From Eucommia ulmoides (Eukaryota; Streptophyta; Magnoliopsida; Garryales; Eucommiaceae), in the NCBI GenBank assembly GCA_016647705.1, contig JAENRU010000487.1, forward strand, positions 434,001-498,000: a stretch of DNA of 64,000 nt, written 5' to 3'. Below, piece by piece: positions 1-64,000 of the stretch. The notes below the pieces were generated by a model that did no database searches, was not told the DNA's origin, and worked only from the letters and a program-made list of their open reading frames with translations. Position numbers and translations under genes: made by a program. Within the stretch, counting starts at the first letter, position 1. Each line of letters opens with the position of its first letter.

Positions 1-50
1 TCTAAACCGCAACGGGGATTAAATGCTTATGAAAATACAGCAAATAGTAC

Positions 51-208
51 CTTGTAGACGGAACCAAATCCGCCTTTTCCGATCTCGTTTGTGATTGAGA
101 AGCCATTGGTGGCAGTAGAGACAGTCAAATAATCGATTAGAGGCAACTCCAACTCCTCATTTCTTAAGATTTGGCTGTGGTTTTCACTTTCATTATCTTG
201 TCTAGCTG
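51..208 (-). CDS. S-RLK copy A, exon 3 (juxtamembrane and start of kinase domain)
   Basis: This exon encodes about 52 residues of the cytoplasmic juxtamembrane region and the start of the Ser/Thr kinase domain of a G-type lectin S-receptor-like kinase. It ends in the glycine-rich loop [10 protein letters not shown]. The 3' splice site is AACAG at 209-213 and the donor is GT at 49-50. The exon is 158 bp and its phase matches exon 2 at 7925-8035. A second CAG directly follows the acceptor (NAGNAG), so an alternative product shorter by one residue is possible. Copy C has a near-identical exon at 55843-56000. Kinase exons 4-7 of copy A are expected left of the window. Phase, length and the copy C match are seen; function is inferred from the family. 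Confidence 0.85.
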
Positions 209-430
209 CTGTTAAAACAGTAAAAATCATTAAGTCACAAATATAGCTATGGAACAAAATTAGAAGATCCATATAATGATCAAAGCACAGGAGAAATATT
301 CATCAATTTTGGGATGGAAACAAAGATATGATGAAAAAAAGGCTTTTTGTTGTGTGCTTAGATGTTTAGAACAAAATTTCCAGGAACAATTTTTTCCCCT
401 AAATTACATTAAAATTTAGGAAAGAACATG
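209..430 (-). other. Intron 2 of S-RLK copy A, 3' part
   Basis: This intron sequence lies upstream (minus sense) of exon 3 and matches 56001-56230 of copy C closely. The open frame continues into it and reads like a short hydrophobic stretch. That stretch is not the membrane segment, which is in exon 2 at 7925-8035. Whole intron 2 runs from 209 to 7924 and is filled with the transposon fragments listed separately. Confidence 0.7.
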
Positions 431-1340
431 AATAAACAACAATGTTTTTTGAACAAACGCTATCTAAAGTATCAAATCATCGAGAGTTGACGTCGTCCGA
501 ACTGAATATTGCTATAAATAGTATTGGCAAAGATTTGGTAGCTCAAAGACATCTTACAATATGGCTGCGATGCACCTGGTCAAACACTACACTCTTCGAA
601 CAATCCTAGGTAAACCATGTCGTGGATGAATTTTATCTTCTCGGGACTAGATTCTATTCCTTTCGTGGTCACCGTGTGCTAGAGGAATTTTCCTACTCCA
701 ACCTTGAAGACATATTTGCCCGAATTCATTCTCAACCCATGCTATCGAAGGATGTTGAAGCAAGCTTGCAGATCTTTCAGGTGCTTGGTTCCCAATTTGC
801 TTTTGAAGAGCATATCATTGATGTAGACCTTTATCATTTTGCTGAGCACATTAACAAACATCTTGTTGACCAGTCTTTAGTATTTTGCTCCAACATTTTT
901 CAATCTGAAGGCATAGCCTAGTATACTGAGCACATTAGCAAACATCTTGTTGACCAGTCTTTAGTATGTTGCCCCAACACTTTTCAATCTGAAGGCATGG
1001 CCTAGTAGCAGTACAACCTTTTGTTAATTATGAATACAATTTTCTCCTTGTTACGACGTACATACTTATCTAGTTGTAGTCTGAAAACGCACCCAAGAAA
1101 CTGAGTAGCTAAAATCAGCATTGGCGTCTACTATGACACCGATCTTTCAGAGTCGGAAGTAGTCTTTTGAGTATAATTTATTGAGGTCGATAAAGTCGAT
1201 CCACATGCCCCACTTCTCGATCTTGTTCTTAACTAGCACCACATTGGCCAACTAAATTTGAAAGTTAATTTCTTCAATCATATCACCATCAAATAGCTTT
1301 CTCATTTCTTTTTCGATAATCTTCTATCTCTCTAATCCAA
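430..1340 (-). pseudogene. Gypsy reverse transcriptase remnant
   Basis: On the minus strand, around 1250-1150, a conceptual reading gives a recognisable Ty3/gypsy RT block: 'NVVLVKNK', then 'GMWIDFIDLNK' and a 'KDYFRL' step. It is followed near 1100-1000 by motifs of the type 'MYVRDEEKTAFITNKGLYCY'. Further RT-like sequence continues towards 560. Several in-frame stops and an 83-bp internal duplication (842-1007) make it non-functional. Confidence 0.7.
842..1007. repeat. 83-bp tandem duplication inside the RT remnant
   Basis: Two adjacent copies (842-924 and 925-1007) both start CTGAGCACATTA and end near GCCTAGTA, with a few substitutions. The matching place in copy C (from 56650) has a single copy. 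The duplication therefore arose in copy A after the gene duplication. Because 83 is not a multiple of three, it shifts the RT frame. Confidence 0.85.
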
Positions 1341-1778
1341 AATTTTGATGCTCCTGCCTAACCGGAGGATGGTCGGGATCCATGTAGAGTTGATGCATTG
1401 TAAACTTTGGCTTTATCCTAGGTTAATCCTCGTGGACCAGGTAAACACGTTGTGATTAAGCCTCAGAGCCCATTTTCACCATTCATTCCTCATTTTTCGA
1501 GTGCAATCGAAACGAGACAAACTTCTCATTAGGTTTTGGTCAGGGTTGCTTGGGCTTCTCTTCTTTTGGGTTAACAAAAATCCGATTCTTTGGGGGTCTC
1601 TAGCATGTCCAATGAGGTATTTTCTTTGTCATCCTGCTTTCTTGTTTCTAATAGACATCTCCGTTATGAAGCATTCCAAAGCTATGCCTCGGCACCTTCT
1701 AACCTATGTTACTTTATTCTTGGTAGGGAACTTCATAGCCAAATGGTAGGTTAAAGTAATGGCCTTCAGCACATTTAA
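1340..1778 (-). other. Degenerate gypsy pol sequence between protease and RT
   Basis: There is no intact frame. The sequence continues the gypsy polyprotein between the protease and RT remnants and aligns with 57000-57465 in copy C. Plus-strand reading frames here are antisense shadows. Confidence 0.5.
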
Positions 1779-2159
1779 CTACGGTCTCCCAATAATGGCA
1801 TTATAGGCCGAGAGGTAATCCACCACCATGAACTTGATGTCCATGGTAAAAAGCTTGGGCTCAGCCCTAGCAGTGAGCAACAGTGTAATCCAGCTTAATA
1901 GCTTGGCAATCATTTCCCCAAAGCCAATTAATGGTGTCATCATCGACTTCAATTTCTTAAGCCCAATTTCAATCTTTTGGAAGGCCAGGAGATAGATAAT
2001 TTCCACCGGGCTCCCGTTGGCGATAAGGATTTGCCCGATGTTATAGTTGGTGATTTGTATAGTCACAACTAGAGTGTCATCGTGAGGGGTGTGGATTCCT
2101 CTAAGGTATTCCTCGATGCACGTGATCATTTCATGGTCGGAGATTGGGGCCTTATACAC
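1779..2159 (-). pseudogene. Gypsy aspartic protease (retropepsin) remnant
   Basis: A 126-residue open stretch carries the usual layout of plant Ty3/gypsy retropepsins: a 'DDTLVVTIQITNYNI' strand, then 'ILIANGSPVEIIY', and finally 'SAYNAIIGRP'. The family's catalytic Asp in D-(T/N)-G is missing here (ANGS), so it cannot be an active protease. The copy C counterpart is at 57466-57951 and also lacks that Asp (VNGS). Confidence 0.75.
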
Positions 2160-2353
2160 TTAGATGCATAGTCCTTGGCCTTCATTTTTTTCCTTCCGAG
2201 CATGGGATTTCTAGTTGGTCACTGAGGTTCCCCCCAAGGTAAACCCTCTATGAATAGTCCTGATTTTTCCTCGGACATCAAGCCTCTTGTTGACCTATTC
2301 TCATCAGCCTTCCTAATATCAGTTGTTGGTGAACCGTCTCAAGTAACTTCAAA

Positions 2354-2536
2354 TTAGCTCATCAACCTTATCTTTGGAACGTAGCAGTTGTCGGTGGTAT
2401 GCTTGTGCTCGATGAAAATCACATCACTTATCTGATGTATTGGCTTTTCCCTATCGTTTAAGGGTTGCGATGACTTTACCAACTTCTTACCTCTAATGTG
2501 CATTAGCGCGGGCCCTAGTAGTTCATTCAGCGACAT
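2354..2536 (-). pseudogene. Gypsy gag-pol linker fragment
   Basis: A short open stretch between gag and protease with 'LNELLGPALMHI' and 'HKHTTDNCY' signatures, as found upstream of the protease in plant Ty3/gypsy polyproteins. It is too short and broken to be functional. The homologous place in copy C is about 58080-58260. Confidence 0.5.
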
Positions 2537-2722
2537 ATAGTTTGAGTATCAAAGAGGGAATTATAGCTCCCAGTTTGCTTATTAGACTCACTTCAATCTT
2601 AGTCACTTTTTTATTTTTATTTATTTTTTATTTTTTATTTGAGAGTCGTCCCCACCTTACTTGTTGTTCATTGACTTCTCAACATTGCATTTTTCTTTTC
2701 GGTCTTCTTCTTCTTCTTTTGC

Positions 2723-3010
2723 TCAATCCTTGTAGATGTCTTCGGCTGAGATGAACTCGGTTGGCAAGGTAGGGGCCGAGGTCAGGGTTCTAGGCGGGGC
2801 TTGAGCTATTTCATAGAGAAAAGGCCCGTTATTGACTCCACTAATCAGGGCTACTATGACCATTTTGTTGTCGAGATCTTGTACTTGATTTGACTCTTTC
2901 TTAAATTTCTCCAGATAGGCATCGATACTCTCATTCTTCTTCTTCTTCTTGACAAATTGATGAACAAATATAGTGCTAAAAGATTCAAAATAATCAAATG
3001 CCCCCGACAT
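2723..3010 (-). pseudogene. Gypsy gag (retrotransposon gag domain) remnant
   Basis: About 95 residues matching the retrotrans_gag type: 'ESIDAYLEKFKKESNQV', then a short 'NKMVIVALISGV' block and 'GPFLYEIAQAPP'. Compared with copy C (58358-58750) it lacks a segment near the middle, which is replaced by a CTT/AAG run (2936-2952) encoding poly-lysine. Confidence 0.75.
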
Positions 3011-5050
3011 TAGGGTCTTGTACTACTTGGCAGTTCAACGAGTATTACCTGAAATGCCTGGCATTTGACAAAGTCGGATGCCCTGTAAAGATCCATGTCG
3101 GCATAGGATAAATCGATGTGCTTGCTACAGTAAGTTATAACGCGATAGGTACCGATCTAAGATGCAACTAAAGTTGGTCAGACGCTTTCCTTGAGCACCC
3201 GAGCAGTAAAAGGTGCCATACTCCTCTTCACAATATCTAAATGTTGGGTTTGAATCCCATCTGCACCAACTTCTCATTTATGGCGTTAACTCGATCACAA
3301 AAATCACTGTTTCCTCGTCAGTCTCTCTTCGATTTGTAAGGTCTTTCTTGGGACACCGAGGATGCTTCCACCGAGTAAGGATAGTCATCGTGTGATAGAT
3401 TGCTGGGTCAACTACCTGCTCGGGCATTCGCGAGGGTTACAATGTTGTTCGGCGCAAGACTCCTCATTTCTTAAGATTGAGCCTGAAATGGACGTTGGTT
3501 ATTTGCTCGTTCTTTAGGACTCTACTCGTTTCAGGGCGTGAGATTTGCATGCTGAAGTTGTTCAAGCTTGAGCCTCATCTTCTGTCGTTCTCTCCTTGAC
3601 GCTTCTTCCCGACAATGTTCTTGTCAGGCTCTTCAGCCTCCATTCGCAACGACATATGCCTCGCTCGCTGTAAGGAGGTACATAGCTCTCTTGCAAAGGT
3701 GGCAATTGAGTTTTCCTGGCAAATTGTTAAATACTTCGGAGATTCCTTTGTGAGATATCTTCCATCTTCCTCATGAATCCCAGAATTAATGAATGGGTTC
3801 ATTGGATGGGCTAACACCCAGATCCGCAGTATGAATTTGATGTCTCTTTATTTATTGATCACTAGTCATGATGTCGGATCGGAGAGTGACCATGAAATTT
3901 CTCAAAGTATGAGAAACAATTAATTATTTTCATAGACAATGTCAATTTGATGATACCTGAATTTGGATCGTCAGATACCTTCTTAGAAAGCATGGTCACT
4001 TGCTGGAGGGTTGTTAGATACGTTTCAAGGGATGGACATACTTTGAACACTGTGGGACTCGTATCGGAATGTTCTAGAGAATAAAAAATTTAAATTTCAA
4101 ACGGATATACACACAATGACATATTAGGGCCATGTCAGGGACACGACGGGATAGTGTACATTTTTAAAACTTATAGGGTGATAAATTTAAATAAACTAAA
4201 CGCTATATTTCTAATTTTTTAAAAAATAATTATTTCTGTTAAGCATACTATGCCTTGTCCACCAATTTTCGCCCTCCAGATTAATTTTCTGCATTTTTTT
4301 TTATATTTTCAATTTAATAGTTAAATTTCCATAATTTTTATTTTCTGGCATTTGCATGTTTTTATCTATTTATGTATTGATATTTATTATTTTTATGTAA
4401 TAATTGATTTCGAGTTTTTATTGGTTACAAATAATAATTACTTATAACATTTTAAAATATGTAAAATAAATAATAATATATTGGTGTACCCTAACCATAC
4501 CGTATCCTCATTTTTGAAATTTGCCTTATTCCCATGTCACAAACGACAAGTGTGCACATGCTTCTTAAGTAACCTACCTAAACTTGGGTTCTTGCAAAAT
4601 GATGAATTGCGGCTGGACCCACTTTCGTTGCACCTCCAGTGTAGGAATAAATAATATTTAATTATGGTAGAATTTTGGCAAAGATTTGTTTATGAATTGT
4701 GTGTATTTTAGCCAGACAGAGCCTCATGGTATTTATAATCATGGGAAAACTTGTTTAGCAAGTCTTCTTAGGAGATCAGTCAATCCACATTAATGCATGC
4801 AAGATTCGCAGGATTGAGGGGCTTATGCCCTTTAAATTGGCTATTTGATCCTCTTTCCTTATTGGGATTTGGTAGCTGCCCCGAGGTGGAGGTTAAAGCC
4901 TTCGCTGGGTGTACATGTGCTCAACTTCGATAGTACTAAAATTTAGTAGTATCGTATAGGCCCAGGATGAATTCCTGCACAAATCGATATTGTGGCCAGT
5001 ATTGTCTCATTGGGTCCGGGCAGACTCATCGGGTCTTAATGGGTTGTGCT
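3011..5050 (-). other. Non-coding 5' part of the gypsy fragment (leader or LTR)
   Basis: No credible gene is seen. The sequence is shared with 58751-60830 of copy C. A TATA-like TATAAATACC lies on the minus strand near 4730, which fits an LTR promoter. TG...CA ends and a flanking target duplication could not be defined. Confidence 0.4.
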
Positions 5051-5069
5051 CGATTTAATTTGCTTTACT

Positions 5070-5228
5070 TGTGAGCCTTGGGCAAAATGATAAGGTTGCT
5101 CCATTGTGACTTAGAGATTCCGGGTTCAAATCTTGAAAACCACCTTTCTATATACATGGGTAAGGCTGCGTATATATAATCCTTCCCATACCTTGCACTA
5201 GCGAGAGCTTTCGTACAATGAACTGTCT
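5070..5228 (+). mobile_element. Au-like tRNA-derived SINE
   Basis: The segment has a 5' tRNA-like head with the RNA polymerase III B-box-like GGGTTCAAATC (5122-5132). It then has the typical Au-SINE body GGTAAGGCTGCGTATATATA followed by CCTTCCCATACC and a CGAGAGCTTTCGTAC tail. A diverged copy is at 60838-60985 in the duplicated intron. The call rests on resemblance to the plant Au SINE consensus as remembered; exact ends are approximate. Confidence 0.7.
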
Positions 5229-5458
5229 TTTTTACTCGTGAGCTATCTTTCCCAAAATATCCCTCATCACTAGGGATAGTCATGGGCTTGGGGGCCCGCT
5301 AAGCTTGCCCATCCCGACCCTATTTTTATAGGGCTTGGGCGCAAACTTTGAACCCATGGACAAGGTTTAGGCTCAAGCTTTGAGGCCCGAAGAAATCTAG
5401 GGCCGGGCTTGGGCTAGGTAAAAAAATTTAGGGTTAGCCCAAGTATTTTTTTTTAATA

Positions 5459-5464
<6 letters not shown>

Positions 5465-5505
<41 letters not shown>
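5465..5505. repeat. (TA)n microsatellite
   Basis: About 20 uninterrupted TA units within the outer hAT-like element. Confidence 0.95.
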
Positions 5506-5506
<1 letters not shown>

Positions 5507-5575
5507 TTGCCTAACATTAAATTATGTTAAAATATAAGTAGTGCATTAAGGGCCGTATTAAACAATTAAAGTCAC

Positions 5576-6095
5576 GTGATCATTTCTATCACTTTATCTT
5601 TTTTTTTTATTCACCCACTCTATCAAATCAACAAAAGTCTCTTTTCATCCCCTAATTCACGTGATCATTGTCCTACTTTTTTTCTTTTTTCTCTCTCACG
5701 GATTCCAATTTCCTTCGCTCCAATTCAACCTCATACATCCTGTCATCATTGTTGGATTTTACCCAATTTTCACCACCAACCGGTAACCATTTTCTTATTT
5801 CACCGGTCAAACCAGTCTAGTCCCACTTCCAACTTCCTAGAATCCCTGCTTCAGTCTCGAAAGAGAAAACGACTATATGTTATTTCCCTCCATGCCTGCT
5901 ATTGTCATTGCCTTGCCTCGTTGCTACTCAATTTCTCATCGCCGATTGTTGCCTCATCTCGCCTCACTGTCAATCGTTGCCTCTTGTCTCGTCCCACCTC
6001 GCCATCGATCTCGCCTAGCCATTTCCACCACTGATAGCTCAACCCTGTTGTTCAAGGTTTCGTCGCGATGGAGTTTAGGTAAGCACATACCTTAG
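5576..6095 (+). other. Pyrimidine-rich non-coding interior of the hAT-like element
   Basis: Open frames exist on the plus strand (5576-6034 and 5877-6095), but they translate to Ser/His/Leu-rich low-complexity protein. The cause is CT-rich sequence. No domain is recognisable, and I regard these as chance frames or a captured 5'-UTR-like fragment. Confidence 0.5.
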
Positions 6096-6186
6096 ATCTG
6101 TTTGTGTTCATGTTTCAGATTTACGATTCATTGTTTGGCGAGTACTTGATAAAAATTATTTGGCGAGTACACGATTTATTGTAGGA

Positions 6187-6188
<2 letters not shown>

Positions 6189-6270
<82 letters not shown>

Positions 6271-6271
6271 T
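6189..6271. repeat. (ATT)n microsatellite
   Basis: A nearly perfect run of about 27 ATT units inside the outer hAT-like element, just left of the nested element. Confidence 0.95.
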
Positions 6272-6336
6272 GGTAGAAATAAATGGTTTTTATTTTTGTT
6301 TAATTTTTAAATTTAAAAGAAAATTATAGGGTCGGG

Positions 6337-7423
6337 CAGTGTTTTAAAAACCGGACCGGACTGGCTGGTCGAACCGTCAACAGGTCGTGTTTTCGGTCCG
6401 AAAAACCCTTAAAAATCGGATACCCCTAAAAACTGGTGAACTGGCCGGTTCGAACCGGTTCAACCACGAACTGGTGAACTGGTCCGATTTTCGTCGAACT
6501 GGCCGGGTTTTTACTATTTCCCCTCCCTATAAAAACTTCCCCAAAAAAAACCCTACCTTCTTTCCTCGTTGCAATCGGCACCTCTCGTTCTTAATTTCTC
6601 TCTCAATCGGCAGCTCTCGTTCTCAATTTCTCTCTCTCAAGTCTCAATTTCATCTCTGATTTCACCCTAGAATCCTAAATCTTGTCCAATTTCAACCATT
6701 CCCAAGAGCCATCACTTAGCTTTTGCAACCTTGCTTGTGCGACCTTCGACGATGACGATCTGATGTCGTCCTTGCTTGTGCGACCTTTGAGGACGACGAT
6801 TTGATCTCAGCCAACGATGATCTGACAACGTCCTTGCTTGTGCGACCTTCGACAACGATGGGCTCCAATTGCAGATGACAACAATCTGACTGTAGTAAGT
6901 TTTTTTTTTTTTTTCTTTTCTGAAATTTATATTTTGTTTGTTACTTTGTTTAATATTTATAAATGTTTGGATTTTTGTTCTTGATTGTTCTTGATTGACT
7001 TGAGTTGTTGATCGTCCATTTAAGTTTTGTTCTTGATCATTTGTTTCAGTTGAGTGTTCTTAACTCTTGAGTTCTTCATCGTTCACGCTTTGTTCTTCCT
7101 AGGAGTATCGCTATTCTTATCCCTTCACTGAAATTTCTTTATCCGAAACTGAAAAATTGTTATTCTAAGATATAACCAGAAATTCATATCACTGTATTCA
7201 TGTTTGTTTTACAATTAGATGGGCTCGTGTATAGAATTCATTGACAGTAGTGTGTAAGCAAAACAAAATTATATATATATATTGTATTTTATATTTAAAT
7301 AAATATATATAAAAATAATTATGACGTCACCGGTTCAACCGCGGTTCGCCTACCTGTTAAACTGATGACCTGTGACCCGTTGACCTTTTCGGTTTGATGT
7401 CCGGTCCAGTTTTAAAAACATTG
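6337..7423. mobile_element. Second hAT-like element nested in the first
   Basis: The left end CAGTGTTTTAAAAACCGG and the right end, read on the minus strand as CAATGTTTTTAAAACTGG, form inverted repeats that continue into GACCGGAC-type sequence. It is flanked by 8-bp target duplications GGGTCGGG (6329-6336) and GGGCCGGG (7424-7431), which differ at one base. The subterminal regions hold repeated GAACTGG/CCGGTTC motifs. No transposase frame is seen, so it is non-autonomous. Confidence 0.8.
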
Positions 7424-7571
7424 GGGCCGGGCTTGGACCCTTATAATTTTGATGGGGCCGGGCTTTGGAATGAAAACAAGACCCGACCATAGGACCGGGC
7501 CGGGCTAGAGCTTTGTATATTTTTGTAATACCTTAGTTAAAGCTCGGCCCATGACCAACCCTATTCATCAC

Positions 7572-7924
7572 CTATAGATTGTCCCGAAATATCCCTATCA
7601 ACTATAGACAGGAAATGCCATTGACATTAGAACAAACCAAGTCAAGCAAATTGATAATCAACTAGTAACACATTATTTTTTCTCAGCTAGTCATTTTTAA
7701 AAAAACCTCGGCAGCAATATTGAAAAGAAAGAAAATAACTTGAGACAAAATATACATGGACTCCTACTAATATATAAAAAATAGACAAGTGAAATTTTAA
7801 AAAATAAGTAAAATTTGTATATATAAAAGGAAGATAATTTCAAAACGATAATTGTTTTGTTATTTTTGAATAAGTTTAATTTCAGTAATTTTGAACTCTT
7901 AAAAAAATCCATAAAATTATTTAC
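7572..7924 (-). other. Intron 2 of copy A, 5' part
   Basis: This AT-rich intron sequence is shared with about 61040-61493 of copy C. Copy C has about 100 bp more in the middle and a Mutator-like element at its far end. The splice donor GTAA is at 7921-7924. Nothing else is recognised. Confidence 0.6.
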
Positions 7925-8035
7925 CTTCTGTCCTCTTCCTGTAACGAATCCAGACGATGAAACCCAGTACGGCAAAACTGGAAATCACAGAAACTGATGC
8001 GATGATTTCTGTTCTTCTCGAATTGTTGCCGGAAT
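7925..8035 (-). CDS. S-RLK copy A, exon 2 (transmembrane segment)
   Basis: A 111-bp exon encoding a short linker (DSGNNSRRTEIIAS), a hydrophobic membrane-spanning stretch (VSVISSFAVLGFIVWI) and a basic stop-transfer end (RYRKRTE). This places the lectin ectodomain outside and the kinase inside the cell. The donor is GTAAATA. The acceptor ends in GAAG without a clear polypyrimidine tract. Same-length exons with the same phase occur in copy B (49404-49514) and copy C (63877-63987), which supports the boundaries. Confidence 0.85.
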
Positions 8036-8126
8036 CTTCTTTTTTGTATCGGAAAACAGACCAAATTAACGAACAAAATCATTGAAATCAGCATTTAATA
8101 AATGGAATTTTCTGATGTTGGCTTAC

Positions 8127-9417
8127 CGAATTCAGAAGCAGCCATTCGAACGAACAGCTCCGATCCACGTCCGTTGGACTCTCTCATGTCGACCATATCT
8201 CCGAACCACAGGGCACAGCCTACAATGGCGCTCATAGCATAGGCCACGCACGAGCAGTTCCTTTGGCAAGTTTGCTCGCAGGCACCCATGTCGAATTCGC
8301 TCCTGTTGCCCGGCAAATGCGACGCGTCCGGCAATTTCAGGTTGGGAAATCTTCGGAACCGATCGGTGGCGCTGCAATTCAATGGCCTCCGGAGAACACA
8401 TCCGTCGGACCAATCCCTCCCCCATTCCTCCGGCGATCTCGGCACGAACCCATCTGGGCAAGCGCAATTCGGCTGTTTGTCGACGTTGCAGACGCCGTTA
8501 GCTCCACAAGTTCCATATCTATCGCATCTATCGCCCTCTATGGTTATAAAACTGGTCCATTCGTTGGTCCTTTCCCTCCACCCTAGGTGCTGCATTTGCC
8601 CCATCTGGTTCACGACCAACCTCGAAACCGTCGTATTGTCGACGTCCTCAAATGAGTAGTACATATTCTCCGAATCCATGACGATGATGGGTTCAAACAA
8701 CTTGTTTTTCCGAACCGGTAAGTCGACTCCGAAACGGACACCGTCCCACGGACCGCATCTGTACTGGATATGAGATCCTTGCCGGAGAATTATCTGCGGG
8801 AGGCCACTCCGGTCAAATCTGTATGTGTAATCGCCGGAGCCTGGGTCCTGTGAGCTCCTCCAAGACCTCAAGTACCACTCCTGATTCGCACGGAAGTCCC
8901 ACCCAAGCTTCATCCCCGCAATCAAAGTATCACCTGGATAATCGAAGCTCTGCCATAGATAGTTACCGGAGCTAATTTCATCGCCTCTGTTCATCAGAAC
9001 GAGGTTTCCATTATCCAAGAGCCGCATGATTGGATCGATTGCTCTGGTCGACGAGGAATTAGAAGACCAGATTTCTCTGGTCTGGTTACTGCCGATAACA
9101 ATGCTCCCGGAGGAAGTGACGGCGAGTACGCCGGAAGAATCCGGTACCGGGTTGTCCCTGTTCGCAACCCAGAAAACCGTCTGCAGCGGGACATTCCCAA
9201 ACCATATTCCGACGTACCGAGTGTTCGAGCTCAGCGGGCTGAAGAAACCCAACACGAACTTCCCTCCGGCGGAGACGATAGTTTCGCCGTTGTCCCTGAG
9301 AGCTTGATTCTGAGCCAATACGTCGATCACAACAGAGGGGGAGGAGGAGAAGGAGAGAAAAGCTAGGAAGAAGAGAACTAGAGAGAGGAACGCCATTGAT
9401 GAGCTCATCAGCTGCAA
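8127..9417 (-). CDS. S-RLK copy A, exon 1 (G-type lectin / S-locus ectodomain)
   Basis: This exon encodes about 430 residues of the extracellular part of an S-domain receptor-like Ser/Thr kinase, the plant plasma-membrane family that includes self-incompatibility and defence receptors. Residues 1-36 form a signal peptide; a second Met at residue 8 is an alternative start. A bulb-type (G-type) lectin domain runs from about 37 to 165, with 'GKFVLGFFSP', 'VFWVANRDNP' and 'LWQSFDYPGDT'. The S-locus glycoprotein domain runs from about 195 to 300, with 'YRCGPWDGV'. A Cys-rich EGF-like stretch at 298-340 is followed by a PAN domain (about 355-428) ending 'SELFVRMAASEF'. The donor GGTAAGC at 8123-8127 joins in phase to exon 2. 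The frame is fully open and of usual family length. The ligand is unknown. Confidence 0.93.
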
Positions 9418-9548
9418 GAAACAGTCACAGCGATGGCGGCATTTACTGGAAATGACCCATGTAAAGAGATTGGATGAAAATGAGAGTGATTTCTATAGGC
9501 TCATCACCAAATTTTTTCTTCAGACATTTAATGCAGAGCGAAGAGTCT
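9418..9548 (-). promoter_or_regulatory. Putative proximal promoter and 5' leader of S-RLK copy A
   Basis: Upstream of the start codon at 9417, a TATA-like TATAGAA is present on the minus strand (9491-9497), about 75 bp before the ATG. That leaves room for a short 5' UTR. The site is chosen by sequence and distance only. Confidence 0.35.
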
Positions 9549-9665
9549 TGTGTACCCAATCTTTCACTTTCTTTCATGTCAATGTACCCCCACTAAATGG
9601 GTAGAGAAATTTTGAATGAGCCAAACTTATTTTGTCAAAACACACTAAAATTTTTATATAACAAT
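9549..9665. repeat. About 110-bp segment repeated inverted at 18780-18895
   Basis: The sequence from CAATCTTTCACTTTC through AATGTACCCCCA and AGAGAAATTTTGAATGAG to ACTAAAATTTTTATA is found in reverse complement at 18780-18895 with modest divergence. In copy A it lies about 130-250 bp upstream of the start codon, so it may be part of an S-RLK promoter. Confidence 0.75.
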
Positions 9666-10199
9666 TTTAAATAGTATTTAAATATTTTTCAATTTATCAT
9701 ATTTTTGAAAATGATGGTAAAATGATTTTTTTTTTTAAAAAATTGAAATGTGTGATTGAATAGATAATTATTTTAAAAATTAATGAAATATATAAATAAA
9801 AAATATAATAATTAATTGAGAATATTTTAAAAGAAATGAGATAATTAAGTAGAATGATGTTAAAGGCCATTTTGATTAACATTTTTTGTTTTCTATTGGA
9901 GTCTTTCTACTCCCAATAAAAGAGGATGACAATTATATTTTCATTTTAGAATATTTTGAAAGCAAAATCGCGGTCGTTAACGATAATTGTTCTTAAAATA
10001 TTTTTATAATCTATTAGAAAAAATAAAACAAAAAACGTGTTCGGTTGCAACTAAACTTGTATAGTTTAGGTGTGTATGATAAAACACACACAGAGAGAGA
10101 GCAAGAAGATGAATGTACGATGTAATTGTGGATCAACGTTGTAGTGTTTATATATTTCAAGTTATATAGTTTATGTAGTGTTTACATAAATTATAAATG
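9666..10199. other. AT-rich intergenic sequence
   Basis: No gene or repeat family is recognised. There is a short CA/GA run at 10083-10102. Reading frames here are low-complexity Ile/Lys/Asn-rich and not credible. Confidence 0.5.
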
Positions 10200-10277
10200 A
10201 CGTCACATTACACCCCGAGGCCCTATCGCCTGAGGCCGGGCGTGACATCATCTTGATATTACCTGACCAACTAATAA

Positions 10278-10339
<62 letters not shown>

Positions 10340-10435
10340 CAAAAATATATTTACCAATTTCAAAATTCAGAAATACACGTGTCTCAAATATCCATAACAA
10401 AGCTATAAAAAAAATTGAACCTTTCACGATTCATA
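10200..10435 (-). mobile_element. Left part of an older element split by the LTR retrotransposon
   Basis: TGACGTCACATTACACCCCG and the flanking GGCCGGGCGTGACATC match, in reverse complement, the end of the repeat-bearing element near 44790-44860. The right part resumes at 16047 (TCTGACTCTACCTAGTGCC, compare the reverse complement at 44627-44650). The target duplication TCATA lies at the break. So a relative of the 43.6-44.86 kb element, in opposite orientation, was the landing site. Confidence 0.6.
10268..10338. repeat. (TA)n microsatellite
   Basis: About 70 bp of nearly pure TA. Confidence 0.95.
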
Positions 10436-10774
10436 TGTAATACCCAATTTATATTTTTGAAAATATTACTTTATAAAAAAGTCTAATGTTTTGAGACTGA
10501 TTTGCGAATTTATGGTATGAATAATATTTGATAATTTTTTAGAGTTAAATGTATATTTTTAATTGATTTTAGAAGTTTTGGAACTATTGTGCTATTTAAA
10601 ATATATTTTTAAGAGTTTTAGAGTACAATTAATATTTTTTTATTTTAAAAGGAACCTTAACGTAGATAAATAAATATATAAATAAATAATGGCCAAAATG
10701 GTTTCCTTCCTTAGGAAGGAAACCATAATGGCCACACACACACACACATATATATATAGAAAGGAAATCATAAT

Positions 10775-10842
<68 letters not shown>

Positions 10843-11701
10843 CTTTTATGCTGAATATGATCCTTCTCTTTCTCCTCCACTGTTTCGGCCACCCTCCCTA
10901 AATATATATATATTCGGATTCCGGTTTCGAATTTCAGGTAGAATTTCTAACTCTTCTAATATTTGTATTTAATCCATCTATTGAGTGATTTACATTATTA
11001 TTGTAGGTGAATTTATCGTTATTAGTTCGCATGAAATAATTATGATTATGTGAAAATTATGTGAAAATCATGTCAACCTGTTTTATTTGTCATATTAATT
11101 AAATGCCTGTATTAGAGGGGTTAGAGTTTTACTGAACGTCGGCTCACAACCTTACAGTTTTGATTGCAAGACCGGTAAGAACGAAACGACACCAAATATT
11201 ATATTAAAATTTTTGTTTGTAATAATTGTAATTAATATTTACCGTTGTAAAAATTGACTCAATAAATCGAATATAATTATTGTCGTTGTATTATAGAATT
11301 TAAATCGATAATTATTACTGTCGTTGTAATTGTATATTAAATTAAAATTTAAACTTTAGTATTAAATTGACCGGCGCCAGAAATTTATTTGAATATATTT
11401 GGAAATAATGCGGCAATAGGAATTTCAATTGAGTTTCTATTTAATCCGTAATAGTCGCATTTATTATTTACAACTACCGTGAGCGAACCGGCACGGAATT
11501 GAAAATTCGAAATAATTGTAATAGTTGTAGCTATTATTTACGGTTGTACAAGCTACCTGAAAATTCAACAAATTATAATTATCGTTGTCGCATTGTAAAA
11601 AGTCTCGCATTTTATTAACGAAATATTGGGCAATCAATTTTGGCGTTACATTCTCTAAGGGGAGAAACCGCGTAATGGCCTTGGGAAATCGGGCCTTTAC
11701 A
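10436..11701 (+). repeat. 5' LTR of the non-autonomous element
   Basis: A 1266-bp LTR. It contains the inverted repeat GTTTCCTTCCTTAGGAAGGA (from about 10700), then a CA/TA microsatellite, and conserved GTCGTTGTA-type repeats downstream. It is aligned throughout to 14741-16041. Substitutions and several indels separate the two LTRs, so the insertion is not recent. Confidence 0.85.
10728..10840. repeat. Compound (CA)n/(TA)n microsatellite in the 5' LTR
   Basis: CA runs at about 10734-10748 and 10777-10809 are each followed by TA runs. The 3' LTR has only short TA/CA runs and a duplicated hairpin at the same place, so this part is expanding independently. Confidence 0.9.
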
Positions 11702-11720
11702 AGTAGTATCAGAGCGGGTT
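11702..11720 (+). other. Primer-binding site (initiator tRNA-Met type)
   Basis: AGTAGTATCAGAGCGGG directly follows the 5' LTR. It matches the usual plant tRNA-iMet primer site TGGTATCAGAGC except near its start. Minus-strand DNA synthesis of the element would start here. Confidence 0.75.
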
Positions 11721-12824
11721 TACGACTGCCCTGCGCTTGGGTTATGGTACCCATTATTCATAATTAATTATCCAATATTAAAAAAAAAATGATTGTTATT
11801 TCAACAAATATTTTTTGCATAATCCAATAATTCATAAAAAAAAATGCATGTTACTGTTTTAAAGTATGCATGAGGTGTAAAAAAAAATATTATATGTTTT
11901 TGGGTGGTCTAACACTTTGCACCCAGTTGTTACCATTATTCCATTTTGCTCCTTATAGTTGCAATATGCTTTATTTTGATTTTTGATGATAAAATATTAT
12001 TGCATGGTTTATAAGTTATTTTATATCGTTTTAGTGGTTAAAAAGAAATTGCAAATATATAGGAATTGGAAACAATGAAATAAAAGACTTTACTTAGGAA
12101 ATTCTATCTTTGGCCCCAAGTTATGGTATGGTTGTTTATGTGGACCTTTTGGTTAGTCCAATTGCACAGATTGGTCTCTATAGTTTTTATAGTTTCAATT
12201 TGTACATTTGGTTTCAATTTGGTTGTTTATGACCATTTTGTATTTTTAAACACTTTGGACTCTCGAAGTTTAACTAAAATCTCACATTGGTCTCTACAAT
12301 TTCAATTTAAATATATTAACATTTAGGGTGACGTTTGATTAATGTGACTTACCGATAGTAAGTAATGTGAGGTTTGGAAAACAAAAATTAATTAAGATTA
12401 CGAATGCTATGATAAATGGATTGTTATGATAAATTGCCATGATAAATTGCCTCATGGACGAACTACAATTTATTTTACTTGATGGGCCTAATAATGGATA
12501 GCCTTATTAAATTATTATGATAAATTTTCGGTAATAAATTATGTAGACTTGGGGAGTGGTAGGTTAATAATAGACCATATGATTTATTGTTGAATTGAAA
12601 ATATTGATTTAAAGGTGTGTACTGTCTTCTATATAAATCGTGAAATTATATTTTTGTATTAAATTGTGGAAAAAAAAAATAGTGCTGATGGAAATTGACC
12701 ATTTTACGATAATTAATGGATCAAGTGAAATTTTAAAGGTGAAAAATAATTTTATTATCCTACTATACCATAGTTGTCTTCTCATTAGGAGGGTCAGTCC
12801 TGCAAGATGTGGATATATGTTATT
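11721..12824 (+). other. Non-coding interior of the LTR element, 5' half
   Basis: AT-rich, with no gag, protease or RT motifs in any frame. Short open frames (for example 12123-12326) look random. Confidence 0.6.
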
Positions 12825-13028
12825 ACCTGTCAAGCAACTTCTGCAGGGTGGATATATTATATATATTATTACCTGTCCGGCATGTCCTGCAGGGTGGATA
12901 TATTATATATGTTGTTACCTGTCAGGCAAATTCTGCAGGGTGGATATATTATATATATTATTACCTGTTCGGCAAGTCCTGCAGTGTGGATATATTATAT
13001 ATGTTGTTACCTGTCAGGCAAGTTCTGC

Positions 13029-13087
<59 letters not shown>

Positions 13088-13350
13088 ACTTGTTAGGCAA
13101 GTCCTACAGGGTGGATATATTATATATGTTGTTACCTGTTGGCAAGTCCTGCAGAGTGGATATATTATAAATGTTATTACCTATCAGGCAAGTCCTGCAT
13201 GGTGGATATATTATATATGTTGTTACCTGTCAGACAAATTCTATAGGGTGGATATACTATATATATTGTTACCTATTAGGCAAGTCCTGTAGGGTGGATA
13301 TATTATATATGTTGTTACCCGTTAGGCAAGTCATACATGGTAGATATGAT
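12825..13350 (+). repeat. 46-bp hairpin minisatellite, 11 units
   Basis: The unit is ACCTGTCAGGCAAGTCCTGCAGGGTGGATATATTATATATGTTGTT-like. Starts fall at 12825, 12871, 12917, 12963, 13009, 13088, 13134, 13179, 13225, 13271 and 13317. The fifth unit has an expanded TA tract (13036-13081). Within each unit CCTGTCAGG can pair with CCTGCAGG across a CAAGT loop. The long reading frames over the array are a by-product of the 46-bp period. A related 44-bp array is at 43642-44085. Confidence 0.92.
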
Positions 13351-13398
13351 AACTCCCGATCGTGAGGTAAAATGATCCTATGACTGGCAAAGAAGTAT
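13351..13398 (+). other. Conserved GATCGT...GATC block after the minisatellite
   Basis: CCCGATCGTGAGGTAAAATG followed by ATCCTATGACTGG. Near-identical blocks sit right after the 44-bp array (44118-44160) and, inverted, at 16352-16390. GATCGT and its partner around GAGGTAAA make a small stem. The constant position beside both arrays suggests a functional or shared ancestral unit. Confidence 0.7.
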
Positions 13399-14740
13399 GC
13401 TATTTTATTATATACAAATGAATTGATCACTTGATTTAAATTTGATTGTTTTGTTACGATAATATTTTGTTGGAATTTGGATATTTCCCAATGTGGCTAT
13501 ACTTTATTGGAAAATGGATTTTGATAAAAAAAAAAAAAAATATTTAATTCATAAAATACTTTTATACTACAAAGACAGTATACTGATAAAAATAATTCGG
13601 ATAGATATTGGTCTATTACTAACGATTAGTAGAGGCAGAGTCGGAGTGTGGGATTAATAATAGCACTAGTGAGAGCCAATTGTTACATAAGAATGTTAAC
13701 TTAAACCTTTTTTAAGCTTAATTGATGTGGTAGAAATGTGATTGGGGACCTTATGTAATATTTTTGTTTATGTAGTTTACATGAGTACTAAATTATGTAT
13801 TGAACTCGATATTTAGGTGGTTTGAAATGTAATTATGTGATTTAGGATATATTTGGTTTATATAATTGACACGTGTTTATGTGTTTCAATACATATTTAT
13901 GTGGTTGAGACATGTTTATATATTTCGACATGTAGTTATGTATTTTGATATGTATTAATGTGGTTGATACGTATTTATGAGTTTCCAGATATGTTTATAT
14001 GATGGAAACGTATTTGGATATTTGGTGACATACTTATGTAGTTGGGAAGTATTTATGTGTTTTCAGACGTATTGTGAAAAAAAATTTTGTTTGAAATTTT
14101 AATTGTTTGATTTTATGAAAAAGTTTACGAGATTATTGGAAGTTTAATGTGAATATTGGAGGTAGTCATTTTTAGTCTCACGGGACAGTCTATTAGGAAT
14201 TTGGGTTATCTATTGGCTATATTATTGGTTGCGAATATGTTGGCTTGAAATGTTGGATGAAATTGGTAAATGCTGGTTATGGGATATGACAGTAGACTTG
14301 AAAAGTTATGTCAAGTGGGAAATTATTGAAGTCGTAGATTTGTTGGAATTGAGATAGACCCCAATTCAATGAGACTACCATGATATTTTAAAGATATATT
14401 GTTATTTATTGTTATTTTCATCAGAGTAGTAGTGTAGTGGAAGCGTTTAAAAACATAAGATTCTTCGGTAATTAGTTATCTGTACTAAGTGTTACCGACC
14501 AAAGTGCACCATGTCCGTATGTTGTTGGATATAACGTGGGCCATTGCGAATGAGAATGTTGCGATGAGTAGAATGAATTTTGATGGCTATGAATTATGAG
14601 TGATTTTCGGTTATGGGACCTTACATAAAGAACAATTGTTCTAGAATCGAGTGTGAGTAACATGACCATACGGTGCAATTCTAAATTATTACCGTTTTAA
14701 ACGAATTTTTTAGGACAAAATTTATTTAATCAGGGTAGAT
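13399..14740 (+). other. Non-coding interior of the LTR element, 3' half
   Basis: AT-rich. It includes loosely repeated phrases of the type TTATGTGTTT..ACATATTTATG (13800-14060). No domain is seen. Just before the 3' LTR stands AGGACAAAATTTATTTAATC, which corresponds to the end of the chromovirus coding/PPT region at 18.5 kb. The polypurine tract itself is weak (CAGGGTAGAT). Confidence 0.55.
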
Positions 14741-15144
14741 TGTAATACCCCAAAAATTTATATTTTTGAAAATATTACTTTATAGAAAAGTCTAATGTTT
14801 TGGGATTAGTTTGAGAATTTATGATATGAATAATATTTGATAATTTTTTAGAGTTAAATGTATATTTTTAATTGATTTTAAAAATTTTGGGACTATTGTA
14901 CTATTTAAAATATATTTTTAAGAGTTTTGAGATATAATTAATATTTTTTTTATTTTAAAAAGGACCTTAACGTAAATAAATAAATAATGGCCAATATAGT
15001 TTCCTTCCTAGGAAGGAAACCATAATGGCCATATATATATACACATATAATGGCCATATAGTTTCCTTCCTAGGAAGGAAACCATAATGGCCATATATAT
15101 ATATACACATATATACAGGTGGCGTTTTGCATGTGTTTATATAG

Positions 15145-15189
<45 letters not shown>

Positions 15190-16041
15190 TATGATGAATT
15201 ATAATATTAAACCTTGCGGAATAATATTTTTGAGCGAGATTAATATTTCGGTTCGGATTCCGACTTCGAATTTCAAATAGAATTTCTAACTCTTCTAATA
15301 TTTGTATTTAATCTATCTACTGAGTGATTTACGTTATTATTGTCAGTGAATTTATTGTTGTTAGTTCACATGAAATAATTATGATTATGTGAAAATTATG
15401 TGAAAATCATGTCAGTGTGTTTTATTTGTCGTATTAATTAAAAGCCTGTATTAGAGGGGTTAGAGTTCTACTGAGCGTCAGCTCACAACCCTACAGTTTT
15501 GATTACAGGGCCAGTGAGAATGAAACGGCACTAGGGATTATATCAAAATTTCTGTTTGTAATAATTGTAGTTAATATTTACCGTTGTAAAAATTGACTCA
15601 ATAAATCGAATATAATTATTGTTGTCGTATTATAGAATTTAAATTGATAATTATAATTGTCGTTGTAATTGTATATTAAATTACAAATTTAAACTTTAGT
15701 ATTAAATTGATCGGCGCCAGGAATTTATTTGAATATATTTGAAAATAATGCAGCGACATGAATTTCAGTTTAGTTTCTATTGAATTCGTAATAGTCACAT
15801 TTATTATTTACAACTACCATGAGCGAATAAGCACGGAAGTGGAAATTCGAAATAATTATAATTGTTGTAGCTATTATTTACGGTTGTACAAGCTACCTAA
15901 AAATTCAACAAATTATAATTGTCGTTGTCGCATTGTAAAAAGTCTCGCATTATATTAACGAAATATTGGGCGATCGATTTTGGCGTTACATTCTCCAAGG
16001 TGAAAAATCGCGTAATGGCCCTAGGAAATCGGGCCGTTACA
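14741..16041 (+). repeat. 3' LTR of the non-autonomous element
   Basis: A 1301-bp LTR, TGTAATACCCC...GGGCCGTTACA. The palindrome TTTCCTTCCTAGGAAGGAAA occurs twice (near 15001 and 15061), each time followed by ACCATAATGGCC. An (AAT)n run at 15147-15189 is absent from the 5' LTR. It is flanked on the right by TSD TCATA (16042-16046). Confidence 0.87.
15147..15189. repeat. (AAT)n microsatellite in the 3' LTR
   Basis: About 14 ATA/AAT units, present in this LTR only. Confidence 0.95.
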
Positions 16042-16046
16042 TCATA

Positions 16047-16784
16047 CCTATCCCGAAAATCCTCCCAAAAACACCACCACCATCTGACTCTACCTAGTGC
16101 CAGTAGTGGATTCGTCACTAGCCGAGGAACTTGAGACCAAATATTTTATCGGTGTACTGTCTTCATAATATAAAAATAATTTATGGATTAAGCATAATTG
16201 TGAAATACCATTTTTCAGAATATAATATAAAGATAATTGTATACTGAGCCAAAATAAAATTTTACAGCTATTATCACAATAAAATAAATGTATTTCAATT
16301 AAATAATTAGATTATTTTGATATATAATAAAATACCGCACACATATTTCTCTACTAGTCGTAGGATCGTTTCACCTCACGATTGAAAGTTACGATTGTAT
16401 CGTAACGGGTATAACTATGCAATCTAAGGTTACTATCAGTGTCAGGACTATTTAATAGCTCAGATGGTAGAAGCCTACACATGGTATAAACCATCATATC
16501 ATGATGATAAACATCATCAACAACAACGACAACAACAACATATATCAACCATCTGTAAGACTTACTCAGCTGTCAGGTCACAACATAACATCCTACAAGA
16601 CATACCTTCCTGTTAGGACCAATAACATCCCACAGGACATGCCCTCTTGTTGAGATCACACTATAACATAGTTGGACAATAAAATCATTTCCTACATTTA
16701 AAAATTTATTTGATCCGTATCACGTTATAAAATAATTTGTTTTAATAAACTCTTTCTTTTCACATTTGAGTACGAAAATATAAT
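16047..16784 (-). mobile_element. Right part of the older interrupted element
   Basis: Read on the minus strand, the conserved block (16352-16390) and about three worn units of the hairpin minisatellite (16560-16680, CTGTCAGG/CCTGTTAGG/CTTGTTG motifs) are recognisable. 16080-16150 matches the reverse complement of about 44570-44650 (ACTCTACCTAGTGCCAGTAG). Together with 10200-10435 it forms an inverted relative of the 43.6-44.86 kb element. Confidence 0.6.
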
Positions 16785-17090
16785 TTGACAATTTACATAG
16801 AAGACAATATACTTACTTTGATTTTTGCGCTACTAGAGCAATTGAGGTCATCTTTTCTAACAAGGAAGAATTTTGTAGAGAAGGGATACACATTCGAAGA
16901 TAAACAATCTGTTAAGATTAATGATAGAGATGTGGTAGCATATTTTTCTGGGAGTAACCCCTCATCTAGACCAAAAGATGAGATTGATGAAATTTTTGCA
17001 GAATTTGATGGGGGAGAACCTTATAAGAAAATAGTCTCAATTCCGAAAAATAATAGTAAAAAAAAGGCTTTGGTGGTATGGGTGTATTAA
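16785..17090 (+). other. Unrecognised 101-codon open frame
   Basis: An open frame with a charged C-terminal half (RPKDEIDEIFAEFDGGEPY) that looks more protein-like than its surroundings. No family is recognised. It could be an exon fragment of a host gene or a LINE ORF1 piece, because the following T/G-rich sequence resembles a LINE 3' end. No start context or splice sites argue for expression. Confidence 0.3.
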
Positions 17091-18056
17091 CAATCTTTTC
17101 TTGGCACTTGGGTTTGTGAAGTTGGCTATAATTGGGGGTTCTAGTGCTAGGTTGTGCTGTAATTGGGAACCTTCATTTGAATGATTGGTTGTGTTTGGGG
17201 TGCTTCTTTTTTGTTTTCAAAGTTAGTGAATTGTTTTTCTTGAGTCGAGCTTTATCATCTGATTATTCTCCGTTTCAAAGGTTAGTCATTGTCGGGAATG
17301 GTCTTGTTCCTTGGTTTTTTAGTTGAAGTGGCACCTTGGTCAATGGGTGAACACATGGAGCTACATCAGAATAACGTGGCAGGGTGTGCAATTCTTTAAG
17401 GGGCTGTGCCATTGAACATGGAAGGAAGGAGTTTTACTCGTGGGCATTTTGCTGGTGTTGTTTTATCGAGTTCGCTGGGTGGCCTAGAGTATTGGATTTT
17501 GGGTGTAATAGTTATTAGTGATTAGCTTCTTTGGCCATCGTAGTTGTAATGTATTTCTTGTATTTTCTGGGTGTGATTTTTCGGACTACACGATAAATTG
17601 TTATTGTGTAGTATAGCTGTGTTCTGTATTACATGTAGGTTGGGTGACTTTTCCCCTTATTAATATATTCCATCGCTTATCGAAAAATAAAATAAAATAT
17701 GCTACCATTGTAATACGGACGTGGTCGGCGTCATCTGTGAACCTAATAACTAAAGGGCTTAAACTAAAAATTTATTTAAATAAATCTAATATGCAATACA
17801 TGACCCTAAAATGCAATCTTTCCCATTCCCAATTTTTTTTTTTTTTTGATTATACGAATTTACCAAACGCCCAATTTCCACAGTACAAAATTTACTATAA
17901 TAACGACTACGAATTACTTTCTATTAATAATTTAATCAACAAGAAAATATTAATTAACCGTTAAAAATATTATTAGTCAATGTAGTATTAGAATTATCAT
18001 TTTAATAAAATTTACGATTTTTATTTTAAATTGTATTACTCACAATTTTGCTATAT
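17091..18056. other. Intergenic sequence without a recognised gene
   Basis: 17100-17640 is T/G-rich and resembles the sequence at about 31600-31970 in composition, possibly a LINE 3' part. 17640-18056 is AT-rich. Nothing firm is seen. Confidence 0.4.
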
Positions 18057-18493
18057 CTATATATAATTATACCCACTATATTTCTCGAATTCATGTATAT
18101 ATTTTTCATATATACACATGTACATGCCCGCACAAATAGTGTCATAAATTAAATGTGGTATATATTTTATTTTAGCAATATATATATATATATATGGTTT
18201 GTGTTGTTTCCTTCCTTGGGAAGGAAACAACATGGACCATATTTTCATTTATTTATTTACATTAATTATCCCTATTGAAATAAAAAAAAATTAATTATAT
18301 CACAAAATTTTTAAAAATTATATTTTAAATAACTTAATAATCCTTACACTTTTAAAAATCAAAATTAAATCAACATATTAGTCCTTAAAATTTTTGAAGT
18401 AAAATTTAAATAGCACATTGAACACCATTATTTTTTCTAAATATTCTAAAATGCAACTAAAAATATGCATGTGCAAATATTAGGCTTTACAAT
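18057..18493 (-). repeat. Partial 3' LTR of a chromovirus-type gypsy element
   Basis: On the minus strand it starts TGTAAAGCCTAATATTTGC at 18493. It shares the order of motifs of the 10436/14741 LTRs: GATATAATTAA, TAAATAAATAA, then the GTTTCCTTCCCAAGGAAGGA hairpin at about 18203-18228 and a TA run. The far end is missing. It directly follows the coding end at 18500-18770. Confidence 0.7.
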
Positions 18494-18499
18494 CTTTCC

Positions 18500-18770
18500 C
18501 CCCTAAAAAAATTTTGTCCCGAAATTTTTGTTACCTTAAACGAATAAATGCGGATATTTATTCCTTATCTCCCACGTTGCCTCTTTCACGGAGTGACTGA
18601 GCCATAGAACTTTCACCAACGGGATCATTTTCTTCCGCAATAGTGAATTTTTACGACTTAGAATCTGCACTGGCTCCTCAAAGTATGACAACTCTTCTTT
18701 CAATTCGATTGGTTAAGAAGTCAACACATGCAAAGAGTCTGACACATATTTTCTGAGTATCGAAACGTTT
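18500..18770 (-). pseudogene. C-terminus of a Ty3/gypsy chromovirus polyprotein
   Basis: Minus-strand translation gives the typical C-terminal stretch after integrase: 'LRKYVSDSLHV', 'LSYFEEPVQIL', 'IPLVKVLWLSHSVKEATWEI' and 'NKYPHLFV', then a stop. A G-rich tract (GGGGGGAAAGA) suited as polypurine primer stands between it and the LTR at 18493. One internal stop is visible. The rest of the element is absent. It is probably a relic of the autonomous partner of the 10436-16041 element. Confidence 0.75.
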
Positions 18771-18779
18771 ATTTATTGA

Positions 18780-18895
18780 CAAAATAAGTTTATAAAAATT
18801 TTAGGTTTTTTTTACAAAATAAGTAGGACTCATTCAAAATTTCTCTACCCCTTTATTGGGGGTACATTGACGTGAAAGTGAAAGATTGGAAAATA
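18780..18895. repeat. Inverted copy of the copy A upstream segment
   Basis: The reverse complement of 9549-9665: ATTCAAAATTTCTCTACCCC, GGGGGTACATTGACGTGAAA and GTGAAAGATTGG are all present in reversed order. No S-RLK exon follows on the plus strand, so it is not an active promoter here. Confidence 0.75.
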
Positions 18896-18984
18896 ATATC
18901 TAAAAAAAAGTATTAGAGGACCAAATTTTAATAACAAAACAAATTAGGGGTAAAGTGTAATAATTCCAATAGTGAATTGATGTA

Positions 18985-19430
18985 GCTTTCGCCGTTAATG
19001 AGGTCGGCAAAGGCATGCTTGGATCCCCACAAAACCCTTCTTTTTGTTATTCCCCAACCAAAGGCAACACATTTGTATTTCAAAACCTCAAACTCGGGGT
19101 TGTGGACCTCGGGTTCTACTCAGAACCCGGGGTCCACAACCCTAGATTTGAGATTTTCAAAAAGAAAAAATAAAAATAAAAGGAGTTGTATATCCGGTGT
19201 TGCGAACATCGGACATACAAAATTTGATTTTTTTATACTCGGGATTGGTAACTCCAGATTTTAATAATCAGGGCTATCAATCCCGGGTAGTCTGGGTTGC
19301 ACAAATAAGTTAAAAAAACCCTAATTTTCAGTAGTTTTGGTTTTTTTTTGTTTTTTTTGCTTCTTTCTCTTCTCTTTCTTTCTTTTTCTTTTTCTTTTTT
19401 TTTTTTTTTTTTAATGTGAACGACTCCTTC
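18985..19430. mobile_element. Fragment related to the foldback Mutator-like element
   Basis: It contains palindromic pairs such as GTTGTGGACCTCGGGTTCT with AGAACCCGGGGTCCACAAC. Its tail, GGTAGTCTGGG followed by AAATAAGTTAAAAAAACCC and TTTTCAGTAGTTTTGG, parallels the right arm of the 32744-34698 element. GTGAACGACTC near 19417-19427 resembles that element's end GTAAACAACTC. A left end was not found. Confidence 0.5.
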
Positions 19431-19639
19431 ATCTTCTTTCTTCCAGTTCATTCCCTGTTGGCCGCCATCTACCACGCCTGCCACCCTCTACCATCCACCA
19501 TCTTTCTATCTCAAACAGCATAAATCTCCTCAAAACCATAACCCTAGATTCCCAAATTCAACATCAAGAACACACCAAAACAGAGAAATTCTTATCGCAG
19601 TCGAGCACAAACAACGAAAAGCGATGAATCCATTTCGGT

Positions 19640-19965
<326 letters not shown>

Positions 19966-20057
19966 ATCAGAATATTTTTGATTCTGTTTTGGCGATCGGT
20001 TGGTCGATTTTGTTATCTCCGTGCTCGGGTAGGTAGTTTGGATTTTTTTTTTAATAT

Positions 20058-20060
<3 letters not shown>

Positions 20061-20146
<86 letters not shown>
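20061..20146. repeat. (CT)n-(AT)n compound microsatellite
   Basis: About 25 CT units are followed directly by about 17 AT units. Confidence 0.95.
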
Positions 20147-20148
<2 letters not shown>

Positions 20149-21540
20149 TATCATATCTTATCACGTAGTAAAAGCTAAAATTGGAAGACAGATAGTAAGG
20201 CATTTGACATCTACGCACTCTCATTCATGGATGCCTTCTTCCGCTCTACCATTGCCAACCATCCTTGCCATTAATGGGCTTTCTTCTGCTCCACCATCAA
20301 TGAGCCATTTCAATCCCTACCATCGCTAAGAATCGGACGCTCCTCCATCATCCAGATCTGATTCTTCCCTCATCAATGAACCGTTTGAAGTCCTACCATC
20401 AGCAACAATCAGATTGTTTTCCAAAATTTGCCGTTATTTCGTCACCGCTGCTGTGATAGTAGGGACCCGTGGATCCCTCATCAATTGTTGTTCCAAAGCT
20501 CTATTTTAGCTTCCATTAATGGGTCTTCAATTCATCAAAGATTTCTTCGCCTCTATGAAAGGTAGTGAATTTCTCGCCCTAAATTGTGTTGTGTGATGCA
20601 ATTATTATTGGAAGACCACCTTCTAGGCTACCTGTTCTCCTCTTTCAATCCATAGATATATATAAATTAAGTTTTTTTCACTTTTTGTTTATCAATCAAA
20701 CTTGCAACCAATTCTGGTAATCGTTTAATTCTCTTCTTTACACTTCTCTAACTGCTGAAAGATATTCGTTATTGACAAAAGTTTTGACTCCTGAAGGCTT
20801 CATTTCTTCTCAATTCTCACTATCTTAAGGTATGGTAGATATACATTTTTCCTTCAGATGTTCACACATGGTGCACATGTGAGATATTTTTCCTCAAATA
20901 AACTTTTTACACCTTACAAGTCCTCTCTTATTTAAATATGATTTAATTTTTTTAAGAACATGATTGTACAAATTATTAAGTTAGAATGGAAGAAATTAAA
21001 CTGTGGTTCAGTATAATAAATTTTTTTATGACTGCACTAGATGAAGATTGTTAGTAATATTGGTAGCCAGTCTATGCTTCTTCAGTTTTAGATATCATTG
21101 AGAAGACGTCCGCAAGTGCTGAAAAGCTTATATAGATCGTGAAATTCTGCACTGTGAACAATCTTTGAGAGCTTAGTGTTACGGATTGTTGTTTGTCAAG
21201 GCAGTCACAAGGAAGAAACATGCTGGCAAGTTTGCCCCACGCAAATGAACGTATTGGAATGCCGCACGAGCAAATGCCACTGCAAAAATGTGAAGCCATG
21301 ACATTAGGCCCCACAAAATAGAGAGGTGGAAGGACAATGGGTCCGAAGGCAAATGATATCTAAAACTCCTCAACTGTACCCCGCCTCTTCATATTCTCTA
21401 ACCTATTTTGCTTTTTTCAAGGAGAAATAGGCATACAAGTCATCCAAATTGGTTTTAGTAGAGTTTTGTCCTTAATGGTGATTTGTTTTTTCAGTTAATG
21501 GCGGTTTTTAGATTGTAGTAATGATTGCTTGTCTTTTGAG
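20147..21540. other. Intergenic sequence, no recognised gene
   Basis: 20180-20640 contains C/T-rich, locally repeated phrases (CTACCATC, CATCAATG). A minus-strand stretch at 21072-21373 has two overlapping open frames with protein-like composition, but no known domain, start or splice structure. Confidence 0.4.
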
Positions 21541-21550
21541 TTTCTTTGAA

Positions 21551-21817
21551 GGGTTAATTATACTTTATTCCACTTCCACTGTGGTTAGGCTATTTTATAC
21601 AAAGTCCATGTTGTATTTTTGTCATCACTTTGCTCCCTGTAGTTAGGTTTTATTGCACTTTATCCATGATGTAGACCTCACTACAAGGGGCAAACTACTG
21701 ACGAGAAAGGTAAAGTGAAACAAAAGCCTAACCACAGGAGACAAAGTGATAACGCGAATATCACAAGGAAAAAATACAAAACGGTCTAACCACGTGGAGG
21801 TAAATTGTAATTAACCC
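21551..21817. mobile_element. MITE (GGGTTAATTATA family), copy 1
   Basis: A 267-bp near-palindrome. The left end is GGGTTAATTATACTTTATTC and the right end, on the other strand, is GGGTTAATTACAATTTACC. Imperfect 10-bp flanking repeats TTTCTTTGAA (21541-21550) and TTTCATTGAA (21818-21827) suggest a Mutator-type element. Inner CTAACCACAG/CTGTGGTTAG-type motifs pair. Relatives are at 32289-32550 and about 51530-51775. Confidence 0.75.
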
Positions 21818-21907
21818 TTTCATTGAATCAATTGAGGTAGCCTCTATATGTAATATTTTTTGCATTATATTTAGACTGTTTTAGAATAAACATTCTTATG
21901 TGCATCA

Positions 21908-22418
21908 TGTTAAAGTAAAATTTAATATATGAGCTTATATATTAAATAAATATGAATTATAGGCTATCAAATAAAATTAGGTCAATTAAAGTGATCAATT
22001 TAAGTTTTGGGGTCTTAATTAATGTATTATAAAGTGTGGGCATTAATATGTAGAGACAAACGTAATTTCTATTTTTATGATGGGTTAAAATAGAAAATAC
22101 GAAAATATGAACAGACTCGATTGTTTACGAACAGATGCGACTGTTTACGAATAGGCACGATTGTTTTATAAATAGGGGTTATGATCACCGGATCATACAA
22201 CATTTTTTTTATTCTTCTGATCCCCATTATCAGAGAGAAATATATACAGAAAACAAATGTAGATCTGGAAGATCATAAAGACTCAGATTCAGATATTTCA
22301 ATTTTCTTGTTATGGATTCAAGTACGCTTCCGCAAATTCAGTATTTTTATTTTTAATGATTCAATACGAATATTCCTATTTGTGTGATGATTTTCACATA
22401 TTAAAATTAAGTTTTACA
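21908..22418 (+). repeat. 5' LTR of Copia-1
   Basis: Contains a TATA-like TATAAATAGGGG (22168-22179). It has a local duplication of the type GACTGTTTACGAATAGGCAC (near 22118-22160), which the 3' LTR has as a single copy; this explains most of the length difference. Confidence 0.88.
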
Positions 22419-22420
22419 TG

Positions 22421-22433
22421 TGGTATCAGAGCC
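22421..22433 (+). other. Copia-1 primer-binding site
   Basis: TGGTATCAGAGCC, complementary to the 3' end of initiator tRNA-Met, two bases after the LTR. Confidence 0.9.
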
Positions 22434-23362
22434 ATTCCATGTTGAATTATTGAGAATAAGTTCAATAGAGATTTTCCATATTAGAACCGAAAATATTTTT
22501 TTTTCGAAAAGTTTAATATTTATGGAAAAATTTATTATAGAAAAATTCTATATTTCATTACGAGTCCAACAATATAAATTTTATAAAATTTGGACTTGTA
22601 CTTGAATTTATATGATTTTTCAAAGTTTTTAGAAAATCATAGAATTCAGGCTACTAGTTGAGTTCTGGTTTTCTGGGAATAAGTGAAGAAGACGATCTAA
22701 ATGACGTCGTTTCACTTTCACTTGTTCTGACGACGCATATAGTTTTAAATTTCTTCAGTTGCATCTTGCTCACAAGCGTCGTGTTTGTCTGTTGGCATCT
22801 GGTCGCATAATGAGTGTAGTTGGTGTAGCGTGTCTGTGGTTTGAATCATGGTAGAGTTGTTTTGTTTTGTTATTTTAAAAAAATCTTCACTTTTAAGTGG
22901 CAGAAAAAGTTATTAAAACTTAGTTGCTTAGAATCGAACTCCTACACTTTGGATCCATTGACGCACTCAACCACTACTAAGGCAAAACAACATGTCACCA
23001 AAGTGACCTCTCTTGTGAAAATTAATTTTTATTTTGAAATATAAAAAGATTATGTGTATGCAATTTATGTGAATATTAGTTGGCCCAAAGAAAAATTATT
23101 TTGTAACAGAATTGCATGTACACTTGTAGTAATAAACGCGTGATGATTATTTGGTTTTACATATGAATGATAAATCGGCCCAAATGAAGATTTATTATTT
23201 GACATGTTCTTATTATCAGTGTTTAATTACTACACCAAGATATCACTTACAAATTAATATTTTTATCTAAAGATAAAATATTAATAGAGTGTCCGATATC
23301 TTGAAATGGGGTTTGCTTTTATTTAAATTTATTCTTCTTTTAAAGACTTATGTGAGCTTGTT
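22434..23362 (+). other. Copia-1 leader
   Basis: An untranslated leader between the primer site and gag. Short frames only; no domain. Confidence 0.6.
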
Positions 23363-24218
23363 TTGTTTGTTTATTATTATCGAGATTCAGCTATTAGTTT
23401 TGCTTCTAACATTACTGCCAGCATTAATTCTATTCCTATACTAAATGGCACAAACTTCAAAGTATGGCACGATAACCTCCAAATAGTTCTCGGTGTCATG
23501 GATCTAGACCTTGCGTTAAGGGTTCCTTCTCCTGCACCTCTTATTGATAAAAGTTCATCTAATGAAAAGAGGGACATTGAAAGATGGGAGAAGTCAAATC
23601 GCATATGTTTAATGATCATTAAGAAGGCCATTCCAGAAGCATTCAGGGGCACAATATCGGAAACGATAGAGACAGCCAAAGAGTTCCTGGAAGAAATTAA
23701 GAACAGATTTGGCAAGAATGAAAAGGCTGAAACAAGTACACTTTTGGATAATCTCATCTCAATGAGATATAAAGGTAATGGGAACATTAAAGAGTACATT
23801 ATAGAAATGTCTCATCTTGCTTCAAAGTTAAGAGCATATAAGCTTTCTCTCTCTGAGAATTTGTTTGTGCATTTGGTTCTGATGTCTCTTCCCACACAAT
23901 TAAGTCAATTTAAGGTGAGCTATAACTGTCAAAAGGAGACTTGATCTCTTGATGAGCTCATCTCACATTGTGTGCAAGAAGATGACAAATTGAAGCAAGA
24001 AAAGATAGAGAGTGCTCATTTGGCTAGTACTTCCAAAGATAAAGGGAAGAAAAGAAAGAAGGATAAAGGAGCTGCAGAGGCTTTATATCAAAAGAAACAA
24101 CATAAAGAAAAGATTGTTGATGGTTGTTTTCTTCTGTGGAGCTGCGGGACATAAAAAGAAGCAATGTACCAACTATCATGCTTGGCGTGCAAAGAAAAAT
24201 GTACATTTCTTAATTTAG
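23363..24218 (+). pseudogene. Copia-1 gag with CCHC zinc knuckle
   Basis: A UBN2-type gag: 'LNGTNFKVWHDNLQIVLG', then 'DRFGKNEKAET'-like helices and 'LVLMSLPTQLSQFKVSYN'. A Trp-to-stop (TGA) at 23942-23944 ends the first open part. The frame resumes with 'LDELISHCVQEDDKLKQE'. After a frameshift there is an intact zinc knuckle CFFCGAAGHKKKQC (CX2CX4HX4C). The authentic start codon is uncertain; the first ATG in frame is at 23363. Confidence 0.8.
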
Positions 24219-24232
24219 TTTGTTCTGAGGTT

Positions 24233-25890
24233 AATTTGACTTCGGTATCTAAAGACACTTGGTGGATAGATTCTGGTGCAATCACTCACATCAGTGTGTC
24301 TATGCAGCGCTGCCTGAACTTCCGAAAGCCAAATGATGGTGAAAGATATGTCTTTGTAGGCGATGGCAAGAAGGTTGAAGTTGAGGCAATCGGGATGTTT
24401 AAGTTATTATTAAAATCTGGTACTTATTTGGATTTGAATGAGATATTTGTTGTACCGTTATTTAGACGAAATTTGGTTTCTATTTCTGTATTGGACAAAT
24501 TTTGTTATTGTTCTTTAAAAAAATAATAAATTTAGTCTTTTTCAGAATTCAAAATTAGTTGGTACTGGTTCTTTATCTTATATTGATAACCTTTATATGC
24601 TTGATACGGTTGTTTCATATTATGAAACCTTACAATTAAGTACTCGAGGTGTTAAAAGAAAATTAACTAAAAAGAAGTCTGCATTATTATGATATAAGAG
24701 ACTAGGTCATATCTCCAAAAGGAGAATTGAACGACTTATGTTAGATGGGATTCTAGATTCCCTTGATTTTGCAGATTTTGAAATTTGCACAAATTGCATA
24801 AAGGGAAAATAAACAAACATAAGGAGATTTGGTGCCAACAATGTTACAAATGTCTTAGAACTGATACATACAGATATTTGTGGGCTATTTCCTACGGTTT
24901 CATGGAATGGTCAACAATATTTTATCACTTTCATAGATGATTTTTCACATTATGGCTATCTTTATCTTATTCACGAAAAGTCTCAATTATTGGATGTGTT
25001 CAAATCGTTTAAAGTTGAAGTTGAAAATCAACTCAGCAAAAGGATTAAAAGCGTCAGAACTGACCGTGGTAGTGAATACTATGGTAGGTATGACGGTTCA
25101 GGTGAATAACGTCCGGCCCTTTTGCTAAATTCCTAGAGGAGTGCGGTATCGTCCCACAGTATACTATGCTAGGTTCTCCAAGCATGAATGGTGTTGCTGA
25201 AAGGCGAAATAGAACGCTCAAAGATATGATAAGGAGTATGATTAGTCATTCTAACTTGCCAGAATCACTTTAGGGTAAAGCATTAAAAATTGTAGAGTAT
25301 ATCCTTAACAGAGTACCAACTAAAGCAACTGTCAAAAGCCCTTATGAACTTTGGACATGCAAGAAGCCTAGTCTGAAGCACCTACACATTTGGAGATGTC
25401 CAGCTAAAGTAAGGCCTTACAGGCCACATGAAAAGAAACTGGATTCAAGAACGGTTAGTTGCTATTTTATTGGATACTCTGAAAGATCCAGGTGTTACAA
25501 ATTCTATGATCCTACTACTAGATCAATTTTTGAGACGGGAAATGCCTGGTTCTCTGAAGATGTTGAGTTTGAGGGGGGAGATAAGGTTAGAGATTTTATT
25601 TTTAAAGAGGAATATGTTGATATTTCCACAACTTTTATTGATATTGATCAGGCTCCTATTCTTGACATTGTTCAAGAAACAGATTGAAATCAAAATAATA
25701 TCCAAGAATCTCTCATTCCAGAAGAACAAACTCTACTACCTCTAGAACCTTTGCTATTAAGGAGATTCACTAGAGAAAGGAGAAGTGTAGTGCCAGATGA
25801 TTACATTGTATATCTCCAAGAACATGAGTTTAACATTGGTACGGTGGAAGATGATCCAATCAACTTCCGTCAAGCTATGGAAAGTTTTAA
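24233..25890 (+). pseudogene. Copia-1 protease and integrase region
   Basis: The protease keeps its active-site motif in 'WWIDSGAITHIS' (about 24262). The integrase has the pre-integrase 'RLGHISKRRIERL' and core blocks 'ELIHTDICG', 'RTDRGSEYY' and 'NGVAERRNRTL', which carry the D-D-E residues. It is interrupted by stops at 24810-24812 (TAA), near 25107 and at 25272-25274 (TAG), among others. Confidence 0.8.
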
Positions 25891-25912
25891 ATCTCAATAG
25901 TGAATTGATGCT

Positions 25913-26527
25913 ATGAATAAGGAGATAAAGTCCATTAAGGACAATGACGTTTGGGATCTTGTCCCATTACCTAATGGTGAAAAACCTATTGGTTGTAAAT
26001 GGATATTTAAAACCAAAAGGGATTTGAAAGGTGATGTGGAGAGATACAAAGACCGTTTTGTCGCTAAAGGCTTTACACAGAAAGAAGACATCGATTATAA
26101 AGAGACTTTTTCTCTGGTTTCGTCGAAAGACTCTTTTAGGACAATAATGGCACTTGTGGCACACTTTGATCTTGACCTTCATTAGATGGATGTTAAGACT
26201 GCGTTTCTCAATGGTGACATTGATGAAACAATTTATATGGTGCAACCAAAAATTTTTGTGTTGGGAGATGCAAAGAAAATGGTTTGCAAGTTAAAGAAAT
26301 CCATCTATGGGCTTAAGCAAGCTTCTCGTCAATGGTATTACAAGTTTCATCAAGTTATTATCTCGTTTGGTTTTGAGATGAATTTGGTTGATGATTGTAT
26401 ATACCACAAGTTTAGTGGAAGTAAATATATTTACTTGGTTTTATATGTTGATGACATATTGTTTGCCACTAACGATATAGGTATGTTGCACGAAACCAAG
26501 AGATTTCTGTCAAGAAATTTGAGATGA
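25913..26527 (+). pseudogene. Copia-1 reverse transcriptase
   Basis: The RNA-dependent DNA polymerase domain of copia elements: 'WDLVPLPNGEKPIGCKWIFK', 'VAKGFTQKEDIDYKETF', then an in-frame TAG (a Gln codon) before 'MDVKTAFLNGDI'. 'KSIYGLKQASRQWY' and the catalytic 'YVDDILFATND' follow. The active site is preserved, but the stop disables it. Confidence 0.88.
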
Positions 26528-27420
26528 AAGATCTGCGTGACACTTCTTTTGTGTTGGGTATACAGATATACCAGGATCGCTTTTGGGGTATGCTTGGTTT
26601 ATCACAAAATAGCTATATTGAGAAAGTTCTTAAAATGTTTGGCATGCATGATTGTAAATAAAGTGACACCCTTGTGGCTAAGGGAGACAAATTTAGTCTC
26701 AGTCAATGCCCTAAGAATGATTTTGAGATTCAGGAGATGCAAAAGATTCTTTATGCGTCAGCAGTAGGAAGTCTGATGTGTGCTCAAGTGTGTACGTGTC
26801 CGGATATTGCGTATATTGTTGGCATGTTGGGCAGATACTTAAGCAATCCTAGAAAGAATCACTGGATAGCAGCCAAACGAGTCATGAGGTACTTACAGAG
26901 AACAAAAAATTACATACTCACTTATCGGAAGTTAGATCAGTTAGAGATCATCGGATATTTTGACTCCGATTTTGCTGGATGCCGAGATAGCATGAAATCT
27001 ACTTCAGGCTATATCTACCTACTTGCTGGATGTGCTATATCTTGGAAGAGTGTTAAACAGTCTATTATAGCCTCTTCCACTATGGCAGCTGAGTTTGTAG
27101 CTTGTTATGAGGCGTCCAATTATGGAATATGGTTGCAAAATTTTGTCACGAGGCTGCGTATTCTGGATGACATTGAAAGACCACTTAAGTTATTTTGTGA
27201 CAATAAATCAGCTGTACTATATTCCAATAACAATAGGAGTTTTACGAAGTCAAAATTTATAGACATCAAATTCCTAGTTGTGAAAGAAATAGTTCAGAGT
27301 GGACTTATATCTATAGAGCACATTGGGACAAACTCCATGATTGCGGATCCGCTGACTAAGGGATTACCACCCAAGGTCTTTCATGAGCACACTGCTCATA
27401 TGGGTGTAGTTTCTCTTTAG
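26528..27420 (+). pseudogene. Copia-1 RT C-terminus and RNase H
   Basis: The frame is broken near 26528-26660 and then open to the natural stop at 27418-27420. RNase H motifs: 'YFDSDFAGCRDSMKSTSGY', 'SWKSVKQSIIASSTMAAEF', 'LFCDNKSAVLYSNN' and 'IEHIGTNSMIADPLTKGLP'. Confidence 0.85.
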
Positions 27421-27849
27421 GATATATCATTTTAGTGGGAGTTTGTATTTTAGATACTTTTATCTACAGATATATTTCTTTTGGATATTATGAATTTTAT
27501 GGTTATTTACTGTAGTAAAGTATTCAGTTTTTATTTACTCTGATTTTATGTAGTTTGATCTCACTGAGGTTTAAGGAGGATCAGTTGAAAATTGGCATGT
27601 TAAGATCACATTACATGAAATTTTCATACTACACATCCACATTTGATCTTTGTCATTAGTTGCATTGATATACGTAATCGTTGATGGGTCTAGTTACGAA
27701 AAAGTTGTAACAACGGTCACTTTGGTTCTGTATTGGTGTGGTTAATGGACAAGATTGTTAAAATGCATAAAGTTTTGATAGCAAAACTCATGAGCTCATT
27801 AAGTATAATCCACGTTTATAAAGTTACATATATAGCTCAAGTGGGAGAT
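27421..27849 (+). other. Copia-1 3' untranslated part and polypurine tract
   Basis: AT-rich untranslated sequence ending in CAAGTGGGAGAT (27838-27849), the usual copia plus-strand primer, directly before the 3' LTR. Confidence 0.75.
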
Positions 27850-28322
27850 TGTTAGAGTAAAATTTAATATATAGGTTTATATATTAAATAAATGTGAATT
27901 ATATAGGTTATCAAATAAAATTAGGCCAATTAAAGTGATCAATTTAAGTTTTGAGGACTTAATTAATGTATTATAAAGTGTGGGCATTAATGTATAGAGA
28001 CAAACGTAATTTCTATTTTTATGATGGGTTAAAATAGAAAATACAAAAATATGAACAAACACGATTGTTTTATAAATAGGGATCATGGTTCTCGAATCAC
28101 ACAACGTTTTTTCTATTCTTCTGATCCCCATTATCAGAGATAAATATATACAAAAAACAAGTGTATATCTGGAAGATTATAAAGACTCAGATTCAGATAT
28201 TTCAACTTTCTTATTATGAATTCAGGTACGTTTCCGCAAATTCAGTATTTTTGTTCTTTATGATTCAATATGAATGTTCCTGTTTGTATGACGATTTTCA
28301 CATATTGAAATTAAGTTTTACA
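27850..28322 (+). repeat. 3' LTR of Copia-1
   Basis: 473 bp, TGTTAGAG...TTTTACA, matching 21908-22418 apart from the missing duplicated segment and scattered substitutions. Followed by TSD CATCA. Confidence 0.9.
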
Positions 28323-28705
28323 CATCAATCTTTTGAATTGGCACGCTTTTGTCCTCCTAATCCATAGCATCCTGAACCGTTTCTGCTTCCTTGGAAGGAG
28401 AATTGTTTCTATAGCCAACATTTCTATTTTGTTTCTCAAGGCTTTTCGCAATCCCATTTTTACTTGTCAAGGCAACGAATTTAAATGGTATAATAATTCA
28501 TGTATCATGTTTACATGCTGACAAACATGCCAGGATTTGGGGGGGTGTAGAGAGAGAAATTCTCTCTTAGGAGTTGTGCCCATCGTTCAAACTAGTCGCT
28601 TCATCGCCTAAATATGACTAACATCTCTAGTTACTTCTCCGATCAACAGATCTAGCCCTCGCTCTTCACCAGTCGCTTGTAAAGGGTCATAAACACCCTA
28701 TTAAT
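28323..28705. other. Intergenic sequence right of Copia-1
   Basis: No gene recognised. It may belong to the LINE fragment that follows. Confidence 0.4.
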
Positions 28706-29640
28706 ATGGATGAAAAAAGACATTATGGTCGATGGAATTGCCCAGCAAGGAAGCGGCTCACTGGTAAGGTGTACATACTCTTTGTTGATTTTCTCACCTT
28801 TTCTGTGAACAATTATCGACTTCGTAGTATGTTTCAAGAATTTGGGAAAATTTTAGATGTGTTTGTCCCAAAAAAAAAAAAGAAGGAAAAATGTGAATTT
28901 TGCATTTAGGTTCGTTAAATTTGGCCAATTTAGCCATGCTAGATCGGTTATTGAAAATCTGAATTGGGGTGGTTATTTGTGGAAATCCAATCAAAGTGAA
29001 ACTTGTTGATTTTGACTTGAACAATAGAAATCGTAACTCTATTGTCAATGATTGGACATTCTGTTTTATTCAATCTCTAGATAAGAAATTCAAAATTCGT
29101 AAGGACTCATAGTTCTCTAGGAGTAAATTTGTGTGGAGGAAAAAAAAAGAGTGTGTTTGGGTGTTGTGTTCCCTGATCAAAATGGAGGTGTTGTGGTTGG
29201 AGATGGTGGGTTTCAAGGAGGAACACATCAGTTGTGTGATAGTATAATGGAGAGAGTAGAGGTTAAGGATAAATGGGATACAAAAGAAGAGGGGGTATAC
29301 AATCGATCATTTGATAAAAAGGTTTAGTTCTGAGGGAGTGACAACTTGTGAGTGTGATAAAGGTATTGTCGTTGAAACTTGTTGGTCACAAGGTGGTCAC
29401 TTCTCTCTCGCAGATGGGAGTGTATTGGCTCGGATCATTTGTAACAATTAAGAGTCTTTTTAGAGTCACTTTAAAACATAAACTTAGGAAATTTTTTGAA
29501 AAGCGAAGCGTTGGTAAAATAAATTATAATGATCTCATTTGTGATATTTCTACTTTTGATGGAGAGATTGTTAATTATGCTAAGATCATTTTCCCAAGAT
29601 TGGGTAAAGTGATTGAGGTCGGGGGACAATTTTGACATTC
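28706..29640 (+). pseudogene. LINE-type ORF1 fragment with RRM-like domain
   Basis: Near 28757 the translation reads 'VYILFVDFLTFSVNNYRLRSMFQEFGKILDVFVPKK'. This resembles the RRM-like N-terminal domain of plant L1-type LINE ORF1 proteins. After a frameshift in an A-run (28870-28880) the RNP1-like part continues ('NFAFRFVKFGQF'). Further broken frames lie at 29133-29327 and 29348-29635. Reverse transcriptase is not found. A host RRM gene cannot be fully excluded. Confidence 0.55.
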
Positions 29641-30008
29641 GATAAATCTTAATGAAATGGATTTAAGAAAGAAACTATCTGAAATGGTTTACAAAGAATG
29701 AGAATCTAGGAGATGAGACAATCTCAATGATTTATCCACCGCTAATGGTTTTTTTTGGGAGGGTGGGGTTGTTTGAGCTTCCAAGAGTAGAGTAACAGGG
29801 TGCTTGGATTAAATTCAATTTTTTATTATTGGTGGGCTTGTCATGTTTCAGTACTCTTTTCTTTGCCAATATTTTTTAGATGGGTTTTCTTTTCTGGAAT
29901 CTTGAACATCCTATTTTGAATGGCCAAATTCAGAAAATGGAGAATTTTGGCAAATTTCCAGGGGCTATATGGCCATCGTATATTGGTTCTGCAAGTGCAT
30001 GATATGCC
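29641..30008 (+). other. Continuation of the LINE-like sequence
   Basis: Broken T/G-rich sequence with no domain. It is separated from its likely continuation (31558 onward) by the solo LTR. Confidence 0.4.
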
Positions 30009-30013
30009 CTTGG

Positions 30014-31552
30014 TGTTGTTTTTATTGGCAGGCTTCTTGTTATCTACTTGTGTGGGGTGTTTCACAGTAAGGGTGTATAGCAGTGGCTGCAATAGTATTG
30101 TTCGGACTGGTTTTGGTAGAGCTCGATGGACGCGGCCATTTAAGACGCTCACGTCTAACTTTACTTCCAAGCGCACGAGGTCAAGTTTTAGTATAGATGG
30201 ATCGTGAGATCGGATATCGTTCCACTGGGGATAGTGTAAATTAGTTTAATGTTGTAATTTGCATAGTCTCATATTATCTCGACTTTTCAAGAATTGTTTG
30301 TATTTTAATTACAATTATTGGGTTTGTTATAACTGTATTGATTACCTAGGCATTGATTTATTTCACGTAATACATATTTGACTTCGTTTAGTTAGTTATA
30401 ACGATGTTTATCCTATCCGACAATCTCTGTATCTACAACTCGCTCACTCCCTCTTCCGAGTGTAAAGCGAGCGAATATAAGACTTCGCGTTGACACTGAG
30501 GTCCCCCTCGAACGTCTTTTCAAACACATAGTCACATGAGTCTTGAACCAACGTCATGGATTGCACACCTTCTAGCGCCCTCCCGGGTGGTTAGAATGTC
30601 GTGTTGTGTTTACCCTCGTCCGAATCCAGGGTTACCTCTCTCGAGTGTTAAACCCCGTATTCTCTAATTATCTAAACTAGAATAATATCAAAAATAAAGG
30701 TAAACACAATCGGATTTAGACAAACAGCCATTAAAGTAACGTATATTCAATCAAACTAGTATTTACATGACTTACAACAATACCTAGATAATATTTATCT
30801 AAACTACATAATCTTAGCCATATAAACATACAAAACAAGAGTGATTCAACATCATTAGATATGGAAAAGTAATTACAAAGATAAAAGTAAGGGAAGAACG
30901 ATAAAATCTGAGAGTGGAATGGTCCACTGTCGCTAAGGATTGCTTTGCAAATGCTTCTTCTTCTTCCAAATGACGAACCTCTTCTATGATCTCTCAAGAA
31001 TGGCTAAAGAACACTATGCTAAGGTTAGGAACGTTCAGAACTCTTTTTCACAAGTGGGGGATAAGCTTTTATAGGCCCAAGGTTTCAAAAATATCTACAA
31101 ATATCTTCTTGTCTGTGCAGAGCTGACGACCTAGGTGGTGGGATCACGACCTAGGCGGTGGGTAAGTCGATTTAACCTTCGCTGCAGCGGTGGGGGAGGC
31201 GATGAATAATTCAGGATCTCACTGCAGTTTCACCGCCTAGGCGGTGGAACAGGCTCCAAACTCTTTGTACTTTCACTACCTAGGTGGTGGCCATTCCTCC
31301 TAGGTGGTGGGACTTGTTCATTTTCAGCATTCTCAGCATTCTTACCGCCTAGATGATGGGGCTGCTGTCTTGACCCCTTGTATTTTTCTAACTTTTCTTC
31401 GCCGTTCTCTCACTATTTTGCTTGTTTTTTGCTCGTTCACATTGCTAATCCTGATTTACTTAAAAACAACTAAAACGCAATTAAAACATTAATAAAACAC
31501 TCAAAAATTAGCAAATTCGGCTTAGACGTAGATAGGTATTTTCAACCTATCA
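30014..31552 (-). mobile_element. Solo LTR 1 of a gypsy-type family (minus orientation)
   Basis: The ends on the minus strand are TGATAGGTTGAAAATACC (31552 downward) and ...AACAACA (30014). Perfect 5-bp TSD CTTGG at 30009-30013 and 31553-31557. The 5' end contains the hairpin GATAGGT...ACCTATC. It holds several copies of a CCGCCTAGGCGGTG-type palindrome (31125-31350). It is homologous over most of its length to solo LTR 2 at 37616-39223. No internal domain adjoins it. Confidence 0.85.
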
Positions 31553-31557
31553 CTTGG

Positions 31558-32030
31558 CCTTGGAGGATGGCATGTTTATCACTGATAAGGGTTCTAAATA
31601 TGCAGTAGTTGTTGATGGTTTCGGCCGATAGGCAACTGGGAGTCCAGCCCAATAGCGATGTCAGCCTCTTTCCTAAGTGCAACGGTGTCAGTCTCTTTCA
31701 AGTTAAGGGCTGTTGCTTATTTTGAGTATAATGTTCGGCTTCTGACCGAATTCGTCATCAGGGTGTAAGTGTGTGCATTTTGGTTTTTGGATCAGAGCAT
31801 TAGTGTGTTTATTTTGGTCGGCCACCAGTTGTACAATTGTGGCTCGACTAAGTGATTTGTATTAGGTTATTTGTGTGTTTTCCTAGGCGTATGCTGGGTC
31901 TTGTGTACTACATCTTTAACTGTTGGTGTATAGTAAATGAGACCCTTCCCCTTACTTAAAATATATAATCTTGCTTACCTCTCCCCTTCCCCCCCCCCCC
32001 CCCCCCCAAAAAAAAAAAAAAAACATGCCA
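31558..32030 (+). other. LINE-like 3' sequence ending in C-run and A-run
   Basis: T/G-rich sequence that appears to continue the fragment left of the solo LTR. It ends in a run of about 20 C and 15 A (about 31988-32023). The A-run could be a LINE tail. Confidence 0.4.
31988..32023. repeat. poly(C)-poly(A) junction
   Basis: About 20 consecutive C are followed by about 15 consecutive A. Confidence 0.9.
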
Positions 32031-32288
32031 AGATATGAGCTTGCTCACCTGAGTTGGAAATAGTTAAATAACACGTGCGCGCGTACATACACAAATGTTA
32101 TCTTCCAGCTTTTGTGAGTTCCAAGAAATGAATCATCAAGTCGAGATCATATTAAGATGAAGGGGGAAAATTAGGGGACAAAATAAATAAAACCAAGGAA
32201 AACAAATGATCGGTCCAAGGAGTGAAAAGAACATATATCTGGTGCATCAATCCAATTATCGAGTATTTCCTCTGTAGGAATTAAATAA

Positions 32289-32550
32289 GGGTTAATTATA
32301 TTTTATCCCATGTAGTTAGGCCGTTTTGCACTTTGCTCTGTGTGGTATTTTTGTTATCATTTTGCCCCTTATAGTTAGGCTTTATTGCACTTTACCCCTT
32401 GATATAGACCTAATTGTAAGGAGACAAAGTACTAACGAGAAGGGTAAAGTGCAACAAAGGTCTAACCATAGTGGATAAAGTGGTGACGAGATTCCATAAG
32501 GCAGAAAGTGTAAAATAATTTAATCACAGAAGGTAAAGTATAATTAACCC
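32289..32550. mobile_element. MITE (GGGTTAATTATA family), copy 2
   Basis: The ends are GGGTTAATTATATTTTATCC and, on the other strand, GGGTTAATTATACTTTACC. The interior is homologous to copy 1 at 21551-21817 in the same orientation. Flanking duplications are not clear. Confidence 0.75.
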
Positions 32551-32743
32551 TATATTAAAATTATGCAATAAAAGGTAAAGAAGCTACTTATAGCTTTGAA
32601 ATGAAAAACCTATCGAGCAAGCATAATTCATTTTCAAAAACTTATCAAGAGGTAATAGAAATGAAGGTATAGTTCATCTAAGTTAATTTGAATTGCACCT
32701 TATGACACACATGGGTGTAGTAACCTAATGGACGGTGGTTATA

Positions 32744-34698
32744 GAGTTGTTTACATTTATAATATAAATTTAAAACAAAATTACTGAAATAGAATATTTT
32801 TCAACTTATTTAAGGAAGTAGTGCTACCCGGAGTTTGGAACCCCCGGTCTATGGGGCCGGCGGTATACCCTGGGTTCGGAACCCCGAGTATACAAAAAAA
32901 AAAAAAAAAAAATTAAATTCGGGTTATACCCGGGGTTTGGTATCCTTGGTTCTATGTAGAACTCGGGGTACCAAACCCCGGGTACAACCCGATTTAAAAA
33001 AAAAAAAAATCATTTTTACCCAAGAAATTTTTAAAATTTTCGGCAACTTTAAGCTGATTAACGGTGGTCTATCGATATTTTAAATAAATCTAATTTTTTT
33101 GTGCATAAATTAGGTTCAAAACACTACATAAAATGCTTTTCACAACACTAAAAACGGACATGTGGATGAATTTTAAAAAATTTCCAAAGTTGACCAGATG
33201 AGTTGTTTCGATAACGGCAGAATTTTTTTTGACAATTTAGAATTAACAAAATATTGCATGTCCGTAATAGAAATGAACCAAATTTTTTTTATATAAATTA
33301 TGTTCATAATACTACATAACAAAACTTAGAACACTAAAAACGGACAAGTGGATGAATTTTAAATAATCACCAATGTTGATCAGACGAGTTGTTTCGATGA
33401 CGATGCAGTTTTTTTGAACAGAAATGAACCTAATTTTTTTGTATATAAACTACGTTCATAATGCTAAATAATAAAATCAAGAATACCAAAAACGGATAAG
33501 GGAATATATGGTGTTGAGAGAAGAGAAACCTTATGTAAAATAATAGAAAAAGTTTGGATGGACATAACTTTGCGCTCAATGGTTCGTTTGGGGTGATTTT
33601 TTTTTTTAGATATTTTTTTGAGATCTAGGCATGGCAAATGCCATAGGCGGTTTGGTCCAGTATTTTTTCAAATAAAGGCCGTTTGCACCTTCAATTTTGG
33701 ATTCAAAGTGTTGGGTGAATAAATTTGTAATCTTCGTTGCGAACGTGTGTCTTGTTCTGTTGATAAAATTGAAATCTTCAAAATCTATAGTGATGACTCA
33801 AATCAGATCCAACGAATCACCGAACGTAAAGTTATGTCCATCCAAACATTGAAAAGCAATATAGTGTTTTTTGAAACGTTGAAGAGTAATAAAATGTTAT
33901 GATAATAACCATTATTTAAAAATTATTCACTAATCTGCTTTTGGTATTCTCGATTTTATTATTTAGCATTATGAACGTAGTTTGTATACAAAAAAATCAG
34001 GATCATTTCTGTTACAGATAGATAACAAACACAAAGTCTTAAAAAAAAACTGCATCGTCATCGAAACAATTCGTCTGATCAACTTTGGCGATTATTTAAA
34101 ATTCATCCACTTGTCTGTTTTTAGTGTTTTAAATTTGTTATGTAGTGTTATGAATATAGTTTATATACAAAAAAATTGGTTCATTTCTGTTACGGACATG
34201 CAATATTTTGTTAATTCTAAATTGTCGAAAAAAATTCTGCCGTTATCGAAACAACTTATCTGGTCAACTTTGGCAATTTTTTAAAATTCATCCACTTATC
34301 CGTTTTTCGTGTTGTAAAAAGTATTATGTAGTGTTTTGAACCTAATTTATGCACAAAAAAAATTAGATTTATTTAAAATATCGATAGACCATCATTAATC
34401 AACTTAAAGTTGCCGAAAATTTTAAAAATTTCTTGGGTAAAAACAATTTTTTTTTTTAAATCGGGTTATACCCGAGGTTTGGTACCTCGGGTTCTACATA
34501 GAACCCGGGGTACCAAACCCTGGTTATAATGACGTATTTTTGTTTTCGTATACCTGGGGTTCCGAACTCCGGGTATACTGCCGACCCCACAAATCCAGGG
34601 TTTCGAACCCCGGGTAGCACTACTTCCGTAAATAAGTTAAAAAAGTGTTTTATTTCAGTAATTTTGTTTTAAATTTATATTATAAATGTAAACAACTC
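32744..34698. mobile_element. Long foldback Mutator-like element
   Basis: The two arms (32744-33575 and about 33826-34698) are inverted repeats of about 830-870 bp around a loop of about 250 bp. The outer 47 bp (GAGTTGTTTACATTTATAAT...) are identical. The 10-bp TSD GGTGGTTATA (32734-32743 and 34699-34708) is perfect, which fits Mutator-like elements. Subterminal AACCCCGGGTA/GTTCTA...TAGAAC palindromes repeat in both arms. No transposase is present. Reading frames inside it are chance frames. Confidence 0.88.
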
Positions 34699-34708
34699 GG
34701 TGGTTATA

Positions 34709-36600
34709 TGTTATGTTAGCATGGGCCCCTATATAGACTACTGTGTATGATGTTTATTTTTTAAATCTCTCAAAAAAATGTATTTTTTCCCTCATCCTCC
34801 GTGTATTATTATTATTGCTGCTATTGTAAAAATTATGTGGAATTTTTGTGTATAAATTTTGCTATAGAAGTATGTATTCATGTTGATATGTAAAAACATC
34901 TATTATGTGCTGCTATCGTTCACTCTGTAGCTTCTCCAAATCCGAAAATCTGTTGGACTACAATTGTCATGAAAAGGGAAACAACACCAAGTTAGTCTTT
35001 ATTATGTTCAATCATTTTTTTTTCCTAACAATTGAAGGAACTAGATTGACATGGTATTGTATGAGTATAATTTTGATTTAGCAATATTTTGTATTAAACC
35101 CAGTAGTTTTGGATGTATGAATATTGATAAAGTAATATTTTTTAAAGATAAAATAAAATGAAAATAAAACCAAAATCCTAAATTTAAAAATTCCACTTTT
35201 ATTTTTTTTCCCCTATTTTTATCTGTCTTTGTTTTGTTTTCTATTTTTTCTTATATATATATAGCAAATAATAAATATAATCAAGCAACAATTAATAGAA
35301 AATAATTTGGAAAGATCTCACAAAGATTCCACCGAAAAAATAATGATTAGAGATAGTAATGAAACTTCAGATCGATAGTAGCAATAATTCACAACAAATA
35401 TTTTTCAAGAATAACTCTTGGAAAAGATCTCACAATTCAATCAATATGATTGCTCTTAGAAAGCTCAAAAGTTGAATAACTCAGAATAATTCTCTAAATG
35501 TCTCTTTCAAATGTTTAAAAAACGCAGGTCTTTTTAAAAGTGAATAAAACAAGTCCTCCAATGGTTAGTTCCCATGAATCATGACGTTTAATTGCACCAA
35601 TAGACCCTCTATATCATAATGATTCATTTTTGATATAATTTACTCAAAAATATCTCTTAAAACTTTCAATTAAGTCCTTCAAATTTTTTCTTCAAACACA
35701 ATTGAATAGGATTGAAAGAATTATATGTACCCAATTGGAAAACATAAAAAATACTTGAACTATATCTATAGGAATACTTAGATATCATTTAAATAACTAA
35801 AAATACTTCAGATTCCTAAGATATCTCGGAGATCTTAAAAAAAAGGGCTAGTAACGGCTACTTTTAGAATAAAATCCGAAATTCCACAAAATCCTGAAAC
35901 AGTTCCATAAGTCGACTAACCAAGGGTCACTTATCGACCGATATATTCAGGATGTAGCCAAGCTAAAAATTCTTCGCCCATTGGTTGACCTAGAGATTTA
36001 GAGAGTTTCACTTTTGGTCACAAGTCGACCTCCCTATCGACTGATCGATTCAGAGAGTTCACCATTTAAGCTTAGGTTGACCTACCTGTCAATCGAGAGA
36101 TTTAGAAAATTCACCTTCTATGCTCCGGTCGACTTGCCTATCGACTTATCAATGCTGGGAACCTCTTCTAAATTCATTTTTAATCGATTTTCTTCAACGT
36201 TTTCGTCCCTTTAACCGATTTCTTTTCTCAATTAGCTCTACTAAATTTTTAAACTAAATTTTAATTAATTATCAATATTTTTTTTTTCAATTACACATAA
36301 GAACAAATAATTTAATTAATTAGGATCCTATAAAAAACAAAAATATTTATAAAAATCATTTTGTATCGTGTGTGATCCTAATTGGGATATTAAGAGTTAG
36401 AATTTAACCTAAGTTGTTTTCCCTAAATTGTTCAATTTTTTCAAACTTTTAATCTTCCATCATCGTTGTTATCATTTGTAGCATTACCACAATATCTTCA
36501 TGATCATTTTCAGCACTGAAACTAATAAAGTGAAACACTTAATCAAATTGTTAATTCCACAAAAAATATCAACATTTAATTGTTCATCAAAATCTTAGGA
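34709..36600. other. AT-rich sequence without recognised gene
   Basis: No coding or repeat signal is strong. 35880-36150 has repeated GTCGACYNNCC(T/A)ATCGAC-type phrases of unknown origin. Confidence 0.45.
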
Positions 36601-36857
36601 TCGACACTAATATATATAATTTAAAGAATATAAAATGCTATAGGCGCAATATATGATGTCCTAATAATTATTTTATAGGACACTTATTATTGCCTTAACA
36701 AGTTCAAACAAAAAGGGCAATATATAGTTCCCTTATAACCTATTGGGGTGACTACCTATGTGGTACCAGTCCAAGTGTCGCAAAAAATTCAAATGTCACA
36801 ATAGATGCTCTATCACGATACTTTTTTAGGTCCCGATAGACCAATTTTGTTGTAGTG
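36601..36857. mobile_element. Terminal fragment of a CACTA (En/Spm) transposon
   Basis: Read from the right end on the minus strand, the sequence begins CACTACAACAAAATTGGTCT, the canonical CACTA terminus. It is followed by short subterminal motifs (ATCGGGAC, ATCGTGATAG). No matching left end was found, so it is a remnant or its partner lies in degenerate sequence. Confidence 0.65.
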
Positions 36858-37610
36858 AGTTGTTCAAAATTTGTCACATTGTTTATTAATAAGGAAGTCG
36901 GTGTGCATTACATATATTTATTTATTGAAGTTAATTGTATGTATAACTTTTGTTATTTATTATGCATACAATATTAGACTAAATAATACATATTTACTCA
37001 AGGCTCATTATGAATTTAAATTTTGGATATTCATGTGCTTATATTATTTATCATGTTATTTTGTGTGTATAATTTATTGTTTTATTATACATGCAATATT
37101 AAGTTGAACAATATTAATACATTGATATTCAATTTTGTATTTATATTGCTTATAGTTTTATGCATTGGTATGAACCTTTATTATTAATTATTTGACATTG
37201 AGTGATCCATATAATTTTAATTAATTAAGAAGTAGTCACAACATCTTTAGTTAATTAGAATTACATATTAAGTATTAAGGATCACATTATGATTATTATG
37301 AATTATTTAATGTTGAGTGATCCATATGATTTTAATTAATTAATGAGTAACCACATCATCTTTAGTTAATTAAAATTATATATTAAGTATTAAGGATCAC
37401 ATTATGACATTAATCGTTGTTAATTATGCATAATATAATTTTATCAAATTATATTTCTCAATTTACCCAAAAGAATTAAGAAATAAACATAATTTGATAG
37501 TTTTATCATAAAGTTATAGATGAATCTAATTGAATTAGAACTTTAGCCTGTAAGCAAGTTTTATGTCACTAGATTCTTAGATTGTGGATCGTGATTTACA
37601 TTGGTAAAAC
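36858..37610 (+). other. AT-rich, probably the 5' part of Copia-2
   Basis: It ends at the TSD of solo LTR 2. The sequence after that LTR (39229 onward) leads straight into Copia-2 gag, so this stretch is likely the 5' LTR and leader of Copia-2. LTR ends could not be fixed. Confidence 0.4.
37193..37412. repeat. About 110-bp tandem duplication
   Basis: Two adjacent copies both contain TTGAGTGATCCATAT, TTTTAATTAATTAA, CATCTTTAGTTAATTA and TATTAAGTATTAAGGATCAC, with a few differences. Confidence 0.85.
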
Positions 37611-37615
37611 ATGAT

Positions 37616-39223
37616 TGATAGGTGTAAAATACATATCTAATTCTAAATTGAATTTACCAATTTTCAAGTATTTTATTGGAGTTTGAATACCTTTTTAGTT
37701 GTTTTTATTAGTTAGGAGAAGGGATGTCAACAATCAGCAATCCGAGCGAAATGGTAGAGAAAAGGGTAGCCGAAAAGATGAAAAAAGGAGATTTCAAATA
37801 ACAGTGCAAATCCACCTAGGCGAAGTATCCACTGCCTAGGCGGAAATTCACCAGAAAGTTGCAAAAGCTGAAGATTTGAAATTCGTCTAGGCAAAGTTTC
37901 CACCACCTAGGTAGAAATCCGTCAGAAGGTTGCAAGGGCTGAAGTATTGAATACGCCTAGGAGAAGTTTCCACCGCCTAGGCAGAAATTAGAACGCTGAA
38001 AGTGCTGAACTGCTAGAAGAGCTACACTGCTGTAAATCCATCTAGGCGAAGTAGCTACCGCCTAGGTGGAAATCCGTTAGAAAGAATAGGGGCCCAAGAA
38101 GTTAGTCCTCCACCTAGGAAAAGAAACCATCACCTAGGCGGAATTCTAACCGACTTAATCTCCGCCTAGGCGAAGATTCTACGCTTAGGCGGAATTCGCA
38201 AAACAGCCCAAAATATCTGTTTAGATATTTTTGAACCCCTAGGCCTATATATACCCCTTTCCCACGTCTGAAACAGGGAGTTGAAAAACCCTAACCCTAG
38301 TAGAAAGCTCTTAAGCTATATTTTGAAGATCAAGAAGGAGGTTCATCATTCGGACAAAGAAGAATCACTTGTGGATCGATCATTAGCGACAGTGAACCGT
38401 TTCACTTCTAGATTTGATTGTTTCTCTCTTGTTTTTATCTTTGTAATCACTTTTTCATATCTAAAAATGTTGAATCCCTCTTATTTTGTATGGTATATGG
38501 ATAAGATCTTATAGTATTAGTTAAATATTACTTAGGTGTAGTTGAAATCATGTAATTGTTAAGTTAAATGAATTAATGTTACTTTAATGTGTTGTTTATC
38601 TAAATCCGATTGTGTTTACCATTATTCTTGATATTATGCTTGTATTGATAAATCGAGAATACGAGGTTTGACACTCGGGAGAGGTAACCCTAGATTCGGA
38701 CTAGGGTAAATACAACGTGACGTTCTAATGATCCGGGAGGGCGTTAGAACGTATGCAATCCATGACGTTGGCTAAAGACTCACTCGACCTAGGGTCGTTA
38801 AGGCATTGAAGGGGACTTTCTCGTTGACACGAAGTCATGTAATCCCCCGTCTTACACTCGGGAGAGGTAGCGGAGGAGTTATCGATACAGAGATTATCGG
38901 ACTAGATAGAAAACTATTATAGCTAACTTAATGACTTTGATTATGCATTATGTGAAAGAAATCAATACCTAAGTAATTAGTGTAATTAATCTAATTTCAT
39001 AGTTGTAGTTTATCTTAGTATAGTAATTAGAAAACAAACAAAATTTGATTAGTCGAGATAATATGAAACTATTGAAATCGCAATACTCAACCGAATTACC
39101 TGCCATTCCCAGTGGAACGATATTCGATCTTATAAGATCAATTATATTAAAACTAGACCTCGTACACTTGCGAGTAGTCCAATTACCGCGAGGAGGAAAA
39201 GGTAGTTAATCCTCGCGCGTACA
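37616..39223 (+). mobile_element. Solo LTR 2 of the same gypsy-type family (plus orientation)
   Basis: Starts TGATAGGTGTAAAATACATA and ends CGCGCGTACA. Perfect 5-bp TSD ATGAT at 37611-37615 and 39224-39228. It holds seven or more CCTAGGCGG/CCGCCTAGG-type palindrome repeats (37815-38200). It is homologous to solo LTR 1 (30014-31552) in opposite orientation, including the segment with TGGCTAAAGACTCACTCGAC and the CCCAGTGGAACGATATTCGA block. It interrupts the Copia-2 leader. Confidence 0.85.
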
Positions 39224-39285
39224 ATGATATAAGTTTATAAGTCTCAATTTCAATTATAAGCATGTATATTTAATTTTATACAGTT

Positions 39286-40080
39286 ATGCAACATGCGAAT
39301 TTCTCTGATATGAAATGTGACATTCCCGAATTGAGGGGTGATAACTATAAGGTTTGGAATGAGAGAATTCTTTTTCAATTGGGGTGGATGGACGTTAATT
39401 ATACTATAAGGAAAGACAAACCAGTCATTGCTCCGACCAGCACACCAGATAAAATTGCTCTTATGAACGTTGGGAGCGATCCAATTGCCTCAATCTGATG
39501 TTTATAAAGACCAAGATCTTTGTTGGTACTTGTGGTTTTGTCGATCAGCATAACAAGGTTAACACACTGCTGAAGGCTATTCATGAACAATTTGAGTATA
39601 TATGAATAAGGCACTTGCTAACACCCTGATTATGATGTTTTCATCCCTGAGGCTCACTACTGTGAGAGGTGTGCGTAAGCACATATGCAGATGAGGGACG
39701 TCATTTATACTCAATTGAAGGCACTTGAGGTTGAGATGTTAACTATTTTCTTGTGCATTATATTTTGAATACTCTTCCACACAAATATGAACCCTTCAAG
39801 ATATTCTACAACACACGTAAGGATAAGTGGTCAATTAATAAACTTCTGACCTTGTGTGTTTAGGAGGAAGGAAGACTATCAATGGAATTGGGAGAAAGTA
39901 CATTAATGGAAATGGAATGAAAGAATCAGAAACAAGCCAAAAATAAGGAGAAAGGTAAAATACCGCCCCAAGGTGGAATCAAGAAGGAATTCAAGTGTTT
40001 TTTTTACAAGAAGAAAAGACAGATGAAGAAATATAGCACTAAATTCCAAAAATGGCTTGAGAAGAAAGATAAATCAATCT
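39286..40080 (+). pseudogene. Copia-2 gag remnant
   Basis: Begins 'MQHANFSDMKCDIPELRGDN' followed by 'YKVWNERILFQLGWMDV', a typical copia gag start. It is broken by stops from 39496. The zinc knuckle near 39985-40035 has lost key residues: 'CFFYKKKRQMKKYS' in place of CX2CX4HX4C. Confidence 0.78.
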
Positions 40081-40119
40081 CATTTGTTTGTTATGAATCT
40101 AATATGGTTGATGTTATTT

Positions 40120-41420
40120 ATAACACATGGTGGATTAATTCTGGTTCTATAATCCATGTTTCAAATACCGTGTAGGGTATGCAAAACCTAAGGAAACCAA
40201 TGCCAAGTAAGCAATGCATTTATTCATAAAACAAGATGCGTTCACATGTGGAGGCCGTTTGAACATGCAATTTAATTTTAAGTAGTGGCTTTATTTTAAA
40301 TTTAGAAAAGACTTTTTATATCCCAAGTTTCTCTAGGAATTTGATTTCGGTTTCAAGACTTGTGCCTTTGGGTTATTTCTTTAATTTTTATGAGACATCT
40401 TTCAGTTTGTCTTGTAAATCTAATCTTGTTGAATCTAGTACATTGTCTAATGGTCTTTTCTATATTGATTTGCAAAATTATGCCACTAATAATGCTCTGC
40501 ATGTTCACGTTGGTGTAAAACGATGTGTTATGAATGAAGAATCCTCTAGTTTGTTGCACTAGAGATTGGGACATATCTCTATACAGAGAATTAAGAGATC
40601 AGTAAATGATGAAGATTTAGTAATTTAGATTTTACTGATTTTGAGGTTTGTGTGGACTACATTAAGGGAAAGCAGACCAACAAGTCGAAGAAAGGCGCGA
40701 AGAGGAGTACAAAAATGTTAGAAATCATACATTCAGATATATGTTATCCAGATATTGACATACATGGTCCGAAATATTTCATCTCTTTCATAGATGATTA
40801 CTTATGATACATGTATATCTACTTGCTTCATAATAAGGACGAAGCATTGGATGCCTTTAAGATTTTTAAGGTTGAAGTAGAGAAGCAATGCGAAAAGCAA
40901 ATTAAGATCGCGAGAACTGATAAAGGTAGATAATATAATGGTAGATATACCGAGAATAGACAAGCACTTAGTCCATTTGCAAAGTTTCTTCAAGAGCATG
41001 GGATAGTTGCCCAATACACCATGCCCGGTTCCCTAAACCAGAATGGTATAACAGAAAGAAGAAACTGAACTTTAATGGATTTGCTTAGGAGTATGCGCAG
41101 TAACTCCAAACTTTTTAAATCCTTATGGACTGAATATCTTAAAATTGCAGTGTATATATTAAACCGAGTTAAAAACCAAAGTTGTCCCAGAGATGCCATT
41201 TGAATTGTAGAAGGGTTGGAAACTGAGTTTAGGATATATGCGCGTTTGGGGATGCCCGTCTGAAGTAAGAATTTACAACCCACAAGAGAAGAAATTGGAC
41301 CAAGGACAATAAGTGGGTATTTTACTGGATATGTCAAAAGATTCAAGGGATACAGATTCTATTGTCCATCTCATAGCACTAGGATTGTGGAGTCGAGAAA
41401 CGCAAAGTTTCTTGAGAAGG
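40120..41420 (+). pseudogene. Copia-2 protease and integrase remnant
   Basis: The protease site reads 'WWINSGSIIHVS' (about 40129), with Asp changed to Asn, so catalysis is lost. Integrase blocks are visible as 'LEIIHSDIC' (about 40720), 'RTDKGR' (about 40915) and 'NGITERRN' (about 41042), with frequent stops. Confidence 0.75.
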
Positions 41421-41901
41421 ACTTACAATTTAGTTTCTTGAGAATGACTTGCTTAAGAGACAGATTGATTGTCATTCATACCCCTCAAGTCTAAACAGGT
41501 GTTAGACAACCAATTACAGAAGCTCCACAAACTGCTGATAACGATCCAGTAGATCAAGTTGTTGATGAGGAACAACAAGAAATTATTGATATACCAGTTG
41601 AACAACAAGTTCCTTAAGAAGATAATGATAAAACATTAGGAGATCTACTAAGATAAGAAAATTAGTAATATCTAGTGATTTTGTTGTGTATCTGCAAGAG
41701 TCGAACTTTAACATTGGAGCAAAAAATGATCTTGAAATGTCTTCACAGGCCATGAGTTGTAAAGAAACGAAACTATTATACGATGCTATGAAAGATGAGA
41801 TGAACCCTATGGCATTTAACTGAGTCTGGGATCTTATTAAGTTGCCTAATGGTGCAAAATCCATTGAATGTGATTAGGTCTTCAAAATAAAGAAAGACTT
41901 A

Positions 41902-42458
41902 TTGGGCAACATTGAGATATATAAAGAAAGACTTGTTGCTAAAGGATTCACTCAAAATGAAGGAATCAATTACAAGGAGACTTTTTCTCCTGTATTTAAG
42001 AAAGATTTCATTCGTATCATTCTTGCATTAGTTGCACATTTTGACTTAGAGTTGCAACAAATGGATATGAAAATGACATTTCTCAATGGAGATCTAGAGG
42101 AAGTGGTTTACATGAAACAACCAGAAGGATTTTCCTTTAGTGGTGGTGAGTATTTGGTGTGCAAGCTTAAGAAATCCATATATGTATTAAAACAAACTTC
42201 CCATCAATGGTATTTAAAGTTTTTTATGATGTTATCTCTTCCTTTAGATTTGTAGAGAACATCATGGATCAATGTATATACCAGAATGTCAGTGGGAGTA
42301 AGACTTGTTTTCTTATTTTATATCTGGATGACATTTTAATTGTAACCAATGACAAGGGATTGTTATATGAGATGAAACAATTTCTCTCTAAAAAATTTGA
42401 TATGAAGGATGTGGGTAATGCATCTTATGTTATTGGCATTAAGATACATAGAAACTGA
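41902..42458 (+). pseudogene. Copia-2 reverse transcriptase remnant
   Basis: 'ERLVAKGFTQNEGINYKETF', 'MDMKMTFLNGDLEEVVYMKQ' and 'KKSIYVLKQTSHQWY', then a frame change near 42250. The active site is 'YLDDILIVTND', a Val-to-Leu variant of YVDD. The upstream part (41760-41900) is broken by stops. Confidence 0.85.
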
Positions 42459-42587
42459 TTTCGAGGGATTTTGGGTCTGTCTCAAGAAACCTATATCAAC
42501 AAGATTTTAGAGAGATTCTGGATGAAGGATTGTTCACCAAGTATGGCTCTCGTTTTGAAGGGTGACAAGTTCAATTTAAACTAGTGC

Positions 42588-43300
42588 TTGAAGAACGATT
42601 TTGAGCGGGAACAAATAAAGAACATTCTTTATGCTTATGTGGTTGCAAGCCTAACGTGTGCTCAGGTTTGCACTAGACCTGACATTGCATTTGCTGTTGA
42701 GATGTTGGGAAGATATCAGAGTAATCCAGGTATGGACTACTGGAGAGCTGCAAAAAAAGTGATGAGATACCTTCAAGGGAACAAAGACTATGTATTTATA
42801 TGCAAATGGACTAAAAATTTGGAAGTGATTGGCTACTCTGATTCAGACTACGCTGACTGCATTGATTCGCGAAAATCAACTTTAGGATATTTTTTCATGA
42901 TAGCTGGTGGAGCTGTATCTTGGAGAAGCGCAAAGTAGACTTTGACTGCCACTTCTACTATGGAGGCTGAGTTCGTATCGTGTTTTGAAGCTACCTTGCA
43001 TGGGGTATGGATGAAGAGTTTCATTTCTAGGCTTAGAATTTTGGATTGATTTTTGGGCCACTGAGGATATATTGTGAAAATTCAACCACTGTTTTTATGG
43101 CTAAAAACAACAAAAGTGGTAGTCGAAGTAAGCACATTGACATCAAATATCTAGCCATAAGGGAACATGTTAAAGATAAGACAATGGTTATTGAACACAT
43201 TAGCACTAAATTGATAATTGCTGATCCTTTTACTAAAGACATGCCACCATTGAAATTTAAAAATCATGTACATAGGACGGGATTTGGTTCTTTTATGTGA
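42588..43300 (+). pseudogene. Copia-2 RNase H remnant
   Basis: 'CTRPDIAFAVEMLGRYQSNP', 'YSDSDYADCIDSRKSTLGYF' and 'SRSKHIDIKYLAIREHV' followed by 'ADPFTKDMPP'. It is broken by a TAG at 42936-42938 (Gln codon) and by a frame change near 43048. Confidence 0.85.
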
Positions 43301-43641
43301 TTTTTGTTGTAAGAACGAATTTTTATGAAACTTTATTTGTGATGTTTTCTCGTATTTGACTTTCTTTTATGTACACATTTATTTATTTAAGAAACATCAT
43401 TGTAGTTGGAACCTAGAATAAACATAAGGTTTATTCATTCAAGTTATATGGGCTATAATGAGAAGTAAGGTGCATTGTAATACATGGAAGATAATACTCG
43501 TTTTAGAGGACCTATAGCCATTATTCATGTATTTCGTTTCTTACAGTGGTCAATGATGGAATATTTATGGACCAAGTGGGAGAATGTTAGATTTTTTTCC
43601 CTAAAAACCCTCAAGAACATGGGCCACATCCCTCCATCATT
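43301..43641 (+). other. Copia-2 3' end passing into repeat-bearing element
   Basis: The untranslated sequence ends at 43575-43590 with AAGTGGGAGAATGTTAG. A new element then seems to begin within the next 50 bp. The junction could not be resolved. Confidence 0.5.
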
Positions 43642-44085
43642 ACCTGTCCGGAGGATTAGTCCGGCAGGTGGTTGTTGACATTATGACCTGTCAGAAATGT
43701 CAGTTCTGCAGGTGGTTGATTATATTATGACCTGTCCGGAGGATTAGTCCGGCAGGTGGTTATGGATATTATGACCTATCCGAAAGATTAGTCTGGTAGG
43801 TGGTTATAGATATTATGACCTGTCCGGAAGATTAGTCCGGCAGGTGGTTGTTGACATTATGACCTGTCAAAAATGACAGTCCTATAGGTGGTTGATTATA
43901 TTATGACTTGACCAGAGGGTTAATCTGGTAGGTGGTTGTTTATATTACGACTTGTCCGGAGGGTTAGTCCGACAGGTGATTATTTATATTATAACCTGTC
44001 CGAAGAATTAGTCCGACAGGTGGTTGCTGATATTATGACATGTCAGGAGGATTAGTCCTGCAGGTGGTTGATTGACCCATCAGGA
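43642..44085 (+). repeat. 44-bp hairpin minisatellite, 10 units
   Basis: The unit is ACCTGTCCGGAGGATTAGTCCGGCAGGTGGTTGTTGATATTATG-like, starting at 43642, 43686, 43730 and every 44 bp after. Each unit has dyad symmetry, ACCTG(T)CCGG...CCGGCAGGT. In other units the inner stem reads CAGG...CCTG or CCAG...CTGG, and in one the outer stem reads ACCTA...TAGGT. A shortened variant follows to 44107. It shares its design with the 46-bp array at 12825-13350. Confidence 0.92.
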
Positions 44086-44117
44086 GTGCAAAACCTGCGG
44101 GTGGTGCGATACCGTTG

Positions 44118-44160
44118 CAACTCTCGATCGTGAGGTAAAAACGATCCTATGGCTAGTAGG
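44118..44160 (+). other. Conserved GATCGT...ACGATC block after the 44-bp array
   Basis: CTCTCGATCGTGAGGTAAAA followed by ACGATCCTATGGCTAG. The stem GATCGT/ACGATC is perfect here. It corresponds to 13351-13398 and, inverted, to 16352-16390. Confidence 0.75.
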
Positions 44161-44860
44161 AGAGGAGGTGTGGTGTATTTCATTATACATTAAAAGATTT
44201 CGTTTGGTTTGTTTAAAATATTTGGATTGGTAGATTTTAAAAGATTTCAATTGGTGGATTTAAAATGCTTGGGTGTGGTTTATTTAAAATGCTTGAAGGG
44301 GTTGACTTAAAATATTTGAGCTGGAGATTAATTATGTTTCCTCATTTCATTAGTGGTAGTGAAACTGGATTTTCAATATAGTATGTAGTTATATCATTAT
44401 ATTTGGAATTGTGGCGTTTAACACTTCTGCATGTTTTAAATAAATTAACTCATTACATTGGTGACAGTAAGACTGAATTTTTAACCTGGTATGTAATTAT
44501 AAAATATTATATTATTGGAAGTTGGTATTTAACAATTGTACTTGATCTATTAAGTCTTTTATTATAAAGACAATACACCGATAAAAGATTTTTGGTTTTA
44601 GGAACCGCAGCTAGGAGTTGGTCCACTACTGGCACTAGGTAGAGTCTGGTGGTAGTGTCATTTTAGAGGTGAGCCGGTCGGATGTGAAAGGTGGAAGGTT
44701 CAGGAACATTTGGAAAAAAAAATAACATTTACAGTAGTGCGTGTATTTATGTGTATCTGTATGTATTAATTGATTTGGGCGGGTAGCATCATGTCGACGT
44801 CACACCCTTCCTCAAGTGACAGGTACCCGGGGTAGAGTGTGACATGTCGTTTATTCTTCG
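44161..44860 (+). mobile_element. 3' part of the repeat-bearing element
   Basis: Homologous, in reverse complement, to 16047-16350 and to 10200-10260. CACTACTGGCACTAGGTAGA and the end with ACCCGGGGTAGAGTGTGACA mark it. No coding potential. The right end is near 44860, where CGTC-rich sequence starts. Confidence 0.55.
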
Positions 44861-45135
44861 AGTCTTCGTCATTTATTCTTTGAGTCTTCGCCGTCAATGT
44901 CGTCGTTGCCTTCGTTGTTCACCGTCGCCGTTTATTCTTTGAGTTTTTGCCTTTTCTGTTCGTCGTCTCCATTTGTTCTTCGAGTCTTCGTCGTCGCTGT
45001 CACCGTCACCTTCTCTGTTGTTATCGTTGTTTAATCTTTGATTCTTCGCCACCTTTTCTGTTCGCCATCGTCATTTATTCTTCGAGTCTTCACCATAGCT
45101 ATTCGTCGTTCAAAGAATTCCATAGTCGTAGCCCT
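44861..45135 (+). repeat. CTTCG/CGTCG-rich imperfect repeat, inverted at 48690-48970
   Basis: Repeated phrases TTTATTCTTCGAGTCTTCGCC and CGTCGCTGTCACCGTCACC occur here. In reverse complement they occur in 48690-48970, as GGCGAAGACTCGAAGAATAA and GGTGACGGCGACGGTGACAG. The two could be subterminal regions of one element or two copies in opposite orientation. Reading frames here are Ser/Leu/Arg low-complexity. Confidence 0.6.
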
Positions 45136-45295
45136 AAAAAGGTTCACAATTCCATTGATGCAGCTAGCGTTTCATTTAAAAATAGTGTTTATTATATATT
45201 TGTCCCATATTTAATTTTAGTTTCAATTTATTTATTTATTTTTTTTCATTTTTATCCCTTAACTTCTAATCAAATCCAAAACATTGTCTGAACTA
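45136..45295. other. AT-rich spacer
   Basis: Nothing recognised. Confidence 0.4.
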
Positions 45296-46460
45296 AAAAC
45301 AAATTGTGTGTGTTGAATGTAACACTCAATTCAAGCATAAGAGATAACTTCTCATCATGTTCAAATTTGATAAAATCAACCAAATAAGAAACAAGAAGGT
45401 GTCAATGCTCACAAACAATATACGTGTTGAATGTAACACTGTCTAATCTTGCCAAATATTCAAAAATAATATGCGTCTTGAATGTAACATTATCTATTAT
45501 TCTCAAAATTCATTTTTAGAATGTTGTTGAATGAAATCTGATTGAACCAATTTGTTTCAGAATAAATATCAACATGCATGCGGAATGTAAAAACATCGTC
45601 TAAACTAAACATAGGAGATAATGAACTATCAATCCAACACATATAAGATATCTTCTCATCAATCCAAAATACTTTTATCCAACTAATTCAACCAAAATTA
45701 AATTCTCATCATGCTAAAAATTGATGAATCCAAACAAACTGTGCGTGTTGATGTGTAACACTTAATCCAAACACCATAAAAACAGCTCATACTGAAAACG
45801 ATCAAACCACAACCAATACATTGAATGTAACACTGTCTAATATTGTCAAAATTCAAATTTCAAATTGCATGTTGAATGTGATATTGTCTAATCTTGCGAA
45901 GATACAGAAACAACATGCGTATTGAATGTAACATTATCTAATATTCTCAAAAAATCAGTTTAGAATTCATCAATTGACCCCACCCCCCCCCACCCCCAAT
46001 TGTTTTTAGTGTGTGTGTGTGTTGAATGTAACATTTCCTAATATAGCCAAAATTTAAAATTCAAAGTGGGTGTTGAATGTAACACTGTCTAATCGGGTTG
46101 AATGTAACATTGTCTAATGTTCTCAAAAATCAATTTTTAGAATTCAACAATCGAACCCTATTGTTTTCAGTGTGTGTTGAATGTAACACTTTCTAATATT
46201 GTCAAAATTCAAAGTGCGTGTTGAATGTAACAATTCCTAATATTGCCAAAATTCAAAATGGGTGTTAAATGTAACACTGTCTAACCGTGTTGAATATAAC
46301 ATTGTCTAATATTGTCAAAATCAATTTTTAAAATTCAACAATTGAACCCCATTATTTTCAATGTGTGTGTTGAATGTAACACTTTCTAATATTGTCAAAA
46401 TTCAAAATTCAAAGTGCGTATTGAATATAACACTGTCTAATTTTGCCAGATATTCAAAAA
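45296..46460. repeat. Array of imperfect TTGAATGTAACACTGTCTAA repeats
   Basis: At least a dozen irregularly spaced copies of GTTGAATGTAACACTGTCTAA are followed by TATTGCCAAAATTCAAA. There is a longer sub-unit including CAATTTTTAGAATTCAACAA. Spacing varies from about 50 to 110 bp, so it is a higher-order, shuffled minisatellite. A short GT run and a C-run (45983-45996) interrupt it. Confidence 0.85.
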
Positions 46461-47978
46461 CAACATATTCTCCAAAACTGAAGACATCATCAAGCACAAA
46501 ATGATCAAACATATATCCCAAAATAGTAAAAAATGATCGATAAAATATGATTACCAGAACTTCAAATCCGTAGCACATAAAAAATCACCGATCAATCACC
46601 TTTGCACCATCATCGTAAGCTAATCGTAGACCTTCAACCCTTGCCCTTCGATTCGTTGCTGACCTCTTTGAACCATTGTCATAAGGGGAGGATAAAAATC
46701 TAGCAACCACCAAAACTGTCTGTCCAATTTAGACAAATCGAAGAAATTCAATTTCGTGTGAGATTATGAAATCGAACAAATTCATTTTGAATGTGACATT
46801 GTCTCAAAAACTGCATACAAATTCATGTGAGATTATGAAAAACTGCATACAAAATCAATTTTAAACTCAACCAAAATCCACACGAAATAAAGTTCAAAGA
46901 TAAGGAAAAAAAAATGTGAAAACATAGCTTCACATAAAAAAATCTAGGGCTTTGGAGTAGAACAGAAATTGAAATAGTTCAAGAATAAAAAACGAAGTAA
47001 TTTGACATTTGGAGTAGAACAGAAACTGAAATAATTTCATCAATGATTTCATCCCTAAAACCCTAAAAATAAATATCTGCAACAATGAAAAAAAAATCGA
47101 AATCAAAAAATCGTAATCGAGAAAGAAAGAAAGAGAGAGCTTACACATGGCTGTCAGACGACGACGACGATGGTGGTAGAGATGACAACGATTGCGACGG
47201 CTAATGGCGAAGTGAAGATGACAACAATGGTGATGTCTGATGGCGAAGTGAAAACGACGAAGATGAAGAAGACGACACTTGCTGCAAACAACGAGGAGTT
47301 GGTGGGGACGACGAGAAGATTGGACGACGGCGATGGAGGTGGAGACGATTATGGCAGTGGAGAAGAGAAATAGTAGTAGAGGAGTGACGATGAAGAAACA
47401 CAAGTGAATTTGGGTTAAAACATATTAGGGGTAAATTGGTAATCTGACATTTGAGATTTTTTAAAAATGGGACTAATCAGTTCAAAAAATGATTAGGATG
47501 AGAGTTTTTTATTCAATTTTTAACTAATTGGCATTTATTGATAAATGGAAAGGGAAAACAATAGTTATAGGTAATTTTCTCAACCAAAAAAAAAAAAAAA
47601 AACAGCTCCTCCTTTCTCTCAGTGATGGCGAACCAACCAACCACCATCTCCCTCACCACTCAAATCTACCATCTCCTTCACCGTCAACCGTCAAACCAAC
47701 CAACCACTATCGCCGCTCTAATGGTGAACTACCACTACTGCCGCTCATACTAGCTCTCTCTCTATATATAGATATATGTATGTTTCTCTCTCCCATCTCT
47801 TCTCTCTCTACTCTCTCTCTCTCTCTCTTTCTTAACTTATTCATGGAGGTCATGAATTTGGGTTTCTAAAACCTAATCAAATCCTTTTGCAAAAGTTGAG
47901 AGATATACATATATAAAAATGAGCAGTAATAGATCATCGTCTTCCGTTTGACAGTGAATACGAACAATGAACCCATGT
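46461..47978. other. Repeat-derived sequence without recognised gene
   Basis: 47150-47400 is GACGAC/GATGG-rich and resembles the CGTC-rich segments near 45.0 and 48.8 kb. 47580-47870 is CT-rich with CTCTCTCT runs. The open frames (46930-47403 minus, 47170-47373 and 47528-47869 plus) are low-complexity. Confidence 0.45.
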
Positions 47979-48438
47979 TTTTTGTAACATACCAACCATT
48001 TCTTAAATGTGGCCATGCATGGTTACTCTCTCTCTAACCGTGCATGACCACTCTCTCTCTTTAATGGATGTTCATGTATGATTATCCTTATTTTATGGAA
48101 TTCAAGCGTAATGACCACATTTCGTGGCCTACCATGTTAGAACATGGATCCATGCAACCCATAACTTAGAGAGAAGTGGGTATGTGCAAGTGGGAAGTGG
48201 GTATGGGCAATAGAATGTGGGTTCTTGGTGGTTAGCATTTGGAGGAAGTTAATCCACCTTCCTATATCTCTCTCTCCTTTTTATTCTTCCTCTTCTAGTG
48301 TTTTGTGAAGCATAATGAAATGATATATATATATATATATATGAATGAGATTTGTGGGTGAGTTTGATCCCCCAAGCTTGCCACGTTTTTCTTTGTGTGT
48401 GTGTGTGTGTGTGTGTGTTTTTTTTTATCCATGTGTGT

Positions 48439-48480
<42 letters not shown>

Positions 48481-48683
48481 TATTTTCTCAAATTACATTA
48501 ATCCCCCTAATTTATCTTTAAATTATGATTTAACCCAAATCTAGAATTAATATTCTTAAAATTATGAATTTACCCCTAAAATTTTCAAAATCAATATCAT
48601 TTAACACAATTTACTCCGTTATTTTCTAAATGTTCTAAAATGTGACTAAAATTTATGCGTATGTAATAATTAGGGTCTTTACA
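47979..48683 (-). repeat. Probable solo or partial LTR (TGTAAAGACCC type)
   Basis: On the minus strand it begins TGTAAAGACCCTAATTATTA at 48683, like the LTR at 18493 (TGTAAAGCCTAATATTTGC). It continues with comparable AT-rich sequence and a TA/CA microsatellite zone. The proposed far end (TGTAACATACC on the plus strand, 47979) is a guess. Flanking TSDs do not match. Confidence 0.45.
48320..48482. repeat. (TA)n, (GT)n, (CA)n, (AT)n microsatellite cluster
   Basis: TA at 48322-48341, GT at 48395-48418, CA at 48439-48462 and AT at 48463-48481. The GT and CA tracts, 20 bp apart, are mutually complementary and can form a hairpin. Confidence 0.93.
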
Positions 48684-48689
48684 CGGCAA

Positions 48690-48970
48690 TAGTGAACAGA
48701 GAAGGCGAAGACTTGACGAATAAATGACGATATGAACAGAGAAGGCGAAGACTCGAAGAATAAACGCTGACGGCAAACAGAGAAGGTGATAGAGACAGCG
48801 ACGACGAAGACGAAAGGTGACGGCGACGGTGACAGTGAATACGAACAATGAAGGCGAAGTCAATCGGTGACAGCGAATAGGACGGTGAAGATAGGTGAAC
48901 AGGACGGCGAAACAGGACAGTGGGATATGGAATTTGGCGTGAATTATAAATGAGGGGTATTTTCCTCAAG
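48690..48970 (-). repeat. GGCGAAGACTC/GACGGCGAC-rich imperfect repeat
   Basis: Inverted counterpart of 44861-45135. It directly abuts the LTR-like sequence ending at 48683. Confidence 0.6.
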
Positions 48971-49403
48971 AAAATCCAAAAGGAGTTATTGGTGCCAAAA
49001 AAAAAAAAAAAAAATTGGGCTTGATTGGTTCCTGAAAACCCAAAAAGCGATGTCCTGGTACATGCCTTTTTTTTCCCCTTTTTTTGGGGGAAGAAAGGAA
49101 TTAAATATACTTTTTACCTTCAAATTTAAAATAATTTACAAATAGATCCTATTAAATTAGTTAGAGTAAAAAGATGAAATTATCCTTATTGTTTAACAAG
49201 AAATGACCAAACTACCTTTACTTTCAAGTTGACCGTTAACGTTGACCTAACAGAAGGGTCAATTTAGAACGAAAATAAAATGTGAAGGATCAAATGTGTC
49301 ACCTTTCAAATATCAAGGGTTAATTAAACACCCGAATTATTTGTCAAGGACCAAAAATGTCATTATCCCAAGAAATAATAACCAATAACCAAACAGGCCT
49401 TAC
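48971..49403 (-). other. Sequence downstream of S-RLK copy B exon 2
   Basis: A splice donor GTAAGG is at 49398-49403. After it the intron sequence is unlike copies A and C. It contains AGGGTTAATTAAAC and GGTCAATTTAGAACGAAA-type phrases common in plant MITE-like repeats. No kinase exon lies downstream anywhere before 9417. Confidence 0.5.
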
Positions 49404-49757
49404 CTTCTGTCCTCTTCCTGTAAATGATCCAGATGATGAAACCCAGTACGGCAAAATCGGAAATCACGGAAACTGATGCGATGATTGCTGTTCTTCTCGA
49501 ATTGTTGCCTGAATCTTCGAATTTGTAACGGAAAACAGACCAAATTAACGAACAAAATCATTTAAATCAGCGTTAATAAATGGAATTTTCTGATGTTGAC
49601 TTACCGAATTCAGAAGCCGCCATTCGAACGAACAACTCTAATCCACGTACGTCGAACTCTCTCATGTCGACCATTTCTCCGAACCACAGAACATAGCCGA
49701 TCATGGTGTTTATGGTATAGGCCACGCACGGGCAGTTACTCAGGCATGTTGCCGCCG
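49404..49757 (-). pseudogene. S-RLK copy B: orphan PAN end and transmembrane exon
   Basis: Exon 2 (49404-49514) is intact: DSGNNSRRTAIIAS, then VSVISDFAVLGFIIWI and IYRKRTE. Intron 1 is 49515-49604. The 3' end of exon 1 (49605-49757) encodes the last 50 or so residues of the PAN domain, in frame ('CVAYTINTMIGYVLWFGEMV', 'ELFVRMAASEF'). Homology stops abruptly at about 49757, where AT-rich repeat sequence begins. A Cys conserved in copy A (GCALWFG) is Tyr here (GYVLWFG). With no lectin or kinase part it cannot make a receptor. Confidence 0.85.
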
Positions 49758-51529
49758 TGTGATTTGACTGAATTACACTTTATACCCCTATAGTATTTTC
49801 ATCATCATTACATTCCTCGCAGACTTAAGTACAACAATTAAATAATTAACATAATTTTTTAAATAACAAAATTACATTTATGCCCCTGTGATTTGACCAA
49901 ATTACACTCATGAAGTTTTACCGAAATCTGAACATATTAAATTCTGAAATAACCAAATCGACTCATTTTCGTCGACAGTGAATGTTGAGTTAACGATTTA
50001 GACTAAAGTTCAACAATTTGAATACTTCAAGGTTTAATATGTTTAAATTGATGATACCGAGGTTCAAATGGGATTTGATGAAACTTCAAGGGTGCAAAAT
50101 TCAAAAAGATCCAAAAAAATAAGTTTTTATTTTTATTATTTGTGAGCTATGGGACCGAAATTTTAAGTCCCAATAAACTTCAAGTCTAATAAGTTAGCAA
50201 GTTAGCCACTGATTCATTTTTTATATATTTGTTTGCAATAAGTCTAAAATAGTCATGTCCAAATGGCGCATATGACCTCTTATTAATTGTGCAATTTTGC
50301 TTCACAACTCCACATTATTGATCAATTTCATTTATGAAATTGAATCAATTTTTTGTGATATTTTTTTGTGAGAGTTGCAGAGGATGAAAAGTGGCGGTAT
50401 TTTTTTCATAAATCTAATAATTAAATAAGGATATTTTGACTAGGATTAGTTTGGTGGACGGTTGACATAAAATCCAATAAATAAAGAGATAAAATTAAAA
50501 TAAAATATAAGTAAATAATTTTCTGATTGTCAATAGTATTAAATAATTTTCTGATTGTTAATAGAATTTGCCAATTTATATTTTTTCAAGAAATTAATTG
50601 AAACATATACTAAATTATTTGTACATCCTATTTTTTAAGATTAATTATATTTTACCCCTGTAATTTAATTGAATTGCCATTTATCTCCTTGTATAATTTT
50701 GATTGACACTTTATCTATTGTGATATAAACTCATTATTGCATTTTTCATTAGAACTAATGATGGGATTTCAAAATATTAATAAATTGTTTGATAACAATT
50801 AACATGTATACTACGGTCAGGTCAGATAATATCTATTTTTTTTTCTTTTTCTTTTATGCCTTCGAGGCTGGAACTGTAAGGGGTGAGTCTAATAGGGTTT
50901 AATAGAAGGGTGATTGTTTTTATTTCATGTAATTCTATTAATTATTTAACCATTTTACTTAAGTTTGAATTAAAAAAGTAAGTGTTAATGAAAATACTAT
51001 TAAACTAACAGGGAAGTATAATTAACACAAACAAGAATTGTATGTGTCTTAAACCAAAACATATTTTTTTGTTATCAAAATTATATTTTTGTAGGGACAT
51101 AATATATACACACACAGGATGTTTTTGTCTTTTCTCCCAAAAAATTGTAAGTGTGAATGCACAAGGATGTTATTGGAGTGCAAATTGCAACTCCCTTGAT
51201 TAACACTAATATTGATTAATTAATACTTAATATGTTAATTAATTAACATTAAAATAGAATTATCTTTCTTAAACTAGATTTCATTGTGGATCCAAAAGGC
51301 CCAAACTTTTACTACACTGCACCTAATCTGGTTTTTTTTTTTTTTACCCAAAACAAATTAATTTAAAAAAAAAAGGGATGTTTTTGGTTTGGGTGACAAA
51401 ATTTGTAACCACTAACTTTATGAGAAATCCAATTTTATGTTAAAAGTACAAAATTACTGCAAGATATCAAAGTTAGGTAAATTTTTATTTAGAAAAATTG
51501 CAATAATTTTTATGTAGTGTAATAATTTT
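49758..51529. other. AT-rich intergenic sequence right of copy B
   Basis: It contains MITE-like phrases (TGTGATTTGACTGAATTACA at 49758 and TGTGATTTGACCAAATTACA at 49886) but no gene. Confidence 0.45.
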
Positions 51530-51775
51530 GAACTAATTAGTATAGCGCGTGAACTGTAGTATTCGCATCACCACTTTACTTTATGAGGTTAGGTCTTTGT
51601 TGCAATTTACCCCAGTCGTCAGCATTTTACCTCTCTGTGGTTCTGCTTACATCAAGTGGTAAAGTACAACAAAATCTAACTACAAGGGACAAAGTGGTGA
51701 CAAAAATACCACAGGGAATCAAGTGCAAAATGGCCTAATCACAAGGTTAAAATCTAATTAACCTAAAAAGAAAAA
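51530..51775. mobile_element. MITE (GGGTTAATTATA family), degraded copy 3
   Basis: The internal order AAGTACAACAAAATCTAACTA, GGGACAAAGTGGTGACAAAA and GCAAAATGGCCTAATCACA matches copies 1 and 2. The right end reads AATCTAATTAACC; the left end is eroded. Confidence 0.6.
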
Positions 51776-52570
51776 CTAATGGAGCACATGGTCTGAGGTC
51801 AAGAATTTTATGAATCGTTCACCAAGAATTTCATAATTTTATCGGTTTCGGTAATCTTTTCCATTTTAATTTAAGAAAGATAATAACAATATACTTTTTT
51901 AATTATTTAAAAAAATTATTTTACTCATATATTTTTCCTTCATTTCAATTTGACTCTTTTAAATTACTTCACCGGTGCAAAATTTACAAGGGTAAAATGT
52001 GCTTTCGTAAAACTTTATGGTGGTAATGTATAATTTTTCCTTCATTAAACTTTAAAATATAATTTTCTATAATGCACAGTTACAAGGGTATGAAAAGTCT
52101 TTTCAAGCTCAATAACGATTTGCGAAGGAGAATCCGGGACAAGGAGGTTTCGAAGGCCTGTTGCGCGATCATCTTAGGGTTTGGCAATTTGGATTTTGTG
52201 GCTTTCTACCGAGTTGCAACAGCTCAGAGATAGAAATCAGAGGCATAAATAAATGGCAGTGGTAGTGAATGAAGGATATCCTAGAGTTATAATCGAGACT
52301 AAGGCGACGGAGGTTGTCAAACTCATCATAAGGGAATACCCCCCAACCATAACTTCAAAGTTTAAATTGACGACTGCAAGAGGATGATGAAGACCAGTTT
52401 CTTCAATATCCAACTAGTGCCTCATGAGGACAACATATGTGTTTACTACCTCACCAACATAGGACTCAAATGTAGAGTGTTTAATTTTTTGTTCAATCCC
52501 CTAGAGAATATGACTAATATTTTGTTTTCATAAATAAAATCGGAAACCTTGATAGATACCCCTAGTTACC

Positions 52571-52606
<36 letters not shown>

Positions 52607-53069
52607 TTCCCTTCAAATTTTGTTTAAAATAAAACCATTAACTAGGGAGCCTTTTGAACTTTGCACCAAGTTTTAGAGAAATCCTACTTAAATTCTTGTC
52701 ATTTCAATTTGAACACATTAAACTTTAAAGTATTCAAATAGACATATTCAAATAGTGTCAAGTCAATTATTCTGTCATTTTTTATGACGGAATTCACCTC
52801 TATGGGTAATTTTATGCGTGACATGTGGTTGATTTCAGACATAAAAAATGACGGAATTACCGATTTGGACTTACTTACCCAATTTAATTACTTTAGAGTT
52901 AAATGTGTTTAAATTAAAAGTACAAGGGCTAAAATAAAAATTTTCCAAAACTTCAAGGGTACAAAATGGAAAAACCCCTGCACTATACCTAAAAATTATA
53001 CATTTATAGACCAAAAACAAGAACTGTACGTGGTAAAAATTCTTCACCATTAAAACAAAATAGGTAACT
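51776..53069. other. Intergenic sequence between copies B and C
   Basis: 52080-52480 is less AT-rich than its surroundings and could be an eroded gene fragment, but no protein family is recognised on either strand. An (AAT)n run is at 52569-52604. Otherwise AT-rich. Confidence 0.45.
52569..52604. repeat. (AAT)n microsatellite
   Basis: About 12 ATA/AAT units. Confidence 0.95.
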
Positions 53070-53075
53070 TTTATT
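53070..53075 (-). terminator. Possible polyadenylation signal of copy C
   Basis: AATAAA on the minus strand, 8 bp past the stop codon at 53084-53086. This is unusually close, so a later signal may be used instead. Confidence 0.3.
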
Positions 53076-53083
53076 TACTTAAC

Positions 53084-53392
53084 CTATCGACCATATTCCA
53101 AAGTTATTGTAATTTCATTTGAGGCCATAGGTTTTTTTCCTGTCGACAATGATTCCGCATCAAGAGGGAACCTCTCGGTGTAAAATCCTGGTTCTTTGGG
53201 CTGAGGCAATGTTGAATTTTCACTGTTTAACATTAACAGAACTACAGACATCGTTGGTCTGTTTTCTGGTCTTTGCTGAACACATAAGAGACCGATCTGA
53301 ATACATCTCAACGCTTCTGATTCAGAAACTGAACTCTTGATCGAAGCATCCAATAGAGCTAATGAATTTTTGTCGTTCCACAATCTCCATGC
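53084..53392 (-). CDS. S-RLK copy C, exon 7 (kinase C-lobe end and tail)
   Basis: Begins 'AWRLWNDKNSLALLDASI' after the acceptor TGTTTTAG (53393-53400). It contains 'CIQIGLLCVQQRPENRPTMS' (kinase subdomain XI with its conserved Arg) and 'NSTLPQPKEPGFYTERF', and ends '...ITITLEYGR' at stop TAG (53084-53086). It is the normal last exon of S-domain receptor kinases, full length and unbroken. Confidence 0.93.
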   Translation of the reverse strand, partial: AWRLWNDKNSLALLDASIKSSVSESEALRCIQIGLLCVQQRPENRPTMSVVLLMLNSENSTLPQPKEPGFYTERFPLDAESLSTGKKPMASNEITITLEYGR

Positions 53393-53660
53393 CTAAAACA
53401 ATCCCAAAATCACTTTTTAGATTTACAAATTGTCTGGATATTAACACTTTTTAATTAATTTTTACACTCAATATTTATTGAAAGCTAAAATATATGGTCC
53501 AAACCAAGCCTTATGGCTTAAACAAACCACCCAAACCCTAAAAATTTAGGGTCCGGTCTAATGAGTTGGGCGGTTCGAAGTCCATGAACACCCCTAGTTA
53601 AAGACAACAATATATGTGAATATGTAAATAAAAGACAAAAAAAATTCAATTTTTACTCAC

Positions 53661-53811
53661 ATGTCCCAAAAGGTTGAGGTCATGATCAGGATGGGAAAAA
53701 CCTCGATTTCGCATTCCACTCACTATTTCCAAAACTAGAACGCCAAAACTAAAGACATCAGACTTCATCGAAAATAATCCATCTATCGCGTATTCAGGAG
53801 ACATATAACCA
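53661..53811 (-). CDS. S-RLK copy C, exon 6 (kinase activation segment end)
   Basis: A 151-bp exon, acceptor TTTTTGCAG (53812-53820) and donor GTGAGT (53655-53660). It encodes '[20 protein letters not shown]' and '[18 protein letters not shown]', with the SPE (APE) motif and the conserved Asp of subdomain IX, ending 'HDLNLLGH'. It joins in phase to exons 5 and 7. Confidence 0.93.
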
Positions 53812-54026
53812 CTGCAAAAAGAAAGGGAAAAAAAAAAACTTATAAAACAAATAAGTTATGATTATCGTAGAAACTCAACAAGCCTCACTCATTCTCAAAA
53901 GACCCTAGTAAAAGAAGGATTGCTTTAAAATTTATATGTAGATCAGGTTTAGATAACACAAGCAATGTGGGATTCAACATTTTCATTTAATCACGGAACT
54001 AAAAATGTAAAGAAAAATGTACTTAC

Positions 54027-54854
<828 letters not shown>

Positions 54855-55065
54855 TGAAAATGAAGAAATCCAAGCTTCTATTTGGCATGTATTCATAGAT
54901 CAACATCCTGTCATCTCCATGGATGTAGCACCCAAGAAGCTTAACCAGATTTCTATGCTGAAGTTTGGAAATCAAAATCACCTCATTCTTGAACTCCCCC
55001 ATGCCTTGTCTTGAATCTTTGGAGAGTCTTTTGACCGCTATTTCTTGTCCACCTGAAAGCATACC
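54855..55065 (-). CDS. S-RLK copy C, exon 4 (kinase N-lobe)
   Basis: A 211-bp exon with acceptor AATTGCAG (ending 55066) and donor GTAACT. It encodes '[20 protein letters not shown]' with the ATP-binding Lys in AVK. '[20 protein letters not shown]' carries the alphaC Glu, followed by '[17 protein letters not shown]'. It continues in phase from exon 3 'GSVYK' and into exon 5. Confidence 0.93.
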
Positions 55066-55842
55066 CTGCAATTTATTGTTATTAGTTCTGGAATTAGTAT
55101 ATAATTTTAAATACATGAGGAGTAAGGGTTGATGAAATAACAAGCAGGTACAAACTGAGATTTGATCGAACCGCATGGGTGCAAAGTGTAATTAACCCTA
55201 ATTTTAAACATTAGATTGTAAACTCTGTTACTGCTAACACTGACCCGTACCATGCAAGATCAAATAATTTTGACATAAATATAATTTTATTTATAGTTCA
55301 AATTAAAGTACAACAGTTATATTTTCCAGCAAAGTTACAAGGTAAACTTAAAAAGTCAAATTAAAAAGCTATGTAATATTAATTAACAATTATACCGTTC
55401 AACTAATTCAATTGAGACCATCTAAACACTAATTCAAAATTTAAGGGTAAAAAATGTATGATTTTTTTTCTTTATTTTTCCTCCCATCAACCAACGAACG
55501 TCGATGCCACCACTGTCGTCACCACCACCGTGCTTACAAAAATGAAAATATACTTCTAACCCTTGAATTTTGGATGACTGTTTAAATAGTCCTTATTGAA
55601 TTAGTTAATATAAAATATATAAAACAAATACCTTTTAATTGATAGTTTTAATATACTTCTGACCCCTGAATTTTGGATGACTGTTTAAATAGTCCTTATT
55701 GAATTGAATTAGTTAATGTAAAATATAAAAAAATACCTTTAAATTGGCAGTTTTTGCCAAATGTTATGAAATATTTAACCGTTACAGTTTACTCTGGACC
55801 GCAACGGGGATTAAGTGCTTATGAAAATAATGCAAATAGTAC
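55066..55842 (-). other. Intron 3 of S-RLK copy C with a 100-bp tandem duplication
   Basis: A 777-bp intron. Two adjacent copies of about 100 bp (about 55550-55651 and 55652-55755) share CCTTGAATTTTGGATGACTG/CCCTGAATTTTGGATGACTG and GTTTAAATAGTCCTTATTGA. Confidence 0.75.
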
Positions 55843-56000
55843 CTTGTAGACGGAACCAAATCCGCCTTCTCCAATCTTGTTTGTGATTGAGAAGCCATTG
55901 GTGGCAGTAGAGACAGTCAAATAATCAAATAGAGGCAACTCTAGCTCCTCTTTTCTTATGATTTGGCTGTTGTTTTCACTTTTATTATTTTGTGTAGCAG
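55843..56000 (-). CDS. S-RLK copy C, exon 3 (juxtamembrane and P-loop)
   Basis: A 158-bp exon, acceptor TTTTAACAG (56001-56009) and donor GT at 55841-55842. It encodes '[20 protein letters not shown]' and the P-loop '[10 protein letters not shown]'. It is the paralogue of 51-208 and here has the standard GEGGFG where copy A has GKGGFG. It joins exon 2 at 63877 across a 7.9-kb intron. Confidence 0.9.
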
Positions 56001-56229
56001 CTGTTAAAACAGTGAAAATCGTTAAGCCACAAATATAGCTATGGAACAAAATTAGAAGATCCATATAATGATCAAAGCATAGGATAAATATTCAGAAATT
56101 TTGGGATGGAAACAAAAATATGATTAAACAAAAAAAAACTTTTTGTTGTGTTCTCAGATTTTTAGAACAAAATTTCTAAGAACGGAACAAATATTTTATT
56201 TTGTTTCTACATTTCTTCAAAGTTTAGGA
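56001..56229 (-). other. Intron 2 of S-RLK copy C, 3' part
   Basis: Paralogous to 209-430 of copy A; no insertion. Confidence 0.7.
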
Positions 56230-56419
56230 AGGAACATAAATAAACAACAATGTTTTTTTAACAAACGCTATCTAAAATTATCAAATCAACGAGAGTTGAC
56301 ATCTTCCGAACTAAATATTGCTATAAATAGTATTGAAGAAGATTTGGTAGCTGGAAAGACATCTTACAATATGGTTGTCATGCACCCAATCAAACACCAT
56401 ACTTTTTGAACATTCCTAG

Positions 56420-57000
56420 GTAAACCATGTCTTGGATGGCTTTTATCTTCTCAGGACTGGCCTCTATTCCTTTCTTGGTCACCGTGTGCCAGAGGAATTT
56501 CCCTGCTCCAACCCCGAAGACATATTTGCTCGAATTCAATCTCATCATGTGCTATCGAAGGATGTTGAAGGAAGCTTGCAAATCTTTCAGGTGCTTGGTT
56601 TCCAATTTGCTTTTGAAGAACATATGATCGATTTAGACCTCCATCGTTTTACTGAGCACATTAGCAAACATTTTACTGAAAAATGTTGCCCCAACATTTT
56701 TCAATCTAAAGGCATGACCTCGTAGCAGTACAACCCTTTGTTAATTATGAATACAATTTTCTCCTCGTTACGACGTACATATTTATCTAGTTGTAGCCTG
56801 GAAATGCATCCAAGAAACTGAGTAGCTTAAATCCAGCATTGGCGTCTACTATGACGTCAATCTTTTAGAGTCAGAAGTAGTCTTTCAAGCACACTTTATT
56901 GAGGTCGGTAAAGTCAACCCACATGCCCCACTTCCCGATCTTATTCTTAACTTGCACCACATTGGCCAACCAAATTCGAAAGTTAATCTCTATAATCATA
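56420..57000 (-). pseudogene. Gypsy reverse transcriptase remnant (copy C)
   Basis: On the minus strand, around 56970-56880, it reads as an RT block paralogous to 1250-1150, with the 'GMWVDFTDLNK'-type motif. The palm region is eroded. Only one copy of the segment that is duplicated in copy A is present. Confidence 0.65.
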
Positions 57001-57465
57001 TCGCCATCAAGTAGGCCTCATTTCTTCTTCGATAATCTTTTATCTCTCTAATCCAAATTTTCAATGCTTCTGCCTGATCGGAGGATGATCGAGATCCATG
57101 TAGAGTTGATGCATTGTAACCTCTTGCTTTATCTTGGGCCAATCCTCATTGACCAGGCAAACACGTTGTGATTAAGTCTCAGAGCTCGGTCAATTGCTTT
57201 TTTAGCTCCTCGGGCACCTCCGAGCCTATTTGCACCATTTATTTCTCATTTGTCGAGCGCACTCGAACCGAGACCAACTTATCATTAGGTTTTGGTCAGG
57301 GTTGTTGGGGCTTCTCTTCTTTTAGGTTAACAATAATCCATTTCTTCGTCTTCTTGCTTTCTTCTTTCTAATAGACATCTCCATCATGAATCATTCTTGA
57401 GCTATGCCCTGGCTTATCCTCACTGATGCGACTTTATTCTTGGTAGGGAACTTTATTGCCAGATG

Positions 57466-57951
57466 CTAGTTATAAGTAATGGCCTTCAGTGCATTTAAGC
57501 ACGGTCTCCCAATAATGGCATTATAGGCCGAGGGGCAATCCACCACCATGAACTTGATGTCCACGGTGGAATGCTTGGGCTCAACCCTAGCGATGAGCAA
57601 CAAAGTAATCCAGCCTAATGGCTTGACGATCTTTTCCCCAAAGTTAGTCGGTGGTGTCATTATCGACTTCAATTTCTCGAGCCCAATTTCCATCTTTTGG
57701 AAGGCCGGGAGATAGATAATTTCCACCGAGCTCCCGTTGACGACGAGGATCTTCCCGATGTTATAGTTGGTAATTTGTAGTCTCACAGCTAGAGTGTTAT
57801 TGTGTGGAGTGTCGATTCCTCTCAGGTCTTCCTCGATGCACGTGGTCGTTTCATGCTCGGAGATAGAGGCCTTATACAATTGGATGCATAGTCCTTGGCC
57901 TTCATTTTTTCCTTTCAAGCATTGGATTTCTAGTTGGTCACTGAGGTTCAT
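57466..57951 (-). pseudogene. Gypsy aspartic protease remnant (copy C)
   Basis: A 161-residue open stretch that begins upstream of the protease ('LSDQLEIQCLKGKNEGQGL'). It shows 'ILVVNGSSVEIIYLPAFQKM' and 'SAYNAIIGRPCLNALKA'. The Asp of the D-N-G-S-S site is replaced by Val. It is longer and better kept than 1779-2159. Confidence 0.78.
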
Positions 57952-58357
57952 CCCGAGGTAAACCCTCTATGAATGGTCCTGATTTCTCCCCGGACATCGA
58001 GCCTCTCGTTGACCTCTTCTCGTCGGCCTTCCTAATATTGATTGTTGGTAAACCGTCTCAAGTAACTTCGATTGAGCTCATCAATCATATTCTTCAGATT
58101 GTAGCAATTGTCAGTGGTATGCTTGTGCCCAATGAAAATCACATCACTTATCTGATGTATTGGCTTTGCCCTATCTTTTAAGGGTTGTGATGACTTTTGC
58201 CAACTTCTTACCTCTAATGTGCATCAGCATAGGCCCAAGTAGTCCATTCAGCAACGTGTAGTTCGAGTATCAAAAAGGGAATTTTGGCTCCCAAGCTGCT
58301 TATCAGACTCGCTCCAATCTTAGTCACCATTTTTTTTAATTGGGATTCGTCCCCGCC

Positions 58358-58750
58358 TTACTTGTTGTACATTAACTTCTCAACATTGTGTTTTTCTTTT
58401 AGGTCTTCCTCTTCTTTTGCTCGACCCTTGTAGATGTCTTTAGCCGAGATGAACTCTGTTGACAAGGTAGGGGCCGAGGTTAGGGTTTTGGGCGGGGCTT
58501 GAGCTATTTCATAGAGAAAAGGCCCCTTCTTGACTCCACTAATCAGGGCTACTACGACCATTTTGTTGTCGAGATCTTCTACTTGATTGGACTCTTTCTT
58601 AAATCTCTCTAGATAGGCATCGATATTCTTATTCTTTCTCTGCCTGACTACAAGCTGGTGAGAATGATTCTTTGCCCATTTCTTGTTGCTGACAAATTGA
58701 TAAACAAAGATAGTGCTCAAAGATTCAAAATAATAAAATACCCCTAACAT
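58358..58750 (-). pseudogene. Gypsy gag remnant (copy C)
   Basis: 130 residues: 'KWAKNHSHQLVVRQRKNKN' (missing in copy A), 'IDAYLERFKKESNQVEDL', 'GPFLYEIAQAPPKTL', then a Lys/Glu-rich tail. A retrotrans_gag-type core. Confidence 0.78.
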
Positions 58751-60837
58751 CAGGGTCTTGTACTACTTAGCAGTTCAATGAGTATTACCTGAAATGCCTA
58801 GCATTTGACAAAGTTGGATGCTCCGTAAAGATCCATGTCAGCATGGGATGAATCGATGTGCTTGTCACAGTAAGTTGTACCGCGATAGGTACCGATCTAA
58901 GATGCAACTAAAGTTGGTCGGACCCTTTCCTTGAGCAGCCGAGCAGTAAAAGACAGCGCACTCCTCTTCACAATATCCTAAATGTTGGGTTCGAATCCCA
59001 TTTGCACCAACTTCTCATTTATGGCGTTAACTTGATCACAAAGATCATTGTTTCCTTGTCGGACTCTCTCCAATCAGTAAGGTCTTTCGTGGGACACCGA
59101 GGATGCTTCCACCGAGTAGGGATAGTCGACATCATGTGGTAGATCGATGGGTCAACTATAGGCTCGGGCATTTGCGAGGGTTGTGATGTTGTTTGGCGTG
59201 AGACTCATCCTTTCTCAAGATCGAGCCAGAAATGGACATTGGTTATTTGCTCGTTCTATGGCACTCTACTCGTCTCAGGGCGCGAGATTTTCATGCTGAA
59301 GTTATACTCGTTCTCGCTAAAGTTGTTCAAGCTTGTGCCTCATCTTCTGTCGCTCTCTCCTCGACTCTTCTTCCCGACGATGTCCTGTCAAGCTCTTCGG
59401 CCTCCATTCGCAACAAAATGTGCCTCGCTCACTATAAGGAGGTACATTGCCCTACTACCAAGGTAGCAGTTGAGTTTGCCTGGCAAGTTGTTAAATACTT
59501 TGGAGATTCCTTTGTGAGATATCTCGCATCTTTCTCATGAATCCCATAATTAATGAATGGGTTCATCGGATAGGCCAACACCTAGATTCGCAATATGAAT
59601 TTGATGTCTCTTTATTTGTTGATTGCTAGTCATGATCCCGGATTGGAGAGTGACCATGAAATTTCTCAAAGTATGAGAAACGATGAATTATTTTCACAAA
59701 CGGTGTCAATCTGATGATACCTGAACTTGGATCGTTAGATAACTTATTAGAAGGCATGGTCGCTTGCCGAAGGGTTGTCAGATACATTTCAAGGGACGAA
59801 CACATGGTGAACGTTGCGGGACATGTATCGGAGTGTTTTAGAGAATTAAAAATTTAGATTTCAAACCGATATACAAACTATGACACATTAGGACCATGTT
59901 AGGGACACGACGGGATACTATACATTTTTAAAACTTATAGGGTAATAAATATAAATAAACTAAACTCCATATTTCTAAATTTTTTTTAAAATCATTGTTT
60001 CTATTAAGCATACCATGTCTTGTCCACCAATTTTCGCCCTCCAGATTAATTTTCTACAATTTTTTATATTTTCAATTTAATAGTTAAATTTCTGTAATTT
60101 TTATTTTATAGCATGTGTATGTTTTTATCTATTTAGGTATTGATATTTATTATTTTTATGTAATAATTGATTTCCAACGTCTGTTGGTTATAAATGAAAA
60201 TTACTTATAAAATTTTAAAATATGTAAAACAAATAATAATATATTGGTGTACCCTAACCGCACCGTATCCTTATTTTTGAAATTCGCCTTATTCCCATGT
60301 CAAAAATGACAAGCATTCCCGTGCTTCTTAGGTAACCTCCCTAAACTTGGATTCTTGCAAAATGATGAATTGCATGTGGACCTAATTCTGTTGCACTTCC
60401 AGTGTAAAAATAAGTAATATTTAATTCTGGTAGAATTCAGGCAAAGATTTGCTTAGGAATTGGGCGTATTTTAGCCCGACAGAGCCCCGTGGTATTTATA
60501 ATCATGGGAAGACTTGTTTAGTAAGTCTTTCTAGGAGCTCAGTCAATCCACATTAATGCACGAGAGATTCGCGGGATTAAGGGGCTTATGTCCTTTAAAT
60601 TGGCTATCTGATCCTCTTTCCTTATTGGGATTTAGTAGTTGCCCCGTGTTGGAGGTCAAAGCCCTCGCTGGGTGTACATGTGCCCAACTTCGGTAATACT
60701 GAAATTTAGTAGTCTCATAAAGGCCCGGGACGAATTCCTGCACAAATCGATATCATGGTCAATATTGTCTCATTGGTCTTGGGCAGACTCCTCGGGTCTT
60801 AATGGGTTGTGCTCTATTTAATTTGCTTTACTTGTAA

Positions 60838-60985
60838 GCCTTAGGTATAATGGCAAGATTGCTCCATTGTAACCTAAAGATTCCAGCTTCAAATCTTGAA
60901 AACAACCTTTCTATATAAAGAGATAAAGTTGCGTACGTTTAACCCTTCCCATACTCTGCCCTTGCGAGAGCTTTCGAATCTTTTT
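60838..60985 (+). mobile_element. Au-like SINE (copy C)
   Basis: Paralogue of 5070-5228: GCTCCATTGTAACCTAAAGA, CTTCAAATCTTG, AAGTTGCGTACGTTTAACCC, then CCTTCCCATACTC and GCGAGAGCTTTCG. Its B-box is more eroded than in copy A. Confidence 0.65.
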
Positions 60986-61493
60986 TACTCGTGAGCTATC
61001 CTTCACACGTGTTTTTTCTTGTAACTTCCCAAAATATCCCTCATCAACTATAGATTATCCTGAAATATCCCTATCAACTATAGAAAGGAAATGCCATTTG
61101 ACATTTGAACAAACCAAGTCAGGCGATAACCAACTAGTAACACAAATTATTTTTTCCCAGCTAGTCATTTTTAAAAACACCTCGGTGGCAATATTGAAAA
61201 GAAAGAAAATAACTTGAGACTTTAAAAAATTACAGATATGTTTTTCCCCCATAAACCCTCTTTTAAAACAAAACAATATTTTTACTCCCACGCAAACAAA
61301 ATATTATTCAAAATTATTATTTAAAAATATATATATATACACGAACTCTTATTAATATGTAAAAAGTGGACAAGTGAAATTTTAAAAATTAAATAAAATT
61401 TGTATATATAAAAGAAGGATAAGTTTAGAATGAGAATTATTTTGTAGTTTAATTTCAGTAATTTTGAGCCCTAATAAAAACTCATAAAATTAT
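60986..61493 (-). other. Intron 2 of copy C between SINE and Mutator-like element
   Basis: Matches the flanks of the hAT insertion in copy A (empty site near 61041) and then 7572-7924. About 100 bp near 61220-61325 has no counterpart in copy A. Confidence 0.6.
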
Positions 61494-61799
61494 GAGTTTT
61501 TTATTATTTAGTCCCTATTTAAGAGACCATGTAGGATTCAAACCTTTATGAACTGTTCATTTGACATTCAAACCTCAATTAAGTTTTTAATCCTTGAGTA
61601 GACAAAATAGGACAAGAAAAGACACATATACCCCTCTCTCTCACATTTACGTTAACTATCTTTTTATTTCTGATTCACAATCCTTATTTTCTCTCTAAAG
61701 CAACCCACGTTCACTCACAATCAATAATCCTCATTCTCTCTCTAAACAAACCCACCTTCACTCACAATCAATTTTCTCGCATTCTGAGCACCAATCTGA

Positions 61800-62118
61800 A
61801 AATTGAGAGCTTCTCTCTCTAGCTTGAACTCTCTTTCTCTAAAAACCCTAGGTGAGGGAGGCGACGGTGGTGAAATCGCCGATCTATTCATCTCACGCTC
61901 GCTCACTCCGATCTCGCTTCGCCAGTCCTTGTCGTCCCCAACCTCAGCGACGGTCGACTTTGGGCTGCGACACCCGTCGGCAGTTAGATCTGAGCGTTCT
62001 CGGTTCTGCTCTTTCATGGCGACGACAACCTCGGCAATCGATAAGGCTCTTTCTCTCTATCTCACTCCAAATCTATACCTCTAAATAGATCTGAAGCGAC
62101 AATTTGGATCGGACCAGT

Positions 62119-62156
<38 letters not shown>

Positions 62157-62520
62157 TCTCTCGATTTCTCAGTGAAATCCCCAAGATCGGCGATGGCTAC
62201 AGGCTTGGACATGTCCGACGGTTGTCATGTCTCAAATCTGTCGCCGCGTCCTACGCTATGTATGGAAACAGTGTTTTTCTTCTTTGGTTTTGCTCTAGCA
62301 GTGGTATGGTTTGCCTCTGCCTTTTTTATTCTTACTTCCAGATGCTAAGAGATTCAGTTGCATCTGAATCTCTTGACGGGTCCGGAATTGCTTCAATTTT
62401 TGTTTTCAATCTTCTATGTAGGTTTCGTTTGGTTTGGTTTTGGATTCTACTGTATGCTTCTATTTCAGGTTTTCGATTTCGGATCATGCCTGGAAGTTCT
62501 GTTTGTTGAATTCTCTTTGT
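61800..62520 (+). other. Possible captured gene fragment inside the Mutator-like element
   Basis: It has higher GC and CT-rich leader-like sequence. ATG-led frames include one at 62193 starting 'MATGLDMSDGCHVSNLSPRP' and others at 61852-62088 and 62120-62509. None matches a family I recognise. The pattern (UTR-like then coding-like) fits Pack-MULE capture, but a chance origin is possible. Confidence 0.4.
62128..62153. repeat. (CT)n microsatellite
   Basis: About 13 CT units inside the Mutator-like element. Confidence 0.95.
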
Positions 62521-62639
62521 TTGTTTATTTCATAACCAGTGAATACAAGTTGGTTAGGTTTTTGTTTTGGTTGGGTGGTTTAGTCTTCCTTGTGTATCTT
62601 TCTAGGTGTATCTCGAGGTTTTTAATTCATACAAAAAAT

Positions 62640-63715
62640 GTATATTAACGTTAATGTAAATGCGACCCAAACATACATTCAGATCTGAATTGCAAATTTT
62701 TTTTAGGGTCTGTTTGGTTTTTTATTTATTTTAGGGAATTTTCAAATCTGAATTGAATTTTTGTTATGGCTATGAATGGTGGTGGAGATGGAAAGGGTGT
62801 TAATTTTACGTTAACGTTGATGTATTTATGTGATTTTTTTCCACATATTTTCTGGACAAAATTAATGTATTAACGTTAACTCACATAGAGGCAATAAAAT
62901 GTGAATTAACGTTAACGCAAATTTAACACAAACACACATTCAGTTCAAAAGAACGAAATATCACATATGACAATTACCGTTAACGCATAACAAAAGTATG
63001 TGATAGGACGTTAACGTTAATATTCAAGTAAAATACGTTAACACATAGAACTCTTAAAAAATAAAATACGTCAACGTTAACATAGTGAGAGACAAAAAAT
63101 GTATATTAATGTTAACGCAAATCCACACAAAACAAATGATATATGATGAATTAACGTTAACATAACACACAAACTAGATGAGAAAAATGCATTAACGTGA
63201 AAAAAATAAATTAAAACAAAAAAGATCAACACACAAAAAAATAACAAAGACATGAATACGTTAATATTAACACAGAAGACTCCAAAAAACATGTGTTAAC
63301 GTTAACGTGTAAAAAAAATATGGATTCAATAACGTTAACGTAAATTCAAAATGTATTTTTGTAATATAGTGACTGAATAATTATATTAACGTTAACTCAC
63401 TATTAATGTTAACGTGTATGATTTTTAAAAATATAAAAAATGCATTAACGTTAACGTGCAAAAAAAAGTATGAATTCAACAACGTTAACGTGAATTCAAA
63501 ATGTATTTTTGTAATATAGTACCTGAATAATTACATTAATGTTAACTCACTGTCAACGTTAATGTGAATAATTTTTAAAAATATGAAAATACATTAACGT
63601 TAACGTGCAAAAAAAAAAAAAATGGATTCAACAACTTTAACGTGAATTCAAAATGTATTTTTGTAAATAGTGTTTGAATAATTACGTTAACGTTAACTTA
63701 CTGTTTGTCTATTTT
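62640..63715. repeat. Dense TTAACGTTAACG palindromes, partly in 155-bp tandem units
   Basis: About 30 exact or near copies of TTAACGTTAACG lie in 1.1 kb. From about 63325 to 63700 they sit in two to three tandem units of roughly 155 bp (ATTCAAAATGTATTTTTGTA, GAATAATTA, AACGTTAACTCACT, then AACGTTAACGTGCAAAAAAA). Both AACGTT and GTTAAC are palindromic. Isolated copies also occur near 61650. Confidence 0.88.
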
Positions 63716-63876
63716 TATCTTGTTGTATAGGATAAAATGATATATTCGTAAATATTATAGAACAGAATGGACAAAATATAAGAATTTTTTTTTAAATATT
63801 TTATGAATAAAGAAAAGTGATCCTCTGAATCCTAAACACTAAGGACTAAATAATAAAATCCCTTAAAATTATTTAC

Positions 63877-63987
63877 CTTCTGTCCTCTTCCTGTAGAGTA
63901 TCCAGACGATGAAACCCAGTACGGCAAAACCAGAAATCACAGAAACTGATGCGATGGTTGCAGTTCTTCTCGAATTGTTGCCGGAAT
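63877..63987 (-). CDS. S-RLK copy C, exon 2 (transmembrane segment)
   Basis: A 111-bp exon: DSGNNSRRTATIAS, hydrophobic VSVISGFAVLGFIVWI, then LYRKRTE. The donor GTAA is at 63873-63876 and the acceptor TTTGAAG ends at 63988. The exon 1 side (lectin, S-locus and PAN domains) lies beyond the right edge; 63988-64000 is intron 1. Together with exons 3-7 it would encode a complete membrane-anchored kinase if exon 1 is intact. Confidence 0.88.
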
Positions 63988-64000
63988 CTTCAAATTTTTA

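Follow-up and report, generated by a model that had tools for sequence, protein, structure and literature searches.

The window, a 64,000-nucleotide stretch of the Eucommia ulmoides genome (contig JAENRU010000487.1, positions 434,001 to 498,000), holds two tandem arrays of hairpin-bearing units, A and B, set among retrotransposon sequences. The features are as follows:

10436..11701, plus strand: 5' LTR of an F2 element, with TCATA at 10431-10435
12825..13350, plus strand: array B, 46-bp units of F2 type with the same arms as array A, interrupted by an AT run at 13036-13081
14741..16041, plus strand: 3' LTR of the F2 element, with TCATA at 16042-16046
16042..18491, minus strand: older F1-like LTR (solo LTR or remnant), continuing at about 10312-10435, with about three degenerate units recognised by eye
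39300..43641, plus strand: decayed Ty1/copia element with RVT_2 pieces, not part of the array family
43585, plus strand: probable start, judged from sequence, of the copia 3' LTR, which is cut about 57 bp further on
43636..44844, plus strand: 3' portion of an F1 (Ty3/gypsy) LTR that starts within the array and runs to the ...TGTGACA end, equivalent to about 1870-3095 of the 3095-bp LTR on contig C1
43642..44081, plus strand: array A, ten 44-bp units
44126..44146, plus strand: short inverted repeat GATCGT...ACGATC just 3' of array A, recognisable in F1 copies, in F2 and in the older LTR

TRF, run on the window, places array A at 43642-44075 with a period of 44 and 9.8 copies. Each unit comprises a 10-bp imperfect inverted repeat (5 + 5 pairs) with one bulged T and a 7-nt loop, followed by a 16-bp spacer. 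With ACCTG-T-CCGGA / TCCGG-CAGGT as the reference stem, and either Watson-Crick or G-T counted as paired, 92 of the 100 unit-by-pair cells are paired, individual units forming 7 to 10 of their 10 pairs. RNA folds return the exact reference hairpin in five of the ten units (1, 2, 3, 5 and 7), a register-shifted hairpin in units 4, 8 and 9, a hairpin with a mismatch in unit 10, and a different fold in unit 6. The z-scores of these folds range from -2.55 to -0.03; six of the units are matched in fold stability by no more than 13 of 200 dinucleotide shuffles, the counts for the others being 33 (unit 4), 59 (unit 6), 21 (unit 7) and 89 (unit 10). The stem variants named in the earlier note (CAGG/CCTG, CCAG/CTGG and ACCTA/TAGGT) are all found among these units, and the hairpin is real, but the description of all ten units as dyad-symmetric was slightly generous, given these folds. 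Searching 43300-44900 against Rfam 15 at the gathering score gave no match, and the tail motifs matched neither viral nor prokaryote contigs (0 in each). A Helitron 3' end (hairpin plus CTAG) was rejected as an identity for the arrays, as the homology of A, B and C extends beyond such an end.

Upstream, array A abuts the copia element, in which Pfam recognises RVT_2 in two and SH3_retrovirus in one of the seven open pieces scanned. The copia 3' end has 39 other scored places (from 204 first-look candidates), 31 of which reach within two bases of the array start. We considered the copia LTR as the home of the array and rejected it: all seven copia copies fetched continue differently and hold no array unit. 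Homology to F1 runs, in the best plus-strand matches, from 43636 to near 44845, the window copy aligning to positions 1870-3095 of the C1 LTR as two pieces, and the sequence upstream of array A is common to none of the other sequences compared. Given the seven array-free copia copies, and F1 homology that starts at 43636, the junction at the array start brings together a truncated copia LTR and an F1 LTR that lacks everything before a point inside its array. The two would have come to lie side by side through rearrangement.

F1 itself was delineated in the window's own genome (947 Mb in 391 contigs), where a search with array A gave 1822 first-look candidates; 40 of these were scored and all matched, on 18 contigs, the window's own included. 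Among the 40 scored places are four same-strand array pairs with a spacing of 6.7-7.6 kb, and self-comparison shows the arrays to lie inside direct repeats in all four paired regions (alignments of 1.7-3.2 kb). On C1 the repeat starts with TGTAAGACCC and ends with GGGGTGTGACA, making an LTR of 3095 bp, and in three of the four regions (C1, C16 and C6) TGTGACA or TGTAACA closes the 5' repeat, next to a TGGTATCAGAGC-like primer site, which we take to be that of tRNA-iMet. Three of five ORF pieces chosen from these three regions match the gypsy domains RVT_1, RT_RNaseH_2, RVP_2 and Integrase_H2C2, the matches coming from the C1 and C16 pieces; these four were the only domains recognised in the five. 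Because it lies inside direct repeats that flank gypsy coding pieces, array A belongs to the F1 LTR, a long one whose middle it occupies, and F1 is a high-copy Ty3/gypsy family. In a comparison with 30 loci and three longer regions (33 sequences in all, though two of the regions include a locus already counted among the 30), every sequence covers the array of the C1 LTR, 30-31 cover positions 2701-2850 and 14-19 the last 200 bp. The earlier note had speculated on a non-autonomous retroelement; the retroelement setting holds, but as the host family of array A has gypsy coding pieces, "non-autonomous" could fit F2 only. Position 44838 was rejected as the start of a 3' LTR, being the LTR end in other copies. 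Near LTR position 340 lies a TATA-like motif, a matter of sequence resemblance.

Array B sits within the internal region of an element of F2, a second LTR family in which the pieces scanned gave no recognisable coding sequence; the element has a TCATA target duplication and is inserted into the older F1-like LTR on the minus strand. Searching the genome with array B gave 40 scored places that matched, out of 1882 candidates and with the window's own included. Two further regions were fetched, one with the same layout and both LTRs (L061) and one matching the array and the downstream part (L060). Arrays A and B share their core arms and a homologous tail, which bears out the remark in the earlier note that the 46-bp array has the same design, and their common design is therefore one of common descent. 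F1 LTRs and the internal region of F2 have in common a block of about 1 kb comprising array and tail (12600-13640 in the window, 1612-2760 in the F1 LTR); the homology is patchy, with islands of 78-89% identity, 0.73 over the aligned part before the array and 0.59, with many gaps, over the tail.

How does this compare with known systems? Tat-lineage Ty3/gypsy elements reportedly carry tandem repeats between pol and the 3' LTR, as Macas et al. are said to have described in 2009. Ogre and Retand are Tat elements with repeats in that position (PMC7004042, PMC11963269). F1 is like Ogre and Retand in that a plant gypsy element spreads family-specific short tandem arrays of variable unit number; it is unlike them in that the F1 array lies inside the LTR and hence occurs at each end of the element, and in that F1 looks, by its LTR ends, Tekay/Del-like rather than Tat. 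Neither array occupies the Tat position: array A is in an LTR, and array B is in an F2 internal region where 7 of the 12 stop-to-stop pieces of at least 60 aa were scanned without a Pfam match, the scan leaving aside three pieces in the array and two reaching into an LTR. The hop element SaazCRM1 has a tandem repeat embedded in its LTR (PMC12371157), and F1 resembles it in that the repeat is part of a gypsy LTR; the hop repeat is a centromeric one in a CRM element, in contrast to the F1 scored places, which are spread over 18 contigs. As for lineage, F1 resembles Tekay/Del by its LTR ends, with a TGTAA.ACCC start on C1, and TG...CA ends together with a primer-site-like sequence on C1, C16 and C6. 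The Del U3 end is TGTAACACCC, close to the TGTAAGACCC start on C1; unlike what we see in F1, that paper mentions none of "tandem", "palindrom", "hairpin" or "minisatellite" (PMC4029996). We recognised no description of hairpins or compensatory changes in plant LTR tandem repeats in the searched literature, itself available in part. The F1 array is an LTR-embedded tandem repeat of a Ty3/gypsy element, at the same position in many dispersed copies.

Do the paired changes in the stem reflect selection on a hairpin, as the earlier note had proposed? From 30 loci and 4 further LTR copies we gathered 370 F1 unit hits, keeping the 322 with a complete 28-bp core and dropping 48; these come from 34 arrays, several of which are the LTR pairs of one element, and sample the loci closest to the query, 40 having been scored among 1822 candidates. 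Nine of the ten stem pairs show no excess: together they have 30 paired double changes against 33.0 expected, and in each the pairing lies within 0.015 of the product of the column frequencies (observed against product, 0.832 and 0.828 at 5-24, 0.795 and 0.800 at 7-23, 0.845 and 0.850 at 9-21, 0.879 and 0.883 at 10-20). The exception is pair 8-22, with 65 paired double changes against 17.2 expected (Fisher p 1.6e-18). In 60 simulations under a tree-aware null the value for 8-22 was never reached, and that for each other F1 pair was reached in 10 to 60; overall pairing was 0.883, against a null mean of 0.822 (sd 0.043) and a null maximum of 0.891. Among the 115 F2 units with a full core (of 169 hits; 18 arrays), overall pairing is 0.868 and eight of nine pairs are near independence; pair 7-19 has a mild excess (0.826 against 0.759) with an uncorrected Fisher p of 0.0008, and 10 of its 18 T-A units are the last of their own array, an edge type. 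Covariation is therefore confined to one of ten pairs in F1 and, mildly, one of nine in F2, rather than extending to several. The earlier note had said that covariation no higher than shared ancestry predicts, or free loss of pairing, would refute it; the outcome of the check it called for, with 8-22 alone beyond the tree-aware null, comes close to that.

Pair 8-22 deserves a closer look. It is C-G in the amplified core type (241 units in 34 arrays) and A-T in the older unit types, found mostly at array edges. One A-T type has 33 units from 25 arrays, last in 21 cases, inner in 9 and first in 3; a second has 15 from 10 arrays, always inner; the 11 units of a third, from 11 arrays, always come first, and the 6 of a fourth, from 6 arrays, always last. 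The remaining 16 F1 units fall into 11 small clusters. Most A-T units thus open or close their array or occupy an inner place, which is often the fourth. In the F2 outgroup the matching pair is A-T in 110 of 115 units. Intermediates are rare, with five C-T and two A-G among the 322 F1 units, and neither forms one of the five larger unit types. A tree on all columns, whose midpoint root makes it uninformative as to direction, has one direct change between C-G and A-T and a few via intermediates; on a poorly resolved tree of non-stem columns the 8-22 class changes 27 times, against at least 63 with shuffled labels (three labels, with 12 units "other"). Most simply, A-T would be the old state and C-G would stem from one founder, although several events are possible because of those 27 changes. 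As 8-22 separates A-T edge types from the C-G core, its covariation looks largely inherited.

A further possibility is that the unit hairpin is selected as an RNA or DNA structure in the active element, for dimerisation, packaging, splicing or silencing, whilst dead copies merely decay. In its favour, pair 8-22 stayed paired through a double transversion, with 7-19 in F2 behaving similarly; the arms are common to F1 and F2 majority units; and the C-A at 7-23, which we count as unpaired, can be accommodated by shifting the register so that T6 pairs with A23 (as in folds of window units 8 and 9). Real F1 cores also have lower folding energies than shuffles, whether columns are shuffled freely (z -2.29) or arms and loop as blocks (z -4.21), with 0 of 60 shuffles as low in both cases. 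Yet this register-free test leaves no residual stability once columns 8 and 22 are linked (z +0.94), and the advantage is equally gone when 3' ends are swapped among A-T units and, separately, among all others (z -0.20). A common subtype, with A3 opposite G26 or A26, goes uncompensated in 77 of the 322 units, and two of the five F1 unit types carry C-A at 7-23; 237 of the 377 unpaired cells in F1 are A-C or C-A. Compensatory selection on the unit hairpin is not supported, and we regard structural selection in the active element as very unlikely. Could the paired changes have arisen without selection, by strand-templated repair or template switching between the arms? Inverted repeats are prone to both, and one such step could turn A-T into C-G at 8-22; if this were common, paired changes would be expected at all pairs, and nine of them together show no excess; we hold it to be highly improbable.

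Conservation tells a similar story. In neither family are the stems conserved above loop or spacer, with mean majority frequencies for stem, loop and bulge, and spacer of 0.873, 0.872 and 0.903 in F1 and 0.874, 0.928 and 0.933 in F2. Between the 5' and 3' LTRs of three elements, divergence in the array (0.123, 0.140 and 0.099) is similar to that in the rest (0.109, 0.106 and 0.092) and consists mostly of transitions, so inserted copies decay in the array as elsewhere. Across families, the majority arms of the F1 A-T types and of F2 are nearly identical and the loops and spacers differ, which suggests, as far as sequence comparison goes, long-term constraint on the arm sequence. Since these arms are alike, 8-22 has kept its pairing and the C-A at 7-23 is absorbable, active elements may be under weak constraint on the arms.

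Such likeness could instead point to arms that are protein-binding or otherwise cis-regulatory, symmetric for a dimeric protein, with the array acting as a repeated enhancer or intronic LTR element. The arms shared by F1 (A-T type) and F2 between differing loops and spacers would fit, as would the position of the array between splice-like donor and acceptor motifs; but both arms were altered at 8-22 in the dominant F1 core type, stems within a family are not more conserved than the spacer, and the columns next to the splice-like dinucleotides are conserved at least as well. We think this unlikely. The splice-like signals bracket the F1 array block: TTTTTGCAG and the donor-like GAG/GTGAGT lie before the array at about 1594-1610 of the C1 LTR, and acceptor-like TTTTGGTTTCAG/G (TTTCAG/G) after the tail at about 2760, with an acceptor-like AG at 44600-44601 in the window. 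Among aligned copies, 23 of 29 retain the donor-like GT and 21 of 28 the acceptor-like AG, a conservation no higher than that of neighbouring columns. One could posit, as a distinctly unlikely version, that the array is a repeated cis element in an intron of a transcribed LTR leader, its dyad arms kept for their sequence; as the homologous block with its arms recurs in the F2 internal region, the two families could then share a splicing or RNA-handling module.

We therefore return to the reading that, given a hairpin shape that is real and almost no sign of selected pairing, array A is very probably an ordinary minisatellite embedded in the LTR of the high-copy family F1. Its founder unit would already have held an imperfect inverted repeat, and tandem copies of that unit would have followed, with slippage, unequal exchange or reverse-transcriptase jumps as the probable means. 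One derived unit type, with C-G at 8-22, would have been amplified into the core, the edges and a few inner units keeping the older A-T, such that the strongest "compensatory" pair would be a product of inheritance, visible in the unit types and presumably of single origin. After insertion, copies would decay mainly by transitions, as they do in the three elements compared and as methylated cytosines, the likely cause, would lead one to expect. In a G-C-rich inverted repeat, transitions would yield G-T, A-C and occasional A-T pairs at chance frequency, which would account for the other paired changes. Two results sit uneasily with inheritance alone: the double transversion at 8-22 kept its pairing, beyond the tree-aware null, and real cores fold better than shuffles when 8-22 is left unlinked. 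The array offers a worked case in which inherited unit types, together with transition-biased decay, can give a tandem inverted repeat striking paired changes with no clear structural selection, and the LTR block common to two retrotransposon families provides a setting for testing whether the block has a role.

Two minor observations concern the window. At 43686-43693 and in other A-T type units the 5' arm contains ACCTGTCA, the complement of TGACAGGT, which we take to be a KNOX/BELL homeodomain site; a literature search on this site returned no matching paper, and the site is absent from the C-G core unit type. Directly after the F1 LTR end, the stretch 44846-48940 has inverted similar ends (44984-45094 with 48811-48704), which suggests a DNA-transposon-like insertion.
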